Shown: piece after piece, positions 1-64,000 of the stretch | Position numbering within the stretch: position 1 is the first letter of the stretch | Layout: each line of letters begins with the position of its first letter | DNA from: Candidatus Sulfotelmatobacter sp. | Lineage (GTDB): Bacteria; Acidobacteriota; Terriglobia; Terriglobales; Acidobacteriaceae | Assembly (NCBI GenBank): GCA_036500765.1 | Contig: DASYBM010000002.1 | Span: forward strand, 124,001 to 188,000 | Reading direction: 5' to 3' | Length of the DNA stretch: 64,000 nt | Made by a program: the position numbers and the translations under genes | Notes under the pieces: model-generated | What the model saw: the letters and a program-made list of their open reading frames with translations, nothing else | Databases searched by the model: none | What the model was told of the DNA's origin: nothing

Positions 1-1
1 G

Positions 2-475
2 TACGTTCAGGAATCCACTCATCAAACCGAAAAAATTGCCGGCTATTTTTTGACCGGGACGCTCGCGGCCTTCGGGCTGGGCCGATTCGCCTCGGCTTAC
101 CTGATGCGCACGATCGCTCCGAACAAGCTGATGGGAGCGTATAGCATTGCGAACATCGTCCTGGTTTCTTTGGGCGTGCTGTTTCCGGGATGGTTCGGTT
201 TGTGGTGCGTATTTCTTACCAGCTTTTTCATGTCGCTGATGTTCCCGACAATATTTGCCCTTGGATTAAAAGGATTGGGTCCGAACACAAAAATCGGCGG
301 ATCGCTGCTGGTGATGGCGATCGTGGGCGGCGCAGCTTTGACGCCGATGATGGGATTCATTTCCGAAGCAGCCCACAGCATTGCCGTGGCCTATCTGGTT
401 CCGCTCGTCTCTTATATCTTTATCGCGATTTATTCTTTCTTCGGGTCAAAGCCGCGAACAGCGTCGGCGAGTTAA
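2..475 (+). CDS. FucP-like MFS sugar permease, 3' part only
   Basis: C-terminal fragment of a major facilitator superfamily permease of the FHS family (L-fucose/H+ symporter type) in the inner membrane. The reading frame is open from base 2, so the start lies outside the window. About 157 residues remain and hold roughly four hydrophobic segments. The stretch GGSLLVMAIVGGAALTPMMG is characteristic of FucP-like permeases. A TTG at 50 could be mistaken for a start, but the coding pattern continues upstream of it. The TAA stop overlaps the stop of the convergent RND gene (472-475), leaving no room for a terminator between them. The transported sugar cannot be decided from this part. Confidence 0.85.
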   Translation, partial: YVQESTHQTEKIAGYFLTGTLAAFGLGRFASAYLMRTIAPNKLMGAYSIANIVLVSLGVLFPGWFGLWCVFLTSFFMSLMFPTIFALGLKGLGPNTKIGGSLLVMAIVGGAALTPMMGFISEAAHSIAVAYLVPLVSYIFIAIYSFFGSKPRTASAS

Positions 476-3400
476 TCGACGTGCTCGCCCTCTTCGAACT
501 GTCCCTCGGCGGCCGGCAGCACGTCGCGCTCCCCGGCGATCCAGACGTAGAGCGTGGGCAGAAGGAAGATACTCATCACCAGGGCCGCGATCAGGCCGCC
601 GACGATCACAATGGCAAAGGGACGTTGAGAATCCGAACCGATGGCGTGCGAGAGCGCGGCGGGCAGCAGTCCTAAAGTCGCCACCAGCATGGTCATCATG
701 ATCGGGCGCAGTCGCAACACCGCGCCTTCGACCGCAGCATCTTCGATGGTGTAGCGGCGCACGCGCAACTGATTGATGTATTCCAGCATGATCACGCCGG
801 TTTGTACCGACACGCCGAACAGCGCCAGGAACCCGACTCCCGAAGAGACGCTGAAGTTCGTGCCCGTGAAAAGAAGCGCCAGCAGGCCGCCGACGGGAGC
901 GATCGCGATATTCGCCATGATCAGCATCGCCCACTTAAATGACTTGAACATCGTATAAAGAATGATAAAGATGATGAGGATCGTGATGGGCAGCACGATC
1001 AGCAGGCGCGCATTGGCTCGCTTCTGGCTGGCATATTCGCCCTCCCATTTCAGGTGATAGCCGATGGGCAGTTTCACCTGTTGCGTCACTTTGGCGATGG
1101 CTTCTTCGACCGCGCTCCCCAGATCGCGCCCGCGGACGCTGTATTTGATGGCGATATAGCGCTCGTTGCCCTCGCGATAGATTTCACTGCCGCCGTCCTC
1201 CACCTGAATCCGGCAGAGTTGCGCTAGCGAAACGCGCTCTCCCGTGGGCGATAGCAGCCGAATATTTTCGATGGCTTCTTTGGTGTCGCGGAACTGCGGG
1301 AGATAGCGCAGGACGAGATCAAAGCGCGCTTCGCCTTGCAGCACCTGGGTAAGGGCATTGCCGCCGACGGCAGTCTGGACCGCGTCCTGCACGTCGGCCA
1401 CGTTGATCTGATGGCGGGCCGCGGCACTGCGGTCCACCGTTACATTCAGGTTCGGCTGGCCGAGTACTCGAAAGACTCCGAGATCTTCAATTCCCTTGAC
1501 GCCGCGCATGACGGCCACAATCTCATCCGCTTTGCCTTCGAGCGTTTTCAAATCATCGCCATAGATCTTAGTGGCCAGTTCGCCCTTTACGCCGCTGACG
1601 GCTTCTTCCATGTTGTCTTCGATGGGTTGCGAAAAGCCCCAGAGGACGCCGGGAATTTTGTCGAGTTCGCGCTGCATGGCGGCGATCAGTTCATCTTTGT
1701 CTTCGTGGAATACCGGACGCCAGTCTTCTTTAGGCTTGAGATCGACGAAGAACTCGGTATTGAAAAAACCGGTATTGTCGGTTCCGTCGTCGGGACGGCC
1801 CACCTGGCTGGTGCATTGCGGGACTTCCGGAAAGGAGCAGAGTACGATGCGAGCCTGGTTGGCGACGCGAATGCCTTCGTCCGGCCCAGTGCTGGGAGCA
1901 AGCGTGCCCCGGACCCAAAGCGCTCCCTCGTCGAGGTGCGGCAGAAATTCGGAGCCAATCGCGCCGCCGAAGGCCAGATAACCTCCCACAGCCAACGCAA
2001 ACACGCACGCGCCAACCGTGATTACGCGATGATGAATGGCCCACCGAAGGGCGCTCCGGTAATATTTTGCTATGGCGGTCATTACCGGGTTGTGCCATTC
2101 TTTCGCTCCTTTGGCGAAGGCGAAGCTGGCCAGAACCGGCGCAATCACGATCGAAAAAAGCAGCGCCCCCAGCAGCGCAAAGGCGACGGTCCAGGCCATG
2201 GGCTTGAACAAACGGCCTTCCACCCGCTGGAGCGTGAAGATCGGCAAAAATGCGGTGATCGTGATGATAATGGCGTAGAACACCGGACGCTGCACTTCAT
2301 GCGAGGCATCGCTGATTTTTTCGATGGAGGTCTTGGTGCCGCTGCCGACGCCACTGAGACTACGCACAATATTTTCCAGCAACACAATCGCGCCTTCCAC
2401 CAGTACGCCAAAATCCAATGCGCCGATGGACAAAAGGTTGGCGGGAATGCGGCTCAGATCCAGGCAAATCGACGCAAAAAGCAGCGAGAACGGAATGGTC
2501 GCGGCGACGATGAGCGCGCCTCGCACATTCCCCAGAAACAGGAATAGGACGATTGAGACCAGGATCATGCCTTCGGTCAGGTTGTGCAGCACGGTGTGGC
2601 TGGTCAGCTTCACGAGAACGGTGCGATCGAGGAAAGGGACGATCTTCACTCCGGGCGGCAGGATGTGATCGTTCATCTCCTGGATTTTCTCGTGGAGATT
2701 TTTCAAGGCCGTATCCGCGGCCGCGCCTTTCCGCAGCAGGACGATGCCGGAGATCACATCGTCGTTGTCAATGATCTTTCCGTCGTCGCGGTGAATCGCG
2801 CGCGCAAATTGACCCAGCCTGATTTTCGGGCCCTGCGACACGACCGCAATATCTTTCACGCGCAGCGGCGTGCCGTTCCTGGTCAGGATGACCGTCTGTT
2901 CAATGTCGCGAACATGACCGACCAGGCCAACCTCGCGAACGTTAATCTGTTGCAGACCCTCTTGAATGAAACTGCCGCCCGCATTGGCGTTATTGTTGGT
3001 CAGTTGCTGCTCGACCTGAGCCAGACTCAGGCCATAGGCGATCAACTTATTGGGATCGACGCGAACCTGGTACTCGCGCGTTTGGCCGCCGAAGCTGGCG
3101 ACGTCGACGATGTCGGGAACCGACTTGAGGTTCTTCTCGATGACCCAGTCCTCGAGGTACTTCAGTTCCATCGGGTCGTACCTGGGATTGGTACTGCGCA
3201 GGGTGAAGAAATAAATCTGGCCGACCGGACTCCAGTCTGTGCCCATCTGCGGCACCACGCCAGTCGGCAACGTCACTTGGGCAAGGCGCTCGAGCACCCG
3301 CTCGCGATTCCAGGCGTTGTCGGTTCCGTCCTCGAATATGAGCTTCAGGTCGGACAGGCCGAACAAGGAAAAGGATCGCAGATGAACGATTCCGGGAATG

Positions 3401-3624
3401 CCGTTCATCGCCGTTTCCAGCGGAATTGTGACCTGCTGCTCGATTTGTTCCGCAGAAATTCCCGGCCACTGCGTGATGATTTCGACGTAATTGTCGGCAA
3501 CATCTGGATAAGCTTCGATCGGCAGGTTTCGAAATGAAAGAATGCCCCAGGCAAATAACAAAAGTGCCATGCCCAGGACGAGCAGGCGGTTATCGAGCGC
3601 GAAATCGACGACGCGGCGGATCAT
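472..3624 (-). CDS. CusA/CzcA-family heavy-metal RND efflux pump
   Basis: Inner-membrane proton-driven RND transporter of the heavy-metal efflux (HME) family, 1050 aa, the normal length. It begins with the usual cytoplasmic stub and TM1 (about residues 10-32), followed by the N-terminal porter motif NLPIEAYPDVADN. TM4 carries LDFGVLVEGAIVLLEN, which matches the HME-1 pattern DFGxxxDGAxxxxEN except that the proton-relay Asp is Glu here. The C-terminal half has a second porter domain and six more TM helices. It is the last gene of a three-gene operon (outer membrane factor, adaptor, pump); the gap to the adaptor is 12 bp. The DFG-type motif favours divalent cations (Co/Zn/Cd/Ni) over Cu/Ag, but substrate assignment is inference. 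No metal-responsive regulator is adjacent. Confidence 0.93.
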   Translation of the reverse strand: MIRRVVDFALDNRLLVLGMALLLFAWGILSFRNLPIEAYPDVADNYVEIITQWPGISAEQIEQQVTIPLETAMNGIPGIVHLRSFSLFGLSDLKLIFEDGTDNAWNRERVLERLAQVTLPTGVVPQMGTDWSPVGQIYFFTLRSTNPRYDPMELKYLEDWVIEKNLKSVPDIVDVASFGGQTREYQVRVDPNKLIAYGLSLAQVEQQLTNNNANAGGSFIQEGLQQINVREVGLVGHVRDIEQTVILTRNGTPLRVKDIAVVSQGPKIRLGQFARAIHRDDGKIIDNDDVISGIVLLRKGAAADTALKNLHEKIQEMNDHILPPGVKIVPFLDRTVLVKLTSHTVLHNLTEGMILVSIVLFLFLGNVRGALIVAATIPFSLLFASICLDLSRIPANLLSIGALDFGVLVEGAIVLLENIVRSLSGVGSGTKTSIEKISDASHEVQRPVFYAIIITITAFLPIFTLQRVEGRLFKPMAWTVAFALLGALLFSIVIAPVLASFAFAKGAKEWHNPVMTAIAKYYRSALRWAIHHRVITVGACVFALAVGGYLAFGGAIGSEFLPHLDEGALWVRGTLAPSTGPDEGIRVANQARIVLCSFPEVPQCTSQVGRPDDGTDNTGFFNTEFFVDLKPKEDWRPVFHEDKDELIAAMQRELDKIPGVLWGFSQPIEDNMEEAVSGVKGELATKIYGDDLKTLEGKADEIVAVMRGVKGIEDLGVFRVLGQPNLNVTVDRSAAARHQINVADVQDAVQTAVGGNALTQVLQGEARFDLVLRYLPQFRDTKEAIENIRLLSPTGERVSLAQLCRIQVEDGGSEIYREGNERYIAIKYSVRGRDLGSAVEEAIAKVTQQVKLPIGYHLKWEGEYASQKRANARLLIVLPITILIIFIILYTMFKSFKWAMLIMANIAIAPVGGLLALLFTGTNFSVSSGVGFLALFGVSVQTGVIMLEYINQLRVRRYTIEDAAVEGAVLRLRPIMMTMLVATLGLLPAALSHAIGSDSQRPFAIVIVGGLIAALVMSIFLLPTLYVWIAGERDVLPAAEGQFEEGEHVD

Positions 3625-3636
3625 CTATCGCTGCAC

Positions 3637-4773
3637 CTATTGTTCCACCGTGTTTTGCAGATCGAGCGCGTTCGACACGACCTGATCGCCGGGCTTGATA
3701 CCGGAAACGACCTCCTGCTGCTTATCGGGCAGCATGTTTCCGGTTACCACTTCGAGGCGTTTGAAGCGCCCGTTGCCCAGCGGGGCATAAACCCACTCGC
3801 GGTCGTGCAAGTGCAGGATCGCCGACGCCGGAATCGTGGAATGGGTTTCGGCTTGCTTGCCGTAGAACGTGGCCGTAACGAACATTCCGACCCGCATCTG
3901 TCCTGGATTCTTTACCTCCAGCCGAACTTTTGCGGTACGCAGGTTGGGGTCGAGGATGGGCAGAATGTTATCCACGCGGGCTTTGAATACTTCCTTGGGA
4001 TAGGCGTTCAGATGGATGTCGGCCGTATCGCCGACTTTCACTGCGTCCAGATCGTTCTCGTAAACGTCACAGAGAATCCAGACGTACGATAGATCGGAAA
4101 TCGTAAACGGATTCGGTCCCGAGAGACCCTGAACTCCCGAAGCATTCGTAATCTGTTGGTCGGTGATAACTCCCGAGATGGGCGCGGCGATGTCGACGAT
4201 GCCCGAGGGATGGTCTTTGTCGATGCCGAGAACACGCAACTGTTCAGTGGCGGCGTTCAGGTCGGTCTTGGCATCGGCTGCCGTCGCCTGAGCGATCTCC
4301 AGGGCACTTTTGGCGATCGCTCCTTTTTCGTAGAGCAACTGGGAGCGATCCAACTGCAAGCGAGCCAGGCGCTCCCCATTTTCGGCCTTCAGATAAGTCT
4401 GGTAGGCGCCGGAAACATCGTTGCTGCGGACTCTCAACAGCACCTGGCCCTTTTCCACGACATCGCCGAGCCTGGCCTTAACTTCAACGACACGTCCGGC
4501 AGCCAACGAAATCACCGGCACGGCGCGCGAGATGTCGGGTTGCACGACGCCGGTTGCGTTGAGCGCCGGGACCGCTTTGTGCTCGACCGCCGCCACCAGG
4601 GGGAACTGCTCCGGATGATCGACTTTGAAGTTGTTGGCATCGAGATCCGGCTGAACGACTGCCTTGGGTGGCGCCTCCGATTTGGGGTCCCCCTTGCTTT
4701 CGCTGCAACCGGTGAACCCAAGGGTCACCACGATGCAAAGAATAGTTTCTAAGAGGACCAAGCGTCGTTTCAC
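3637..4773 (-). CDS. RND efflux periplasmic adaptor subunit (CusB/CzcB-like)
   Basis: Membrane-fusion protein that bridges the RND pump and the outer-membrane channel, 378 aa. The N-terminus (MKRRLV, hydrophobic run, then LGFTGC) is a lipoprotein signal with Cys at about residue 22. A lipoyl/barrel-sandwich half motif (AGRVVEVKARLGDVVEKGQVLLRV), an alpha-hairpin around residues 125-190, and beta-barrel and membrane-proximal domains follow in the usual order. The start is GTG; it forms a GTGA 4-bp overlap with the stop of the upstream TolC-like gene, indicating translational coupling. No extra N-terminal metal-binding (YHS or His-rich) domain is visible. Confidence 0.92.
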   Translation of the reverse strand: MKRRLVLLETILCIVVTLGFTGCSESKGDPKSEAPPKAVVQPDLDANNFKVDHPEQFPLVAAVEHKAVPALNATGVVQPDISRAVPVISLAAGRVVEVKARLGDVVEKGQVLLRVRSNDVSGAYQTYLKAENGERLARLQLDRSQLLYEKGAIAKSALEIAQATAADAKTDLNAATEQLRVLGIDKDHPSGIVDIAAPISGVITDQQITNASGVQGLSGPNPFTISDLSYVWILCDVYENDLDAVKVGDTADIHLNAYPKEVFKARVDNILPILDPNLRTAKVRLEVKNPGQMRVGMFVTATFYGKQAETHSTIPASAILHLHDREWVYAPLGNGRFKRLEVVTGNMLPDKQQEVVSGIKPGDQVVSNALDLQNTVEQ

Positions 4774-6110
4774 TGAATGACCTCGCGACCCACGGCAAGA
4801 TTGAGCTGGCTGGCCGCGTTCAGATAAGAACCTACCAGGTTCAGATAATTGAGCTGCACCGAGCGGTAATCGCTTTGCGCGTTCAAAAGATCAAGCAACG
4901 AAGCCCCGCCGTGCTGATATGAAAACGTTACGGTGTCCCGCACGTGTACCGCCTGTTGCAGATATTTCTGTTTGTAGGGCTGCAAGAGGAGCACATTACT
5001 GTTCAGGGTTGCGTAGGCGGAATCCACATCGCTGAAAACCTGTGCCTGGGCGGCGTCCAGGAGCCGCTGGTTGCGTTCGATGTCGAGTTGGGTGCGCTTC
5101 TTTTCACCTTGATTTCGGTCGAAAATCCGGAGCGGAATGCTTACATTCACCCCGAAATAAAGGTCGATCGGAGGATTGCGCGCTACGTCCAACCCAAAAG
5201 TTGGATCCGTCGACCCGTTCGCGACTGCCAGTTTATAGTCGGTCTTGGCTTTATCCAGGGATTGCGTTGCCGCTTTCAGATCCGGCCGGGTGTCGAGCGC
5301 CGTCTGCCGCACATCGTCCAAAGCCGGAAGCTGATCCTTGAAATCGAATTCGCCGGTAACGTCAAATTTCTCGATCGGGGTGCGGTCGTTCAACAGCATC
5401 AGCAGCTGAATTTTCGCCGTGCGCAGGTTCACATCCGCGGTCTGCACATCCGATTGGTATTGCACTCGCTGCAACTCCAGACGGTCGAGATCGATCTCTG
5501 CAATGTCCCCCGCCTTGAATCGTTCGCGACTCACATCGAGCAAATGGTCGTAGTAGGTTAGATTCTCCTTGGCCAGGTCGAACACGGCCTTGGCTTGCAT
5601 GATATTCACAAAGGCCGTGCGGAGATTGAACAGCAAGGTCCGTTCCAGATCGGCCTGGGTTGAAATTGCGATCCCCGTTGCCTTCCTGGCGCTTTCGTAG
5701 CGGAGATCGCGTTTGTGATCGCGCTCATACAGGTAACTGAACGAGGCGGATGGAAAGAAATAGGCTAAGGGACCGTGATTCGGGCCGGCACCGAAGGGAT
5801 CGATCTGGTCGCCGGAGAGCGTCAGTCCCGGATTCGGCCGCAGGTGAGCCGTGATTTCCTGTGCCTTGGACTCGTCTATGTTTAAGGCGCCGGCTCGGAG
5901 AGTAGGGTTACTTGCCTCAAACCGCTGTTGGACTTTCTGCCAGGTCCAGGGCTCCTGGGCCTGAGCGGCAAGGCAAAGCATGAGGAGGAGACCGAAAATC
6001 CGGCCCGTGCCGTTCCCGGTGGACAATCCGGGCGGTCGCCGGTCGCAGCTCCGCCGTCGCCCAGACAGGCCTGCGCTTATATCCCACAAGTGCGAAAAGA
6101 TGGCTGGCAT
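4770..6110 (-). CDS. TolC-family outer membrane efflux channel (CzcC/CusC-like)
   Basis: First gene of the metal-efflux operon, encoding the outer-membrane factor. Two copies of the OEP repeat are visible (around 'FEASNPTLRAGALNIDESKA' and 'TALDTRPDLKAATQSLDKAK'), with long coiled-coil helices between them. Several starts are possible in one open frame: the most upstream ATG at 6245, an ATG at 6110, and a TTG at 6026. The hydrophobic signal (RIFGLLLMLCLAAQAQ) sits right after the TTG, so translation from 6026 would give a normal signal peptide, whereas the longer forms leave an odd Arg-rich leader. None has a strong ribosome-binding site. 6110 is given as a compromise; the true start may be 6026. 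Confidence 0.88.
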   Translation of the reverse strand: MPAIFSHLWDISAGLSGRRRSCDRRPPGLSTGNGTGRIFGLLLMLCLAAQAQEPWTWQKVQQRFEASNPTLRAGALNIDESKAQEITAHLRPNPGLTLSGDQIDPFGAGPNHGPLAYFFPSASFSYLYERDHKRDLRYESARKATGIAISTQADLERTLLFNLRTAFVNIMQAKAVFDLAKENLTYYDHLLDVSRERFKAGDIAEIDLDRLELQRVQYQSDVQTADVNLRTAKIQLLMLLNDRTPIEKFDVTGEFDFKDQLPALDDVRQTALDTRPDLKAATQSLDKAKTDYKLAVANGSTDPTFGLDVARNPPIDLYFGVNVSIPLRIFDRNQGEKKRTQLDIERNQRLLDAAQAQVFSDVDSAYATLNSNVLLLQPYKQKYLQQAVHVRDTVTFSYQHGGASLLDLLNAQSDYRSVQLNYLNLVGSYLNAASQLNLAVGREVIQ

Positions 6111-6287
6111 TAAAGCAGACTCATCGACCGCCGGTCGGACTAAGCATGCCAGCGGCACAACAACCCTAAATGAGGATTGTACGGAATTGAGGAGATCGCC
6201 GGGAACTATCTTTCGAGTATAGCCCGCCAATCTTCCGATTACCAAGGGCTATTGATTCACGGAAGCTTAAATCGACTCACTCGAAAA

Positions 6288-9200
6288 CTAGGGCAGCAAG
6301 CCGTAAACATCAAGTTCGGTCGCGGTCCCGACGTACACCTTTCCGTTGGCCACGGTGGGGACGGCAAACTTCACTGCCAAGCCGGCTTGATCGCGGGTTG
6401 CGTTTTGGCCTGTGTTGTAAAGTTCCCGCGCAAGGTTCGTAGCGTCGTAGGCATGCAGAACGGCATTGGTGCTTTTTACCGTCGCCAACACCCACAGCAC
6501 TCCGTTGGTTGACCCATTGGCCGAGATGACCGGTGTCGCGCCCGGATAAGCATAGAGGAGTGACGACTTTGACGTGGGCGAGGTCGACAGCTGCGCGTTG
6601 AAGAGCAAGTAAGACTTGGCATAATCCCCGACGCCACAGAAATACACGTTGTTCTGCCAATACGCGGGCATACTATGCGCCGTGGGGACTGTTCCGGCCG
6701 GCAAGACTTGCAGCACCTGATTGCCGTTCGCGTTGTACTGGCCGAGATTGGTGCGATCGATAAGATACACCATTCCCTGTTTGCCCGCGGCGACCAGCAT
6801 TTGGGTCGGCGGCGTGGGTTGGTCCGGAATCAAAAGAGGCCCGCCCGATCCCAGGTCGAGATCCGAGCTGTTGAGCACACTGAAATTCGAGGGCAGAAAA
6901 TAATCTGCAACCGATAAATCGCCGGCGTTGGCCTTCACCAGAGCTTCGCCGTAATCGCTGCCGTCGGCATTCACGTCGGTCGTCCCGTTGCCGATCGCGA
7001 AATAAATATATCCATTCTCGTCGACGGCCGGGGCGCCACCGCTCTGCCAGATTCCGGCTTGCAGGCCGTTGGGAGTGGAGACGTAGGTCGCTGTCTGCTG
7101 CAAGGTGCTTTCCGAATAGCCCATCAGCCAGCCGTGGTAAGGCAGAATGTCGCAGTGGGAACCAAACCCAATGTAAACGACGCCGTTATCCAGGAACAAG
7201 CCGGCGCGCTGGTTTTGCATCTGGGGATTGAACTTCACGGTTCCGTTGTTGGAGTTGGACGAACCTTGAATGGCCACCGGGCTGCCGGCCCGTTCCATCC
7301 CGGAGGTAATGTCAATCGCATGCAGATATTGATAATACGTAGTCACTCCGCCGTTGACGATCTTGCTGCGGGCGACTACGAACAATGTATTGGTTGCCGG
7401 ATCGATGACGGGGGTCCCAGTGATGCCGATCAGCGGCGAAATGTTCGAGCAGCCCCCGATGTCCGCCGCACTCAGCACCTGGCCGCCGGCAGGAATAAGG
7501 CTCACTTGCCACAGCGGTGCGGTCGTACTTCCATCGGCGTCGAAGGCATAGAGGCTGTCATTTTCAGTGGCCGCATACACCACGTTGCGCACGCCCGCGC
7601 CGGCGACGTTGACGCCTTGCACATAGAGCGGCTCGGCGTAAAGCTGACCGTCAACGGGATAACTGACGAGCTTGCCGAATTGGGTTGAGTTCACATTGCC
7701 AGTGGTGAGAACGGTTTCCGATAGATTTTGACCTGTACGCCCGTTGTCATTGTGATAGACCAGAGTGCCTGCAAAGCTGGTGATCACGACGGGCACCGTT
7801 GCACTCTGCGTCGTTTTTGCGGTGCTGGTGGCCGTGACCTGGTGTGAGCCCGCCATGGCCGGTCCCGTGTAAAGACCGGAAGTCGAAATCGTCCCAGTCG
7901 TAGTGTTGCCGCCGGCAATTCCGTCCACGGCCCACGTAACATTCGAACTGGCCACGCCGCTGATGTAGGCCTGGAACTGCGCGCTCTGTCCGGCAGTCAT
8001 AGAGGCCTGCACGGGCGTAATCGAAACCGTGGTGGTCGGCGAGGAGCCCGTGCCAGTCAGGGATACAGTTTGCACCGTCGTAGGATCGGTATCGCTGAAG
8101 GTAATATAGCCGGCGCGAGTGCCGGTCGCCGACGGAGAGAACGTGACGTGAACCGTGCAACTCGCCGCCGCGGACAGGGACGAGCCGCAGTTGTTGGTCT
8201 CAGCATAATCGCCGCTGGCGACGATGCCGATCACGCTCAAAGAGGAAGCCCCGCTGTTGGTCAACGTGATCGCTTGAGCTGCGCTCGTAGTCAGCACGTT
8301 CTGCGAAGCGAAGGTCAGAGTCGTGGGCGAGATCGACGCTAAGGGTCCGCCGGTCGTTCCAGTTCCATTCAGCGTGATGGACTGGGGAGTTCCAGCCACA
8401 TTGTCTGAGACCGAGATTGTCGCTGTCCGCGCGCCGGCAACCGTGGGGCTGAATACTGCGTTGATATTGCAATTCCCTCCGGCAGGCACCGTAAGACCGC
8501 AATTGTTCGACTGGGAAAAGTCGCCGGAATTCGCGCCCATGATCGTCACGCTCGAAATGGTCAAGGTGGCATTTCCGGTATTGAACAACGTCACTCCACC
8601 GGTGGCGCTGGAGGACCCAACCGCGGTGTTGGCAAATGCGATCGTGGACGAACTGAAGCTCACTACGGGCGCGGTTCCCACGCCGGTAAGGGGCGCGGTG
8701 TGCGGGCTGCCGGCGGCATTATCGATGACCGACACGCTGGCCTGGCGCGTGCCTACTGCGCTGGGGACAAAAGTCACGCTGATGGCACAACTCGTTCCCT
8801 CAGCCAGTGAGGGCCCGCAGTTGTTGGTCTGCGAGAAATCTGTGCTATTGGTTCCCGTGATGCCGATTGAAGTAATCGTCAAAGCAGCGTTGCCCGAATT
8901 GCTGAACGTGAGCACGCTTGCGGAACTGGTCGTGCCCACGGCTCGGTTGGCAAACGTGAGGCTGCTGGGGGAAAGGCCGACAACCGGTGCGATCCCTGTT
9001 CCCGTCAGAGCCGTGCTCTGAGGGCTGCCACTGGCGCTATCGCTGACCGAGATGCTGGCCGTGCGCAGGCCTGAGGCAGTGGGCGTGAAGGTCGCAGTAA
9101 TGGAGCAAAACGCCCCCGCCGCGAGCGAGGTGCCGCAGCTATTTGTCTGGGCGAAATCGCCGCTGTTGCTTCCGGTAATACTCATGCCAGTAATGGTCAG

Positions 9201-12200
9201 CGTCGCCGTGCCCGAATTGGTCAGCGTAACGGCAGTCGACGGACTGGTTGTGCCAACCGTCTGATCGGCAAAAGTAACGCCGGCGGGCGAGAATACGACC
9301 GCAGCCGCGATGCCCGTCCCCGTGAGCGGCACAGTCTGAACCGTTGAGTTGCTGTCAGCAATGGTCACGACTCCCGGGATCGAGCCGGCAGAAGTTGGAG
9401 TAAATGTGACGCTGATCGTGCACGACCTTCCGGCAGCGACACTGGCGCCACAACTATTCGTCTCAGAATAATTGGCGGAAGCTGCGATGCTTGAAATGCC
9501 GAGTGCCGCCCCGCTGTTGTTCGTAAGCGTGATGGCCTTGGCCGCACTGCTTGTATTGACCGCTTGGTTGGCGAAGGCCACACCAGTCGGTGAAAACGCG
9601 ATTGTCTGAGTAACTCCCGTGCCCGTTAGATTCTCGATCTGCGGACTGTTGGTCGCGTCGTCGGTCACTACAACCGTGCCGTGGCGGCTGCCGGTGACCG
9701 TGGGCGTGAAGAATACAGTGATGATGCAATTTGCTCCCGCAGGTACCGAAGTGCCGCAAGTGTTGGTCTCGGTGTAATTCCCAGTGGCCGTCAGGCTGCT
9801 GATGGTAAGCGGGCCGCTGCCGGTATTGGTGAGCGTAATTGTTTTCGGCGCGCTGGTGGAATCAAGGGCCTGGCTGCCAAAGGTGAGCGAGATGGGCGAC
9901 AAACTGACCGTCGGCGCGCCCGCGCCAGTCCCCGACAAACTGACCGTCTGCGAACCAGCGGCGGCGCTGTCCGCGATTGTGATGGTTCCAGTCTGCGTGC
10001 CGGTTGAGGTGGGCGTGAAACTGACGGTAATGCTGCACGCGGCGCCGGCGGCAACCGACGATCCGCAGTTATTCGTCTGCGCGTACTCGGCGCTGGCGGT
10101 GATCGAAGTAACCGCCAGCGCCTCGCTCCCCAGGTTGGTCAGCGTAACCAGCTGGGCCGCGCTGGTCGTGTTCACGGTCTGAGTCGCAAACGTCAAGCTT
10201 GCCGGCGAGAGAACTACTGAAGCCGCGATGCCGGCTCCGAGCAGAGAGACGGTTTGCGGGCTGCCTGGGGCGCTATCGGTAATCGTGACGTTGGCCGAGT
10301 CGGAGCCTGCGACGGTCGGGATAAACGTCACGTTGATGGTGCAATTCGCTCCCGCCGCAAGCGTGCTCGGACTCGTAGGACAATTGTTGGTCTGGCTGAA
10401 TTGCGAGCTGTTCACCCCACCGACGGCAATACTGCCGATGGCCAGAGTTGCGCTTCCTGAGTTCGTCACTACCACCGATTGGGAAGCACTTGAACTGCCC
10501 GCGTTTTCTGCGCCGAACGACAGACTAGAGTTGGAAAGCGTGACGGCCGGCGCCTGCAACAATATCGAGACAGTATCGTCATCGGCATTTGAAACCACCA
10601 GGTCGGCTCTGCCATCGCCGTTAAAATCGCCCACGGCCATCGCCAGACTTTCGTCGCCGATACTGAATGTTAAGGCTCCTGCGGTATTGAATGTGCCGTC
10701 GCCATTGCCTGGCAGAATGGAAACTGTATTGTCGCCGGAGTTGACGACCGCCACATCGATTTGTCCGTTGCCATAAAAGTCGCCCGCGCTAATGGCGAAG
10801 GGCAGAGTCCCCACCGCATAAGGAACCCCGGTGGCAAACGTTCCCGCGCCGCTGTTCATCAGCACGGCAATGTTGTTGCCCCCATTGTTCGCGGCTATCA
10901 GGTCAAGCTTTCCATCCCCGTTCAGATCGGCGGCAACCAATCCGTCGGGATCGGCGGGGGTCGCGTAATAGGCTGTGCTTATAAACGTGCCATCCCCTTT
11001 GCCAAAGAGCACGGCGATATTGTTGGATCCAGAATCGGCTACAGCGAGATCAAGGTTTCCGTCAGCGTTGAAGTCGCCGCTGACCACCGCGATCGGACCG
11101 GCTCCCACCGAGTAACTCACGGGAGTTTGAAATGTGCCGTTGCCCAGGCCCAGATAAATGGAGACCGTATCGTCGGCGTTATTGGCCTCGACCACGTCCA
11201 GAAAACCGTCGGCGTTGAAGTCTCCGACCGCGACCGCCATGGGTTCGGTACCGGTGGCGTAGTCCACGTGGCTGCCGAATGTGCCGTCGCCGTTGCCCAG
11301 GAGAATCGAAATCGTATACGCCGCCCGATTGGCGGTGACCAGATCAAGTTTGCCGTCGCCATTAAAGTCCCCGACAGCGATAGCGATGGGATCGAAGCCG
11401 GTGGCGTAGATGACTGGCGCGGCGAATGTGCCGTCGCCATTGCCCAGAAGAATCGAAATCGTATTGTCAGCCCGGTTCACCACGGCGACATCGGGTTTGC
11501 CGTCGCGATTGAAGTCGGCAATCACAATGCCCCGCGGATCGGTACCCACGCCAAGATCGGTTCTTCCAAGCGAAACCGTTGCCGTCGGATTCGTAATCTG
11601 GAATGTCTGCGGATTGGAAGTCCCGCCTCCGGGAGTGGGATTGGTGACGACGACTTGCGCTGTACCCGCCGCAACCAGACTGGCAGACGGAACCGCGGCG
11701 CTCAACTGCGTTGAACTGACGAAGGTCGTCACCAGGCCACTGCCGTTCCACAGCACCGATGACGCGGAGCCGAAACCGGTGCCGTGCAAGGTCAGCGTAG
11801 AGCCCGATCCTCCCGGAACCGCCGTCATAGGGCTTAGCGGTTGCTGAACCGAAGGGATGGGCAATGCCGCACTCACCCCCGTACCACTCAGTGTGGCCGG
11901 TATGGGCGCGACCGAAGATGCGAAGGTTACGTTGACTGTGGCTGTGAAATTTCCCAGGGCAGCCGGGGTGAAGCTAATGTTGATCGTGCAGTTTCCGCCG
12001 GCGGTGATTGTTCCGCAGGCATTGCTCTGGGAAAAATCTGCCGAACTCGCGCCCTGGATGGTCACTGCCGAAACCTGCGCGCTGTAAGAGCCGAGGTTCG
12101 AAAGGGTCAGGACCTGGGATGAACTGGTTGTTCCGATCGCCTGCCCGGCGAAAGTCAGCGTGCCGGGAGAGAAACTGGCAACCGTCCCCGCGCCCGTGAG

Positions 12201-12623
12201 GGCAACGGTTTGCGGGCTTCCAGTCGCATTGTCGGTCAGAGAGATCGTCCCCGTGACCATGCCGTTCGCAACCGGAGTGAAGGTCACAGAGATCGTACAA
12301 CTCGCTCCCGCGGCGATGGTGGCGGTACAGTTATTGGTCTCAGCAAAATGTAAACTCGGTTTAATACTGGAAATATTAAGGGTGGCGGTTCCAGTGTTCG
12401 TCAGAGTAATGTTCTGAGCCGGGCTGGTGGTATTGCGAAGTTGCGTGCCGAAGGTAAGGCTGGTTGGTGACAGCGTAACTGCCGGACTCCCCGCGAGCGC
12501 GGGCACACAATATACGGGAATAACACTGAGTGCTGCGCACACACCAACGAGCGCGCGCAACGGTGCAGCACACCGACGCAAGCGGTTGGGCCAGACGCAG
12601 CCTAGCCTTGGAATACCAGGCAC
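6288..12623 (-). CDS. giant secreted ASH/FG-GAP/PQQ-propeller protein
   Basis: 2111-residue exported protein with no assigned function. Order seen: signal peptide ending near ALA-GS (1-45); two choice-of-anchor-D (ASH) domains (about 48-250); an IPT/TIG domain (about 256-345); seven FG-GAP/VCBS repeats of about 48 residues, each with an Asp-rich DFNxDGxxD-type calcium loop (about 359-692), which suits one seven-bladed propeller; eight more ASH domains of about 105 residues (about 693-1528), most with an NNCG...C cysteine pair and ending GTG; one bacterial Ig-like domain (about 1530-1616); and a PQQ-like beta-propeller (about 1617-2111). No transmembrane anchor, sorting signal or enzymatic motif is visible. 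The architecture is typical of very large acidobacterial surface or secreted proteins, perhaps for adhesion or binding. It stands alone and ends 178 bp before the chosen start of the TolC-like gene on the same strand. Confidence 0.9.
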   Translation of the reverse strand: MPGIPRLGCVWPNRLRRCAAPLRALVGVCAALSVIPVYCVPALAGSPAVTLSPTSLTFGTQLRNTTSPAQNITLTNTGTATLNISSIKPSLHFAETNNCTATIAAGASCTISVTFTPVANGMVTGTISLTDNATGSPQTVALTGAGTVASFSPGTLTFAGQAIGTTSSSQVLTLSNLGSYSAQVSAVTIQGASSADFSQSNACGTITAGGNCTINISFTPAALGNFTATVNVTFASSVAPIPATLSGTGVSAALPIPSVQQPLSPMTAVPGGSGSTLTLHGTGFGSASSVLWNGSGLVTTFVSSTQLSAAVPSASLVAAGTAQVVVTNPTPGGGTSNPQTFQITNPTATVSLGRTDLGVGTDPRGIVIADFNRDGKPDVAVVNRADNTISILLGNGDGTFAAPVIYATGFDPIAIAVGDFNGDGKLDLVTANRAAYTISILLGNGDGTFGSHVDYATGTEPMAVAVGDFNADGFLDVVEANNADDTVSIYLGLGNGTFQTPVSYSVGAGPIAVVSGDFNADGNLDLAVADSGSNNIAVLFGKGDGTFISTAYYATPADPDGLVAADLNGDGKLDLIAANNGGNNIAVLMNSGAGTFATGVPYAVGTLPFAISAGDFYGNGQIDVAVVNSGDNTVSILPGNGDGTFNTAGALTFSIGDESLAMAVGDFNGDGRADLVVSNADDDTVSILLQAPAVTLSNSSLSFGAENAGSSSASQSVVVTNSGSATLAIGSIAVGGVNSSQFSQTNNCPTSPSTLAAGANCTINVTFIPTVAGSDSANVTITDSAPGSPQTVSLLGAGIAASVVLSPASLTFATQTVNTTSAAQLVTLTNLGSEALAVTSITASAEYAQTNNCGSSVAAGAACSITVSFTPTSTGTQTGTITIADSAAAGSQTVSLSGTGAGAPTVSLSPISLTFGSQALDSTSAPKTITLTNTGSGPLTISSLTATGNYTETNTCGTSVPAGANCIITVFFTPTVTGSRHGTVVVTDDATNSPQIENLTGTGVTQTIAFSPTGVAFANQAVNTSSAAKAITLTNNSGAALGISSIAASANYSETNSCGASVAAGRSCTISVTFTPTSAGSIPGVVTIADSNSTVQTVPLTGTGIAAAVVFSPAGVTFADQTVGTTSPSTAVTLTNSGTATLTITGMSITGSNSGDFAQTNSCGTSLAAGAFCSITATFTPTASGLRTASISVSDSASGSPQSTALTGTGIAPVVGLSPSSLTFANRAVGTTSSASVLTFSNSGNAALTITSIGITGTNSTDFSQTNNCGPSLAEGTSCAISVTFVPSAVGTRQASVSVIDNAAGSPHTAPLTGVGTAPVVSFSSSTIAFANTAVGSSSATGGVTLFNTGNATLTISSVTIMGANSGDFSQSNNCGLTVPAGGNCNINAVFSPTVAGARTATISVSDNVAGTPQSITLNGTGTTGGPLASISPTTLTFASQNVLTTSAAQAITLTNSGASSLSVIGIVASGDYAETNNCGSSLSAAASCTVHVTFSPSATGTRAGYITFSDTDPTTVQTVSLTGTGSSPTTTVSITPVQASMTAGQSAQFQAYISGVASSNVTWAVDGIAGGNTTTGTISTSGLYTGPAMAGSHQVTATSTAKTTQSATVPVVITSFAGTLVYHNDNGRTGQNLSETVLTTGNVNSTQFGKLVSYPVDGQLYAEPLYVQGVNVAGAGVRNVVYAATENDSLYAFDADGSTTAPLWQVSLIPAGGQVLSAADIGGCSNISPLIGITGTPVIDPATNTLFVVARSKIVNGGVTTYYQYLHAIDITSGMERAGSPVAIQGSSNSNNGTVKFNPQMQNQRAGLFLDNGVVYIGFGSHCDILPYHGWLMGYSESTLQQTATYVSTPNGLQAGIWQSGGAPAVDENGYIYFAIGNGTTDVNADGSDYGEALVKANAGDLSVADYFLPSNFSVLNSSDLDLGSGGPLLIPDQPTPPTQMLVAAGKQGMVYLIDRTNLGQYNANGNQVLQVLPAGTVPTAHSMPAYWQNNVYFCGVGDYAKSYLLFNAQLSTSPTSKSSLLYAYPGATPVISANGSTNGVLWVLATVKSTNAVLHAYDATNLARELYNTGQNATRDQAGLAVKFAVPTVANGKVYVGTATELDVYGLLP

Positions 12624-12784
12624 CAGCCTTCTCCTTACTGATGATCAGCGATGATGTTGATTCGAACCTGAGGGGGGAGCGCTATTATCTCACGAAACAA
12701 ACTTCACGCAACGAGACTATTCTCAACTTGGCGAGGTTGCAGATTCTTGCATACCAACTTATTGCATGCCGTGTCTGATGACGC

Positions 12785-12936
12785 TTCGTATCAGGGCATG
12801 TCTTTAGACATGCCGTGAGCGGGCGCGCAACGCCCAGGCTTTAGCCGCTGGCCCTTGTCGGGCCCCGCCCAGCGGCTGAAGCCGATCCCTGGGGACGCTG
12901 TCGGACGGCATCGCTGAAGCGACGCCCTGATACGAA
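12785..12936. repeat. family A palindromic repeat, copy 1
   Basis: 152-bp element bounded by perfect 13-bp inverted ends, TTCGTATCAGGGC (12785-12797) and GCCCTGATACGAA (12924-12936). Inside are three hairpins: GGCATGTCTTTAGACATGCC, a long stem pairing GCTTTAGCCGCTGG with CCCAGCGGCTGAAGC, and GGCATCGCTGAAGCGACGCC. It carries no reading frame of its own. The second copy is at 34945-35095 with the same order and almost the same length, which suggests a MITE-like or structured-RNA repeat. Confidence 0.85.
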
Positions 12937-12993
12937 TCGTAAAACCACCGATACGAATCGCTAAAACCGCCGAGACCAATCGCTAAAACCGCG
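12929..12993. repeat. three imperfect 21-22 bp tandem repeats
   Basis: Units start at 12929, 12950 and 12972. Each begins GAKACSAATCG and ends TAAAACCRCS. The first unit shares its start with the right-hand end of the family A element, so the array may have grown by duplication of that end plus flank. Confidence 0.7.
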
Positions 12994-13351
12994 GATAAGA
13001 ACCCTGAACCCCTATGAAACGTTTCGAGCCCTGACTGCACTATCTCTATACGTGGAAGACATTGGCTCGTAGAGCCGATGGGCCACAGTTCAGAGGCTCG
13101 GCTTGGCAAACACCGGCCGCAGTTCTCGTAAGCGCCGGAGTCGAATCCGGGGGGAAGCGGCTCCGGCGCTTCTGAATTCAGGCTTCCCCAGCCGGCTGAA
13201 GGTATTTCGAGTTCGCAGGAGATTGTTCCTCCCCGTGCAGAACGCTCGTCCCAATCCGCCCGCAGTTTGCCGTCGTCCTGGTCCCTCGCTCGTAAAGCGC
13301 CTCGCGTCATCCGCCCCGGCTTCCAAAGGCGGCAGCGCTGCGCCAGCCCCG

Positions 13352-13978
13352 GTGCTAAACTTTGTGACACTTCACAACGTGCGGGGCAAGTTTTTGCAAT
13401 TCCAGTCTTTTGATGAAGCCTATCTCAGCCGCTTGCGGTCGGGTGACTACCGCACGCAGGAGCACTTTTCCGCCTATTTCAGCGCGCTCATCAAAATCAA
13501 GTTAGGTTCCAGGCTCAACGCGCCCGAAGCCATCGAAGATGTGCGCCAGGAGACATTCGCCCGGTTTTTTGTGGCTTTACGCGACGGCAAGATTCTGCAA
13601 CCCGACCGCCTGGGCGCTTTCGTAAATTCCATTTGTAACAACGTCCTGCTGGAGCACTATCGGTCCTCGACTCGCAGCACTTCGCTGGACGAGGATGAAG
13701 AGAAGAATTTTCCGGCCCTGAACGTCGACTTCGTGGGCGCCCTCAGCGCCAAAGAACGAGAAAAGAAAGTCCGCGAAATCCTGGAGAAACTGTCAGAACG
13801 CGACCGCCGCCTGTTGCGCGAAGTCTTCCTCGAAGAGCGAGACAAGGATCAAGTGTGCCGCGACTTCGGCGTCGATCGCGAATATTTACGCGTGCTGTTA
13901 CACCGTGCCAAGCAAGCTTTCAAGTCATCGTATCTGAAGCATTCGGGAGAGAATCCCCCAGATTTTGCTCCAGCTTAG
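13352..13978 (+). CDS. RNA polymerase sigma-70 family (ECF-like) factor
   Basis: Sigma factor of about 208 aa. Region 2 is recognisable in the helix run around EDVRQETFARFFVALRDG, with LGAFVNSICNNVLLEHYRSS as region 2.4-like; region 4 is the C-terminal helix-turn-helix (KLSERDRRLLREVF ... VCRDFGVDREYLRVLLHRAK). The reading frame is open back to 13103 but the extra N-terminus is unlike a sigma factor, so an internal GTG is preferred: 13352, 13364 and 13379 are all in frame and none has a clear ribosome-binding site. The next gene, an anti-sigma-like membrane protein, begins 55 bp downstream. This pairing, and the CHAT protease further on, suggest a stimulus-controlled sigma module. Confidence 0.85.
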   Translation: MLNFVTLHNVRGKFLQFQSFDEAYLSRLRSGDYRTQEHFSAYFSALIKIKLGSRLNAPEAIEDVRQETFARFFVALRDGKILQPDRLGAFVNSICNNVLLEHYRSSTRSTSLDEDEEKNFPALNVDFVGALSAKEREKKVREILEKLSERDRRLLREVFLEERDKDQVCRDFGVDREYLRVLLHRAKQAFKSSYLKHSGENPPDFAPA

Positions 13979-14033
13979 GAATACGCAGACCAGAAGCGGC
14001 CAGGCGCCTAACTTTTTACGAGGGGGAACGGCC

Positions 14034-14723
14034 ATGGACCACACAGACGTGGTTCGAGACAAAACGACGGAACGATATCTGCTCAACGAACTTTCTCCCG
14101 ACATTCGGGATGAATTTGAAGAGCACTACTTCGACTGCCCGGAATGCGCGCAGGATGTGAGCGCGGCGGCTCAGTTTGTGAAGCATAGCAAGAGCGTCCT
14201 GGCGGAAAAGACCGAGACTGTTTCTCTCCCGACCACGGCTGATCGGGGAGTGGCGCGGGGACCGTGGTCCTTCTGGTTCCGGCCCGCATTTGCCGCTCCG
14301 GCTCTCGCCCTGCTGTTAGCCATCGTCGGTTATCAGAACTTCGTGACGTACCCGAGGTTGCGGTCAGAGCTCAGGCAGCCTCAGATTTTGCCGGCGGTTT
14401 CAGTCAACCTGGGAACTTACGGCGCGCGTGAGACTTCTGTACCGGAGGGCAAAGGTCTGCTTCTATTCGTGCGAATCCCGCCGGACCCCATTTTTGCGCG
14501 CTACACGGGCGAGTTATATAATCCCGCGGGAAAGCCGGAGGGCTCGTTCACGATCGACCCGGCAGCCGGTCAAGATCAGTGGCCGGTGACGGTTCCAGCC
14601 GTCTCTCGCGAAGCCGGAACCTACACCCTGGCAGTGCACGGCGTCACCGCGACCGGCGAGACCAAAGACCTGGGCAGTACGTCCTTCGAATTACAAATTC
14701 GTGAAACACAAAATTCTAAATGA
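14034..14723 (+). CDS. zinc-finger (zf-HC2) membrane anti-sigma-like protein
   Basis: 229-aa protein, start ATG preceded by an AGGGGG ribosome-binding site. The N-terminal cytoplasmic part holds the zinc-binding anti-sigma pattern H31-x3-C35-x2-C38. A single membrane helix follows at about residues 80-103 (FAAPALALLLAIVGYQN), then a C-terminal exported domain of about 125 residues (beta-rich by eye) of unknown family. It lies directly behind the sigma gene, as expected for a sigma/anti-sigma pair; it would bind the sigma factor at the membrane and release it on a signal. The signal and any cleavage site cannot be read from the sequence. Confidence 0.82.
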   Translation: MDHTDVVRDKTTERYLLNELSPDIRDEFEEHYFDCPECAQDVSAAAQFVKHSKSVLAEKTETVSLPTTADRGVARGPWSFWFRPAFAAPALALLLAIVGYQNFVTYPRLRSELRQPQILPAVSVNLGTYGARETSVPEGKGLLLFVRIPPDPIFARYTGELYNPAGKPEGSFTIDPAAGQDQWPVTVPAVSREAGTYTLAVHGVTATGETKDLGSTSFELQIRETQNSK

Positions 14724-14754
14724 AAGATGAGCTCTGACCGAGCGGAGGTACACG

Positions 14755-15666
14755 ATGGCCACTATGACAGAAACACCCAACACCACCAGCACCACCACGC
14801 CCTCGCACGAGTATCACGCTGAGGCGCACGTGCTCAGCGGCGAGCTGCAACGCCCCATCGAACAGAAAATCGAACGTCAGGCCCCGGCCAAATTAATCGG
14901 CCGCAGAGGCGGTCATTTCACGCGTTCTCTGCAAGAATCCAGCATCGAAGGTCTGGTTTCCTTTGCCAAAGGCGAGACTCGCGTCTCCGGATCGCGCAGC
15001 CTGAAAAATAACGGCTGGGTCACGCTCTCCACCTCGATTCTGGAACGCCTCAACCTGTTCGAAGTGATTACCATTGACCGCCTGGTCTCGCAGGTCTCCA
15101 CCGATCACGCTTACAAAGATGGCCACATTCCGCATGTCACCTTTCTCGGCACGCAGTTTACGAACTTCCGCGTGAGCGGCTTTCCGGTCGAACTTACCCT
15201 CGATCTCGGCATCTGCGGCGACATCCCCGCCGGAGGCCAGACGTATCTCCAGGACCGCGCATTCCTGGCGCGGGCGGCAGCGCAGACCCAGGCCATTGCG
15301 AATGCGACCGGCCTTCCCAAAGAGATCAAGGATGACTACGATAAGAAGCTCGCCCACATCAACGGGCTCATGCGCACGAGCGATTCGGTCGACACAAGCG
15401 CCCGCGCTCCCATCACATGTTCCCTGATTCAGAGCATCGGCCCGATTCCCATCCCCGGGGTGCAGATCTTCGGGCACATCCTGGTGATTCCGGAATTTGG
15501 CTCCGTTGCCCTGGGCGAAGTCGAAGTGGGCGAAAAACTGTACGAAGGCGAGACCCGTCCGAGCCCCTACTTCGAAGTCACCGGCATCAAGAGCAAGATG
15601 GGCTGCCTGGCCGAGGGAACCACGAACGCCGGAACCGCCACTGCCAACGGCGCTCACAAACCCTAG
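14755..15666 (+). CDS. unrecognised 303-aa protein of the sigma/CHAT module
   Basis: 303 aa, ATG start with a strong GGAGG site 5-6 bases upstream. I do not recognise the family. No signal peptide or membrane segment is visible. The N-terminus is Thr/Ser-rich (residues 1-25), then comes a polar, probably beta-rich body (FTRSLQESSIEGLVSFAKGE, HVTFLGTQFTNFRVSGFPVE). A charged helix near 190-205 (IKDDYDKKLAHINGL) and a Gly/Pro stretch QSIGPIPIPGVQIFGH stand out, and the tail is Ala/Thr-rich. It lies 31 bp after the anti-sigma-like gene and directly abuts the TPR-CHAT gene. A role as substrate, partner or target of that protease is inferred from position only. Confidence 0.8.
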   Translation: MATMTETPNTTSTTTPSHEYHAEAHVLSGELQRPIEQKIERQAPAKLIGRRGGHFTRSLQESSIEGLVSFAKGETRVSGSRSLKNNGWVTLSTSILERLNLFEVITIDRLVSQVSTDHAYKDGHIPHVTFLGTQFTNFRVSGFPVELTLDLGICGDIPAGGQTYLQDRAFLARAAAQTQAIANATGLPKEIKDDYDKKLAHINGLMRTSDSVDTSARAPITCSLIQSIGPIPIPGVQIFGHILVIPEFGSVALGEVEVGEKLYEGETRPSPYFEVTGIKSKMGCLAEGTTNAGTATANGAHKP

Positions 15667-15674
15667 GGTTTACT

Positions 15675-18194
15675 CTGCTCCTGGCTGCGCTTGCGAGCAC
15701 GCTGTCGTGTGCTCGTAGAGATGAGTCGCCGCAAGCCGCGTTCGAAAACGCGAATCAGGCGTTCATTCACGGCGAACTGCAGGAGACCAAGAGCGAGGCG
15801 AAAAGAAGATACGAAGAGCTTCGAGATTCCAGCCCCCTTTGGGCCTGGAAATTTAAGATCCTTGAAGCCAAGGCGGCCTTGTGGCAAGGCCTTTTCGAAG
15901 AAGCGCTCACGGACCTCAAGTCAGATCCGCAGCCCAGCCGGGCGGACATGGCTATTCCCGTGCTCACAGTTCGCGGCGTTGCCCACACGCATCTCCGAGA
16001 ATACCCGGAAGCCGAACAAGCCCTGAAGGAAGCCACCGAACTGTGCGGCGCTCACCTCGACTCCGGATGTGGAGAAGTTCTCCAGGCACGCGGCCTGCTG
16101 GCAAGCGAGCAAGGCGATTCCATTTCGGCGGAAGAGCTATACAAGCGAACTCTTGCCTTCGCTCGCGGCCACGACGATCACCTCCTGGAGTCCACTGCTC
16201 TCCTCAACTTGGGTGCTGAATTACTCGCGGAAGGCCGCTTCGATGAGGCATTCGATCAGTCGGAGGCCTCATATCGGGCTGCAAAATCGATAGACGCCCG
16301 AGTCGTCGAACCCATTGCCCAAGGCAACACAGGTTGGTCCTCTTACCGCTTGGGAGATTCGGACAAAGCTCTTGAAATATTTCTCGCGGCCGAGCGGCGC
16401 GCCAGCGACCTGCAAGACTACGTAGACCAGGGAATCTGGCTCACCGACGCCGGCTACGTTTACATGGATAAGCGCAACTTCCCGCTTGCTGAACAAGTGT
16501 TTCAGCGAGCGCTGCTATTGGAGAAGCAGGTCGAGAGCAAAGAAAACATTTATAACGCTCTGCGGGTCTTGGCGCGTCTCTCCGTCCAAACTGGCAACCT
16601 CGATAATGCAAGCGCTTACGCCGAGCAAGCTCTAACCGTCGCGCGCGAAAGCCATAACCACGTCGACGAACTTTATCCCATGCTGGTTCAGGGACAGATC
16701 GCAGCCCATCGAGGCGACGCCGTAAAAGCGCGACAGATTCTGGAAACCGTCGAGCGCGATCCACTCTCCCCCGTATTTCTGAAGTGGGAGGCCCAGCACT
16801 CGCTGGCGCGTCTCTACGAAGAGGAAAAGCAGACAGATGCGGCAGATCGCGAATACCGCAGTGCGCTGGCCACATTCGAAGCCGCTCGCGCTTCCGTGCA
16901 GCGTGAGGACTTCCAGCTTTCGTTCCTGACCAACGCCGCCCGCATCTACGACGACTACGTACACTTTCTGGTAGCCCAAGGAAAAATCGACGAAGCCCTG
17001 CGCTGGGCCGATTACAGCCGCGCTCGAACTCTGGCGGAAGGACTGGGCCTGTTGTCGAAAAGCTCTCGTGCCGACATTCACGCCGCGCCTTCAGCCCTGA
17101 ATCCGCGCGAGATTTCCCGCAAAGCGAAGAGCACGCTGTTGTTTTACTGGCTGGGCGAGAAGCAGTCGTACCTGTGGACGATCACTCCGCAGAAGGCCAG
17201 CCTGTTCCCATTGCCGCCCGGCCCGGATGTCGATTCACTGGTTGAACGATATCGCAGAGCACTGGGCAGTCCGCAGGATGTTCTCGAATCCCAAAATGAA
17301 GAGGGGCGCGCGCTCTATCGCACCCTCATCGCCCCGGCGAAAGAGTTGTTAGCCAGCGACGCGAAAGTAATCATCATCCCCGACGGCAGCCTGAATAATC
17401 TGAACTTCGAAACGCTGGTCGTCGCCGAACCCCTGCCCCACTTCTGGATCGAAGACGCCGATGTTGCGAACGCCAGCTCACTGCGCGTACTGGCCGCATC
17501 TTTGTCGCGCTACGATGCGCGCGGCAAAGCTCAAGACCATGCCCGAGAGAATGTCCAAGTAAAGAAACGCCGGCTGCTCTTGATCGGCGACAGCGTCGCC
17601 CCCAGCCGGGAATATCCCGAACTGCCGCGCGCGGCGCAACAAATGGCCAACGTCGCGAAACATTTCCCATCTGCCCAGGAACAGGTTTATCGGCGGGACC
17701 AAGCAAACCCGGCGGCATATGCGGCCAGCGATCCCGGCAAGTTTTCTCACATCCATTTTGTCGCGCATGGCACTGCCAGCCGTCTCAGTCCGCTCGACTC
17801 CGCGATTGTGTTGTCCAAGATTGTGTTGTCGAAGGAAGATGCCGGCGACGACTCATTCAAACTTTATGCCCGCGACATTATTCGGCATCCCCTGCACGCC
17901 GATCTGGTGACCATCTCCGCATGTTACGGCGCGGGCGAGCGCGCCTACTCGGGCGAAGGCTTGGTCGGCCTGGCCTGGGCCTTTCTGCGAGCCGGGGCCC
18001 ACAACGTGATCGCCGGTCTCTGGGAAGTTACCGACGCGTCCACCGAACAATTGATGGATCGCTTCTACGACGAACTCGACAAGGGCGCCGCTCCCGATGC
18101 CGCCCTGCGCGCGGCGAAGCTTTCGCTGCTGCACGGCGGCCAATTCCGCAACCCTTTTTACTGGGCACCCTTTCAACTCTATACCGGCTCTTGA
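15675..18194 (+). CDS. TPR-CHAT caspase-like protease, probably exported
   Basis: About 839 aa from the proposed start. A hydrophobic segment (TLLLAALASTL) followed by Ser-Cys suggests a signal peptide, possibly of lipoprotein type although the lipobox is poor. Residues about 30-460 are tetratricopeptide repeats; residues about 485-839 are a CHAT (caspase HetF associated with TPRs) domain with an intact His698 (HFVAHG) and Cys750 (ISACYGAG) dyad and the usual C-terminal NPFYWAPFQLYTG. CHAT domains are cysteine peptidases of clan CD. No ATG, GTG or TTG lies in frame between 15420 and 15878: the choices are ATG 15417 (deep inside the previous gene), a CTG at 15675, or a TTG at 15879 that would delete the signal. 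The CTG is chosen tentatively. It probably forms one unit with the three genes before it. Confidence 0.85.
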   Translation: MLLAALASTLSCARRDESPQAAFENANQAFIHGELQETKSEAKRRYEELRDSSPLWAWKFKILEAKAALWQGLFEEALTDLKSDPQPSRADMAIPVLTVRGVAHTHLREYPEAEQALKEATELCGAHLDSGCGEVLQARGLLASEQGDSISAEELYKRTLAFARGHDDHLLESTALLNLGAELLAEGRFDEAFDQSEASYRAAKSIDARVVEPIAQGNTGWSSYRLGDSDKALEIFLAAERRASDLQDYVDQGIWLTDAGYVYMDKRNFPLAEQVFQRALLLEKQVESKENIYNALRVLARLSVQTGNLDNASAYAEQALTVARESHNHVDELYPMLVQGQIAAHRGDAVKARQILETVERDPLSPVFLKWEAQHSLARLYEEEKQTDAADREYRSALATFEAARASVQREDFQLSFLTNAARIYDDYVHFLVAQGKIDEALRWADYSRARTLAEGLGLLSKSSRADIHAAPSALNPREISRKAKSTLLFYWLGEKQSYLWTITPQKASLFPLPPGPDVDSLVERYRRALGSPQDVLESQNEEGRALYRTLIAPAKELLASDAKVIIIPDGSLNNLNFETLVVAEPLPHFWIEDADVANASSLRVLAASLSRYDARGKAQDHARENVQVKKRRLLLIGDSVAPSREYPELPRAAQQMANVAKHFPSAQEQVYRRDQANPAAYAASDPGKFSHIHFVAHGTASRLSPLDSAIVLSKIVLSKEDAGDDSFKLYARDIIRHPLHADLVTISACYGAGERAYSGEGLVGLAWAFLRAGAHNVIAGLWEVTDASTEQLMDRFYDELDKGAAPDAALRAAKLSLLHGGQFRNPFYWAPFQLYTGS

Positions 18195-18219
18195 CGCGCG
18201 CCGATTTTCTCCTAACGGC

Positions 18220-18264
18220 GTCATCCCGAGCGGAGCCGTTCTTCAGGCGAAGCGAGGGATCTCC
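18220..18264 (-). repeat. family C repeat, short copy
   Basis: Core of the family C repeat read on the minus strand: GAGATCCCTCGCTTCGCCTG, then AACGGCTCCGCTCGGGATGAC. It lies between the CHAT gene and the epimerase gene. It matches the cores at 31211-31264, 44460-44502 and 45879-45925. Confidence 0.8.
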
Positions 18265-18324
18265 CAGCATAGGAATCGGAGCCCCTATCCTGCACGCCGG
18301 GAACTGCTAAGCTCATTCAAAGCC

Positions 18325-19407
18325 ATGCAGATTCTCCACGTGGTCGGTGCACGACCAAATTTTATGAAAGCCGCACCAGTCCTGCATGCGCTGCGCGAGC
18401 GGCCCGGCATGCGGCAAACACTCGTGCATACCGGCCAGCACTACGACAAAAATCTCTCGGACATTTTCTTCTCCCAACTCGAAATGCCGCTTCCCGACGT
18501 GAATCTCGGCGTGGGCTCCGCCTCGCACGCGCGCCAGACCGCGGAAATCATGACCGGTCTTGAGCCCGTCCTGCTCGAGCGTAAACCGGACGTTGTACTT
18601 GTCTACGGGGATGTGAACTCAACCGTCGCCGCTGCCCTGGTGTGCGCTAAATTGCTGATTCCGATTGCGCACGTCGAAGCCGGACTGCGCTCCTTCGATC
18701 GCACCATGCCCGAGGAAGTAAATCGTATCGTCACCGACCGCCTGGCCGACTTGCTGTTCACGCCCTCAGAAGACGGCGACGAAAATCTGCTGCGCGAAGG
18801 CATCTCGCCGGAAAAGATTCATCGCGTTGGGAATGTCATGATCGACTCGCTCGTGCGCCTGCTCCCGGCCGCGGCCAACTGTCCAGCCAACGGCCTTCCC
18901 AACCGCTTCGCGCTGGTCACGCTGCACCGCCCCTCCAATGTGGATGACGGCGAAACCTTGAAGAACATTCTGCAATCCCTGCTCGCCGTGAGCGAGCAAC
19001 TGGATGTCGTGTTCCCAGTCCATCCCCGCACGCGCTCCCGCATTAAACAGTTTGACCAGTTCAGCACCAGCCTCGATCGTATCCGCCTGCTCGAACCCGT
19101 ACCCTATATCGAATTCCTTGCCATGCAGAAGCGCGCCACCGCCGTCATCACCGATTCGGGCGGCATCCAGGAAGAGACGACGTACCTGCAAGTGCCGTGC
19201 CTGACGCTGCGTGAGAACACCGAACGGCCAATCACGGTCACCATGGGAACGAATACCCTGGTGGGTCAGGACAGCCGGAAGCTTTCGTCAGAATTGTCGG
19301 CGATTCTCGCAGGCCGAGCGAAACGTGGCGCCATTCCGCCGCTTTGGGATGGCCACGCCGCCGATCGCATCGCGGATATCCTTCAGAGATTCTCCGATCA
19401 ACCCTAG
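18325..19407 (+). CDS. wecB: UDP-N-acetylglucosamine 2-epimerase (non-hydrolysing)
   Basis: Cytoplasmic enzyme interconverting UDP-GlcNAc and UDP-ManNAc for surface polysaccharide synthesis; 360 aa, normal length. The start is the ATG giving MQILHVVGARPNFMKAAPVL, the conserved N-terminus of the family; the frame extends upstream but without homology. Family motifs seen: YGDVNSTVAAALVCAK, HVEAGLRSFDRTMPEEVNR, TLHRPSNVDD, TDSGGIQEET and RENTERPIT. It is 130 bp after the CHAT gene, separated by a family C repeat, so it may be a separate unit. No partner dehydrogenase (WecC) is in the window. Downstream, 19411-19485 holds repeat-like sequence ending in a CGAGAAACCTGCT motif. Confidence 0.93.
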   Translation: MQILHVVGARPNFMKAAPVLHALRERPGMRQTLVHTGQHYDKNLSDIFFSQLEMPLPDVNLGVGSASHARQTAEIMTGLEPVLLERKPDVVLVYGDVNSTVAAALVCAKLLIPIAHVEAGLRSFDRTMPEEVNRIVTDRLADLLFTPSEDGDENLLREGISPEKIHRVGNVMIDSLVRLLPAAANCPANGLPNRFALVTLHRPSNVDDGETLKNILQSLLAVSEQLDVVFPVHPRTRSRIKQFDQFSTSLDRIRLLEPVPYIEFLAMQKRATAVITDSGGIQEETTYLQVPCLTLRENTERPITVTMGTNTLVGQDSRKLSSELSAILAGRAKRGAIPPLWDGHAADRIADILQRFSDQP

Positions 19408-19486
19408 CCATGTCATTTCGAGCGCAGCAGAGTGGCGCGGTTACGCGCGCCATTTTTGTTGAAGTCGAGAAACCTGCTGTCCGCCC

Positions 19487-20617
19487 CTACTCGGTGGTGT
19501 AGTTGATCTCCATCCGCCGTACCTGCACGCTTGAAGCGTAGAGCGCGATCATCGCCACGATCACAATTCCCAGCACTGCCACTGGAGCCGACACCGGATC
19601 CGAGTTCGAGATCAATAAGGCCAGCAAAGGCGGCGTCCCCGCCGCACTTGGAAGATCCACCGGGCACAGCGACTTAAGATAGTAGATTACGCTGAACTGC
19701 TTGAGCATCCCCGGCAGAAATGGATTGATCGCTTCCCATATCAAGATCGCCGCCGCCGGCAGAATCGGATTCCGGAACATCATCCCCGCAACCAGAAAGA
19801 ACGCTCCGTATCCCACGCAGGCGAGCATGGTCACTCCCACATACACCGCCGCATTCTCCAGGCCGTGATTGTGATAGAGGTAGAGATCCCGAGTACTGGG
19901 AGGAAAGTGCCACAAGAAAGCAACGGTCTGCAATATTTCGCTGGTCACAAAAATCGTGCACGTCGCCAGCAACCCCGCGAGAAACTTGCCCACCATCAGA
20001 ACTTCGCGCCGGATCGGCGCCAGAAAATAAAAATGCAGGCTGCGGTCGAGGATCTCTCCGCGGAACAGGTTCATGAAAATCCCCAGGCATCCGAAAAAAA
20101 TCGCCAGCCGCAGAAAGAAGAATTGAAACACGCCGGCGAACATGATCGAATCCTGCCCGAGATTGTTGCCTTCCTGAAGATTGATGAAATCGACTTTCCC
20201 GTCCGTCAGGTTTATGTACAGATCGTTCTGTCCATCGGAGTAGTGATAGTTCTCATGAGCAACATGAACCGTCGCCTGGCTCTCGGTCGGCCGATTTTCG
20301 TTCCAATGAAATTGGACTGGCGGCTTTCCCAGGATTGCCATTACTTCCGCGCGCGTCATGCCCGGCTTCACCGCCCGCAAGTCGTGGTAGCTCAGCGGCC
20401 GCTCGCCGCGCCGCGCGATGCCCTCGCGCCCATGCTGCTGGTTCGACATGGCCGCGGCATATGCCATGAACAGCACCACCGGCAGCGCGGCCAGCACGTA
20501 AATCCAAAGCCCGCGTCTGGCGAAAAATGTTTTCTTCATTTCCAGGCGAATGACGGCCCTGATCTGCGCCCACCACAGCCTGGTCGTCGCTACGTTCATC
20601 ATTGCGTCCGTCGTCAT
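19487..20617 (-). CDS. ABC-2 type permease with BamE-like external loop
   Basis: Permease of 376 aa. TM1 lies at about 36-55. Residues about 76-150 form a soluble insertion between TM1 and TM2 that resembles the SmpA/BamE fold: [18 protein letters not shown] followed by [19 protein letters not shown]. About six further hydrophobic segments follow ([20 protein letters not shown] onward), as in ABC-2 exporters. The ATG forms an ATGA overlap with the stop of the preceding ATPase gene, so the two are translationally coupled and very likely form one transporter. It is the last gene of a six-gene operon headed by an ECF sigma factor. The substrate is unknown. Confidence 0.85.
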
Positions 20618-21564
20618 CGCACGACCTCTTCATTCCCGATCAAATATTCGTAAACGGACAATACGTCGTCATCCGCCGGCGCGATGGACTCAATGTCGAT
20701 CCCGTTTTCATTTCCGTTCAATGCCATCTGATTCAAAGCCAGATAAAAGCCATCGGCATCCCGCGTTTTCACCAGCAGGCCGCGCTCATCTTTATGAATG
20801 GAAATTTCAATGGTGTGATCGTCCTCAATCAACCTTGCGGCCAGTTCCCGCGGCCGCGTGCAGCGAATCAAAATCTGCGTGGGATGTTCCTGAATCTCGC
20901 TGCGCACGGTCGAGATCTGTCCCTCCGCAACAACGTAGCCGTTGCTGAGCAAAATCACCTGATCGGAAATTACATCCACTTCATGCAGAATGTGGCTGGA
21001 AATGATCACCGAACAACCTTGCTCCGCCGTAGCGCGAAACAACGCGATCATTTCCGAGCGCGCCAGCGGGTCCAACCCGTTCAGCGGCTCATCGAGCACC
21101 AGCACCTTCGGATCGTGCGCCAAAGCCTGCGCCAGCCGAATGCGCTGCCGCATTCCCTTGCTGTAAGCGGCGACGTTGCGCTTGCCGTCCTCGACCAGAT
21201 TCACGCGTTCGAGCGCGCGCCAAGCCAGTCGTTCCGCGGTCTCTGTATCGCGCCCGGCCAACCGCAGATAGGAATTCACAAACTGAAATCCAGTCAGGCC
21301 TTTGGGAAATGCGTCGAATTGCGTGCTGTATCCCAAAATCCTGAAAAGGTTTTCCGGATCGTCAGTCTTATATCCGAGCACTTCGACCCGCCCGCGTGTG
21401 GGACGGATCAATCCCGTCATCAGGTTCATCAGCGTCGTCTTGCCCGAACCATTCGGGCCCACCAGGCTGGTAATCCCCGGCGGAATCGAGAGATTCACCC
21501 GGTTCACGCCCAGGATTTCTCCGTAGAACTTCGACACATCTTCGAAGACGACGCGGTCTTTCAT
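20614..21564 (-). CDS. ABC transporter ATP-binding protein
   Basis: 316-aa nucleotide-binding subunit. Walker A is [10 protein letters not shown] (about residue 36), the signature region is YSKGMRQR (a variant of LSGGQ common in ABC-2 exporters) and Walker B is [13 protein letters not shown], followed by the H-loop SSHILHE. The C-terminal 90 residues are an accessory domain of the type seen in drug or antibiotic exporters. It precedes, and overlaps by 4 bp, the permease with the BamE-like loop. The 38-bp gap to the preceding permease suggests it belongs to the same transcript. Confidence 0.92.
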
Positions 21565-21602
21565 TCGATGGCGCTCATCCGATCACCCACATCTCGTAAG
21601 GC

Positions 21603-22460
21603 TCATTTGATCACTTCATACGCGCGCACCTTGCGCAGCAGCAGCCACAGGCAGATCGCGCAATAGACGAGCAGCGCGATCCACGCTTGCTCGACCGGGA
21701 TCGCATGCTCCGTATCCACGCGGAACAGCGAGTTCCATACTGTGCCCATGAGGTAAGCCACGTTGAAAAAATGTCCCGCCTCAGTTCGCATCACGGCATT
21801 GATGGCTTGTGCGAAGCCGGCGCCAAAGAACATTACGGCGAGCAGCAGCGCGCCCGCCACGATTCTCCACTTCACCCACGCCGAGAGCGCCATAGCCAGC
21901 AGCGACAGAATCGCGATCCAAATCAGTGAAGAAAGCACAAGGCTGCCGGCAATCCACAAATTCTCCCAGGCCCAGGTTGGCCCCGCGAGACTGGCCTGCA
22001 TCGCGAAAAGAACTAATCCCGGAATCCAGGTGATTTGCGAAAGCAAAATTGCCAGCACCGACGACTTGCCCAGCACATAATCCGCTCGCGAAAACGGGCG
22101 GCAGAAATATAGCGGCAGCGCGCCGTTGGCGAGGTCGGGCGAAATCAATCCCGGCCCAGCAAATGCGGTCAGAAGAAACGCGAACACTCCCTGCGCGCTG
22201 ATAAACTTGAAAAAGAATGTGTTATCGATTGAGATGAATCCTCGCGGCAGGCCGATCTGCTGAAGAAAACTCGCGCTGTGCGCTACGTAGATCATCAACA
22301 GGAAGGCCAGCGGAGAAAAGAAGCAGACCACAAAAAACCCGAGCATGAACCTGGAACTGAACAACCGGCGCCGCGAGTAACGAAAAAGCACAAACCACCG
22401 CGACCACGCCGGCGTCAACGCCCCTGCATACGGTTTGTAGTTGCGCCGGTACACCGCCAT
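21603..22460 (-). CDS. ABC-2 type permease
   Basis: 285-aa polytopic protein with about six hydrophobic segments (for example FMLGFFVVCFFSPLAFLLMIY and VAGALLLAVMFFGAGFAQA). It partners the ATPase encoded just upstream (its ATG lies 3 bp beyond that gene's stop). The pattern ISPDLANGALPLYFCRPFSRADYVLGK is typical of ABC-2 permeases of the NosY/Nat type. No substrate clue. Confidence 0.88.
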   Translation of the reverse strand: MAVYRRNYKPYAGALTPAWSRWFVLFRYSRRRLFSSRFMLGFFVVCFFSPLAFLLMIYVAHSASFLQQIGLPRGFISIDNTFFFKFISAQGVFAFLLTAFAGPGLISPDLANGALPLYFCRPFSRADYVLGKSSVLAILLSQITWIPGLVLFAMQASLAGPTWAWENLWIAGSLVLSSLIWIAILSLLAMALSAWVKWRIVAGALLLAVMFFGAGFAQAINAVMRTEAGHFFNVAYLMGTVWNSLFRVDTEHAIPVEQAWIALLVYCAICLWLLLRKVRAYEVIK

Positions 22461-22463
22461 TCG

Positions 22464-23447
22464 TCAGCTCTCCATCGCCTTCAGGAAAATATCTTCCAGC
22501 GTGTCCCGCCGGAAATTCATGCGCCGGATGCGAACCTGCCGCTCCGCCGCTATACGAAAGATGTCGCGGGTCTCGACCCCCTCCGCCAGAACCATCTTCA
22601 TGCGGTTCGCCGTCACCGCGCATTCGCAGCCGAGTTTTTCAATCGCCTCGGTGAAATCGCCGTTCGCGCCGTAGGTTTCGAGCTCTAGAAATCGCTTGTT
22701 CGCGCGGCGCTCTTCATCCAGATTCGAGTAATGCGCGATCCGCCCCTGCTTCAGAATCAACACTTCATCGCAGGTGTCTTCCACATCGCGCAGCAAATGC
22801 GAGCACAACACGATCCGCATCTCTTTCCCATCGCGAATCTCGCGGATCATGCGAATCATGCGTTGCCGCGCCGAAGGATCCAGGCCGTTGGTCGGCTCAT
22901 CGAGAATCAACAGCTTCGGTCCATGCACAATCGCCTGCGCCAGCTTCGCCAGTTGCTTCATGCCCAGCGAATACGTTCCCAATTGCCGATAACGCGCCTC
23001 CGCCAGGCCAACATAGAACAGCGCCTCGTGCGCCCGTTCCAGAGCCATGTCTGCGGGCAAGCCCGAGAGTTCTCCCATCATCTGCACAAAAGAAACCGCG
23101 CTCATCTTCGAGATGAACGCGTCGTTCTCGGGCATGTAGCCCACCAGCCCGCGAATTTTCTGGATGTCGGTGGCGACGTCGTAGCCAAACACCCGAGCCG
23201 AGCCGGCGGAGGATTTGTAGAAGCCGAGAAGAGTATTGATCAGCGTCGATTTGCCCGCGCCATTCGGTCCCAGCAATCCAATCGAGCACCCGCGCAACGT
23301 GGTCGTAAGCCCGCGCAGGATCTCCCGATTTCCGAAACGAACCGAGAGACCCTGGAGTTCCACCAGCGGCGGAAGCGGAGCGGCGGGCGGCGCCGGCGCC
23401 AATTCGCGCTCGCCGTCTGCCGCCCCGCGTTGAACGGTTGTGCTCAC
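22464..23447 (-). CDS. ABC transporter ATP-binding protein
   Basis: 327-aa ATPase subunit. It has an N-terminal Pro/Ala-rich tail (1-25), Walker [11 protein letters not shown], signature YSLGMKQL, Walker [14 protein letters not shown] and H-loop CSHLLRD. Its GTG start overlaps the stop of the FecR-domain gene (GTGA), so it is coupled to it. With the next gene it makes the first of two ATPase/permease pairs in the operon; the two ATPases are clearly diverged from each other. Confidence 0.92.
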
Positions 23448-26164
23448 TCAGTTTGAAGTGCTGGGTGACTCGAATCTCCACCCACGAACATATCCCCGCC
23501 GATAAACATCTGCGGCAGGAACGGCCCCCGGTGGCCCATCGTCAAAAGCGTGCCCAGGTCAAACCCCATGAAGCCGGTGTTGCTCGCCACTGTAATCCGA
23601 TCGCTCTCGCCATAGGCGTAAATCAAGCCCGGCGCGGAGTTGGCCTTGAGCGCATCCACCGACGCCTGTTGCTGCCGGTTGAGCGCTCCACTGGATTTCA
23701 GTTGATCGGCCAGCGGACCCACGACCGGGCCGATGTTGTGATAAAAGATCCCCGAAAAATTCGTATAGCCATCGCTCGGCAACAGCGCCTGAAAGGTCGG
23801 CGAATGCGTCAGCGTATATCCTGCCGCGCGAGATTGAATCGCTCGCGACAGAGTAGCCGCATCGGGCGCGGCGATCAGATAGTTGTCGACGAAAGTGTAA
23901 TCGATTTCAGGATTCACCCTGCTGGTGCCGCTGATCACGTAGTAAGTCCTGGAGTTGACCTGCCGCTGCGTCAATTGCACAGCATGCCCCTGCGCGCCGG
24001 GCTCCCGATTGTAGCTGTCGACGAGCTTCGCGAGGGTCGACTGCAACGTTGCCGGATCGTAGACTTCGACGATCAGTTTCCACCGCGGCGTGGGCAGCAT
24101 CGGCCCGTCGAAGGCCATGGTAAATTCCCCGCCCAGCGGCGCGGCCAGGTCGTTCAGCACATTCACGCCCGTCTTCGATTCGAATTCGTTCAGGTGCTGC
24201 TGAAAGTTCACATCCCCGGCGCCGATCATCTTGAAGATTTCTTCCATGATGGTTTTCGGATTCTTGATGACCGCCGAGGTCACCATGCTGGCCTCGGGCG
24301 AAACGAATTCCAGCGATCCCATCGGCGCAGGCGCGGCCAGCCACGATGCCACGCCTTGCCGCTCCGCCGCAAACATCAGATCGGCGCGGCTCTCGGTCTT
24401 ACCGGCAACGTAGCGGTGTTCCATGGTCAGGTAGCGCACGTCGCCAATCCCCGGCGGCAGGGCATTGGCCGGCTTGTTATTCGCGCTGCCACTAGCTGGT
24501 ACGTTGTGCACGATAATTTGTTCCATGTCGGCGCAGAAAAGCCACTCTGCCCCTTGCTCGTAAGACCGCGCGATCTGCTGATAAAAGGGCGTGCCGGAAA
24601 ATGTACTCGGGCTCTGCTGCTGGGCCCGCGTCGCCGCCTGCTGTAGTTCCGTCAGATCGGGACTGGCGATCATCATATTGTCGCTCACATAAACCAGCAG
24701 CGGCCGCCCGGCGATCGGCGTCGCCGTCCACGGATTATGTACGGTCTGCAAGGCAGCTGGCGAAGAATTCGAACTCAATTTGCGATTCGCCTTTTGCAGG
24801 AAGCCCTCCAGTCCGCCCTGCTTCACCTTCGCCAGCACCACCGGAGCGCCGTATTCCGTTCCGTTTTTAGACACCGCAAATACAATCTCGTCGCCCAGAT
24901 AGCCGCTAAAAGTCTGCACCTGGTTCAGCACGTCCTGCAACTTCGGTCCGCTGCCTTTTTGCTGCTGCTTCCACCAATCGCGCAGTTCCGGGCTCTGTTG
25001 CAGCCGGTCCCGGAATAACTGGCTCGCCTCGGCCAAAGTATCGGCAAGATTGGGAATCGCCGCGTAAATCACGGTGTGATCCGGAACGTAGGGCAGAAGT
25101 TCGGAGCTGTAGCGTAATCCCGGCCCCGGAATCGCCGCAAACTGCTTCTGCAACACGGCAAAGTCGCCCAGCAGCGCCAAATATTTTGCGGAATCTTTGC
25201 TCCACGCGATGTCGTTTTGAATCGGAACTTTCGATACCGTGGAGTTCGAGGTCGCTTCCTCGCCGGCGCTCAGATCCGTCGTGCGATCGCCGTAGTCAAC
25301 GCGGACCACGCCTTCGATCACAGCCACGCGCGAGCCTTTGGTTCCATGATTCACGGAAAAAATAGTTCCCTTCACCGAAACCAGCCCGTCGTCGGTCGCG
25401 AGATACAACCGGCCCGACTTCTGCTTCGCCGCTTGCACGATCACCCTTCCGCCGTCCAGATGAATAGTGGTGCCCCGCCACTCCCGCGATACCGAAAGAT
25501 CGGAGCGTTCGCCCATCTCAAGCAAAGATCCATCGAGCAAGCGCACCACCGCCCGCGAGCCTTTTGCGGTGCGCACCTGGTCTCCATTTCGAATTTCATA
25601 ACCCGCCGGGATCAATCGCATCTCGGCGCCCGATCCCGTATAGAGCGCGCCGTCTACCGTTTGAACCGACGCGCGCACGACGTGCTGGCCGGGCAGCACT
25701 CCGAGGTTGAACGCGACGGTAGCGACTGCCACGGCGGCGACCGCGGCTGCGCTCAGCGCCCATCGCCAGGCCACCGAAGCCGATGCGCTTGGCCTTGAAC
25801 CGGCGCGCGAACGAATGCTCCTGGATTCCACTCGCAGAACCATTTGCGATTCGCCTGCCCGGGCGCGGTCGACTGCGTGACGGCACTCCACGCAGGCATG
25901 CACGTGATCCTCAAACAGCATCGTCCGCGCCGGAGCCAATTGCTTGCCCAGATATGCCGGGATGAGCGCCTGAAAATCCGCGCAGCCGCGCAAGGTGGAC
26001 GTTCGCGAGCCGATTTCCAAAGTGGGGGCCGACCCGGCAATCGACTTCCAGACCCGTTCGCCGGCCTGCGCGACTGCCTGGCCGTCGATCTGCTCACTTC
26101 GAATCTCCGAGATCATCCGGTCAAAGATCATGCGGTCGAACTTTTCATTCTTTTCATTCTTCAT
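23444..26164 (-). CDS. zf-HC2/FecR-domain membrane protein with large exported domain
   Basis: 906 aa from an ATG preceded by a good AGGAGG site; an upstream in-frame start at 26275 would run into the sigma gene and is rejected. A cytoplasmic zinc motif H87-x3-C91-x2-C94 of anti-sigma type is followed by one TM helix (about 133-155) and an exported FecR-type domain (about 185-295: [34 protein letters not shown]). Residues about 330-906 form a large region resembling DUF3352-type proteins (repeated [14 protein letters not shown]-like and TLSRAIQSR-like segments), a tentative match. Its position right after an ECF sigma gene suggests it is the sensor/anti-sigma; the FecR domain suggests surface signalling. 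The large C-terminus may be the sensing part. Confidence 0.85.
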
Positions 26165-26216
26165 GGCCTGCCTCCTGATTATGCGGCTGCTTCGCGAGCA
26201 TGCTTTGCGCCCGGTT

Positions 26217-26753
26217 TTATGCTTTAAGATATGCGCCCAATTCCTTGCGGAGTTGTTGTCTGCTGCGATGGACAATCACCGCCACGAACACCTGGGAAAT
26301 TCCAAGCATCCGCGCCACTTCCGGATTACTGAAGCCCTCGATAAATCGCAATACGAAAATCTCCGCCCAGCGCGGCTTGAGTTGAGCCATTGCTCGCCCC
26401 AGCGCCTGGCGCAACTCGCGAGAGTCGCGATGGGAGGACTCGGGCATGTCTGTAAGTTCTACGGTTCGGTCGCTCTGTCGCGACCGAATGACGTCAAGAG
26501 CCGCGTTGATGGCCGCGCGCCGTAAATAACTCTCTTCGTTTTCCAGGGCATCCGCTCCGGCCTCGCGCCGGAACAGCCGCAGAAACACGGTCTGCGATAC
26601 ATCCTCGGCATCCGCGGCATTGCCGGTAATCCGGTAGGCCGTGCGGAAAACCAAGGCGTGATGCGCCCGAAAGACCCGGTCGAATTCGTCCGGAATTACG
26701 ATTGCCGATTCCTCTGCCAATGCGCTTTGCAGGGTACGCCTCCCGTTGCTCAC
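26217..26753 (-). CDS. ECF RNA polymerase sigma factor
   Basis: 178 aa, GTG start. Region 2 spans about 22-90 (FDRVFRAHHALVFRTAYRITG, DAEDVSQTVFLRLFRRE) and region 4 about 120-175 (LKPRWAEIFVLRFIEGFSNPEVARMLGISQ, then a recognition helix). It heads an operon with the zf-HC2/FecR protein and two ABC pairs, all reading the same way with gaps of 52 bp or less. ECF factors usually activate their own operon; no promoter could be read with certainty in the 154 bp before the divergent kdgK gene. Confidence 0.9.
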   Translation of the reverse strand: MSNGRRTLQSALAEESAIVIPDEFDRVFRAHHALVFRTAYRITGNAADAEDVSQTVFLRLFRREAGADALENEESYLRRAAINAALDVIRSRQSDRTVELTDMPESSHRDSRELRQALGRAMAQLKPRWAEIFVLRFIEGFSNPEVARMLGISQVFVAVIVHRSRQQLRKELGAYLKA

Positions 26754-26907
26754 TCTTCTTACGCAAGTAAAGACGGCCTTGGGAAACGGTTCTTACAGCT
26801 TTGCCATTTATATTTTTGAGCGCTCATTTTCGAACCGTAGGATTCCGTTCCTGCAGCCCGGCCCGCAACCTGTATCATATTCGGGTTTAACGGGTTAGCC
26901 GGAAATC

Positions 26908-28023
26908 ATGCCGAAACTCAACATTAGGCCAACGTCCGACTGCAAGTGGGATCTGGTGAGCCTGGGCGAAGTCATGCTGCGGCTCGATCCCGGCGACGAG
27001 CGCATTTCGACCACGCGCCATTTTCGCGCCTGGGAGGGCGGTGGTGAATATAACGTGGCTCGCGGCCTCCGGCGTTGTTTTGGCATGGATACGGCAATCG
27101 TCACCGCGCTCGCCGACAATCCGGTAGGCCGGCTCGTCGAAGACCTCATGTTGCAAGGCGGCGTCAGTCAGGAATACGTCCGCTGGTCGCCGTATGACGG
27201 AGTCGGCCGCACCGTGCGCAACGGATTGAATTTTACCGAGCGCGGCTTCGGCATCCGCGCCGCTGTGGGCTGTTCCGATCGCGGGCATACTGCCGCGGCG
27301 CAGCTGAAACCGGGCGAGATTGATTGGGACCGGATCTTTTCGAAGGATGGCGCGCGCTGGTTTCATACCGGCGGAATTTTCTCTGCGCTGTCAGAAACCA
27401 CTCCGCTGGTCGCGCAGGAAGCGATGGAGGCCGCCCGGCGCGCCGGAACCATTGTCTCTTACGATCTGAATTACCGCGCGTCGCTGTGGAAGTCGATCGG
27501 CGGAAAAGCGAAAGCCCAGGAAGTGAACCGCCGATTAGCCCCGCTGGTTGACGTCATGCTCGGCAATGAAGAAGATTTCACCGCCGCTTTAGGATTTCCT
27601 GTCGCCGGACTTGACCTCGCAGGGAACGATGCGCAACATTCCAAGCTTGAGTCCGCCGGCTTTAAGCAGATGATTAAAACCGTGGTGACGGAATATCCGA
27701 AGCTTGCCGTGATTGCGACGACGCTGCGCCACGCCACGACCGCGACCCGGAATGATTGGGGCGCGCTGTGCTATTGCCATGGCGATTTCTACGAAGCGCC
27801 CGTGCGCGAGAATCTGGAAATCTACGACCGCGTCGGCGGCGGCGATTCATTCGCTTCGGGCTTGATCTATGGATTTCTGTCCGGCAAAGATCCGCAGTGG
27901 TGCGTCGAATGCGGCGCGGCGCACGGCGCACTGGCGATGACCACGCCCGGCGATACTACGATGGCGACGCTGGCGGAGGTGATGCAAGCGATGTCGTCGC
28001 GCACCGCCCGCATCGAACGATAA
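26908..28023 (+). CDS. kdgK: PfkB-family sugar kinase, probable 2-keto-3-deoxygluconate kinase
   Basis: 371-aa ribokinase-family enzyme. It has the N-terminal substrate-binding region (SLGEVMLRLDPGDERI, EGGGEYNVARGLRR) and the C-terminal PfkB signature DRVGGGDSFASG with the catalytic Asp. KdgK phosphorylates 2-keto-3-deoxygluconate (KDG) to KDPG in the cytoplasm. The assignment to KDG rests on the next gene, a KDPG aldolase 22 bp downstream, and on the neighbouring uronate genes. It has several extra residues relative to E. coli KdgK (about 309 aa), so another hexonate is possible. Confidence 0.85.
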   Translation: MPKLNIRPTSDCKWDLVSLGEVMLRLDPGDERISTTRHFRAWEGGGEYNVARGLRRCFGMDTAIVTALADNPVGRLVEDLMLQGGVSQEYVRWSPYDGVGRTVRNGLNFTERGFGIRAAVGCSDRGHTAAAQLKPGEIDWDRIFSKDGARWFHTGGIFSALSETTPLVAQEAMEAARRAGTIVSYDLNYRASLWKSIGGKAKAQEVNRRLAPLVDVMLGNEEDFTAALGFPVAGLDLAGNDAQHSKLESAGFKQMIKTVVTEYPKLAVIATTLRHATTATRNDWGALCYCHGDFYEAPVRENLEIYDRVGGGDSFASGLIYGFLSGKDPQWCVECGAAHGALAMTTPGDTTMATLAEVMQAMSSRTARIER

Positions 28024-28045
28024 AATTTCACGCCGGCACGAAATT

Positions 28046-28717
28046 ATGACCATTGACGATGTCATCCGCAGAATCGAAGAAGTTGGAATTGTCCCGGTCG
28101 TGCGCGCGGCGTCGGTGAAAGAGGCCACTCGCGCGGTAGAAGCCATCTGCGCCGGCGGCATTCCGGTGATTGAAATCACGATGACCGTTCCCAATGCCGT
28201 GTCTGTTATTCGGGAAGTTGCACAGCAATACCGCGACCAAGTGCTTATCGGAGCAGGCACCGTGACGACCGCCGATCAGGCCGAAGAGTGCATTCACGCG
28301 GGAGCGGAATTCTTAGTCAGCCCGGGATTTGCCGCGCCCGTGCTTGCCGTAGCGCACGCCGGCAAAATATTGGCGATCCCCGGCGCGCTCACTCCGACTG
28401 AACTGATGACCGCGCAGGCGCACGGCGCGCAACTGATTAAGATTTTTCCGTGCGGGAATGTCGGTGGAGCAAAATATCTGCGTTCGCTCAAAGCGCCGTT
28501 CCCCCACGCCCGATTGATTCCCACTGGCGGAGTCAACGCCGCGAACGCGGCGGAGTTCATCGTGGCGGGGGCCTTTGCCTTGGGTGTAGGAGCGGATTTG
28601 GTCGACGCGGCTGCCTTGCGGGAAGGGAATCTGGAGAAAATTACAAGAGCTGCCCAAGAATTGGTGCAAGCCGTATCTTCTGCCCGCGCCGCGCTTGGCG
28701 AGAAGCAAGGGCGCTGA
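28046..28717 (+). CDS. eda: KDPG/4-hydroxy-2-oxoglutarate aldolase
   Basis: 223-aa class I aldolase cleaving KDPG to pyruvate and glyceraldehyde 3-phosphate. Seen motifs: GGIPVIEITMTVPNA with the catalytic Glu, IGAGTVTTADQAEECIHAGA, the Schiff-base Lys in AQLIKIFPC, and the phosphate-binding PTGGVN. The Arg that follows the catalytic Glu in E. coli Eda (EVTLR) is Thr here (EITMT), a common variant. It forms a two-gene unit with kdgK and completes the lower part of the hexuronate route. Confidence 0.93.
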   Translation: MTIDDVIRRIEEVGIVPVVRAASVKEATRAVEAICAGGIPVIEITMTVPNAVSVIREVAQQYRDQVLIGAGTVTTADQAEECIHAGAEFLVSPGFAAPVLAVAHAGKILAIPGALTPTELMTAQAHGAQLIKIFPCGNVGGAKYLRSLKAPFPHARLIPTGGVNAANAAEFIVAGAFALGVGADLVDAAALREGNLEKITRAAQELVQAVSSARAALGEKQGR

Positions 28718-28732
28718 AGCATGTTCTGTGCT

Positions 28733-28792
28733 AAGTCATTGAACTTCCGTGCAAGTCGTTGAGTTCCGGTGGAAGTGATTGAAACGTCGTAC
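28733..28792. repeat. three tandem 20-bp direct repeats
   Basis: Units start at 28733, 28753 and 28773 with an exact 20-bp period. Each begins AAGTSRTTGAR; the first two continue with a TTCCG(G)TG core and the third is more diverged. It lies just after the eda stop codon. Confidence 0.7.
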
Positions 28793-28953
28793 AGCGCACC
28801 ACGGAGCCGGTACGCGAGGAATTTTGCGTGCGGTAATGCTTCCCCCGCCCGAACATCCGATCGTCGATGCTGGGGCCCTTTCCGGCTCCGCAAATGGCAT
28901 TCGAGAGAAGGGCCGGAATGCCCTCATTCCCTCCTGCGCCTTTGGATTTGTCA

Positions 28954-28985
28954 TACGTACAAATATGGATACGTTTATGTACGTA
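28954..28985. promoter_or_regulatory. inverted repeat TACGTACA-N16-TGTACGTA
   Basis: Perfect 8-bp arms at 28954-28961 and 28978-28985 with a 16-bp AT-rich spacer that itself holds ATACGT. It lies downstream of both flanking genes (eda ends and the SDR gene ends towards it), so it is not an obvious promoter operator. It could be a protein site, or a stem in both 3' ends. Function unknown. Confidence 0.4.
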
Positions 28986-29031
28986 CATTCTGGTATGTTA
29001 TATGTAATTCCGTAGACTCCCGGCGTTAGTC

Positions 29032-29808
29032 CTATTGATTCGCGCCGCTCGCCAGAACTCCACCGTCCACGGGCAGCACGATCCCGGTTACGAAGCTGGC
29101 CGCATCCGAGGCCAGGAACACCGCGGCGCCTACGAGTTCTTCCAGTTCGCCGAAGCGCTTCATGGGCGTCCGCATCATGACTTCCGCCCCACGGCCCGTC
29201 CCTACCAGCAGCTTTTCGCTGAGCGGAGTGCGGAAGTAGCCGGGCGCAATCGCGTTCACGCAAATTCCGTGCTGCGCCCATTCGATGGCGAGCGATTTGG
29301 TCAGCGACGCCAGCGCCGCCTTGCTGGCCGAGTACGCCGCCACTTCGAATAGCGCCAGAAACGTCCCCATGGATGCGATGTTGATGATGCGTCCGTATTT
29401 GCGCTCGATCATATGGCGTCCGAAGACCTGGCAGGCGCGCAGCGTGCCGGTGAGATTCGTGTCCATGATGCGATTCCAGTCGGCTTCGGGAAAATCCAGC
29501 GTGGGGGCGCGTTTGGTAATTCCCGCGGCATTGACCATGATGTCCACTTTCCCGAATGCATCCACGCAAGCCTTCAGCAGCGCCTCTAAAGAGGCACGGT
29601 CAGCTACGTCGCACGTCACGCGCAACGAGCGCCGGTCCAAGGCTTCGATCTCTTCGGCCAGCGTCTTGACCAGTTCCATTCGCCTCGCACTTGCTACTAC
29701 GTCGGCGCCCGCCTGTGCCAGACCGAGGGCGAGCGTCTTGCCAATTCCGGAGCTGCCGCCGACGACGACCGCGACTTTGCCCGCAAGATCAAGCTGCTTA
29801 TAAGCCAT
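29032..29808 (-). CDS. SDR oxidoreductase of the hexuronate cluster
   Basis: 258-aa short-chain dehydrogenase. The ATG at 29808 has a GAGGAA site; the frame extends 18 codons further, but that part (ADECVRRHV) is encoded by a family B repeat and is not credible. NAD(P) motif VVGGSSGIGKT, NAG motif NAAGIT, active site Ser in INIASMG and YSASK. Closest by eye to gluconate 5-dehydrogenase or 2-deoxy-D-gluconate 3-dehydrogenase types (IdnO/KduD). Lying after manD, and with no UxuB/UxaB-type reductase seen, it is a candidate fructuronate/mannonate oxidoreductase; this is inference. Confidence 0.88.
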   Translation of the reverse strand: MAYKQLDLAGKVAVVVGGSSGIGKTLALGLAQAGADVVASARRMELVKTLAEEIEALDRRSLRVTCDVADRASLEALLKACVDAFGKVDIMVNAAGITKRAPTLDFPEADWNRIMDTNLTGTLRACQVFGRHMIERKYGRIINIASMGTFLALFEVAAYSASKAALASLTKSLAIEWAQHGICVNAIAPGYFRTPLSEKLLVGTGRGAEVMMRTPMKRFGELEELVGAAVFLASDAASFVTGIVLPVDGGVLASGANQ

Positions 29809-29826
29809 AGTTCCTCGAAGTGTGAA

Positions 29827-29904
29827 CACGTGGCGGCGGACGCATTCGTCCGCGCGCGCCAAATTCTATTGCATGGGCCCCGGACGAATGCGTCCGGGGC
29901 TACG
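29827..29904 (+). repeat. family B palindromic repeat, full copy
   Basis: 78 bp from CACGTGGCGGCGGACGCATT to GACGAATGCGTCCGGGGCTACG's end. The half-sites GGACGCATTCGTCC and GGACGAATGCGTCC are reverse complements, and each can also fold on its own with a 4-base loop. It lies between the SDR start and the manD stop. It is matched in the opposite orientation by 33467-33544, which has the same length. Confidence 0.88.
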
Positions 29905-29911
29905 CGATTTG

Positions 29912-31120
29912 CTACCAGTTAAACATCGTGCCGTCGAGTTTGCGGTTTACTGGCAGGTAGGCCCGTTCGTAGGGAAACTTCTCCGCCAACTTCTCGTCAT
30001 AGTCCACGCCCAATCCTGCCGCGTCGCCCGGATGCAAATATCCATTCTTGAATGAATACGCGTGCGGGAAGACTTCGTCGGTTTCTTTCGTATGCCGCAT
30101 ATATTCCTGGATGCCGAAATTGTTGATGGAAATATCGAAGTGCAGCGCTGCTGCCATCGCCACGGGAGAAAGATCGGTGGCGCCGTGGCATCCCGTGCGC
30201 ACGTGATAGATCTCCGCCAGGGCGGCGATTTTCTTGAGATGCGTCAACCCGCCACCATGCACCACCGTCATGCGCAGATAGTCGATCAATTGTTCCTGAA
30301 TCAGAATATGCGCATCCCAAATCGAATTGAAAATTTCGCCAACCGCCAGCGGCGTAGTGGTGTGCTGGCGGATGATGCGGAAGCCCTCCTGCAACTCGGC
30401 CGTGACCGCATCTTCGAGCCAGAACAGGTGATACGGTTCCAGGCTTTTTCCCAGCCGCCCCGCTTCGATCGGAGTGAGCCGGTGATGCACGTCGTGCAGC
30501 AGGTGCAGATCCTCGCCAAATTTTAGCCGCAGCGCTTCGAAGAGTTTAGGCACATGCAGAAGATATTTTTCCGTCGACCACACATTTTCAGGCGGCAAAC
30601 CTTTTTCCGCCGGCTCGTAGTACAACTTGTCGCGGGCCACGCCGTAAGTCGAAGGCAGCCCCGGGATGCCCGACTGCGCCCGCACCGCCAGATATCCCAT
30701 GTCTTGATATCTCGCAACTTCGTCCGACGTCTCTTCAATGTCGCGACCGTTGGCGTGGCCGTAGACCATCACGCCGGTGCGGCTCTGGCCGCCGAGCAGA
30801 TTGTAGACGGGCGTATTCAGCGCTTTGCCTTTGATGTCCCATAGCGCCATATCGACGGCGGCGATCGCGGTCATGGTCACGGGGCCGCGACGCCAGTAGG
30901 CTCCGCGGTATAGGTATTGCCAGACATCTTCAGTCTGAAAGGGATCGCGCCCAACTAGGCAGGGAACCAGGTGGTCCGAAAGATACGAAGCCACCGCCAA
31001 CTCGCGGCCATTGAGCGTGGCATCGCCCAGCCCATAAATTCCTTCGTCCGTGGAGATTTTTAGTGTGACGAAGTTTCGTCCCGGGCAGGTGACGAATATT
31101 TTGGCATCCGTGATCTTCAC
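29912..31120 (-). CDS. manD: D-mannonate dehydratase (ManD, enolase superfamily)
   Basis: 402 aa, the exact usual length of ManD. It dehydrates D-mannonate to 2-keto-3-deoxygluconate in the cytoplasm. All residues known for characterised ManD proteins fall at the expected positions: Arg147 and Tyr159 ([14 protein letters not shown]), metal ligands Asp210, Glu236 and Glu262, and His212 (HDVHHRLTP). The C-terminus DGTMFNW is also family-typical. Some close relatives act slowly or on D-gluconate, so activity level is not certain. It takes the place of UxuA in this cluster and feeds KdgK/Eda encoded just beyond the SDR gene. It is 174 bp downstream of an MFS transporter gene, with a family C repeat in between. 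Confidence 0.93.
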
Positions 31121-31182
31121 CGGTGTCTCCTCGTAGTGCGATCCAAACTCAATCCAGAGAGTGTATCGAAAGCTTCGGTAGT

Positions 31183-31290
31183 GTGGCAGTTTGGCTTACC
31201 CGTCACTCCGGTCGAGCGTGAGATCCTTCGCTTCGCCTGAAAAACGGCTACGCTCAGGATGACAATCCTGGTCTAAACTGCACCACCACC
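31183..31290 (+). repeat. family C repeat, long copy
   Basis: Core GAGATCCTTCGCTTCGCCTG continuing to CTACGCTCAGGATGACA, flanked by GTGGCAGTTTGG on the left and CTAAACTGCACCAC on the right, which are imperfect inverted ends. The same flank (AGTTTGGCTTAC) occurs in the copy at 44431-44528. It lies just after the MFS gene stop. Confidence 0.82.
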
Positions 31291-31294
31291 AGCT

Positions 31295-32614
31295 TCAGAT
31301 TCTGCGCACGAGTCCTTGATCGGTCGCCGCTGTGTTGCGCACCAACAGCAGCACTAGAACCATGCCCACCAGCGGGACCAGTCCCGCCAGAATGATGATG
31401 GGATCGAACGAATGCGTGCCCGTTGCCTGCCGGGCGTCGGAAAAATATCCGATAAGCTTGAATGCGACGATCGTGCCGATGCCCGCGCCGGTCCCGCTCA
31501 GTCCGCTGACGGACGCGACTGACTCGCTGCCGAACAGGTCCGACGGCAACACGTTGGCCATGGTCGTGAAACCTGCGTAGGTGAACGTCACGAGGCCGAA
31601 TAAGAATGCGATGAGGTAAAGATTCGTTGTGAAGATGGTGGGGATGATCAGCGTCATGCCGATACCGCCGTAAATAATCGGCGCCTTGCGGGCGGCTCCC
31701 AGAGACCATCCGCGCTTGATCAGGTAACCGGAAAGGCCGCCCGCGAAGAAGCTTCCCACATCGGCGGCGATGAACGGAATCCATACGGCGATCAGCCCGC
31801 TGCGTAGTTCAATACCCTTCGCGACCAGATAGATCGGAAACCATTCTGCAATGAAGAAAAAGACCGGGTCGGTAAAGGCGCGGGCGATGATCGCTCCCCA
31901 GGTCTGCGGGAGTTTTAAGAGTTCGCTCCAGCGCGGGCGAGTTTCACTTCGAGCTTGGCCGTCTTGTGATGCGTTCGACTCGCGCTTGTCGGCGACAATC
32001 ATTGCGAGTTCAGACTGACTGAGGCGGCGGTGGGATTCCGGCGGATAGTACAGCCAGCGCCAGAACATCAGCCAGATAAAGCCAAGTGCGCCGGGAACCA
32101 TGAAGGCAGGCCGCCATCCCCAGCGAAAGTAAATCCACAACACGATGAAGGGAGCGACTGCGCCGCCGATAGAAGAACCGCTGTCGAAGAGCGCCGTCGC
32201 CAATGCGCGCTCGCGCTTGGGAAACCATTCCGAGACTGCTTTCGTCGCAGCGGGCCAGTTCGCGGATTCGCCCGTGCCCAGCAGAAAGCGAAATGTAGCG
32301 AAGCTGTAGAAGCCGCCGGCCAGCGATGTGAGCATGGAGATCAGCGAATACCAGATCACGCTGAGGGTGAGGCCGCGCCGCGTGCCGATGCGGTCCATCA
32401 GGCGGCCAAAGGCGCTTTGCCCGATCGAATACGCGACGCGGAAGGCGATGGCGATATTCGCGTAATCGGAATTGGTCCAGTGATATTGGAGTTTGAGATA
32501 AGGCGCCAGCAGGGAAAGCGTTTGCCGGTCGATGTAGTTGATGACTGTGGAAGCGAACAGCAGACCGCCAATCCACCAACGCAACGACGGAATCGGCTTC
32601 CGGGCGATCGCCAT
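31295..32614 (-). CDS. MFS transporter, ACS family (hexuronate/glucarate type)
   Basis: 439-aa inner-membrane symporter with 12 predicted helices. N-terminal INYIDRQTLSLLAPYLK, motif A GRLMDRIGTRRG and the GTGESANWPAATKAVSEWFP segment are typical of the anion:cation symporter (ACS) family (ExuT, GudP). It is 17 bp after the NagB-like gene, so they are probably co-transcribed. The neighbourhood suggests uptake of galacturonate, glucuronate or related aldonates; the exact substrate is inferred. Confidence 0.9.
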   Translation of the reverse strand: MAIARKPIPSLRWWIGGLLFASTVINYIDRQTLSLLAPYLKLQYHWTNSDYANIAIAFRVAYSIGQSAFGRLMDRIGTRRGLTLSVIWYSLISMLTSLAGGFYSFATFRFLLGTGESANWPAATKAVSEWFPKRERALATALFDSGSSIGGAVAPFIVLWIYFRWGWRPAFMVPGALGFIWLMFWRWLYYPPESHRRLSQSELAMIVADKRESNASQDGQARSETRPRWSELLKLPQTWGAIIARAFTDPVFFFIAEWFPIYLVAKGIELRSGLIAVWIPFIAADVGSFFAGGLSGYLIKRGWSLGAARKAPIIYGGIGMTLIIPTIFTTNLYLIAFLFGLVTFTYAGFTTMANVLPSDLFGSESVASVSGLSGTGAGIGTIVAFKLIGYFSDARQATGTHSFDPIIILAGLVPLVGMVLVLLLVRNTAATDQGLVRRI

Positions 32615-32631
32615 GGGGGATGTTCAGATGA

Positions 32632-33438
32632 TTAAGAGCTCACCGTAATCTGCGAGTCGGCCGCGAGCGCGCGTTGCAGTGCGGGACTTAGCAACGACGC
32701 CGAGCCCGCATCCAGATAAACGGTCGCATGGGGATGCTGGCGCAGAATCGACGCCGGCGCCATCGGGCTGATCTCGCCTTCGAGGCAAGCCTTCACGGCT
32801 CGGGCCTTGCGTTCCTCGGGAACGACTACGAGAAGTTCTCTGGCTTTGAGAATTTGCCGCGGCGACATGGAGATGGCTCGCGTGGGGACTTTGGAAATGT
32901 CGGCGAACCAGCCTTCGCCCACTTGCTGCCTGCGACAGGCTTCGTCGAGTTCCACGATGATGTACGGATCTTCCGTGGTGAAATCGGCGGGCGGATCGTT
33001 GAAGGCGATGTGGGCGTTTTCACCGATGCCGAGGAAGGCAACATCGATCGGCGCGGAGGCAAGTTGCATGCCCACCTCGCGAATGACCGAAGCTACGTCG
33101 GCGGCATCGCCCTCGAGGGCATGAAAGCGAACGATGTCCGTCTTCCTCACCAGGCGTTCGATCAGGATCTTGCGGAAGCTGGCCGGATGCGCGATGGGCA
33201 GGCTGATGTATTCGTCGAGGTGAAAGGCTTCGACTTTGGTCCAATCGATATCCGGCGTACTGGTCAGAGCATTCAGGAATTCGAACTGCGAAGTGCCGGT
33301 GGCGGCGATGATGCGCGCGCGACCTCGCTCGGCAAGCGCGCGCCGGATCGCTGCGGCAGCCTGAACGGCGGCGGCGCGGCCTAGCGAGATTTTGTCGTCG
33401 AAGAGTCTGATGAGCAAGGCATCACTCCGTTCAAGCAT
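32632..33438 (-). CDS. NagB-like glucosamine-6-phosphate deaminase homologue
   Basis: 268 aa, NagB/RpiA/DeoR fold. Recognisable are [12 protein letters not shown] (phosphate loop), [10 protein letters not shown] with the Asp equivalent to E. coli Asp72, and [17 protein letters not shown] in place of GxGxDGHIAFNEP. In the last motif the general-base Asp141 is Asn and Glu148 is Asp, although His143 is kept. It is therefore a paralogue whose activity should not be assumed: it may be a deaminase or isomerase for another sugar phosphate. It sits between two uronate-type MFS transporters. Confidence 0.82.
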
Positions 33439-33466
33439 GATCGGGCCGGCAGATTATACGAAATCA

Positions 33467-33544
33467 CGTAGCCCCGGACGCATTCGTCCGGGGGCGGCAT
33501 CCCGAATCCAGCGCGGGCGGACGAATGCGTCCGCCGCCACGTGG
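33467..33544 (-). repeat. family B palindromic repeat, full copy
   Basis: Inverse of the 29827-29904 copy, also 78 bp, running from CGTAGCCCCGGACGCATTCG to GCCGCCACGTGG. It fills most of the 111-bp gap between the MFS stop and the NagB-like start. Outer and inner half-sites are conserved; the central 25 bp differ. Confidence 0.88.
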
Positions 33545-33549
33545 TTTTA

Positions 33550-34839
33550 TCAGACCTGCGCCGGTTGGAGGCGGGGGGCCAGCAGGTGTACGAAGGCGAA
33601 TGCCACCAGATACGCAAGGCCTGCCATGATGAATATCGGAACGTACGATCCGGTGCGTTCTAAAATGTATCCCACAATCTTGGCGACGAACATTCCGCTG
33701 ATCGATCCGGCCATGGTGGCGAAGCCCACGACCGACCCAACGGCGCTGCGCGGAAGCATATCGGAAGTCAGGGTGTAGATATTGGCCGACCAGCCCTGAT
33801 GCGCGCCCGCGGCGAGCGCAATGAGGAAGACGGCCAGCCAGGCATCGTTGGTGCGCGCCGCAATCATGATGGGCGTCACCGCCAGGGCGCAGGCCAGCAG
33901 CGCCGTTTTGCGGCTGGCGTTCACCGACCATCCTCGTTTTAAGAGCCAAGACGAGAGGCTGCCGCCGCTGACACTGCCGATGCTGGCTCCGGTATAAATC
34001 ACAAACAGGGGCAGGGCCATGCCGCGCAAATTTAGGCCGAGATTGCGGCTCAGAAAGTCCGGCATCCAGAAAAGATAGACCCACCAGATTGGGTCGGTGA
34101 AGAACTTGCCCATCGTCACCGCCCACACCTGGCGGTGCCTGAGCAGAGTTCTCAACGGAATTCGCGCGGACTCTTCTTCGCGATCACTCTGGATGTGGGC
34201 GAGTTCAGCTGGCGAAACGCGATTACTTTCTTCCGGCCTGCGATATATTGCAAGCCAAGACGAGATCCAGACGAATCCCATTGCGCCGGTGGCGATGAAA
34301 GCCATGCGCCAGCCAAAGCGATAGGTCAGCCAGGGAACCACCAGCGGGGTCACAATCGCGCCGACGTTGGCCCCGGAATTGAACAGGCCGGTGGCGAGCG
34401 CGCGCTCCCGTTTGGGAAACCACTCGGCGACTGCCTTGATTGATGCCGGGAAGCTGCCCGCTTCGCCGATCCCGAGGCTGAAGCGCGCCACTGCGAATTG
34501 AAATACGGAACCGGCGGCGGCATGGGCCATGGCGGCCAGGCTCCATACGAACACCGCCAGGGAGAACCCGCGGCGTGTTCCCAGCCAGTCGATCAACTTG
34601 CCGACGAAGAGCGAGCCTGCGGCGTAGGCCAACTGAAAGGCGAAGACGATGTTGCTGTATCCGATCTCGGTCCAACCGAATTGAAGTTGCAGGGTCGGTT
34701 TCAGCAGAGCGATGACCTGGCGATCCATGTAGTTGACGGTCGCGGCAAAGAACAGAAGGCCGCAGATGAGCCAGCGCCGGCCTCCGATGTGAGTCACCGG
34801 CGTGTTTTCCGAAACTGATGGCATGGGACGTAGGTTCAT
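33550..34839 (-). CDS. MFS transporter, ACS family
   Basis: Second ACS-type symporter of the cluster, about 429 aa from this ATG. Other starts in frame are GTG 34881 and ATG 34824; none has a ribosome-binding site. 12 helices; VNYMDRQVIALLKPTLQ, GKLIDWLGTRRG, GIGEAGSFPASIKAVAEWFP. It differs clearly from the transporter at 31295-32614, so the two probably take different acids. It is first in the minus-strand series MFS, NagB-like, MFS, ManD, SDR. Confidence 0.9.
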   Translation of the reverse strand: MNLRPMPSVSENTPVTHIGGRRWLICGLLFFAATVNYMDRQVIALLKPTLQLQFGWTEIGYSNIVFAFQLAYAAGSLFVGKLIDWLGTRRGFSLAVFVWSLAAMAHAAAGSVFQFAVARFSLGIGEAGSFPASIKAVAEWFPKRERALATGLFNSGANVGAIVTPLVVPWLTYRFGWRMAFIATGAMGFVWISSWLAIYRRPEESNRVSPAELAHIQSDREEESARIPLRTLLRHRQVWAVTMGKFFTDPIWWVYLFWMPDFLSRNLGLNLRGMALPLFVIYTGASIGSVSGGSLSSWLLKRGWSVNASRKTALLACALAVTPIMIAARTNDAWLAVFLIALAAGAHQGWSANIYTLTSDMLPRSAVGSVVGFATMAGSISGMFVAKIVGYILERTGSYVPIFIMAGLAYLVAFAFVHLLAPRLQPAQV

Positions 34840-34856
34840 CGGATTGGGAGTACGCG

Positions 34857-34874
34857 ACGTGCACCGCTGCACGT
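34857..34874. promoter_or_regulatory. palindrome ACGTGCA-N4-TGCACGT upstream of MFS gene
   Basis: Perfect 7-bp inverted repeat with a CCGC spacer, 18 bp upstream of the proposed MFS start. Size and symmetry suit a dimeric repressor site (LacI or GntR type), but no cognate regulator gene is in the cluster. If the gene began at GTG 34881 this would be coding. Confidence 0.35.
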
Positions 34875-34944
34875 GGTTCACTAGACATGCAGCAAGGCCT
34901 CTGCGTCAAGGCGCGGATGACAAGGGTCGTGGTCGTTTTGCAGG

Positions 34945-35095
34945 TTCGTATCAGGGCACGCCTTCAGGCGTGCCGCAGTGGTGCCACTCCGTGTCGGCTT
35001 TAGCCGCTGGGATTCTGCGACGGGCCCAGCGGCTAAAGCCGTTCAAAATTTCGGATGCGAACAACGGCATCGCTGAAGCGATGCCCTAATACGAA
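34945..35095. repeat. family A palindromic repeat, copy 2
   Basis: 151 bp with ends TTCGTATCAGGGC (34945-34957) and GCCCTAATACGAA (35083-35095), one mismatch from perfect. It has the same three-hairpin order as copy 1 (12785-12936), with compensatory differences: the first stem reads GCACGCCTTCAGGCGTGC here against GCATGTCTTTAGACATGC there. It lies between the divergent MFS and uxaC genes. Confidence 0.85.
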
Positions 35096-35124
35096 TCGTT
35101 GTTCTGACAGAACCGCCTCGATGA

Positions 35125-35159
35125 ACTGATATCATTCAGGCTTTACTGACTGATGTCAT
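35125..35159 (+). promoter_or_regulatory. direct repeats ACTGATRTCAT before uxaC
   Basis: ACTGATATCAT at 35125-35135 and ACTGATGTCAT at 35149-35159, 24 bp apart (about two helical turns), ending 21 bp before the uxaC start. TTCTGACAGAA just upstream (35102-35112) is a short palindrome. These could be activator or repressor sites for hexuronate control. Confidence 0.35.
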
Positions 35160-35180
35160 CCGTGGCTTGAATCAGCGCTC

Positions 35181-36617
35181 ATGACCGGCTTTCTTAGCGA
35201 AGACTTTCTGCTGTCGAATGCAGTTGCCCGGCGTCTGTACTCGGAATTTGCCGCGGCGCAGCCCATTCTTGATTACCACTGCCATCTCTCGCCGCGGGAT
35301 ATTGCGGAAAATCGACGGTTCGGCAATCTCTTTGAAATCTGGCTGGAAGGGGACCATTACAAGTGGCGGGCCATGCGAGCCAACGGCATTGCCGAAAAAT
35401 ACATTACTGGCGACGCGGCTCCTTACGAGAAATTTCTGGCCTGGGCGCGAACCGTTCCCTTTACGCTGCGCAATCCGCTCTATCATTGGACGCATCTCGA
35501 ACTGCAACGCTATTTCGGCACCACGGAGTTGCTGGATGAGCGCTCAGCTGCGGCAATCTGGGAGCGGGCGAATGCGGCGCTTGAGGATTTGACCGCGCAT
35601 GCAATTCTGCAAAAATTTCGCGTCGAGGTAGTATGCACCACGGACGATCCGGTCGATGATCTCCGGCATCATCAGGCCATAGCGGAATCGAATCTGACAA
35701 CGAAGGTATTTCCCGCCTTTCGTCCCGACAAGGCGCTGGCGATCGACTACGCGGGGTTTCTGCCTTGGGTCGAGCAGCTTGCGCAGGCTGCGAATGTCGA
35801 CATCCGGGATTTGAGCAGCTTTTTAGAAGCGCTGAAGAAACGTCACGACTATTTTCATTCGCTGGGCTGCCGGCTCTCCGATCACGGACTGGAGCGTTGC
35901 TATGCGACTCCTTGTTCCGAACGGGAGGCTGCGGCGATCTTCTTGAAAGTAATCTCGGCCGCGGCGATCTCTGCGAAAGCGCGCGAAGGCCACAGCATTA
36001 GCTCGGATGAGCGCGAACGTTTCGCTTCGTTCCTGATGCTTTTCTTCGGCCGCCTCGATGCCGAAAAAGGATGGACCAAGCAACTGCATCTGGGAGCGCT
36101 GCGCAACGTGAATACGGCGGCACGCGCGAAATTTGGCGCGGATGCCGGCTTCGATTCTATCGGCGATTTCTCGCAGAGCGGGCCGCTGGCGGCTTACCTT
36201 GATCTGCTGGCGCGGGAAAACGCGCTGCCGAAGATGATTCTGTATAACGTCAATCCCGCGGACACGTTCCAGTTCGCCACTCTGATCGGCAGCTTTCAAG
36301 ATGGCGAGACGCCGGGAAAAATCCAGTATGGCAGCGCCTGGTGGTTCCTCGATCAGAAGCAGGGGATCACGGCGCAGCTCGATGCCTTATCTAACGTGGG
36401 GCTGCTGTCACGGTTTATTGGCATGGTTACGGACTCGCGGTCGTTTATGTCGTATCCGCGACACGAATATTTCCGGCGTGTGCTTTGCGATGTCGTCGGA
36501 CAAGATGTGATGCGCGGGGAACTGCCGGAAGACGATGCGCTGCTGGGGAGACTCATTCAGGACATCTGCTACCGGAACGCCAAAGAGTATTTGCAGTTGC
36601 CGGCGAGCCATACCTAA
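35181..36617 (+). CDS. uxaC: glucuronate isomerase
   Basis: 478 aa. It interconverts D-glucuronate/D-fructuronate and D-galacturonate/D-tagaturonate, the entry step of hexuronate catabolism. Family hallmarks: ILDYHCHLSPRDIAEN near the N-terminus (metal-binding His pair), RVEVVCTTDDPVDDLRHH, GALRNVNTAARAKFGADAGFD, and the C-terminal MVTDSRSFMSYPRHEYFRR. It is divergent from the transporter/ManD series, with a family A repeat and short direct repeats in the shared upstream region. Together with ManD, KdgK and Eda it gives a path from glucuronate to pyruvate if the SDR supplies the reductase step. Confidence 0.95.
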   Translation: MTGFLSEDFLLSNAVARRLYSEFAAAQPILDYHCHLSPRDIAENRRFGNLFEIWLEGDHYKWRAMRANGIAEKYITGDAAPYEKFLAWARTVPFTLRNPLYHWTHLELQRYFGTTELLDERSAAAIWERANAALEDLTAHAILQKFRVEVVCTTDDPVDDLRHHQAIAESNLTTKVFPAFRPDKALAIDYAGFLPWVEQLAQAANVDIRDLSSFLEALKKRHDYFHSLGCRLSDHGLERCYATPCSEREAAAIFLKVISAAAISAKAREGHSISSDERERFASFLMLFFGRLDAEKGWTKQLHLGALRNVNTAARAKFGADAGFDSIGDFSQSGPLAAYLDLLARENALPKMILYNVNPADTFQFATLIGSFQDGETPGKIQYGSAWWFLDQKQGITAQLDALSNVGLLSRFIGMVTDSRSFMSYPRHEYFRRVLCDVVGQDVMRGELPEDDALLGRLIQDICYRNAKEYLQLPASHT

Positions 36618-36727
36618 GCCTCGCCGGAAGCGGCAAGCACAGATAATCGCCTGATAACAACTTCCCGCTTCACTGACTTGCGTAATATTGCGCCTCCTCG
36701 GCGGAAGTGTTCTCCTAAACACTCCCA

Positions 36728-36874
36728 ATGCAGAAAAAAATATTCTGGATGGTCTTCACGATCCTCGGCCTCTTGGCCGATTTTCTGCTCCCGCTGTGGT
36801 GGGCCGTCGCCGCCACCATCCCCATACTCTTTTTTGCTTGGTGGGTAGCCTACCGCAGTGACTGGTTCTACTGA
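36728..36874 (+). CDS. 48-aa small membrane protein
   Basis: A short frame beginning MQKKIFWMVFTILGLLADF and ending AYRSDWFY. It is strongly hydrophobic with two likely membrane segments (about 5-22 and 24-41), a Lys pair before the first and Trp residues at the interfaces. No clear ribosome-binding site (CACTCCCA precedes the ATG). It stands between uxaC and the BlaI operator. The amphipathic layout and clean stop make it more likely than chance, but it is not recognised. Confidence 0.55.
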   Translation: MQKKIFWMVFTILGLLADFLLPLWWAVAATIPILFFAWWVAYRSDWFY

Positions 36875-36958
36875 CCCTTAACTCGCCTTTAGGTATCAAT
36901 GCTTTAGAGAGGCAGCCCGCGCGTTGGTTAGGTCAGGCATCTTAACGCAGGCTTTGCG

Positions 36959-36976
36959 CAACTAACAAATTAGTTG
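36959..36976. promoter_or_regulatory. putative BlaI operator, copy 1
   Basis: CAACTAACAAATTAGTTG: 7-bp inverted arms around CAAA, 58 bp upstream of the blaI start. The same palindrome recurs at 38953-38968 before the HtrA gene. BlaI/MecI-type repressors are dimeric and autoregulate, so this is a good candidate for its own site. Confidence 0.7.
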
Positions 36977-37034
36977 ACCTTTTTCACCCACATCCGTCTG
37001 AATCATTGACGGCGAGGTATCCGAGGAGAAAGCA

Positions 37035-37412
37035 TTGGCGCGTAGCAAGTCCACAACCTTGACGGAAGCTGAGTTGCGCATCATGAATGTGCTGTGGGAT
37101 CGGCACGCGGCGACCGTCCATGAGGTGCTGGAGGCTCTCCCGGCCAAGCCTGCGCTGGCTTACAACTCGGTGCTGACGATCATCCGCATCCTTGAGAAAA
37201 AGGGATACGTCAAACATGTCAAAGATAAGCGCGCGCATGTCTACACCCCGCAAGTTGATCGCAAGGATGCGACGCGCTTTGAAGTGAGGCACCTGGTCAG
37301 CCGGTTCTTTGGCAACTCGCATGAAATGCTTGCGCTGAACGTTCTCGAGGAGACCAGCATCGACGCGGAAGAACTCAGCCGGCTGCGTCAGTTATTGGAG
37401 AGGAGCAAGTGA
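37035..37412 (+). CDS. blaI: BlaI/MecI/CopY-family transcriptional repressor
   Basis: 125-aa winged-helix repressor. Start TTG with GAGGAG 7-12 bases upstream. N-terminal HTH (LTEAELRIMNVLWDRHAATVHEVLEAL ... YNSVLTIIRILEKKGYV) and a C-terminal dimerisation helix (MLALNVLEETSIDAEELSRLRQLLE). In known systems the M56 partner triggers cleavage or release of the repressor. The gene overlaps the M56 gene by 4 bp (GTGA), so they are translated together. The palindrome at 36959-36976 precedes it. Confidence 0.92.
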   Translation: MARSKSTTLTEAELRIMNVLWDRHAATVHEVLEALPAKPALAYNSVLTIIRILEKKGYVKHVKDKRAHVYTPQVDRKDATRFEVRHLVSRFFGNSHEMLALNVLEETSIDAEELSRLRQLLERSK

Positions 37413-38902
37413 CCGAAATTTTTACGATGGCGATGAAGGCGATCCTGGCGATGGCGGCAATTCCAATGACGCTCGCAACTTTCGACCTGAATGCGGTCGC
37501 GCGCATTGCAACCCTGCGGAGTATCGACTGCCTCATCGAAGGCACGCTGATCGCGATGTTTGCGGTTGTGGTTTTGCGGGTGGCGCGGCGGCAGAGTTCG
37601 GCCACGCGATTCGCAGTGTGGTTTGCTGCGCTGGTGGCGATAGCGGCGTTGCCGCTGGTCGGTGGGGCCGGTTGGTTGTCATCGTTGCAAGCTGGGCAGC
37701 AGGCTGGCATTTCCAGCGGGGCCCTGAACAAAGCCGCTATCGTCCTGCCGGCTTCGTGGCCGCTTTACTTGTTGGTGGCATGGGCAGGGATCGCGGGATT
37801 CTTGCTGCTCCGGGTCGCGCGAGGAGTCTGGCATCTGCATGTGCTGCGTAAGAGCTGCGTTCCCGTCGATGTGGCAGCGTTGGATGAGCGCGTGAAGGAA
37901 ACTCTGGCTCGTAGTCAGGCAGCGCGGCGCGTGGATTTTTGCACGTCTGACCGTGTGCAGGTTCCCACTGCCATCGGTTTGGTGAAGCCGGCAGTGGTGG
38001 TGCCAACGTGGGTGATGCAGGAATTATCCTCCGAGGAACTGAATCAGATCGTGCTGCATGAACTCGCCCACCTGAATCGGTGGGACGATTGGACGAATCT
38101 TGCCCAGAAAATCGTGGGTGCGCTTTTCTTTTTTCATCCGGCAGTGTGGTGGATCGAGAAGCAGGTTTCGCTGGAGCGGGAAATGGCCTGCGACGACGCG
38201 GTAGTGGAAGCGACCGCCAGTCCGCGGGCCTATGCCGAGTGCCTGGCGCATCTGGCGGAAAAAACTCTGATTCAGCGCAGCGTGGCTTTGGCGCAAGCTG
38301 CTCTGGGACGCGTTCGGCAGACTTCGTTGCGGGTGGCGCAGATTCTGGATGCAAATCGGAACGCGAATCGGTCGTTGGGAACGGGACGCGGCTGGAGGCC
38401 CGCTGTAGCGATGGTCGGAGCTTTCGCGCTGGCGTGTGTGGTTGGTGTTTCGAGGGCGCCGCGACTGGTGGCGTTTAGCGATAGCGTGCCGGATCGTCCG
38501 GCTATTTCTGCGAACGCAGTGGCGGTTTCCGACTTCGGCATCAGCCCAGGCTCGACCCAGATGCATCTCGTAAAGGCTAGCGCATCGCAGGCGGGGGCGG
38601 ACGAATGCGTCCGCCGCCACGTGGGTCCGGTCTCTCGCGGACAGCAGAATTTCGTACGTGCTGAGGCGAAGCGGGCACGCACTTCGATCATTCAGGCGAA
38701 TCTTCGCCGAAGTCAAGCCAGTGAAGAGATTCCTGTTGCTATCCCCGTTACTTTTACGACCGAAACGCTTTTTGTTGTCGTTCAAGGCAATGAGAATGGT
38801 TCCCCCAGCCGTCCTTTGTTTCAGATCGAAATGTGGCGGGTAATGGTTCTTCATTCTGTCGTAAATGCCGACAGCAACCGAATTCCAGCAAAACAAACAT
38901 AA
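37409..38902 (+). CDS. BlaR1-type M56 membrane metallopeptidase
   Basis: 497 aa. Several N-terminal TM helices, then the zinc protease motif H217-ELAH-221 (LHELAHLNRWDD) and the usual FFHPAVWWIEKQVSLEREMACDDAVV segment, in the antirepressor family of BlaR1/MecR1. A last TM helix lies near residue 330-350. There is no penicillin-binding sensor domain, so the stimulus is probably not a beta-lactam. The C-terminal tail (after about 355) is low in conservation and contains residues GADECVRRHVG, encoded by a half copy of the family B repeat (38594-38624) in frame. The tail also ends on unusual sequence. Likely works with BlaI to control the HtrA gene 110 bp downstream. Confidence 0.88.
   Translation: MTEIFTMAMKAILAMAAIPMTLATFDLNAVARIATLRSIDCLIEGTLIAMFAVVVLRVARRQSSATRFAVWFAALVAIAALPLVGGAGWLSSLQAGQQAGISSGALNKAAIVLPASWPLYLLVAWAGIAGFLLLRVARGVWHLHVLRKSCVPVDVAALDERVKETLARSQAARRVDFCTSDRVQVPTAIGLVKPAVVVPTWVMQELSSEELNQIVLHELAHLNRWDDWTNLAQKIVGALFFFHPAVWWIEKQVSLEREMACDDAVVEATASPRAYAECLAHLAEKTLIQRSVALAQAALGRVRQTSLRVAQILDANRNANRSLGTGRGWRPAVAMVGAFALACVVGVSRAPRLVAFSDSVPDRPAISANAVAVSDFGISPGSTQMHLVKASASQAGADECVRRHVGPVSRGQQNFVRAEAKRARTSIIQANLRRSQASEEIPVAIPVTFTTETLFVVVQGNENGSPSRPLFQIEMWRVMVLHSVVNADSNRIPAKQT
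38594..38624 (+). repeat. family B repeat, half copy inside M56 gene
   Basis: GGGGCGGACGAATGCGTCCG followed by CCGCCACGTGG, identical in its core to the outer half of the full copies. It is in frame within the C-terminal tail of the M56 gene. The other half of the element is absent. Confidence 0.85.
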
Positions 38903-38952
38903 AAACATTTCATGAAAAGCAGCAGGCAGAGTCGAGAAAGTGCAGTCGTAAT

Positions 38953-38968
38953 AACTAACGAATTAGTT
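38953..38968. promoter_or_regulatory. putative BlaI operator, copy 2
   Basis: AACTAACGAATTAGTT, identical to copy 1 (36959-36976) except for one spacer base. It lies 46 bp upstream of the HtrA start and just after the M56 stop. Suggests that HtrA is a BlaI-controlled target. Confidence 0.7.
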
Positions 38969-39013
38969 GGAAATCAAAACTCTAATCAAAACTCTCGAAA
39001 GGAAGTTAACTCA

Positions 39014-40591
39014 ATGAACTTTGACAACGATACTCGCACGAAACCCTTAACCAAATGGATGCGGCGGCTTGCTATGCCAGTGCTGGCTCTGGCGCTGGTC
39101 GCCTCGTTCGTAACCTACGAAGTTGCGAAGCCGGCAACGGCACGAGCCGCAGCTGCGGCTCCCGCGGTCGCGCCGCTCGATACCGATAGCGTCGGCGCTT
39201 TGCTGGCGCTCGACAAGGCGATGGAGACCCTGGCGGCGCGGGTTACACCGGCGGTCGTCAACGTAACCGTTACGTCTCGCACGAAGGCGGATAATGCTGG
39301 CAATCAGCAAATGCCGGATGGCATGCAGCAGTTCTTTGGCCAGCAAGGGGGCCAGCAGGGCCCGTTCGGGCAATTTTTCGGTCCGGGAGGCCCCGGCATG
39401 CGGCAGCGCCAGCCCGAGATTGAACACGGCATGGGCAGCGGTGTGGTCATCTCGCCGGACGGCTATATCGTCACCAACAACCACGTCATCGATGGCGCGG
39501 TCGACATTCGCGTTACGACCAGCAATCGACGCGTGCTCAAAGCCAAGCTCGTGGGCGCCGACCCGCTCACCGATCTGGCAGTACTCAAGGTGAACGCGAC
39601 CGATCTCGCCAGCGCTCCGTGGGGCGATTCGAAAGAAGTGCGGCCGGGCCAGACCGTGCTTGCATTCGGGAATCCTTATGGATTTCGCTTCACCGTAACC
39701 CGCGGCATCGTCAGCGCGATCAACCGCGCCAATCCCGATGCTTCGGACCGCAGCAAGCCGGGTGAGTTCATCCAGACGGATGCGGCCATTAATCCGGGCA
39801 ACTCGGGCGGACCGCTGGTGGATGCGCGGGGCGAAGTTGTGGGCATTAACACGTTCCTGATTTCATCTTCTGGCAGCTTCTCGGGGATGGGATTTGCGAT
39901 CCCCTCGCAGATCGTCAGGCCAACGGTTGAAACCTTGATCCGCGACGGGAAAGTCAGTCATGGCCATATCGGAATCGGAATCGCCGACGTTACGCCGGAG
40001 AATGCCAAGTTCTTCGACGAATCGAATGCGACGGGCGGCGTGGTCACGCAAGTCGACCCCGGTTCGCCGGGAGCCAAAGCTGGTCTGGAAATTGGCGATG
40101 TCATTACGGAAATCGATGGCCAGAAGGTCAGCGATGCGGGCGAACTTCAGGTGCTAGTGGGGCAGAAACAGCCGGGATCGAAGATCACGCTTAAAGTTTT
40201 CCGTGACGGAAAGAGCATGAGCGTTCCGGTGACTCTTGAGGCGCTGGGCGCTCACGGTGCCGAAGCCGGCGATCAATCCGGCAACGGCCAGGGGAAGATG
40301 CGCTGGGGCATTGGCCTGAGTAATCTGACTCCGGACCTGCGCGAGCAGATTCAGGCCCCGAAAGACATCCACGGGGCCGTGATTCAGCAGGTGCAGCCGG
40401 GCAGCTCGGCGGATAATGCCGGACTGCAACAAGGCGACATCATCCTCGAAGTGAATCGCCACAAAGTGCAGTCGGCGGCGGATGTGCAGCAGGCTCTGTC
40501 GAATGTGGCCAAGGGGCAAGATGCGCTGCTGCTGGTGTGGTCGAACGGCGGGAACAGCTTCCGGGTGCTGCATGCGCCTGAAGGCGCCTGA
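39014..40591 (+). CDS. Do/HtrA-family periplasmic serine protease
   Basis: 525 aa from an ATG preceded by AAGGAAG. An N-terminal signal/anchor (WMRRLAMPVLALALVASFV) is followed by a Gln/Gly-rich loop (about 95-135) and a trypsin-like domain with triad His157 (TNNHVIDG), Asp187 (DLAVLKV) and Ser264 (NPGNSGGPLV). Two PDZ domains follow (about 320-400 and 430-515). DegP/DegQ-type envelope quality-control protease. The BlaI-like palindrome 46 bp upstream suggests regulation with the blaI/M56 pair. An upstream start at 38912 would translate the operator and is rejected. Confidence 0.93.
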   Translation: MNFDNDTRTKPLTKWMRRLAMPVLALALVASFVTYEVAKPATARAAAAAPAVAPLDTDSVGALLALDKAMETLAARVTPAVVNVTVTSRTKADNAGNQQMPDGMQQFFGQQGGQQGPFGQFFGPGGPGMRQRQPEIEHGMGSGVVISPDGYIVTNNHVIDGAVDIRVTTSNRRVLKAKLVGADPLTDLAVLKVNATDLASAPWGDSKEVRPGQTVLAFGNPYGFRFTVTRGIVSAINRANPDASDRSKPGEFIQTDAAINPGNSGGPLVDARGEVVGINTFLISSSGSFSGMGFAIPSQIVRPTVETLIRDGKVSHGHIGIGIADVTPENAKFFDESNATGGVVTQVDPGSPGAKAGLEIGDVITEIDGQKVSDAGELQVLVGQKQPGSKITLKVFRDGKSMSVPVTLEALGAHGAEAGDQSGNGQGKMRWGIGLSNLTPDLREQIQAPKDIHGAVIQQVQPGSSADNAGLQQGDIILEVNRHKVQSAADVQQALSNVAKGQDALLLVWSNGGNSFRVLHAPEGA

Positions 40592-40607
40592 GTGCTTCAA
40601 TCAATCG

Positions 40608-40698
40608 CGTGGCCCCGGACGCATTCGGTCCGGGGCTATGCGTTCAGGTTCTTGGTACGGGTACTGCTTGGCGGACGAATGCGTCCGCCGCTACGTGG
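40608..40698 (+). repeat. family B palindromic repeat, longer copy
   Basis: 91 bp between the convergent HtrA and esterase genes. Left half CGTGGCCCCGGACGCATTCG (with one extra G), right half GGCGGACGAATGCGTCCGCC then GCTACGTGG. It differs from the 78-bp copies by a longer centre. The CTACG of its right end gives the TAG stop of the esterase gene. Confidence 0.85.
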
Positions 40699-42646
40699 GC
40701 GGAGGTGAAAAATAGCGCTTTGCGAACTCGAGGAACGTGGGCCAGTTCGGGGCGGGCGTATGGCCGCCGCTGTGTTGGCGGAAGGCGATGTCGCCGCCGA
40801 TCAGCGCAGTTTCGATCGGCGGAAATTCGGTGGTTCCGAGATCTTTCTTTCCTAAGAGGTTGTACACGGGGCCCGCGCCGACTGCGGCGAGGAACATGCC
40901 CTTGGCGTCGACCCAGCCGTCGCCTTTAGCGATTGCTCCGGCGCCGATGAATACCGGACGCGGGGCGCATAGTGCGATTAGCTCATGAGCGTCGATGGGT
41001 AAATCATTCTCCGTCAGCGGCCCGGCATATTTTAGGAAGTTGCCGGCCATCCAGTGATACTCGCCGGTGCCTGCGATGTTTCCGATCTGCTCGCCGAAGT
41101 TGCGGCGGAAGAGCTTCGCTCCAGCTTCTCCGGAGGAACTGATATAGGCAATAGCAAATCGCGCATCATTGGCCATTGCGACCAGCGCCGCTTTCCCGTA
41201 ACGAGAGTGGCCTTCGATTCCGACGCGCTTCGCGTCCACCGCCGGGTCGGTTTCAAAGTAATCGAGGGCGCGGCTCGCGCCCCAGGCCCATGCTCGCAGT
41301 GCGCCCCAGTCGTCGAGTTGGCGCGGCTGGCCTTTATTCACCAGGCCGATCACGCCCTGCGTCAGTCCTTCGCCATTGTCGGGCTGGACGGTTGTGGGAA
41401 TGTAAATCGCATAGCCCCAACCCTGCGCGAGCACTTGCTGCCGCCAGGTGGGTCCGGCGGGCGGGCGCATCATCTCCGGATAACGCTTGATCAACATTGC
41501 CAGGACTTCCGGGCTCAACCCTAATTCCATCATCATCGGCACCGGACCGGGCGCGGTCGCCGGCGTGGTCAGGGTTAGATCGATGTCGACCTTCACCTGC
41601 GGGCAGGCCGAGTTGTCGACGTGGCCGGTTAACTTCTTCGTGATGACGGGAACGTCTCCGACCATCTCTTTGGTCGTGCTCACGACGTCCCAACGGACGC
41701 TGGGTGTTTTTCGGGGTACGCGGCCGTAGATTTCCCGGTCGAAGTCTTCTACGATCTCGGGGCGTCGATCATGCCACCACATTTTCGCCGTCGTAACTTT
41801 GTTCCCGCTTTTTGTGAGCAGGGGATCGGGAAGTTTGGGATACGGATTGGCCTTGGACTCATCGTAATTGGCGGCGTTCGGAGATTTCGGATCTCCGTCG
41901 GCGCCGCGTCGCAGGGCGGTGATGTGCAGCAGATCCATGATGCGCTGATGGTCCTGCTCGGCAGTCAGCGGCCCCGGAGCTGGGGCTGTCGCGGCGGCGG
42001 GCATCTCTTCAATCTTGACATTTGAAAAGATCGCCGTCTCCAAAGTGGTAGCCACATGCGAACAGACGCCCAGGCCCACGTAGACGGGATCCTGCAATCC
42101 CACATATTCCACCGGACCCACGATCTTCAGTTCCTCGCTGGGTTTCCCGGCGTACATCGTGAACCGGCTGCCTTTTCTCTCGAGACGCAGCCGCACCGTA
42201 CCCTCGACCTGCGTCGGGAGTTGATAAGTCTGTTCATTCGCCGCCCCTCGAAACTGCAACGAGGTTAGTCCGTTGCCATGCGATACCGCGTCGGCATACG
42301 CCGATCCGGGGTCGAGGCCCTGACGGATCATCAGCAGTGCCTTACGATGCTCGGCGTCGCTGGCGCCCACCCATTGCACGTCGGCACTGAGTGTCATATC
42401 TCCGGATGCCTTTTTCCACACAAAGTAGAATGCATCGGCAGTGCCCCACACGTTGGCGCCGCCCCCGGTAATCCGGTACTCGCCCGTCGCGGCGTCGTAA
42501 TGGGCGGTGCTTCCGGCCGGCGTCTGCCCCACACTGCTTTGATTCGTGAAGATGCCGAGAGCGCTGGTCTGGGCCAGGCTCATGCCGGCGCCGACGATGA
42601 GACAGATTGCGAACCTGAACACCGTGATTTCGAGTCTCGCGAACAT
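40691..42646 (-). CDS. secreted CE15-like glucuronoyl esterase with N-terminal lectin-like domain
   Basis: 651 aa. A signal peptide (about 1-25, ending SLAQ) is followed by a jelly-roll domain of DUF1349/concanavalin type (about 30-210) and a Pro/Ala linker, then an alpha/beta hydrolase domain. Its nucleophile is Ser481 in GHSRYGKAAL, followed by FAIAYISSSGEAGAKLFRRNFGE, both characteristic of carbohydrate esterase family 15. A C-terminal His (GGHTPAPNWPTFLEFAKRYF) suits the catalytic His. CE15 enzymes cleave esters between lignin and 4-O-methylglucuronate on xylan. This fits the hexuronate cluster nearby. The last codons and stop come from the family B repeat. Confidence 0.85.
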   Translation of the reverse strand: MFARLEITVFRFAICLIVGAGMSLAQTSALGIFTNQSSVGQTPAGSTAHYDAATGEYRITGGGANVWGTADAFYFVWKKASGDMTLSADVQWVGASDAEHRKALLMIRQGLDPGSAYADAVSHGNGLTSLQFRGAANEQTYQLPTQVEGTVRLRLERKGSRFTMYAGKPSEELKIVGPVEYVGLQDPVYVGLGVCSHVATTLETAIFSNVKIEEMPAAATAPAPGPLTAEQDHQRIMDLLHITALRRGADGDPKSPNAANYDESKANPYPKLPDPLLTKSGNKVTTAKMWWHDRRPEIVEDFDREIYGRVPRKTPSVRWDVVSTTKEMVGDVPVITKKLTGHVDNSACPQVKVDIDLTLTTPATAPGPVPMMMELGLSPEVLAMLIKRYPEMMRPPAGPTWRQQVLAQGWGYAIYIPTTVQPDNGEGLTQGVIGLVNKGQPRQLDDWGALRAWAWGASRALDYFETDPAVDAKRVGIEGHSRYGKAALVAMANDARFAIAYISSSGEAGAKLFRRNFGEQIGNIAGTGEYHWMAGNFLKYAGPLTENDLPIDAHELIALCAPRPVFIGAGAIAKGDGWVDAKGMFLAAVGAGPVYNLLGKKDLGTTEFPPIETALIGGDIAFRQHSGGHTPAPNWPTFLEFAKRYFSPPPT

Positions 42647-42709
42647 GGCTCTCTCCCGGGAATATCGGCTATCACTGTATCGCAGCGCCGCGGAGGGTTC
42701 GCTCTATTT

Positions 42710-44377
42710 TTACAACGGGGCTGGGTGTTCGCCCGGCGCTTTCGCGGGAGGCTTGTTTTTGTGGTCGAAGTCCAGTCCGAAGTGGGGTTCGTCGCGCGTG
42801 CCACTAATCTTGAAAGGAATTTCAGCTCCCGCCCCATGCTTTTCGAAGAACGGATCGATGGGCTTCAGCAAAATGGACTTCCAACCGGTCGTCATCTGCG
42901 AGAGCCTGGCAGTCAGTCTGAGCACTCCATGAAAATCGAAGGTATTGCCGTCCAGGCTGTACTGCCCGATTGCGTCGGCATGGGTTCCCGGAATCTGGAA
43001 ATGCAGGAACGAGAAAGAAAGCACTCCCTGGTCGAGCTTGAAGGTGCCTTGTAAATCGGAAGTGACCAGCGCCGCGCTTTGACCTTTGGGCGCAGAGCCT
43101 TGCCCGAGACTGCGCATGCTCAACGAGTCGATCCGGTTCTGAACTTTGTCGTTCGTGAAGTGAGCCTCAGGAATGTGGAAGTTGCCGGCGAGCTTGAGTC
43201 GATTGGCAACATCCGCTGTTCCGGCGGGAATACTCAGCTTGGTCTTCATGGAGACGGTTCCGGTCATGATCGGGGGGTCGGTCTTGACGCCGAGTTTCAG
43301 CAGGTCTTCGATGTGGGCGCGGCCCAGATTAACGTCGAGTTCCACATCGTGACCCTGCGGATTGTTCATGCGCACGACCTTGCCCCGGGCCGTAAAAGTG
43401 GAGTTCAGCACTTTGGCATTGACTGGGTCAAGATAGGTATCGCCGTCGGTGCCATCCACGATCGCATGAAAATCGGTGTGGAGAGGGACGCGGTGACCGC
43501 TGACGGCAATCTGAAAGTCCGGTGTGTCCGTCTGACCCTGGACTTCGATGTGGCCCAGCGTCCCAGAGTATTTCCCCGTGGACGTCAGAATGCCGCCGAT
43601 CCCGGCGATCGTCCCGAGGTCAGCGTGGGTGAAGTCATAGCTTCCCCCGACGGCGGTGTCGCGTGGGCTTTCTTCATGCAGCGGTCCGAACACGCCCGTA
43701 GATTGGATATTGCCGGTCGGCTTGGGATTGGTCAGCGTTGCCTCAAAGCGCAGTGGCTGGCCGGGACCAATATCCTTCATTTTCAAACTGCCAATGTCGA
43801 ACTCGAGCGGCGGCTTGCCTGGCTTGGTGGTGTTGATAATCAATTTTGCGTTGGCGCAAACGAAGTGGTCGACGGCAATGCTTATTTTCCCGCCGCGCCG
43901 GCGCATGTTGCTCATCTGCTGACGATCGTTTTTTGGCGGGATGTTCATGGTCAAGCCGCTCACGTAGACAGTGTCGACGTGCATGGGAACTCGAAACAAG
44001 CTGCGGACGGCGGTTTGGAAGCGGAATTCTTCAATCTCCAGTAAGGGCTGCACTCCGGCTTGCCACGGATTGGGATCGGTGGCGCCGAAAATCTTCAGGC
44101 CTTTGCCGTCCACGTGTATTCCGTTCGCGATCCACACGTGAAGGTCCGCGAGTTCGACCCGGCTCTTGAAACGTGTCGCGAGTGTTTCGATCACGCGGGC
44201 GCGCAGAATGGGTTGCGCCCGCGCAATCACGATACGGATAGAGATGCCCGCCACAATCAGAAGTGCGAGGAAGAATCCGGCGATCCAGCGCCATCGGTGC
44301 GGGTGCCGACGACGCGTGGGCACGACCCCAGCGGAATGGTTGTTGACTGGAGCTGGAGGGGATATAGGGGCGCTCAC
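42710..44377 (-). CDS. AsmA-like envelope protein
   Basis: 555 aa, GTG start. A cytoplasmic Pro/Arg-rich leader (1-30) is followed by one TM helix (about 31-52) and a long periplasmic region. Features such as RVIETLATRFKSRVELADLHVWI and repeated beta strands (LEFDIGSLKMKDI..., DVELDVNLGRAHIEDLLKLG, FHIPEAHFTNDKVQNRIDSLSMR) match AsmA/YhdP-type bridge proteins implicated in phospholipid transport to the outer membrane. No partner gene is seen. The family match is by pattern, not a search. Confidence 0.78.
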   Translation of the reverse strand: MSAPISPPAPVNNHSAGVVPTRRRHPHRWRWIAGFFLALLIVAGISIRIVIARAQPILRARVIETLATRFKSRVELADLHVWIANGIHVDGKGLKIFGATDPNPWQAGVQPLLEIEEFRFQTAVRSLFRVPMHVDTVYVSGLTMNIPPKNDRQQMSNMRRRGGKISIAVDHFVCANAKLIINTTKPGKPPLEFDIGSLKMKDIGPGQPLRFEATLTNPKPTGNIQSTGVFGPLHEESPRDTAVGGSYDFTHADLGTIAGIGGILTSTGKYSGTLGHIEVQGQTDTPDFQIAVSGHRVPLHTDFHAIVDGTDGDTYLDPVNAKVLNSTFTARGKVVRMNNPQGHDVELDVNLGRAHIEDLLKLGVKTDPPIMTGTVSMKTKLSIPAGTADVANRLKLAGNFHIPEAHFTNDKVQNRIDSLSMRSLGQGSAPKGQSAALVTSDLQGTFKLDQGVLSFSFLHFQIPGTHADAIGQYSLDGNTFDFHGVLRLTARLSQMTTGWKSILLKPIDPFFEKHGAGAEIPFKISGTRDEPHFGLDFDHKNKPPAKAPGEHPAPL

Positions 44378-44430
44378 GCTATATTGTTATGCCGCGAAGG
44401 CAAGTAATAAAATCAGGGCTTTCCCTCAGA

Positions 44431-44528
44431 AGTGTAGTTTGGCTTACGCAGTCGCCGGAAGATCCTTCGGTCCGGCTGAAGTACGGCTGCGCTCAGCATG
44501 ACAGTTTCTGTCTGGGAGACTGCACCCG
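44431..44528 (+). repeat. family C repeat, long copy
   Basis: Contains AGTTTGGCTTAC (as in 31183-31290), the core AGATCCTTCGGTCCGGCTGA, then TACGGCTGCGCTCAGCATGA, and ends near GACTGCACC. More diverged than the other copies. It fills most of the gap between the AsmA-like gene and the membrane protein gene. Confidence 0.75.
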
Positions 44529-44529
44529 T

Positions 44530-45777
44530 TTACCCCTGGGGCACTTGCGCCAGATTTACGAGGCTCCAAACCACATAGGCTGCCATCATTCCGACGAGGC
44601 AGGCCGTTACCAGCGGGCGATAAGCGGTTTCCAGCAAGTCCGCGAGCACGCCCGAGACGAAAATAAATAGAAACGGGACCGCGGCGAGCAGAAAGCCCTC
44701 GCCCGCGGCGTGGGGATGCGCCATCCCCAAGACGAGAAACGCAACCGAAACCAGCAGAGGAGCCGTATTGCCAAAGTAACGCGTGCGCGGCCAGGCAGCA
44801 TAAGTTGCCAGGGCGACCGGGAGCGCCAACGCCAGCGCGGGACAGGCGCGGCCGATCCTCACCGCGACTTGCTTGTAGACTCCGGGCACGGTGAATCCGC
44901 GCCACGTCGCTGCCCAGAACATAGCGCGGCGCATGCTTTCCGCGAAGGCTTGGGCGTGAAAGAAGTAAAACGCGAAGAGCAGAATAAACCCTACCAGGCA
45001 CGCTGCGATCCAGATGACAAACCCTGCCTCTCGTCTCACAGGAGCGACGTACAACAGAAATCCTAAAGCCATGGGAAGAAGCACGATTAGAGAGAACTGC
45101 GATCCCACGGCTATGCCAAGCGACACGCCTAACAGTACGATGCGCCGCCAGTTCCACAGTATGACTTCGCGCGGAGCGTATAGCGTGTGGGCGACGGCGA
45201 TGGCAGTGAAAATGGCGCCAAAGGCTCCCCAAACCGCGACAATCTCCGGTTCGGTATGCCACACGGCGCTGGCCTGGATGAGCGAGGGAGAGAAACAGTA
45301 GAACGTGAGCGCGACGAATCCTCCGGTGTTGCCGCAAAGACGTCTGGCCACGTACCACAACGATGCGCCCAGGAATAGACCGCAAGCGAGGAAGGGGATT
45401 CGCGGAAGCCAGCCCCAATAGGCGACTGAGCCGCCGTCGAAGCCGCGCGGCCAGGCAAGCAGCGGAGCCGCCGATACGATGGAAAGCAATGGCGAGTGCT
45501 CGGCGTCAAAACCGCCGTTGTCGGCGCGGAACAATTCTTGAGGAGGCACAAGGGAGTCGAGGAAGGGAGCTCCGGCAACGCCTCGGCCATGCCATTGTTT
45601 CCATCCTTCGCTGATTCGCGCCGCTTCAGCATCGCCGATCTCGTGAGTGCCGCGTAATTCGGAGTGCATCAGTTCCGAATGAACCAGCCATAGAGCCTGC
45701 GTCAGAAAGGCGAGCAGCAGCAGTCCGGCGAGAAACTGCGGACGTCCGAAGCGTTCGCGCGTGAAATATGGCCCCAT
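44530..45777 (-). CDS. polytopic membrane protein, GT-C glycosyltransferase-like
   Basis: 415 aa with about ten hydrophobic segments. The first periplasmic loop has an acidic motif (THEIGDAEAARISEGWKQW), and the arrangement resembles PMT/ArnT-like (GT39/GT-C) glycosyltransferases that use lipid-linked sugars, but no diagnostic motif is certain. It stands alone between two family C repeats. It may equally be a membrane protein of unknown function. Confidence 0.7.
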   Translation of the reverse strand: MGPYFTRERFGRPQFLAGLLLLAFLTQALWLVHSELMHSELRGTHEIGDAEAARISEGWKQWHGRGVAGAPFLDSLVPPQELFRADNGGFDAEHSPLLSIVSAAPLLAWPRGFDGGSVAYWGWLPRIPFLACGLFLGASLWYVARRLCGNTGGFVALTFYCFSPSLIQASAVWHTEPEIVAVWGAFGAIFTAIAVAHTLYAPREVILWNWRRIVLLGVSLGIAVGSQFSLIVLLPMALGFLLYVAPVRREAGFVIWIAACLVGFILLFAFYFFHAQAFAESMRRAMFWAATWRGFTVPGVYKQVAVRIGRACPALALALPVALATYAAWPRTRYFGNTAPLLVSVAFLVLGMAHPHAAGEGFLLAAVPFLFIFVSGVLADLLETAYRPLVTACLVGMMAAYVVWSLVNLAQVPQG

Positions 45778-45878
45778 AAGGTCGAGCCGAGTGTTTTACC
45801 ATGTCGGAGACGGTTTGCGGGATATTTGCAGGAAACGGCACGGATGCGGTTTCGCTGGCGCGCCGGGCCGGTTGAGCG

Positions 45879-45925
45879 GGAGATCCTTCGCTCCGCCTGA
45901 AGTACGGCTACGCTCAGGATGACAT
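45879..45925 (+). repeat. family C repeat, core copy
   Basis: GGAGATCCTTCGCTCCGCCT followed by GAAGTACGGCTACGCTCAGG and ATGACA. It lies upstream of the CPBP protease gene and close to the start of the divergent membrane protein gene. Confidence 0.82.
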
Positions 45926-45979
45926 TGGCAATTAATTTAATAGCCCAAAACCGAGACGTTTCTGCGAGAAAGTTACGGA

Positions 45980-46993
45980 ATGAGTGAACTCGATACCAAC
46001 TCGGAAGCGAGTCCGGCGGTGAATCCCATGCCCACGCCGTCAGGGCCGGGGTTTGCTGCCGCAAACCAGCCATCGTATGCCCACACGCTATTTATGTCCG
46101 TGGACGGGCTGCGTCCGGGGTGGGGATTGCTTTTTTATGTGCTGATGTTTCTTCCGTTACAGTGGCTGGCCGCGGAGTTAGCGGGATCGCGCGATTGGGG
46201 GGGGAGTGGGTTATGGGCGCTGATGCTGCAAGAGGCAGGAAGCCTGGCGGCAGCGGCGATTCCCGCCGTGGCGCTGATGCGAATCGAGCGTCGGCTCTGG
46301 AGTATCTACGGATTGCCCGGAAGGCAAGCCTTCGGGCGGCTGTTCTGGGTGGGGGCGCTGTGGGGATTCGCCGCGATCAGCCTGCTGATGGCCGCGCTCT
46401 ACGGCATTCACCTGTTTTCGCTGGGTCATATTGTTCTGCATGGAGCGCGGGTGGCCAGGTTCGCGGCGTTCTGGGCGGCGATGTTTGTCTTGGTCGGATT
46501 GTTCGAGGAGTTCCTGCTGCGCGGCTACTCGCAGTTCACCTTATCGCGCGGCATTGGATTCTGGCCGGCGGCCTTGGTGCTGTCATGCGTGTTCGGCCTG
46601 ATTCATCTTCGGAATGGCGGCGAGCAGTGGAGAGGCCTGCTGGCCGCGGCGTTTATCGGCTTTTTCTTCTGTTTGACGCTGCGCCGCACCGGCAGTCTTT
46701 GGTTTGCCGTGGGCTTTCATGCCGCATGGGATTGGGGCGAGACTTTTTTCTACTCCGTGCCCGACAGCGGCATGCTCGCTCCCGGACATTTGCTGAGTTC
46801 GTCATTGCGTGGATCGGAGTGGCTCAGTGGGGGATCGGTGGGACCGGAGGGCAGCGTGCTGTGTCTGGTGGTGATTGCGGTGGTGTGGGTGGCATTCGAC
46901 CGGATCTATCCGCGGGCCGTTGTGCGCGGCGGCCATGCGACATCGGCGCTGCCGGCGACAGCAGGTTCCTCGTCGCGGCGCTCCTCGGAATGA
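45980..46993 (+). CDS. CPBP-family intramembrane metalloprotease
   Basis: 337 aa, about eight TM helices. It has the CAAX protease/bacteriocin-processing (CPBP/ABI) motifs: EE-x3-R in LFEEFLLRGYSQF, F-x3-H in FGLIHLRNGG, and a later His in AVGFHAAWDWGETFF. These residues form the putative active site in the membrane. Substrate unknown. The C-terminal tail (AGSSSRRSSE) and the stop codon are encoded by repeat-like sequence (TTCCTCGTCGCGGCGCTCCT, then CGGAATGACA) often found between genes, so the tail may be recent. Confidence 0.88.
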   Translation: MSELDTNSEASPAVNPMPTPSGPGFAAANQPSYAHTLFMSVDGLRPGWGLLFYVLMFLPLQWLAAELAGSRDWGGSGLWALMLQEAGSLAAAAIPAVALMRIERRLWSIYGLPGRQAFGRLFWVGALWGFAAISLLMAALYGIHLFSLGHIVLHGARVARFAAFWAAMFVLVGLFEEFLLRGYSQFTLSRGIGFWPAALVLSCVFGLIHLRNGGEQWRGLLAAAFIGFFFCLTLRRTGSLWFAVGFHAAWDWGETFFYSVPDSGMLAPGHLLSSSLRGSEWLSGGSVGPEGSVLCLVVIAVVWVAFDRIYPRAVVRGGHATSALPATAGSSSRRSSE

Positions 46994-47067
46994 CAAAAGC
47001 TGTGGAGCGTAGCGTGAGCATCACGCTACCATTCGCCTTCCTCGCCGCACGTCCTATACTGACTGCT

Positions 47068-49002
47068 ATGTCCTCAGAAGCTGACCTGCTGACCCCGTTG
47101 CGGCGCTACTGGGGATACAGCTCGTTCCGGCCTTTGCAGGAGCGGATCGTACGCAGCTTGCTGGTCGGACATGACACGTGCGTCGTCATGCCCACCGGCG
47201 GGGGCAAGTCCCTGTGCTACCAGTTGCCCGCGGTGATCTCGGAGCGAACCACGGTGGTGATTTCTCCGCTGATTGCGCTGATGCAGGATCAGGCGGCGCA
47301 ACTGAAGCAGATGGGGATTCCGGCGGCGGTTCTGAATAGCTCAGTCAGCAATGAAGAACAGCGGCAGATTATTCGGCAAGTGCAACAAGGCGCGTTCCGG
47401 TTGCTCTATCTTTCGCCGGAGCGGCTGCAACGCGGCGATACGCTGGGCTGGCTGCAGCAGGCGCCGATTTCGTTTTTTGCTATTGACGAGGCCCACTGCA
47501 TTTCCGAGTGGGGACATGAATTCCGTCCGGAGTATCGGCAATTGAGCAGCCTGCGCGGGAAGTTTCCCGATCGTCCGATAGCGGCGTTTACGGCGAGCGC
47601 CACGCGCCACGTGCGGCACGACATTCTGGCGCAGTTGCAGTTGCGCAATCCCGACAAGTACATTGCCAGCTTCCATCGCCCCAATCTTCGATACCTGGTG
47701 CGCGAGTGCGACAGCATGGAGCACATCGCATTGCTGGTGGCCGCGTTGCGGCATTACAACGAAGGGAATGTGATCGTCTACTCGCCTACCATCAAGGAAG
47801 TGGAGTGGACGGTGGATGCCCTGCAAAACCAGGACATCGCAGCGGTGGGTTATCACGCCAAGATGGATAATGGCGACCGGCGGCGCAATCAGGAACGATG
47901 GATGTCGGATGAAGTTCGCGTGCTGGTGGGGACGATTGCGTTTGGGCTGGGGATCAATAAAGCGAATGTGCGGGCGGTGATTCACATGGCGCTGCCGAAA
48001 TCGATTGAGCAGTACTACCAGGAGGCGGGACGGGCGGGGCGCGACGGAAAACCCGCGGATTGCGTGATGCTGTGGCAGCAGAAAGATGCGGGGTTGCTGG
48101 CATATTTCGCGAACAATATCCTCGATGCGGCGGAACGGGAGCGGGCGTGGCAGCGCTACCACGTCGTTCGCGATTTCGTGGAATCCAAGGCGTGCCGGCA
48201 TCGCAGGATTTGTACACATTTCGGGGAAACGCCGAAGTGGACGGCGTGCGGGGCGTGCGATGTTTGTAGTCAGGTTCCGGCGTGGATGGTCGAGGAGTTC
48301 TTCCCGGAGCCAAGGAAGCGGCGTAAGTCAGTCGAGAGTGTGGCCCGGCAGCTGGCAGCGCCGGCCTCCGGCAGAGAGGGTTCCGGGAGCGAACCGGTGG
48401 TTACGCTGGCGGGCGAGGACGCCGAGTTACGCGAGTACTTACGGGAATGGCGGCGGACGGAGGCGAAAGAGCGGGGAATGGCGGCGTTCGTGGTGATGCA
48501 CGATACAACTCTGGAAGAGATTTGCCGGAGGAAGCCGAAGTTCTTCGCCGAGCTGTTGCAGATCACGGGAATTGGCGAGCGCAAGGCGGAAATGTTCGGG
48601 CAAAAATTATTGGAAGCGCTGGCCCGCTTCCGGGGCGGGGCGCGGGCGGCCGCGCCGGCGCAGATGAAGACTTCTCCCGCGCTGGAGACGTTGCAGCTTC
48701 TGGCGGAGGGCAAGAGTTTCGAGGAGATTGCGAAGATACGCGGGCGACAGATTTCAACCGTGGTGAATGCGGTGGCCGGGCTGGTAGAACTGGGGCAAGT
48801 GGAATTTCGTCCGGAATGGATCGAGCGAAATAAGCTGGCGGTGATCGAGGCGGCATTGACTGGTCTGGATTTGGAGAAGCTGGAACGTCTCAAGCCGGTG
48901 AAGGAAGCGCTGCCGCCCGAGGTCACGTACGATGAAATCAGGCTGGTGGTGGCGCGGCTTCGGCGCGAGGGGAGCCGAAATAAAACCGAAATCTCAGCAT
49001 AG
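47068..49002 (+). CDS. recQ: ATP-dependent DNA helicase RecQ
   Basis: 644 aa; the start is the ATG giving MSSEADLLTPLRRYWGYSSF, where RecQ homology begins (an open frame runs far upstream through the CPBP gene and is ignored). Motif 0/Walker A: FRPLQERI, MPTGGGKSLCYQ; DEAH box: AIDEAHCISEWGHEFRP; motif VI: QEAGRAGRDG. Then the zinc-binding region with four Cys (ACRHRRICTHF, CGACDVC), an RQC-like region, an HRDC domain (about 455-535) and a C-terminal helix-turn-helix (about 555-600, LETLQLLAEGKSFEEIAKIRG). 3'-5' helicase for recombination and repair. Stands alone. Confidence 0.94.
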   Translation: MSSEADLLTPLRRYWGYSSFRPLQERIVRSLLVGHDTCVVMPTGGGKSLCYQLPAVISERTTVVISPLIALMQDQAAQLKQMGIPAAVLNSSVSNEEQRQIIRQVQQGAFRLLYLSPERLQRGDTLGWLQQAPISFFAIDEAHCISEWGHEFRPEYRQLSSLRGKFPDRPIAAFTASATRHVRHDILAQLQLRNPDKYIASFHRPNLRYLVRECDSMEHIALLVAALRHYNEGNVIVYSPTIKEVEWTVDALQNQDIAAVGYHAKMDNGDRRRNQERWMSDEVRVLVGTIAFGLGINKANVRAVIHMALPKSIEQYYQEAGRAGRDGKPADCVMLWQQKDAGLLAYFANNILDAAERERAWQRYHVVRDFVESKACRHRRICTHFGETPKWTACGACDVCSQVPAWMVEEFFPEPRKRRKSVESVARQLAAPASGREGSGSEPVVTLAGEDAELREYLREWRRTEAKERGMAAFVVMHDTTLEEICRRKPKFFAELLQITGIGERKAEMFGQKLLEALARFRGGARAAAPAQMKTSPALETLQLLAEGKSFEEIAKIRGRQISTVVNAVAGLVELGQVEFRPEWIERNKLAVIEAALTGLDLEKLERLKPVKEALPPEVTYDEIRLVVARLRREGSRNKTEISA

Positions 49003-49306
49003 CTGCGGTCGTCGATTGAGCCAGGTGTGCCTTCGCTGTCGATTAAGGCGAGTGCCAATATGGCGCTTGAGGTATGAACTTCCGATGCACCAAAGGATAC
49101 TCTTAAGCCTTAGCACCCGGGCTTCAGGTGTACAATCTGTTGGGTTCAAATTCCCATCAATCTTCATCACGAAATATAAGTAAGAATTCCAGTAAGAAGT
49201 TGCCATTTTTGGCATCGCTCGTGACGCTTCCGTGCGGTGAAGCACGTTGGTACGTACGGTCATGGACTGTACGGTCCGGTACGTTCGCCCCGAGGAGGGA
49301 GCAGTC
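49003..49306. other. intergenic region before the radical SAM gene
   Basis: 304 bp without a convincing gene. Near its end TACGGTC is repeated (49254 and 49269) with related TACGTTC at 49279, inside a run rich in GTACG. The ribosome-binding site GAGGAGGGAG of the next gene follows at 49291. The repeats may be an operator, but no symmetry is clear. Confidence 0.5.
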
Positions 49307-50878
49307 ATGAAAATTCTTTTGTATAACCCCGACAATGGTGTCACCCGCAACTTCATGCCGCACCTGTGGATGTTTCTACTCCAGTCGCTGACTCCGCCTG
49401 GGCATGAGGTGGTGCTGATCGACGGCAATGCCAAGCCGATGGACGAAGTTCAGATCGCGCAATATGTCCGCGACGAGAAAATCGATCTGGTCGGCATTGG
49501 CGCGATGACTCGCATGATCGCCAAGGCCTACAGGATCGCCGACGCGATTCGCGCTACGGGAGTGAAAGTGGTGATGGGCGGGCCGCATGTTACCGAGTTG
49601 GCCGATGAAGCGTTGGGACGTGACGGCGGTCCGCGTCATGCCGATGCTGTGGCTCTGGGCGAAGCCGACGATACCTGGCCGCAGATCGTGAATGACGCCG
49701 CGCGCGGCGAACTCAAGGAAATCTATACGCCGGTCGACGAGACAGGCAAAGAGCGCAAGCCTTCGCTCAAGCAATATCCGGTGATTCCGTGGCAGTCGAT
49801 TGACCTGGCTCAATTCAATCTGGTGCCGAGCGTATTCACGTCGACTCTGCAAAAGGTCGGAGAAGGTTGGGGAACGTTTCGCATTATCCCGGTCGAGTCG
49901 GGAAGAGGGTGTCCCTATGGCTGCGAGTTCTGCACGGTGACGGGATTTTTCGGCGACTCGATTCGCTTTCGTACTAATGAGAGCGTGGTCAATGAGTTGC
50001 TGCTGTTGAAGGCGCGCGCGCGGAAGGAAAAAGGGCAGATCGCGGTATTTTTCATCGACGATAATTTCGCCATCAATGTGAAGCGGACGAAGTCGCTGTT
50101 GAAGGACATTATTGCGGCCGGGGCGCAGGTGCATTGGGTAGCGCAAATCAGCGCCAATCTTTTGCGCGATGAAGAACTGGTCGACCTGATCGCGGCTTCC
50201 GGCGGGAAGTGGGTGTTTATCGGCATGGAGTCGATTGATCCGACGAATCTGAAAGACGTGAACAAGGGATTCAACAAGCCCGGCGAGTATGCCGAGGTGC
50301 TGGAGCGTCTGGCGAAGCGTAACGTGTATGCGATTACGTCGTTTATTTTCGGCATGGATAACGACACGGTTGGCGTGGGGGAGCGGACGCTGTCGCAAGT
50401 GCGCACTTGGCCGCCGGGGTTGCCGATTTTCGGGTTGCTGACCCCGTTGCCGGCGACGCCGCTGTACAAACGGCTCGAAACGGCGGGTCGGCTGACGCGG
50501 GCGAAACATTGGCAGGAGTTTATCCCGTTTGCTATGGCGCATACGCCGCTGAAGATGAGTATCGACGAGGCCCACGCCGAAGTGAAATATGGATGGGCGC
50601 ACGCCTATAGCGCGGAAGCTGTGGCTCATGCCGTCGATTCGCTCGACGATCAACCGCTGGGATATCGCATCAACATCTTGATTGCGCGGCTCTGCTTCCG
50701 TGGGATTTATTTCCCCATGATGGGCAAGTTTGCGTGGGTCAGAGTTGTGGCGGAGAATCGGCGCACGATTTTCAAGCTGGTGAAGGAAGCGGTGTTTGGG
50801 CGCAAGGCGCGGCCGCGGAGGCCTGAGGGTGCGTATGTTGAGGCGGCTACGGAGACGCAGGTCAGCGCTGGTGATTGA
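49307..50878 (+). CDS. B12-binding-domain radical SAM protein
   Basis: 523 aa, ATG with a very strong GAGGAGGGAG site; an earlier in-frame start at 49247 is less likely. Residues about 1-140 are a cobalamin-binding-type Rossmann domain (MKILLYNPDNG, KVVMGGPHVT) without the DxHxxG His, as in many class B radical SAM enzymes. The cluster motif is C202-x3-C206-x2-C209 (GRGCPYGCEFC), within a TIM-barrel core. Class B enzymes methylate or rearrange unactivated carbons of lipids, porphyrin-like rings or natural products. The convergent neighbour is hemG (17-bp overlap of 3' ends) and then hemE, so a tetrapyrrole role is possible but unproven. Hopanoid or other lipid modification is an alternative. 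Confidence 0.88.
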   Translation: MKILLYNPDNGVTRNFMPHLWMFLLQSLTPPGHEVVLIDGNAKPMDEVQIAQYVRDEKIDLVGIGAMTRMIAKAYRIADAIRATGVKVVMGGPHVTELADEALGRDGGPRHADAVALGEADDTWPQIVNDAARGELKEIYTPVDETGKERKPSLKQYPVIPWQSIDLAQFNLVPSVFTSTLQKVGEGWGTFRIIPVESGRGCPYGCEFCTVTGFFGDSIRFRTNESVVNELLLLKARARKEKGQIAVFFIDDNFAINVKRTKSLLKDIIAAGAQVHWVAQISANLLRDEELVDLIAASGGKWVFIGMESIDPTNLKDVNKGFNKPGEYAEVLERLAKRNVYAITSFIFGMDNDTVGVGERTLSQVRTWPPGLPIFGLLTPLPATPLYKRLETAGRLTRAKHWQEFIPFAMAHTPLKMSIDEAHAEVKYGWAHAYSAEAVAHAVDSLDDQPLGYRINILIARLCFRGIYFPMMGKFAWVRVVAENRRTIFKLVKEAVFGRKARPRRPEGAYVEAATETQVSAGD

Positions 50879-52289
50879 GGTTGATGGTCTCCGCTAACAG
50901 GTTTTTGACCGCTTCGCTGCCCGAGCGGATACAATCTGGCACGCCGATGCCGCGGAACGCGTTTCCCGCTAGCGCGATGCCGGGCAACTGCTGGCGGAGG
51001 TTTTCGATGCGGTCGAGGCGATCGAGATGGCCTACGCCGTATTGCGCCATGGCGGACTTCCATTTGTAAACGCGAGCGAAGAGCGGCTCGGCGCGCAGGC
51101 CGAGAATTTGTTGCAGTTCGTTGCGAACAATGCCGACGATCCGATCGTCGGGGAGCGCCCAAACGTTCTCGGCATTTTTCCCCGCGAAAAAACAACGCAG
51201 CAGAGCGCGGTCGTCGGGAGCGCGATGGGGAAATTTTTTGTGGACGAAAGTTGCGGCCAGCAGGCGTTTGCCTTCGCTGCGCGGCACGAGGAATCCAAAG
51301 CCGGGCGGCAGCGTCTGGCGGACCTGGTGATCGTAGCCGAGGGCCACCGTGATCGATGAAGTGTATTGGATGGCGTCGAGTTCGGCGGAGAGCTCGGGAC
51401 TGGCAATGCGCAGCACCTGGGCCGCTGCGGGCGCGGGAAGCGCGATGATGATGGCGTCGAATTGGTCTGATTTCATTCCCGCGGAAACGACCCAACTGTC
51501 GGCCTCGCGTTGAATGGTTTCTACCGGAGCGCTGGTGAATAGGGAGTCCGGCGTCAGGCGCGACACTACCGTCTCCGGCAGTTGCTGCATGCCGTTCTTG
51601 AGTGACGTGAAGAGCGGCGGAGTTGGCTTGCCCGGTCGGTTCGACATTTTCTTTCGTGCGGCGAGAATGGCGCGGCCGAGACTTCCGTGGGTGCGCTCCA
51701 TCTCAACGAATCGCGGGAGAACGGCGCGCACGCTGAGGTTGGCGGCTTCTCCGCCGTAGATGCCGGAGAGCAGCGGGTCGGCGAGGCGGTCGATCATTTC
51801 AGAACCATAGTGGCGCTCGACAAAGGCGGCGACGGATTCATCATGATCTTCCTTGCGCATTCCGCCGCGCGGCGGGTGGAACAGCTCTTGCGCCATGCGC
51901 AGCTTGGTCTTCCACGAAAAAAGAGGAGAGAGACCGGTCGGCAGAATTTTCGTGGGGACCATAAACATCAGCCCATCGGGCATTACGACGAGGCGACCAT
52001 TGGTCAGAATGTATGTCTTACGGTCGGCATCGTTGGAGGCGATGAGTTGCTCGCCCAAGCCTAACGCGCGGCAGAGATCGCTGGCCCAAGGCTTTTCGGT
52101 GAGGAAGGAATCGGGACCGGCCTCGACGATGCATCTGTCAACGTAGTCGCTGCGCAGCACGCCGCCGAGACGCGGGGAAGATTCGTAGAGAATGTATTCG
52201 ACATCGGCACCGGCGCGGCGTCGCTCTTCAAGGGCGTATGCGGCGGCGAGGCCGGAGATGCCTCCGCCGATGATGGCGATGCGGGTCAC
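50862..52289 (-). CDS. hemG: protoporphyrinogen oxidase (HemY/HemG flavoprotein type)
   Basis: 475-aa FAD enzyme oxidising (copro)protoporphyrinogen IX late in haem synthesis. It begins VTRIAIIGGGISGLAAAYAL (GTG start; GxGxxG dinucleotide motif); the long upstream frame is not homologous. Other features: RLGGVLRSDYVDRCIVEAGPDS, a mid-domain substrate region, and the C-terminal GIALAGNAFRGIGVPDCIRSG flavin motif. Its start overlaps the hemE stop by 4 bp (GTGA). The last 17 bp overlap the convergent radical SAM gene. Confidence 0.92.
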   Translation of the reverse strand: MTRIAIIGGGISGLAAAYALEERRRAGADVEYILYESSPRLGGVLRSDYVDRCIVEAGPDSFLTEKPWASDLCRALGLGEQLIASNDADRKTYILTNGRLVVMPDGLMFMVPTKILPTGLSPLFSWKTKLRMAQELFHPPRGGMRKEDHDESVAAFVERHYGSEMIDRLADPLLSGIYGGEAANLSVRAVLPRFVEMERTHGSLGRAILAARKKMSNRPGKPTPPLFTSLKNGMQQLPETVVSRLTPDSLFTSAPVETIQREADSWVVSAGMKSDQFDAIIIALPAPAAAQVLRIASPELSAELDAIQYTSSITVALGYDHQVRQTLPPGFGFLVPRSEGKRLLAATFVHKKFPHRAPDDRALLRCFFAGKNAENVWALPDDRIVGIVRNELQQILGLRAEPLFARVYKWKSAMAQYGVGHLDRLDRIENLRQQLPGIALAGNAFRGIGVPDCIRSGSEAVKNLLAETINLNHQR

Positions 52290-53377
52290 GGCTTCCGGCT
52301 TCCGGCTTTCGGCTCTCGGCTTCGGGAAATCGGATTGTGGGGGCTGGACGCCGCATAATCCTGCACGAAGCGCGCGAGATTTCTCACATTCTCTACCGGC
52401 GTTTCGGGCAGGATGCCGTGGCCGAGGTTGAAGATGTGCCCAGGGCGTCCGGCGGCGCGGCGGAGAATGTTTTCCGCCCGCGATTTCAATTCCTTCCAGC
52501 CGGCGAAGAGCAGCACGGGATCGAGGTTGCCCTGCACGGCGCATTGATGATCAAGGCGCGCCCAGCCTTCGTCGAGCGGAATGCGCCAGTCGAGTCCGAT
52601 GACGTCGGCTCCGGTTTCTTTCATGGCTGGCAGCAGGGTAGCGCTGTCGGTGCCGAAATAAATAATCGGCGCGCCGGTTGTCTGCAACTGCTTCACCATG
52701 CCGGTGACGTGGGGAAGAACGTAGCGGCGATAGTCTTCCACGCTCAGGCATCCAACCCAGCTATCGAAAATCTGGATGACGTCGGCGCCAGCACGCACTT
52801 GCTCGGAGGCGTAAGTTGTCGTCACCGCGACCAGTTTTGCCATCAAGACATCCCAGTCGGCGGGGGAGTTGTACATCATTTTCTTGGCGTGAATATAGTT
52901 GCGCGAGCTGCCGCCTTCGATCATGTAGCTGGCGAGAGTGAAGGGAGCGCCGCAGAATCCGATCACGGGCAGGCGGTCGCCGAAATGTTTCGCGACCAGG
53001 CCTACAGCTTCGGAAACATAACCCAACTCGGCAGCACGATCGGTGCGCAGATTCGCGATGTGTTCCATTGTGCGAACCGGCTTCTCGATGATCGGACCCT
53101 CGCCGGCGGAAAAATGAAAAGGCAGGCCCATGACTTCGAGGGGAAGCAGGAGGTCGGCGAAAATAATGGCGGCGTCGACTCTGAGGAATTCCGCGGCGGC
53201 GATGGTGACTTCGGCGGCGAGCGCGGGCTTCTTGCAGATTTCGAGCAGCGAATGTTGCTTGCGAACCGCACGATACTCGGGCATGTAGCGCCCCGCCTGG
53301 CGCATGAACCACACCGGTGTGCGGTCAACAGGTTGGGACTTGCAGGCGCGCACGAAATTGGAATTGGGAGCCGACAT
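52286..53377 (-). CDS. hemE: uroporphyrinogen decarboxylase
   Basis: 363 aa, converts uroporphyrinogen III to coproporphyrinogen III in the cytoplasm. Signatures: PVWFMRQAGRYMPEYR, IGFCGAPFTLASYMIEGG, the active-site Asp in FADLLLPLE, and VQGNLDPVLL. First gene of the hemE-hemG pair. The last 16 residues (ISRSREPKAGSRKP) come from a degenerate tandem of CCGAAAG/CCGGAAG units at 52290-52330 and look like a recent repeat-derived tail. Confidence 0.95.
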   Translation of the reverse strand: MSAPNSNFVRACKSQPVDRTPVWFMRQAGRYMPEYRAVRKQHSLLEICKKPALAAEVTIAAAEFLRVDAAIIFADLLLPLEVMGLPFHFSAGEGPIIEKPVRTMEHIANLRTDRAAELGYVSEAVGLVAKHFGDRLPVIGFCGAPFTLASYMIEGGSSRNYIHAKKMMYNSPADWDVLMAKLVAVTTTYASEQVRAGADVIQIFDSWVGCLSVEDYRRYVLPHVTGMVKQLQTTGAPIIYFGTDSATLLPAMKETGADVIGLDWRIPLDEGWARLDHQCAVQGNLDPVLLFAGWKELKSRAENILRRAAGRPGHIFNLGHGILPETPVENVRNLARFVQDYAASSPHNPISRSREPKAGSRKP

Positions 53378-53493
53378 GAACGTTTGAATTTAGCATCTTT
53401 TGGCCGGGAACGCTGTGATCGAGAACTTCAACGGCTTAACCACAGAGAACACGGGAGGACACAGAGGCAAAACTGGGCTTGTAAAATCTCGAT

Positions 53494-54813
53494 ATGGGCT
53501 ACAGAGCGTTTGTGTTGGCTAGTCAGGCGGGACTGGCGATCATTCTTTTCGGGGCTGCATTTCAGAATCCGGGAACATCTGCGCCGCCTACATTTTATAA
53601 AGACGTGTTGCCAATTTTGCAGAATCATTGCCAGAGTTGTCATCGTCCGGGCGAAGTCGCGCCCATGCCGCTGGTGACTTATGAGCAGACGCGGCCGTGG
53701 GCTGCGGCGATGGCGCATGCGGTCGAGATGAAGATGATGCCGCCCTGGTTTGCCGATCCGCGGTACGGGCACTTTGCCAATGATGCATCGTTGACTGAAC
53801 GGCAGATTGCGACGATGGTCGCGTGGTCCGCGGCGGGAGCGCCGGCGGGCGATCCGCACGATGCGCCTGGGGCGCGAAATTGGGTTGAGGGATGGAATAT
53901 CCCGCGGCCCGATGTCGTGGTGAAGATGCCGAAGGCGGTTGAAATTCCGTCGCGCGGTGAGATCGAATATACGTACGAAATTGTGCCGACGCATTTTGCC
54001 CAGGACCGTTGGGTGCAGATGTCGGAATTCCGGCCGGGGAGTCCGGCGCATGTGCATCACGCGGTGGTTTATATTCGTCCGCCGAACTCGGAATGGTTGC
54101 GGCATGCGCCGATAGGCGAGCCTTTCACGGCGTCGACGCTGGGCGATCCGCTGGAGCGGCGCGAGGCGCATGAGACCACCAGCGACCTGTTGCTGGTATA
54201 TGCGCCGGGAAGTTCGCCAGACGAGTGGCCGGACGGGATGGCGAAGTTCGTGCCTGCGGGAGCGGACTTAGTATTCCAGATGCACTACACAACCAATGGA
54301 TCGGCAGATAAGGACCAGACCAGCATCGGGCTGGTGTTTGCGAAGGTACCCCCAAAGCAGAAGGTAATCACGCTGCAATTAAATAATCATGCGCTGATCA
54401 TTCCGCCCGGAGCGGACGACTTTCGCGTGGACGTGCAAGGCACGCTGCCGAACGATGCGACTTTGCTAAGCCTGTTTCCGCATATGCATCTGCGCGGGAA
54501 GCGCTTCGAATACGATATTGTGCACGATGACGGCAGCGTGGAGGTTTTGCTGCGAGTGAATTATCACTTTCACTGGCAGTTGAGTTACAAACTGGCCGAG
54601 CCGCGGTTTTTGAAAGCGGGTACGAAGCTGCGGGCGATTGCGTGGTACGACAATTCGAAAAATAATCCGCACAATCCCGATCCGGAGAAAACGGTGACGT
54701 GGGGCGATCAGACTTCCGATGAGATGATGGTGGGATTTTTCGACGTGGCGATACCGGCAGGGATGGATAAATGGAAATTCTTCGAGCGGCATCAGGAAGC
54801 GAAATCGCAATAG
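53494..54813 (+). CDS. cytochrome c fused to copper type II monooxygenase-like domain
   Basis: 439 aa with a signal peptide (about 1-24). The N-terminal haem site is C46-x2-C49-H50 (CQSCHRPGEVAPMPL). The C-terminal part has the pattern of ascorbate-dependent copper monooxygenases (PHM/DBM type): His188-His189 (HVHHAVVY) and His264 (QMHYTT) for one copper, and His330-x-His332 (PHMHLRG) plus Met411 or Met412 (SDEMM) for the other. Thus all six expected ligands are visible. Members of this fusion family are common in Acidobacteriota and are often given generic names; the substrate is unknown. Followed 43 bp later by another c cytochrome. Confidence 0.85.
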   Translation: MGYRAFVLASQAGLAIILFGAAFQNPGTSAPPTFYKDVLPILQNHCQSCHRPGEVAPMPLVTYEQTRPWAAAMAHAVEMKMMPPWFADPRYGHFANDASLTERQIATMVAWSAAGAPAGDPHDAPGARNWVEGWNIPRPDVVVKMPKAVEIPSRGEIEYTYEIVPTHFAQDRWVQMSEFRPGSPAHVHHAVVYIRPPNSEWLRHAPIGEPFTASTLGDPLERREAHETTSDLLLVYAPGSSPDEWPDGMAKFVPAGADLVFQMHYTTNGSADKDQTSIGLVFAKVPPKQKVITLQLNNHALIIPPGADDFRVDVQGTLPNDATLLSLFPHMHLRGKRFEYDIVHDDGSVEVLLRVNYHFHWQLSYKLAEPRFLKAGTKLRAIAWYDNSKNNPHNPDPEKTVTWGDQTSDEMMVGFFDVAIPAGMDKWKFFERHQEAKSQ

Positions 54814-54856
54814 AATCGCGGTACTCTAGGGCTGTAATTCCAATTGAGGGGAATTG

Positions 54857-56050
54857 ATGAACGCAAAACAAATCGTTCTGGCGTGTAGTGTGCTTCTTGT
54901 GGCAACTGGATTCGCAACATTGGGGACTCGGGCTCAATCGGCGCACGACGCCACTCAGGGCCAGGCTCCCACTCAAGCTGCGGCGCCGAAGAAGGCTGAG
55001 GAGCAGTTCAAGAATATTCAGGTGCTGAAGGGAATTCCTGCGGATCAACTCATTCCTACGATGGAGTTCATCCGGGCGTCACTGGGCGTCGGCTGCGAGT
55101 ATTGCCACGAGCATGACGCGTTCGATAAGGACGACAAGAAGCCCAAGCAGATTGCGCGCAAAATGATGGAGATGATGATTGCCATCAATGCGGATAATTT
55201 CGACGGGCATCGCATGGTTACTTGCAATTCCTGTCACAACGGTAATGCGAAACCGCAGTCGATTCCGGCAGTGATGGGCGAGGAGCCGAAAGAATCGGCG
55301 GGCGGAGGCATGATGAATGCGCCCCCAATGGGCGGGCCCGGCGGGTCAGCCCCCGCCGATGCGAAAGGAAATACCGCTGTGTCAGCCGACCAACTGCTCG
55401 ATAAATATGTGCAGGCTGCGGGCGGAGCGGCGGCGATCGACAAGGTTACCAGCCGCATCATGAAGGGTACGATCGACTTTGGCGGAAAGTCGTTCCCCAT
55501 AGATATTTATGGGAAGGATCCGGACGAGCGGATATCGTTCACTCACATGCCTGAAGGCGACAGTATCACTGCCTTTAACGGGCGCGAGGGATGGCTGGCG
55601 TCGCCGGGGCGTCCAGGGATCCGCGAAATGCACGGAAGCGAACTAGACGCGGCGTCGATGGACGCCGACGTGCAGTTGGCGACGCACCTGAAGGGGATGT
55701 TCAGCGAATTGCAGGCGCAAGGGACGGAGAAAGTTGGCGACCGCAAAGCCTACGTGGTGGTCGGCATGCGCACCGGGAATACTCCGATCCGGTTGTATTT
55801 CGACGAACAATCGGGATTGCTGGTGCGGCTGGTGCGGTTCGCGGACACCGCGCTGGGCTGGCTACCGACGCAGATCGATTACGCCGATTACCGCGACGCG
55901 AATGGCGTGAAGATTCCCTATCGCTGGACGCTGGCGCGGCCGAGTGGACGATTCACGATCCAAGTGAGCGACGTGAAGCAGAATGTTCCCGTGGAGGACG
56001 CAAAATTCGTCAAGCCTGCCGCGGAGCAGCCCAAAGCGCCCAGCAAGTAA
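54857..56050 (+). CDS. di-haem cytochrome of reaction-centre cytochrome type with C-terminal lipoprotein-like domain
   Basis: 397 aa, ATG preceded by GAGGGGAATTG. Signal peptide (about 1-27), then a CytoC_RC-like domain (KNIQVLKGIPADQLIPTMEFI) with two haem sites, C80-EY-C83-H84 and C123-NS-C126-H127. Residues about 150-185 are a Gly/Pro/Met linker. The C-terminal half (QLLDKYVQAAGGAAAIDKVTSR onward) resembles LolA/outer-membrane-lipoprotein-sorting beta sheets. There are no photosynthesis genes here, so the name reflects homology only; electron transfer in the periplasm is the safe statement. Likely co-transcribed with the previous cytochrome. Confidence 0.88.
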   Translation: MNAKQIVLACSVLLVATGFATLGTRAQSAHDATQGQAPTQAAAPKKAEEQFKNIQVLKGIPADQLIPTMEFIRASLGVGCEYCHEHDAFDKDDKKPKQIARKMMEMMIAINADNFDGHRMVTCNSCHNGNAKPQSIPAVMGEEPKESAGGGMMNAPPMGGPGGSAPADAKGNTAVSADQLLDKYVQAAGGAAAIDKVTSRIMKGTIDFGGKSFPIDIYGKDPDERISFTHMPEGDSITAFNGREGWLASPGRPGIREMHGSELDAASMDADVQLATHLKGMFSELQAQGTEKVGDRKAYVVVGMRTGNTPIRLYFDEQSGLLVRLVRFADTALGWLPTQIDYADYRDANGVKIPYRWTLARPSGRFTIQVSDVKQNVPVEDAKFVKPAAEQPKAPSK

Positions 56051-56083
56051 CAGTTGTACCGAAAGAATGAGGCGGAGATCGAA

Positions 56084-56368
56084 TCAGGGAGTCGACGGGC
56101 GACTGATGCCGGCAGAATGGTGAGCCCCCGTCGTTACAACCGCGTCAGCTTCGATTTTAACGTCGACCTCAGCGCCCTCTTTGAGCTTCACTTTCCGGCC
56201 ATGATCATCGGTGAGAGTGTTGGGCACGCGAATTTCGCGGTAGAGATGGTCGGCGCCGTCTACCGCGATCTGAGCCTTTTCAGGTTCGCCCGATTCGGGA
56301 TGGGAATTAATAATCTTTTCGACCTTGCCTGGGAGTGTAGTGGTTGCTTTGGCTTTTTCGTTCGACAC
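56084..56368 (-). CDS. small conserved protein of unknown function
   Basis: 94 aa, GTG start with a GAGGG site 9-13 bases upstream. Charged and soluble, with the pattern PGKVEKIINSHPESGEPEKA, DGADHLYREIRVPNTL and KEGAEVDVKIEADA, which looks like a small beta-barrel or SH3-like fold. No function recognised. It is convergent with the cytochrome gene before it. Confidence 0.72.
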   Translation of the reverse strand: MSNEKAKATTTLPGKVEKIINSHPESGEPEKAQIAVDGADHLYREIRVPNTLTDDHGRKVKLKEGAEVDVKIEADAVVTTGAHHSAGISRPSTP

Positions 56369-56790
56369 GACTAGCCCTCGCTTTCTGAAACTCGACAGGT
56401 TAGATCATCTGCATAAAACCCTCTACCGGCCATCGGGGAAACACCGTATGCCTTGTCCTGACTTCTTTCACCGGGGTGATCCGCGGGATGCCGCAGCTTC
56501 TCTTCACGATCTGAACCGACTTCAATAACAAAACCTGATAGAGACGATAAATAGTTTCGATTTCCGCCAAGCTGCCGGGGACGGTAGAGTGAGGCCGGTC
56601 TGACGCGGCGAAAAACCGATGGGAAAAGACCGAACAGTTTTGACGAGGACAAAGTTCAAGGACTGGATCACTCTCAAGTGGAAACAGAGATACTATTTAG
56701 GAGGTCTTTGCGCAGGGGGCAGATCAGGATTCGCTGAAGCTTCCTGGCGGGCGATCGTGTGAAGAATGCAAAACAGGACTTGACGACATT
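56369..56790. other. 422-bp intergenic region before glnB
   Basis: No credible gene; a 93-codon frame on the minus strand (56371-56652) has no homology and no ribosome-binding site. It should hold the glnB promoter. A sigma-54 site (TGGC-N8-TTGC pattern) was sought near the glnB start and not found. No riboswitch fold was recognised. Confidence 0.5.
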
Positions 56791-57129
56791 ATGACGAAGA
56801 TTGAGGCGGTCATTCAAAACTCCAAGCTGGAAGCGGTGAAAACTGCACTGCACGAAATCGGGGTCGAAGGCATGACGGTGCTTGAGGTACGCGGCCACGG
56901 CCGGCAGAAGGGGCACACCGAGGTCTATCGCGGCCGCGAGTATAGCGTGGATCTTATTCCGAAGACGAAGATCGAGATGGTGCTGCCGGACAATATGGTC
57001 GAGAAAGCGGAGCAGGCGATTCTGAACGCGGCACGCACTGGGAAAATCGGCGACGGAAAAATCTTTCGTTCCCGGGTGGATGAGGCGATCCGCATTCGCA
57101 ATGACGAGCGCGGAGAGGGAGCGCTGTAA
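56791..57129 (+). CDS. glnB: nitrogen regulatory protein PII
   Basis: 112-aa trimeric signalling protein that senses 2-oxoglutarate and ATP/ADP. T-loop GHGRQKGHTEVYRGREYSVD with the uridylylation Tyr at position 51; B-loop/C-terminal signature TGKIGDGKIF. glnD, encoding the modifying enzyme, starts 34 bp downstream, so the pair is probably one operon. No amtB is present, which favours GlnB over GlnK. Confidence 0.95.
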   Translation: MTKIEAVIQNSKLEAVKTALHEIGVEGMTVLEVRGHGRQKGHTEVYRGREYSVDLIPKTKIEMVLPDNMVEKAEQAILNAARTGKIGDGKIFRSRVDEAIRIRNDERGEGAL

Positions 57130-57162
57130 AGCAGGACGATTCCCGCTGGTGAATGAACTTTC

Positions 57163-59787
57163 ATGAATGCAGCGTCCTCATTGATCAGTGAGCTGCGGAG
57201 TTCTCTGAGCGACGAATCGGCACGCATTCAACAAGAGTTCGAGACAAGCGGGAACGGCCGCGCGGCCGTGGCGCAACGCACGCGGCTGGTAGAAGAAATT
57301 CTGGGCCGGCTGTGGCGCGACATTGTTGCTTCGGAACAAACCAAGCCCGCCAACTTCGCGCTGGTCGCCACCGGTGGGTTCGGGCGGGGATGGATGTTCC
57401 CCTATTCCGATATCGACCTGTTATTTCTTTTTGGGGATCGCAACGCGGAGCAGGTGTTCAAAGAACCCGTCCGCCGCTTTTCGCAGGAGTTGTGGGATCT
57501 GCGGCTGAAGCTCAGTCCGGCGTCGCGAACACTGGGCGAGTGCGATCGCTACGATCCGAACAATACCGAGTTCACGATTTCTCTTCTCGACAGCCGCTTT
57601 CTTGCCGGCGACCACGATCTGTTCCGGCGGCTGCACGATAAGGTGATCCCCAAGCTGCTGATGCGCGAGTCGAAGGGCCTGCTTCAGGGCCTGGCGGAAG
57701 TTACGCGCGAACGGCACGCGAAGTATGGGATGACGCTGTATCATCTCGAGCCCAATTTGAAAGAGTCGCCGGGCGGCTTGCGGGACTGCAACGTCGCGTC
57801 GTGGCTGGCGCTGATTTCAGCGATGGACAAGCTGCACGACTGGCCCGATGCGAGTTCGTTGCGGGCTCCGGTGCGCCGGCAGCTCGACGCAGCGCTGGAG
57901 TTTCTGATGTCGGCGCGCTGCTTTCTTCACTTTCGGCATGGGCGCGACGACAATACGCTGAGCTGGGAGGCACAAGACGAAGCGGCGGCGCGCAAAGTCG
58001 GAACTCAGATGAGCGAATCGCCGGCGGAGGATCGAGTCGAGATCTCAGCCGCCGACTGGATGCGGATTTATTTTGGGCACGCCCGCGCGGTGCAGCGCAC
58101 CGTGACGCAATTGCTCGAGGAGATTCCGGAAGCATGGTCCGCGCTGTACCGGCAGGTGCAAAGCTGGCGTTCGCGGCTGACCACACCCGATTTTTCGGTG
58201 GTCGATGGTCTTATTTTCTTGCAGCAGCCCTCGGCCTTGCAGGATCCGGAAGTGTTGTTGCGCCTGTTCCATTTCATGGCGCACCACGGACTGAGGTTGA
58301 GCGCCACCACGGAGTACCGCATTGAGCAGGCGCTTCCGGCACTGGCGTCGATGCCGCCCCGCGGCGCGGAACTCTGGCTCTATTTGCAGGAGACGCTGCT
58401 GCAACCCCATGCCGCTGACGCGCTGCGCGCCATGCACTCACTGCGTTTGCTGACTTTGCTGTTGCCTGAGCTGAAAGTCATCGACTCGCTGGTGGTGCGG
58501 GATTTCTATCACCGCTTCACGGTGGACGAACATTCTTTTCTGGCGATCGAGAGCCTGCACCGGCTGAAGCAGTCGCAGTCGGAGTGGGACAAGCGCTATG
58601 CCGAGTTGCTCGGCGAGTTGGAAAACCCGGAATTGTTGTACCTGGCGTTGCTGCTGCACGACACGGGCAAAGGCGTGCCCGGCGGCAATCATGTGGTCGC
58701 AAGCCTGGAGATTGCCGGCCGCGCCATGGATCGGCTGGACGTGGACCCGAGGGAAAGAGCGGAGGTGCTGTTCTTGATCGGCAGTCATCTGGAACTTTCG
58801 GCGGCGTTGCGGCGCGACATTTTCAATCCGGACACGGTCGCGGCGTTTGCAGAAAAGATGGGAACTCCGGAGCGGCTGAAGATGCTCGCGCTGCTGACTT
58901 ATGCCGACATTAAGGCGGTGAATCCTGAGGCGCTTACACCGTGGAAGGCAGAGAACGTCTGGCAACTCTACATGGGAGCCGATAATTATCTGAATCGGAG
59001 CGCCGATCGCCGCCTGCATACCAGCGTGCATGCGGACGTGAATGATGAAAAGCTGGCCCGACTGCGGTCTTTGGCGCCGGTAACCCGCAGCAAGTTCAAA
59101 GGTTTTCTGGAAGGATTCCCGCAACGCTATTTGTTAGTGCATTCCGCCGAGGAAGTGATGCGTCACATGGCGATGGCGGAGGAACTGGGCAACAATCCGG
59201 TACAGGTGGACTTGAAGCGCGGGCGGCATTGGTACGAGTTGGCGCTGGTCACGCGCGATCGTCCATTTCTGTTCGCAAGATTGTCAGGCGTGCTGGCGGC
59301 GTGGGGGATGAATATTGTGAAGGCGAACGCGTTTTCGAACCAGGCCGGCACGGTCGTCGACACACTTTACTTCACCGATCGATTCCGCACTCTCGAGCTG
59401 AATCTTTCCGAGTGGGAGCGCTTCAAGCGCAGCGTGGCGGATGTGCTGCTGGGCCATGCCGATCTCGACAAAATGCTGCGTGACCGGCAGCGGGCGGAGA
59501 AGGGCGCCATTGCGAAAGTCAAAGTTGAAACGAAAATTGAGTTCGACGACTCGTGTTCATCGACGAGCACGCTGGTGCAAGTCATCGCGCAGGATCGTCC
59601 CCGGCTGCTGCATCGGATTGCTTCGTGCCTTTCGCATCAGGAATGCAACATTGAAATCGCATTGATCGATACCGAGGGACAGATGGCGATTGATACGTTT
59701 TATCTGACGTCGGGTGGAAAGAAACTCAAACCGGAACATTTCCGGCGGGTGGAGAAGGCGTTGGTGGAGGAGTTGCGCGGGGAATAG
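57163..59787 (+). CDS. glnD: PII uridylyltransferase/uridylyl-removing enzyme
   Basis: 874 aa, normal length. Order: nucleotidyltransferase domain (GGFGRGWMFPYSDIDLLFLF), GlnE-like linker, HD hydrolase domain (LYLALLLHDTGKGVPGGNH), and two C-terminal ACT domains (VTRDRPFLFARLSGVLAAWG and VIAQDRPRLLHRIASCLSHQ) that sense glutamine. It adds or removes UMP on Tyr51 of PII according to glutamine level. Start: the ATG (MNAASSLISEL) 34 bp after glnB. Confidence 0.95.
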   Translation: MNAASSLISELRSSLSDESARIQQEFETSGNGRAAVAQRTRLVEEILGRLWRDIVASEQTKPANFALVATGGFGRGWMFPYSDIDLLFLFGDRNAEQVFKEPVRRFSQELWDLRLKLSPASRTLGECDRYDPNNTEFTISLLDSRFLAGDHDLFRRLHDKVIPKLLMRESKGLLQGLAEVTRERHAKYGMTLYHLEPNLKESPGGLRDCNVASWLALISAMDKLHDWPDASSLRAPVRRQLDAALEFLMSARCFLHFRHGRDDNTLSWEAQDEAAARKVGTQMSESPAEDRVEISAADWMRIYFGHARAVQRTVTQLLEEIPEAWSALYRQVQSWRSRLTTPDFSVVDGLIFLQQPSALQDPEVLLRLFHFMAHHGLRLSATTEYRIEQALPALASMPPRGAELWLYLQETLLQPHAADALRAMHSLRLLTLLLPELKVIDSLVVRDFYHRFTVDEHSFLAIESLHRLKQSQSEWDKRYAELLGELENPELLYLALLLHDTGKGVPGGNHVVASLEIAGRAMDRLDVDPRERAEVLFLIGSHLELSAALRRDIFNPDTVAAFAEKMGTPERLKMLALLTYADIKAVNPEALTPWKAENVWQLYMGADNYLNRSADRRLHTSVHADVNDEKLARLRSLAPVTRSKFKGFLEGFPQRYLLVHSAEEVMRHMAMAEELGNNPVQVDLKRGRHWYELALVTRDRPFLFARLSGVLAAWGMNIVKANAFSNQAGTVVDTLYFTDRFRTLELNLSEWERFKRSVADVLLGHADLDKMLRDRQRAEKGAIAKVKVETKIEFDDSCSSTSTLVQVIAQDRPRLLHRIASCLSHQECNIEIALIDTEGQMAIDTFYLTSGGKKLKPEHFRRVEKALVEELRGE

Positions 59788-59822
59788 GATGAAGATCCTA
59801 ACGCTTGAAAATGAGGGAATCG

Positions 59823-59993
59823 ATGAACTGGAAAAGTAGATTTGCTTTAGGAGTGCTCACCGCCCTAGCCATGATGCTGGCGACGTATGCGCTTCCACGA
59901 GGCGGCGCGATGCGCGATGCTTCGCTGGTGCAGTTTCCCATGACGGCCGGAATATGGGCGATTTTCGTGCTGCTCTTCGTGAAGCTGAAATAA
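59823..59993 (+). CDS. 56-aa small membrane protein
   Basis: MNWKSRFALGVLTALAMMLA... with a GAGGGA site about 10 bases before the ATG; a start 18 bases earlier (59805) is possible. Two hydrophobic segments (about 8-24 and 36-54) with a loop PRGGAMRDASLVQFPMT. Unknown function. It ends 6 bp before the stop of the convergent galM gene. Confidence 0.68.
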   Translation: MNWKSRFALGVLTALAMMLATYALPRGGAMRDASLVQFPMTAGIWAIFVLLFVKLK

Positions 59994-59999
59994 CCCTTC

Positions 60000-61154
60000 T
60001 TACTTCGCCGAGAACCTGAACACCGTCTCGGATCTGAACGTCTCGCCAGGCCTCAGGATCGTGCTGGGGAAGTCTGGATGGTTCGGTGAATCCGGAAAAT
60101 GCTGCGTCTCCAGGCAGAAGCCGTAGCGGCGCTTATAGACGTGGCCTTTTTTCCCAGTGACGGTGCCGTCGAGAAAATTTCCGGTGTAGAACTGAACGCC
60201 GGGCTGCGTGGTCGAAACTTCCAGCACGCGACCGCTCGTGGGTTCGTACATGCGCGCGGCCAACACCAGGCCGTTGTCGCCATCCCTACGATTGATGACC
60301 CAGTTGTGATCGTACCCGTGGCCGAGGACTAGCTGATCGTAGTTGTCGTCGATGCGGGCGCCAACCTTCGTCGACGTGGTGAAATCCATCGGCGTGCCTT
60401 TCACCGGACGAAGTTCGCCGGTGGGGATCAGATTCTTGTCGACGGGCGTGAAGCGGTCAGCATTCAGTGTAAGTTCGTGATTCAGGATGTCACCTGTTCC
60501 CTCTCCGGCCAGATTGAAATAACTGTGCTGGCTGAGATTGATCGGCGTGGCCTTGTCGGTGGTGGCTTCGTAATCGATAACGAGTTCGTTCTCGTTGGTC
60601 AAGGTGTACGTAACTCGCACCTTCAGATTGCCGGGGAAGCCGTCGTCGCCATCATGGCTGAGGTAGGTGTAAGTAATGCCCGCCTTGCCTTTCAGCGGCT
60701 CGCCGTCCCACACGACTTTGTTGAAAGTCTTGTCGGTGCCGCCATGCAGAGTGTTGGGGCCGTCGTTCTTGGGCAACGTGTAGGTCTTGCCGTCGAGGGT
60801 GAAAGTGCCGTTGGCGATGCGGTTGGCGTAACGTCCGACGACCGCGCCGATATACGGAGGATTCGGAATGTAGCCCTTGAGATCTTCGTGGCCGAGAACG
60901 ATGTCGGCGAATTGACCTTTGCGGTCGGGAACGCGAATAGAAGTGATGATGCCGCCGTAATTCATGGTGTCGATCTCAACGCCGTTTGCATTGGTGAGCG
61001 TGTACAAGGTGACGGGCCTCCCATCCTGCGTGCCAAAGGGCTTTTGCTGAACCGGTTGCTCATGTCTCTTGCCAGCCTGTGCTAAGGCAAGGCCGCCGAT
61101 ACACAAGCCGATCAGAAACCTACCGCATACATTCACGAGTTGTCTTGGAATCAT
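60000..61154 (-). CDS. galM: secreted aldose 1-epimerase (mutarotase)
   Basis: 384 aa with a signal peptide (about 1-27, GLALAQA). It interconverts alpha and beta anomers of aldoses. Signatures: GRYANRIANGTFTLDGKTY, catalytic His in INLSQHSYFNLAG and catalytic Glu in CLETQHFPDSPNH. It appears to be a periplasmic form, unlike cytoplasmic E. coli GalM. It is not linked to sugar-transport genes here. Confidence 0.92.
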   Translation of the reverse strand: MIPRQLVNVCGRFLIGLCIGGLALAQAGKRHEQPVQQKPFGTQDGRPVTLYTLTNANGVEIDTMNYGGIITSIRVPDRKGQFADIVLGHEDLKGYIPNPPYIGAVVGRYANRIANGTFTLDGKTYTLPKNDGPNTLHGGTDKTFNKVVWDGEPLKGKAGITYTYLSHDGDDGFPGNLKVRVTYTLTNENELVIDYEATTDKATPINLSQHSYFNLAGEGTGDILNHELTLNADRFTPVDKNLIPTGELRPVKGTPMDFTTSTKVGARIDDNYDQLVLGHGYDHNWVINRRDGDNGLVLAARMYEPTSGRVLEVSTTQPGVQFYTGNFLDGTVTGKKGHVYKRRYGFCLETQHFPDSPNHPDFPSTILRPGETFRSETVFRFSAK

Positions 61155-61211
61155 GCGGGAGAGTTTACTACGCGCGGCAAATTCGTGCCGGAATCGCGCG
61201 GATAAGACTTT

Positions 61212-62009
61212 TCATTTCCGATACGGCCACTGTGCTTTGGTGAACAGGGCGCCGTCGATCCAGATGGTCTGCCCGCTGATAAAGGCCGCTCCCTTACTGG
61301 CGAGAAAAACTACCGTTGGTGCAATGTCGGCGGCCGTACCGACGCGGCCTAATGGGGTCAGTTTCGACCACGTTCCGGCGTAGTCCGGATCTTCGGTTCG
61401 AGTGCGTTCCGATTCGATCGAGCCGGGAGCGATGCAGTTCACGCGAATTCCGTAGCGACCCAGCTCTACCGCCGCTTCTTTGGTGAACATTTCGATTCCG
61501 CCTTTGCTCGCGGTGTAGGCGACTAGCGAAGGAAACGCGAGCTTGTTGCAACCCGAGCCGAGATTGACAATGGCGCCTCCGCCATGATCTTTCATGTAAC
61601 GCGCGGCTTGCTGCGTGCACAGGAAGCAGCCTTTCAGATTCGTGTCGATGACCAGATCCCATTCCTCTTCGGTCACATCGAGCAGAGGCTTCCAGGTCTG
61701 CACGCCGGCATTGTTGACCAGCAGGTCGAGGCGGCCGAAGGTGGCGATTACGCGTTCGAACATGGCGGTGACCTGACTGCTGGAACGGATATCGGCTTTG
61801 ATGGGCAATACGTTATTTTCCGCAGGAGCCTGGTTATCTGCCGGAGCCTGGAGCGCGCGAATCTCCGCTACGGTCGCATCGACCAAAGGCGCTGGATCGT
61901 TGTAGTAATTCACCGCGACGCGATATCCGTTTCGCGCCAGCTCAAGAGCGATTTCTTTCCCGATCCCGCGACTGGCGCCTGTGACCAGAGCTACGTGGCT
62001 GTGTCGCAT
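61212..62009 (-). CDS. SDR family oxidoreductase
   Basis: 265 aa, ATG with GAGGT upstream (an earlier start at 62030 is possible). NAD(P)-binding VTGASRGIGKE, NNAGVQ, catalytic Ser in LGSGCNKLAFPS and Tyr-x3-Lys YTASK; C-terminal FISGQTIWIDGA. FabG/glucose dehydrogenase-like subfamily, substrate unknown. An in-frame near-repeat (APADNQAPAEN) around residues 58-68 comes from a 13-bp duplication of GGAGCCTGG-type DNA. Confidence 0.88.
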   Translation of the reverse strand: MRHSHVALVTGASRGIGKEIALELARNGYRVAVNYYNDPAPLVDATVAEIRALQAPADNQAPAENNVLPIKADIRSSSQVTAMFERVIATFGRLDLLVNNAGVQTWKPLLDVTEEEWDLVIDTNLKGCFLCTQQAARYMKDHGGGAIVNLGSGCNKLAFPSLVAYTASKGGIEMFTKEAAVELGRYGIRVNCIAPGSIESERTRTEDPDYAGTWSKLTPLGRVGTAADIAPTVVFLASKGAAFISGQTIWIDGALFTKAQWPYRK

Positions 62010-62176
62010 AGTTACCTCTAGCACATTCACCTCGACAGAGAGATTGATTGGAAGATTACAGCGAAGCGATCATAACGAAACGCGGGCGGGGATGTCCGCA
62101 CCCATGTGATTCGCAGCACAAAATTGCGGTTGCGATCTGGCTGCAATCGATTCGGAGTGTTACTATCGCGGGCGAT

Positions 62177-63478
62177 ATGACTACGCGATGTCTTGCTCTC
62201 GCCTATATATCCTTCCTGTTCGCTTTGGTGGTGAATGTCGCGGGCCAGTCTCAGCCCGCAGCACCTGAGTCGCACCCGATCGTGCTGCGCGCAGCGCGGC
62301 TGCTGGATGTTAAGGCTGGCCGCATTGTGAAACCCGGCGAAATTCTTGTCCAGGGCGATCGCATCGCAGAAGTAGGCAGTTCGGTCAGGCGTCCGGCGGG
62401 AGCGGAGGTGATCGACGTGGGCGATTGCACGCTACTTCCAGGACTCATCGATGCGCACGTCCATCTTTTTCTTCATCCCGGCGCGGCGGAAGACCTGCAG
62501 ACGGTGCAGGAATCGGTGCCGCAACGCACCATCACGGCGACGCTCCAGGCCCGCGACGACCTGATGGCGGGATTCACTGCCGAGCGCGACATGGGAACCG
62601 AAGGCGCCGGCTCCGCCGATACGGCGGTGCGCAACGCGATCAATGAAGGCGCTATTCCCGGCCCTCGCCTGCGCATCAGCGGCAATGCGATCAACATCGT
62701 CGGCGGACATGAGGACGCGATTGGCTACAACCCTGCGCAGCATGTTCTTCCGAATGCCGACTACGCCAACAACGCCGACGAACTAGTGGCTGTGATGCGG
62801 CAGCAATACAAGGAAGGCGCGGATTTCACCAAGATTTACGAGACCGGGCAGGATTCGATTCGAGACGGAATGCTGGCGACTCCGTATCAATACAACGAAG
62901 CTCAACTGGAAGCCGCCGTCAAGGAGGCGGCGCGGGTTGGCAAACATGTCGCCGTGCATGCCACGGGAGAACCAGGAACGCTTTTCGCCGCGCAGGCGGG
63001 CGTGGTTTCTATCGATCATGCCAATCAACTCAGCGACGAGACGATGCGCCTGATGCGGGAGAAGCAGATTTTCGCGGTGCCGACACTTACGGTCTTCGAA
63101 TATTTCGGTGAACACGCGGCCACTCCGGAGCAAGCCGCGCGCGAGCATCAGTTGCTAGATGCAAAAGTGCACGAGTTCAAAAAGCAGATCGCGGCGGGAG
63201 TGCCGATGGCGGTCGGCTCTGACGTGGGTCCATTTCCCCACGGCACGCAGGCGCGGGAGTTCGTGCTGATGGTGAAGTTTGGCATGTCGCCGCTAGCGGT
63301 GTTACAGGCCGATCTCTTGAACGGAGCAAAATTGCTGGGCTGGGATGGACAGATCGGTTCTTTAGAGCCGGGATATTTTGCGGACGTGGTCGCCGTCCCC
63401 GGCGATCCCTTGCAGGATATTGGCGCGCTGCGAAATGTCGCCTTCGTGATGAAAGGGGGCGTCATTTATAAGAAATAA
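62177..63478 (+). CDS. secreted metal-dependent amidohydrolase
   Basis: 433 aa from an ATG just before a signal peptide (MTTRCLALAYISFLFALVVN, cleavage near GQS); the frame is open upstream but not credible. Amidohydrolase superfamily, imidazolonepropionase/prolidase-like branch: metal His pair in DAHVHLF, a candidate bridging Lys in DFTKIYETG, His in HATG and SIDHANQL, and Asp in GSDVGPFPHG. The C-terminus PGYFADVVAVPGDPLQDI is typical. Exported members often hydrolyse Xaa-Pro or other small peptides; the substrate is not determinable. Confidence 0.9.
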   Translation: MTTRCLALAYISFLFALVVNVAGQSQPAAPESHPIVLRAARLLDVKAGRIVKPGEILVQGDRIAEVGSSVRRPAGAEVIDVGDCTLLPGLIDAHVHLFLHPGAAEDLQTVQESVPQRTITATLQARDDLMAGFTAERDMGTEGAGSADTAVRNAINEGAIPGPRLRISGNAINIVGGHEDAIGYNPAQHVLPNADYANNADELVAVMRQQYKEGADFTKIYETGQDSIRDGMLATPYQYNEAQLEAAVKEAARVGKHVAVHATGEPGTLFAAQAGVVSIDHANQLSDETMRLMREKQIFAVPTLTVFEYFGEHAATPEQAAREHQLLDAKVHEFKKQIAAGVPMAVGSDVGPFPHGTQAREFVLMVKFGMSPLAVLQADLLNGAKLLGWDGQIGSLEPGYFADVVAVPGDPLQDIGALRNVAFVMKGGVIYKK

Positions 63479-63661
63479 AAGGCGAAAATAAGACGGCGCG
63501 ACTGCAAAAGAATGCACAGCGGCCTGCCGATTCTCATTCGGATTACTAACGTCACCTGCACGAAACAGCTGATTGCAAGCCGCTTGCCGCCCTTCTAATG
63601 CTGGCTGCCTGGTCTGCCGATTGCCCCTCCGTCAGTGCTACGTCGCACGCGGCGGGCGCCT

Positions 63662-64000
63662 ATGACTTTCCGCAGGGTCCTTCGCTTCATCACTTTATGT
63701 ACCATCGCAATAGTCTTGAGCGCCGCTTTGTGTACCAGTTTGCGAGCCCAAGTTCAGCAGGCGCAGGCTCTGGTCGCGGACGCTCCTCTTCCGGACGCGC
63801 CGATTCCGTTTGTCGAGGCGGCGCCGCCGGTTGCGATCGTTCGGCCGCACGGGAGCTCCGAACACAAGTTCTGGGATCGGCAGAATTGCGTGTTGTTAGT
63901 CGCCGCTGCCGCATCGAATGGCGCTGACTTTGTCGTGACTCGCGCTAATCTGCAAAGCGGGGGGCAAGAACTGAATCCAGTGGTCCGCATGTTCGGGCGC
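63662..64000 (+). CDS. exported protein of unknown function, 5' part only
   Basis: Partial gene cut by the window end; 113 residues are visible. Signal peptide MTFRRVLRFITLCTIAIVLS to about LRAQ, then a Pro/Ala-rich stretch (VADAPLPDAPIPFVEAAPP) and a segment HKFWDRQNCVLLVAAAASNG that looks like a membrane helix. Start ATG at 63662; a frame in another phase begins at 63598 and is rejected. Not recognised. Confidence 0.65.
   Translation, partial: MTFRRVLRFITLCTIAIVLSAALCTSLRAQVQQAQALVADAPLPDAPIPFVEAAPPVAIVRPHGSSEHKFWDRQNCVLLVAAAASNGADFVVTRANLQSGGQELNPVVRMFGR

Follow-up and report, generated by a model that had tools for sequence, protein, structure and literature searches.

A conserved, CRISPR-free cassette of Acidobacteriota combining a sigma factor, a membrane anti-sigma factor, the protein P303 and a TPR-CHAT protease with a predicted export signal

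Release from anti-sigma factors by proteases is established, including the release from one such factor that is cut downstream of a TPR-CHAT protease (PMC10028731). The described systems that come closest to the locus studied here are: (i) the type III-E CRISPR CASP system (Csx29/Csx30/CASP-sigma; PMC10028731), where the genes for a TPR-CHAT protease, an ECF-like sigma factor and its regulator occur together; (ii) the Calp system (CalpL/CalpT/CalpS; PMC11417357, PMC12751052), which the accessible parts of its sources describe as a cA4-activated Lon-SAVED protease of type III CRISPR that leads to a transcriptional response via an anti-sigma/sigma pair; (iii) DegS-RseA-sigmaE (PMC10028731), with a membrane anti-sigma factor whose periplasmic domain can be reached by an envelope protease; and (iv) caspase/ECF-sigma/TPR neighbourhoods, which, in the accessible part of the source, link a caspase-superfamily protease to an ECF sigma factor independently of CRISPR (PMC8195603).

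The cassette described here (Table 1) differs from each of them. Control of a sigma factor by a protease, as in CASP, is the working idea for the cassette, but there is no Cas7-11 or array in it, its CHAT protein has an export signal, a membrane zf-HC2 protein serves as anti-sigma factor and its P303 is choice-of-anchor-P-like. Calp, as far as the accessible parts of its sources go, has neither a CHAT domain nor a membrane anti-sigma factor (PMC11417357, PMC12751052). DegS is a PDZ serine protease, whereas the cassette has a cysteine CHAT protease with TPRs, lacks a site-2 protease and works by a mechanism that we infer. The neighbourhoods of the fourth group contain EACC2 and TRADD-N, and the accessible part of that source presents no zf-HC2/P303/CHAT-lipoprotein cassette (PMC8195603). 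No paper on this four-gene cassette was found in the open-access literature.

Table 1. Features of the cassette. Positions refer to the window, i.e., the whole 64,000-nt stretch of DNA that was analysed.
Feature	Position	Strand	Basis
Extended -10-like element TGCTAAACT, putative promoter	13353..13361	+	Upstream of operon
Sigma factor gene, TTG start, 194 aa	13394..13978	+	TIGR02937; start position conserved
zf-HC2 anti-sigma factor, 229 aa, one TM helix, C-terminal Ig-like sandwich	14034..14723	+	PF13490, model
P303, 303 aa, beta-rich, no signal peptide, choice-of-anchor-P-like	14755..15666	+	Sequence
P303/CHAT overlap, 250 nt, different frames; encodes Arg-rich extension	15417..15666	+	Conserved ATG, open frame
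TPR-CHAT protease gene, ATG start inside P303, 925 aa	15417..18194	+	PF12770; conserved ATG, open -1 frame
CHAT export (lipoprotein-like) signal: hydrophobic segment ending in Cys	15663..15713	+	44/44 loci
Catalytic His, His784 of 925	17766..17768	+	Invariant 41/41
Catalytic Cys, Cys836 of 925	17922..17924	+	Invariant 41/41

A preliminary description of this DNA had proposed that four same-strand genes in a row form one unit, and that this proposal would fall if they were not neighbours in related genomes. Dozens of species have them side by side: the order sigma factor, zf-HC2 anti-sigma factor, P303, TPR-CHAT protease is kept in 45 of the 47 family loci, a recurrence far beyond chance, and the cassette is also found in other Acidobacteriota families. 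The four proteins have correlated identity matrices (r 0.71-0.91), and beyond the closest relatives no flanking gene outside the four is conserved. The absence of Cas genes and arrays nearby, also proposed earlier, holds: no RAMP/Cas7 match was obtained in the whole genome, no CRISPR-like array was found within the window and, among known defence systems, PADLOC gave only a TPR match. Judged by these sequence comparisons, the four genes are a real, conserved and CRISPR-free unit.

The sigma factor belongs to the sigma-70 ECF superfamily (TIGR02937, 50.0 bits versus a cut-off of 42.9), Pfam regions r2 and r4 being separately below cut-off. The GTG at 13352, previously taken as its start, falls inside the conserved -10-like element; the start is the TTG at 13394, a position occupied by TTG, GTG or ATG in 46/46 loci. 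Upstream, 41/46 loci have a TA-rich -10-like hexamer (shuffle mean 10, maximum 20); 21/46 (shuffle mean 2) show the motif TGnTAnnnT, which in most cases precedes the sigma start by about 41 nt. This element, the only one conserved upstream, has the look of a vegetative extended -10 and not of an ECF promoter; in consequence, there is no evident sign that the sigma factor regulates itself.

ECF operons often have outputs adjoining the sigma/anti-sigma pair. It is possible, though rather unlikely, that CHAT and P303 are outputs and not controllers, i.e., effectors such as a protease acting at the surface or a response to stress or conflict. The sigma/anti-sigma pair would then perceive an envelope signal on its own. 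Apart from that common arrangement, this reading draws on the anti-sigma factor's own predicted periplasmic domain, which could sense directly, on the patchy distribution of the cassette (43/150 genomes) and on the fact that CHAT can leave it: in one case (G143) the CHAT gene has moved out, and sigma factor, anti-sigma factor and P303 are still together. However, the vegetative-like upstream element speaks against it, and the strict gene order and single CHAT clade suggest a tighter link.

The anti-sigma factor combines a zf-HC2 domain (PF13490, 23.4 bits versus a cut-off of 22.2; matched in 43/43 relatives, with His31, Cys35 and Cys38 invariant) with a transmembrane helix at approximately residues 84-114 of an AlphaFold2 model (pLDDT 87.6). 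Foldseek gave Ig-like matches for the C-terminus of the same model, and this Ig-like domain is predicted to be periplasmic. No conserved cleavage site was identified in the protein; an Arg-Gly in the periplasmic segment was considered as such a site and dropped, being absent in the window's close relatives.

The fourth gene encodes a CHAT protease (PF12770, 173.4 bits versus a cut-off of 24). Its His/Cys dyad, correctly recognised as intact in the preliminary description, is invariant in 41/41 relatives, but the numbering His698/Cys750 used there implies a CTG start at 15675; counted from the ATG at 15417, the residues are those given in Table 1. The caveat expressed at that time, that the CHAT N-terminus is signal-like, was right and matters most: a hydrophobic export segment is found in 44/44 loci, with a lipobox-like Cys at its end in 39, and CHAT is accordingly predicted to be exported, usually by a lipoprotein signal. 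It is not a Csx29, scoring 16.7 bits against the Csx29 model NF041237, whose cut-off is 300.

P303, earlier called unrecognised, indeed matches no Pfam family, but its relationship to choice-of-anchor P shows in NF040603, which is matched by 39/44 members of the P303 family (best E 2.2e-12). Because the relatives match while the window protein, with 17.7 bits, stays under the curated cut-off of 27, P303 is regarded as related to this family and not filed as a member. Choice-of-anchor P proteins are secreted and have a signal peptide; in contrast, a signal peptide is absent in 44/44 P303 family members. The C-terminus carries a conserved NGxTxP-like motif. A sequence-profile search gave no PDB match, Foldseek gave none in the PDB with E <= 0.001, and the best VIA Z was 4.5, which does not imply a new fold. 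As for a gasdermin fold, there was no PADLOC match and none among the Foldseek matches listed, an absence that is not proof.

The preliminary description drew an analogy in which CHAT might cleave P303, which would control the sigma factor, as Csx29 cleaves Csx30. P303 and CHAT are indeed the closest gene pair, interlocked by an overlap; they stay paired at three loci (L113, L119 and L120) where the rest of the cassette is reordered or absent, and the TPR domain could bind the conserved C-terminal motif of P303. Nevertheless, the analogy fits poorly because the predicted compartments differ, CHAT being the exported partner and P303 the one without a signal peptide throughout the family. Moreover, the cassette differs from the CASP system in already having a dedicated zf-HC2 anti-sigma factor, and the Csx29 score of CHAT is far below cut-off. 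We consider this model improbable. A better candidate target of CHAT than P303 would be the anti-sigma factor, whose C-terminus is predicted to lie in the periplasm, within reach of CHAT.

CHAT had been described as following P303 with a gap near 0. Instead, its start is an ATG about 250 bases inside P303, in the -1 frame (a phase shared by 38/46 loci), and the CHAT frame is kept open across the overlap. The internal ATG is preserved through A-ending, mostly rare P303 codons in 26/31 loci versus 5.3 expected (P ~1e-18) and, with one call per genus, in 13/18 genera versus 3.1 expected (P 4e-8). Where CHAT has a separate start, the ATG is mostly absent; where no CHAT adjoins P303 (L045), the -1 frame closes within 10 codons. 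Four-fold-site identity is no different in the overlap and upstream (0.559 versus 0.539 in close relatives, 0.467 versus 0.458 in the wider set); hence, this test gives no amino-acid constraint on the CHAT N-terminal extension, and only the start codon and the open frame appear to be selected. No evident Shine-Dalgarno sequence precedes the ATG (14/25 loci do better than background). A recurrent NTG codon at -61 was rejected as CHAT start: its first base follows a P303 Gly codon, and it is not ATG, GTG or TTG in most loci.

The common -1 phase, together with several loci, including the window, that have no in-frame ATG/GTG/TTG within 200 nt of the signal sequence, could also be read as programmed -1 frameshifting close to where P303 stops, which would yield a single P303-CHAT polypeptide, or as a non-AUG start of CHAT. 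But no conserved slippery sequence was seen by eye at the junction, and both the homologous in-frame ATG kept by rare codons and the behaviour of the loci with a separate or missing CHAT start speak against it. Frameshifting was set aside given the conserved internal ATG, and this reading is very unlikely. A survey in 2008 evaluated 715 co-directional prokaryotic overlaps longer than 60 bp and accepted none as real (PMC2478687). A conserved co-directional overlap of 250 nt is therefore notable in itself, and is an exception, with good support, to the view that long overlaps of this type are annotation errors. Such overlaps can conceal the correct gene start.

As a tentative proposal, to which we give somewhat less than an even chance, the cassette would be a stand-alone unit for envelope signalling: exported CHAT cleaves the anti-sigma factor and frees the sigma factor, with P303 as cytoplasmic partner of the pathway. 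A lipid or membrane anchor would hold CHAT outside the cytoplasm, the TPRs of CHAT might sense a ligand or partner, and the protease would cut the anti-sigma factor in its periplasmic Ig-like domain, which would start regulated proteolysis and free the sigma factor in the manner of DegS and RseA. Since CHAT translation starts within P303, both proteins would be co-produced; the overlap-encoded extension would probably be removed with the signal peptide, and the lack of amino-acid constraint on it is as expected if it is discarded. Against this mechanism stand the missing site-2 protease, the anti-sigma factor's lack of an identified conserved cleavage site, the cassette that CHAT has left and the internal ATG without a clear Shine-Dalgarno sequence. 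That a CHAT protease might control sigma release is plausible. The full combination, i.e., a CRISPR-free system where an exported, lipid-anchored CHAT cuts a membrane anti-sigma factor to release the sigma factor, and where a conserved dual-frame overlap of 200-300 nt interlocks the protease gene with that of a cytoplasmic choice-of-anchor-P-like protein, is possible but doubtful.

Should the anti-sigma factor be what CHAT acts on, the cassette would represent an envelope pathway whose driving enzyme is a caspase-like, and not a DegS-type, protease. Such a pathway would be present in many soil Acidobacteriota, independently of CRISPR, and would provide a natural context for how TPR-CHAT proteases gained control of sigma factors.

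On its plus strand, the window carries a cassette of four genes: (i) a sigma factor (TIGR02937, 50.0 bits in the family search, cut-off 42.9), which Pfam sigma r2/r4 also match, but under cut-off; (ii) a membrane anti-sigma factor (zf-HC2, 23.4 bits, cut-off 22.2); (iii) P303, a protein of 303 aa; and (iv) a TPR-CHAT protease (CHAT family, 173.4 bits, cut-off 24; TPRs also matched) with a His784/Cys836 dyad, the sole CHAT protein of the whole source genome. The preliminary description rightly saw four same-strand genes, but placed CHAT after P303, whereas its start appears to lie inside it. That description also noted no Cas genes or arrays nearby; no RAMP/Cas7 gene was found in the whole source genome and no CRISPR-like array within the window. 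On the minus strand, a gene divergent from the cassette encodes a repeat protein of 2111 aa that looks secreted; it is not conserved beside relatives' cassettes. A second minus-strand product, of 943 aa, combines a TM segment with a zinc-finger-like motif (HVHACVEC) and is possibly another anti-sigma-like protein.

Coordinates of the features discussed
Feature	Locus	Position	Strand
2111-aa repeat protein	window	6288-12623	-
Sigma start, preliminary (GTG)	window	13352	+
Sigma start, revised	window	13394	+
P303	window	14755-15666	+
CHAT start, proposed (ATG)	window	15417	+
NGxTxP-like tail of P303	window	15649-15666	+
943-aa protein	window	23444-26275	-
Rearranged cassette	L119	771-4924	
Rearranged cassette	L120	771-4867	
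Separate CHAT gene of genome G143	L123	4330-6981	
Distant CHAT gene	L126	3324-6763	

P303, previously unrecognised, indeed matches no Pfam family in the family search, but its sequence is related to choice-of-anchor P. The predicted structure is beta-rich with high confidence (pLDDT 93.4), without a clear match in the PDB. Its C-terminal tail is conserved across the phylum; the stop codon within the family is mostly TAG or TAA, seldom TGA.

Homologues of P303 occur in 43 of 150 genomes and 28 of 79 genera of Acidobacteriaceae. Their flanks were compared together with seven named Acidobacteriota MAG loci and, after exclusion of L042 (the same locus as L005), 47 loci were left, the window among them. 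The four-gene order, proposed earlier for checking across Acidobacteriota, is kept in 45 of these, and other families of the phylum also carry the cassette (L107, L108, L110-L112). P303 is broken in L008; one gene is split in L046, L048 and L069; L076 is truncated by the contig end, without a sigma or anti-sigma gene upstream; and two genomes of one genus show a rearranged P303-CHAT-anti-sigma cassette (L119, L120). In L045 the first three genes stay together with no CHAT gene adjoining P303, and the sole CHAT of that genome (G143), of the same clade and with its own start, lies on another contig (L123). Conserved genes flank the four only among closest relatives, and the identity matrices of the four proteins are correlated (r 0.71-0.91). 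A sample of sixteen other CHAT genes from the family held none close to the cassette clade, and neither P303 nor a close sigma/anti-sigma pair adjoins any of them. One overlaps a different sigma-factor-like gene, possibly a second sigma/CHAT arrangement (L126), and weak anti-sigma-like matches lie near CHAT in three of these loci.

The sigma start was revised: a start codon is kept at the homologous position in all 46 comparable loci (TTG 38, GTG 6, ATG 2), and the GTG chosen earlier falls inside a TA-rich, -10-like hexamer. This element, found in 41 of 46 loci (shuffle mean 10, maximum 20), often with a TGn extension, lies about 41 nt upstream of the start and is a putative promoter.

In the window, the CHAT frame contains no ATG, GTG or TTG between the P303 stop and the signal sequence. 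Relative to P303, CHAT is read in the -1 frame at 38 of 46 loci (phases 38/4/4, counting one duplicate), and its hydrophobic segment begins at the P303 stop in most of those 38. Upstream, the frame is open for 75-160 codons in most loci, usually longer than in synonymous-codon shuffles. At a homologous position, the P303 codon preceding a conserved Cys ends in A, and this A with the following TG gives an ATG that is in frame with CHAT. The A-ending codon is seen in 26 of 31 loci, where the codon usage of each locus predicts 5.3 (P about 1e-18, relatedness ignored); with one call per genus it is seen in 13 of 18 against 3.1 (P 4e-8). It recurs whichever residue is encoded: Thr (ACA), Glu (GAA), Ile (ATA), Leu (CTA), Val (GTA) or Gln (CAA). 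Six family loci added later (L115-L118, L121, L122) all carry an ATG in frame within that stretch. As controls, of the loci where CHAT has its own start further downstream, L046 alone has ATG at the site. L045, without an adjoining CHAT gene, retains the triplet, but past the P303 stop that reading frame is closed within 10 codons; no such in-frame ATG exists in L119 or L120. The internal ATG has no clear Shine-Dalgarno sequence, and no amino-acid constraint was detected in the N-terminal extension. We infer that CHAT translation initiates within P303, with a 250-nt overlap in the window.

Since other families start CHAT at or just past the P303 stop (e.g., GTGA/ATGA overlaps in L108 and L110), the long overlap looks derived, the old start having been lost and an upstream ATG having taken over, a route already modelled (Fonseca et al., PMC3887535). 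Its conservation contrasts with a survey in which none of 715 co-directional overlaps above 60 bp was real (Palleja et al., PMC2478687). Neither the cassette nor its overlap was found in the open-access literature searched.

The signal-like N-terminus raised earlier as a caveat recurs as a hydrophobic segment ahead of the TPRs in all 44 CHAT proteins examined, ending in Cys in 39 (38 by script pattern, L055 by eye); in distant families it is an ordinary lipoprotein or Sec-type signal. P303 has no signal peptide in 44 of 44, nor is one apparent among its remote relatives listed. For the anti-sigma factor, a single TM helix and a C-terminal sandwich of Ig-like type are predicted. In the Csx29/Csx30 model a protease cleaves its substrate (PMC10028731), which needs both in one compartment, whereas here CHAT export is predicted and P303 lacks a signal. 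This argues against P303 as substrate, so that the Csx29/Csx30-like version of the preliminary description seems quite improbable, and it favours the anti-sigma factor, at its periplasmic part, as the target. The leading, though tentative, reading is thus that CHAT may act on the anti-sigma factor. Somewhat less probably, both CHAT and P303 may instead be outputs of the sigma/anti-sigma pair. CRISPR-free caspase/ECF-sigma linkages are known in other forms (PMC8195603), which gives this kind of association a precedent.

Follow-up and report, generated by a model that had tools for sequence, protein, structure and literature searches.

The window analysed here is a stretch of 64,000 nucleotides from a Candidatus Sulfotelmatobacter genome (5.04 Mb). 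Two of its genes, 43 bases apart on one strand, encode a cytochrome c fused to a PHM/DBM-like copper core and an RC-type cytochrome (Table 1), and from this spacing the two are possibly co-transcribed in the window. Divergent from the fusion gene run hemE (URO-D), its nearest neighbour on that side at a gap of 116 bases, and a gene for a flavin amine-oxidoreductase (together 50862-53377); we read the oxidoreductase behind hemE as one of the protoporphyrinogen-oxidase kind. The order hemE, flavin amine-oxidoreductase, fusion gene recurs, by eye, in three related loci (L006, L008 and L013). No conserved partner gene that might serve as a clue to the substrate was seen in 20 loci of 7.5 to 14.7 kb, whose neighbouring genes we assessed by eye, going by the first residues of each. 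The relatives closest to the fusion protein reach 88% identity and belong to Acidobacteria MAGs; many of these are assigned to Candidatus Sulfotelmatobacter, Terriglobia or Acidobacteriaceae. Plasmid records gave no match.

Table 1. Features of the fusion gene and the adjoining cytochrome gene, in window coordinates; residue numbers are those of the encoded proteins.
Feature	Position	Strand	Basis
Cytochrome c - PHM/DBM-like copper monooxygenase fusion	53494..54813	+	ORF, 439 aa, ATG start, signal-peptide-like N-terminus
Mono-haem c domain, ~residues 31-119, C46xxC49H50 + Met82 in MPPW	53584..53850	+	motif, conservation
PHM-like two-lobed copper core, ~residues 137-421	53902..54756	+	VIA-align to 5wja_D; Pfam Cu2_monoox_C 298-415
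CuH ligands His188-His189 (rat PHM H107, H108)	54055..54060	+	hhalign; H188 128/128, H189 127/128
CuH ligand His264 (PHM H172)	54283..54285	+	hhalign; 128/128
CuM ligands His330, His332 (PHM H242, H244)	54481..54489	+	hhalign; 128/128 each
CuM ligand Met411 (PHM M314)	54724..54726	+	hhalign; 123/124 aligned residues
Di-haem RC-type (non-phototrophic) cytochrome fused to LolA-like domain	54857..56050	+	ATG 54857, 397 aa, Pfam/NCBIfam, model

The original prediction held that a single chain combines a CxxCH haem site with all six copper ligands expected of a PHM/DBM enzyme, and this was borne out by the residues of the reading frame, a profile alignment, the predicted fold and conservation across 128 members. 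The frame carries histidines at 188, 189, 264, 330 and 332 and methionines at 411 and 412, while its only two cysteines both lie inside the single CxxCH at residue 46. The N-terminus is hydrophobic and has a predicted helix at residues 4-18 (AF2 model), which suggests that the protein is probably exported to the periplasm. With its CxxCH and a distal Met, the haem domain looks like a class I-like mono-haem cytochrome c, in which Met82 would be the axial ligand. The isolated domain scored 17.9 bits against Pfam Cytochrome_CBB3 (cut-off 27) and no Pfam cytochrome model exceeded its cut-off on the full-length window protein; the relative L100 does pass the Cytochrom_C cut-off (22.2 versus 21.3). 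The window genome also holds three matches over cut-off to Cytochrom_C_asm, a family of proteins of cytochrome c assembly.

The copper core was recognised by its predicted fold. The AF2 model of the fusion protein, built from a 20-sequence alignment, reached a mean pLDDT of 85.9 and a pTM of 0.82, and its first 31 Foldseek matches in the PDB were all PHM or DBH, with rat PHM the best (E 6.3e-15). VIA-align superposed model residues 137-439 on rat PHM (5wja_D) with a Z of 24.2 (rmsd 2.9, 275 residues aligned) and found the same core in human DBH/DBM (PDB 4zel; Z 23.3, rmsd 3.4, 286 residues), whereas unrelated folds scored Z 9.4 or less, the next being PNGase F at 9.4. At the level of profiles, hhalign matched an 88-sequence profile (window included) to rat PHM with a probability of 96.1 (E 2.9e-9) and paired all six copper ligands one-to-one. 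Because Met411 falls on PHM M314 in this alignment, the earlier doubt as to whether Met411 or Met412 is the ligand is settled in favour of Met411. As to whether a structural prediction brings the ligands together, the support is indirect: the predicted model has the PHM fold, and the gathering of the ligands is read from their one-to-one alignment. Predicted fold, ligand alignment and conservation together establish that the window protein carries the complete PHM/DBM copper ligand set, and the protein would be expected to load both copper and haem.

In sequence searches, Pfam Cu2_monoox_C (PF03712) scored 22.9 bits on the window protein in hmmscan (cut-off 23) and 25.3, over the cut-off, in the genome-level search. 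PF01082 was not among the families that hmmscan listed for the window protein; at E <= 0.01 it matched 7 of the 32 acidobacterial members scanned and 4 of the 17 from planctomycetes. Pfam already has a copper domain model that picks up these proteins, and the fusion may well be visible in database annotation. Solved PHM/DBM chains were found neither by phmmer with the window protein nor by profile A1 (20 sequences chosen from a set without L052, L057 and L058, whose match is in two pieces); the two weak matches of A1 to solved structures (E 0.29 and 0.4) aligned over the haem region.

Haem residues and copper ligands are near-invariant together in 128 distinct members, window included, reaching down to about 30% identity. 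C46, H50 and M82 each occur in 126 of the 127 members with a residue at that position, C49 occurs in all 127, and L153 is the single member that departs from the haem set. L153 was considered as a haem-less natural version and rejected, since CASCHRPGEV is encoded in a different frame just upstream, which indicates a frameshift and not a haem-less design. Among the copper ligands, the one departure at H189 (n=128) is a tyrosine in L039, a natural variant at a CuH histidine, and the exception at M411 is a threonine in L138, whose frame holds stops. A search that used only the Pfam copper domain, and so took no account of haem, found matches in 47 of the 297 Acidobacteriota genomes; an in-frame CxxCH lies ahead of the copper core in 29 of the 30 loci listed from it, L153 again being the exception. 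Within the range sampled, the haem domain is therefore a fixed component of this branch.

Members were gathered as follows. From contigs we took chains of more than 400 residues, which leaves out L020, L054-L056, L061, L063 and L064, and from genomes we took loci at E < 1e-90 whatever their length. For the 128-member set the added chains had at least 400 residues, and eight duplicates were dropped together with L098 and L099, which repeat the paralogue and the window. A 290-residue piece of L066, behind an in-frame stop, was included and its 171-residue first piece excluded, hence the one gap in the haem columns (127 rather than 128). Set A2 holds 25 of 27 sequences (without L013 and L052) and set A4 32 of 33 chains (without L153). 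A stop or a match in two pieces occurred in 5 of the 64 loci searched. Broken or stop-containing fusion copies are L020, L052, L053 (stop near the C-terminus), L057, L058 and G080:C1:32039-33307, and a genome of the window's genus has an in-frame TAG in its fusion gene, so that some of these copies may be decaying or misassembled.

The family extends well beyond the window's genus. In the window's phylum the fusion profile matched 71 of 297 genomes at E <= 1e-3, three of these matches being weak, and in the window's class it matched 148 of 299 at E <= 1e-30. Genome G299 is a Gemmataceae MAG and its phylum is thus Planctomycetota, where 74 of 149 genomes matched at E <= 1e-3; 57 of them reached E <= 1e-30, and among the remainder and the weaker matches a few cover the cytochrome part alone. 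Five or more matches, among which pieces may be counted, were present in 36 of the 71 phylum genomes. At E <= 0.01, the 32 acidobacterial members scanned, which had themselves been collected via Cu2_monoox_C, comprised 32 with that domain, 26 with Cytochrome_CBB3, 7 with the PHM N-terminal domain and 2 with TPR repeats; of 17 planctomycete members, 16 have Cu2_monoox_C and 11 an AhpC-TSA/redoxin domain. Acidobacteriota and Planctomycetota thus share a large haem-fused branch of the PHM/DBM superfamily, some members of which carry an additional redoxin or TPR domain.

With PHM (rat; PDB 5wja, 1phm) the fusion protein shares the two-lobed fold, the six copper ligands and the equivalents of two glutamines, Q272 (Q362 here, 128 of 128 members) and Q170 (Q262, 111 of 128; hhalign). 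Identity between the two is 18%, and the N-terminal haem c domain belongs to the fusion protein. They also part at R240, N316 and Y318 of PHM, which we take to be its contacts with the peptide carboxylate: hhalign aligns these with F328, V413 and F415 of the window protein, and among the 128 members position 413 is mostly V, I or L and position 415 is F in 87, W in 15 and Y in 15. With the carboxylate contacts replaced, a C-terminal peptidylglycine would not be expected as substrate and a peptide-amidating role seems unlikely; PHM proper was rejected as an identity for the protein on this ground. The family is a haem-fused bacterial branch of the PHM/DBM superfamily and not a PHM. The PHM core also has structural disulfides, which must be missing from the window protein since its copper core contains no cysteine, as is the case in 81 of the 128 members (window included). 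Among the near-invariant core residues, Q362 and Y365 correspond to PHM Q272 and Y275, while W361, D386, N387 and S388 align to different residues in PHM and N391, N394 and P395 fall in a gap; these seven are family-specific and thus mark places in which to seek the substrate pocket.

In DBH a DOMON domain precedes the copper core. That domain shares the fold of the CDH cytochrome domain, and the portion of the source available describes no haem in it (PMC4846438). The N-terminal module of the fusion protein, unlike DOMON, is a c-type haem domain, and the families listed for the window protein do not include DOMON.

The neighbouring gene encodes an RC-type di-haem cytochrome, as had been predicted from its sequence: it scored 63 bits against Pfam CytoC_RC (cut-off 22.4) and has two CxxCH motifs, at residues 80 and 123. 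PufC is a tetra-haem chain serving a photosynthetic reaction centre. The neighbour resembles PufC (CytoC_RC) and NF033196 but has two haem motifs in place of four, and in addition a C-terminal LolA-like domain. An identity as a photosynthetic RC cytochrome subunit was rejected, given only two CxxCH motifs, a score of 73.8 bits with NCBIfam PufC (cut-off 150) and one of 76.3 bits, over the cut-off of 70, with the non-phototrophic exception model NF033196 (c_type_nonphoto). Its C-terminal half was modelled as LolA/LolB-like, with pLDDT mostly above 80 and a Z of 18.3 to 3bk5 (rmsd 4.2, 204 residues), while the haem half was modelled poorly (pLDDT mostly below 50). The cytochrome is therefore itself a fusion of a di-haem domain, recognised by sequence profiles, with what the model predicts to be a LolA-like domain; a lipoprotein-carrier fold on a haem protein is odd in itself. 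Its profile matched 206 of 299 class genomes at E <= 1e-3, some of them perhaps through the LolA-like half alone. With this query the window genome gave no second RC-type cytochrome, two weaker matches covering only the LolA-like half.

The proximity of the two genes raises the question of whether this cytochrome is the dedicated electron donor of the fusion protein. Of 62 related loci, 26 have the cytochrome gene downstream of the fusion gene at a distance of no more than about 2.6 kb; in 23, each with at least 3.8 kb of downstream sequence, it was not found, and 13 are too short to judge. The 26 of 49 judgeable loci, like the 43-base spacing in the window, would favour a donor-acceptor pair, but these loci were picked by likeness to the fusion protein and near relatives dominate them. 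Even so, the cytochrome is missing near some close relatives; in L006, whose fusion protein is 85% identical, the flanking genes are kept and no cytochrome was found between them. Where both genes are present, 1.95 to 2.6 kb separate them in 16 of the 26 loci, and the inserted genes differ (an ArnT/PMT-like transferase in L005, an MFS-spermidine synthase fusion in L007). Among the best matches listed for the 299 class genomes, both genes have strong orthologues in 18 genomes, at cut-offs of E <= 1e-120 for the cytochrome and E <= 1e-195 for the monooxygenase. The genes are linked, within about 2.4 kb, in four of these, which are all four of the sampled genomes of the window's genus, and unlinked in 14. 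Thirteen of the 14 have them on different contigs, which is not proof of distance in genomes of tens to hundreds of contigs, so that assembly breaks could hide some links; in G634, by contrast, they lie 1.1 Mb apart on one contig. In at least 12 class genomes, moreover, the cytochrome is present at E <= 1e-120 and the fusion gives no match at E <= 1e-30. Since linkage was seen solely in the window's genus and orthologues elsewhere are unlinked, the neighbourhood is genus-level synteny. Locus synteny and the survey of class genomes thus did not uphold the cytochrome as a general, conserved partner, and we consider a dedicated pair very improbable.

A haem domain that feeds one-electron steps to a copper monooxygenase is familiar from cellobiose dehydrogenase and LPMO. 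These couples provide an analogy in working for the haem and copper of the fusion protein, although they have different folds, use haem b and not haem c, and are separate proteins. We propose, with a probability of roughly 0.6, that the fusion protein is a copper type II monooxygenase, secreted to the periplasm, which receives its electrons through a haem of its own, the covalent haem replacing ascorbate. Domain order, motif, predicted fold, ligands and joint conservation point to this reading; the direction of electron flow and the hydroxylation are what we infer. In DBH and PHM, CuH is the electron-transfer site, CuM binds O2, and two one-electron oxidations of ascorbate supply the electrons (PMC4846438). 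Since ascorbate provides CuH with one-electron steps in these enzymes, a one-electron haem could take its place, and the presence of a fused haem suggests a donor other than ascorbate. A periplasmic one-electron carrier would reduce the N-terminal His/Met c-haem, which would pass electrons singly to CuH (H188, H189 and H264); CuM (H330, H332 and M411) would bind O2 beside the substrate and a C-H bond would be hydroxylated. CuH would deliver the second electron, as it does in PHM and DBM. Haem-driven C-H hydroxylation is made plausible by the conservation of haem and copper ligands together, and appears to be the best reading of the protein.

The protein may instead be a genuine copper monooxygenase that draws on a diffusible reductant or a thiol (redoxin) donor, with the haem domain as a structural part, a docking module or a redox/O2 sensor. 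A redoxin domain accompanies the core in the 11 planctomycete members noted above, and a redoxin gene lies directly upstream of the one paralogue in the window genome, which consists of haem motif, copper core and TPR repeats. The DOMON of DBH, with its CDH cytochrome fold and no haem described in the portion of the source available, likewise suggests that the slot can be non-electronic (PMC4846438). Yet the window protein has no redoxin, nor is redoxin among the 25 of 29 families listed for the 32 acidobacterial members, and the haem-binding Cys, His and Met vary no more than the copper ligands do, a degree of conservation not obviously needed for a purely structural role. We regard this alternative as unlikely.

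Nothing in the sequence determines which way the electrons flow, and mono-haem c domains of periplasmic enzymes are often electron exits. The copper could accordingly oxidise the substrate while the haem carries electrons off, or H2O2, which has been proposed as a co-substrate for some LPMOs, could be the co-substrate here. All six ligands, however, belong to the monooxygenase set, and so does the Met at CuM, where O2 binds; moreover, we know of no PHM/DBM family enzyme that works as a dehydrogenase, so that reverse flow or peroxide use seems a decidedly slim prospect.

If the haem does drive the copper site, the family would offer a direct test of electron entry to CuH on small, probably soluble proteins and would point to unknown C-H hydroxylations in soil bacteria. 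It is tempting to go further and suggest, tentatively and at somewhat less than even odds, that a large class of copper monooxygenases in Acidobacteriota and Planctomycetota has a covalent c-haem as its built-in donor, drawing on the respiratory electron pool instead of ascorbate, and that the DOMON of animal DBH is the analogous slot with its haem role lost. A PHM/DBM core with all its ligands is in any case common in two bacterial phyla, often in several copies per genome and with haem attached, in contrast to the copper-protein table of a 2020 review, where PHM and DBM appear only among eukaryotic families (PMC7435645, Table 3). Among the open-access matches listed, whose titles and abstract openings were covered, no paper on a cytochrome c - PHM fusion was found; this is weak evidence of absence, as subscription papers lay outside its scope.

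Some further arrangements were seen within the branch. One planctomycete chain (L062:4395-6305) contains a redoxin, a haem c domain and the copper core together; by eye its redoxin shows just one CP motif and, close to the end, a GC, and could be a copper-delivery or thiol module. Haem-copper fusion genes stand in tandem in four distant acidobacterial genomes (L118, L119, L120 and L121). Close to the tandem genes in L118-L120 is a gene for a small, secreted-looking protein of about 200 residues with the motif TDPMPPP[ND].DYF.G.W.
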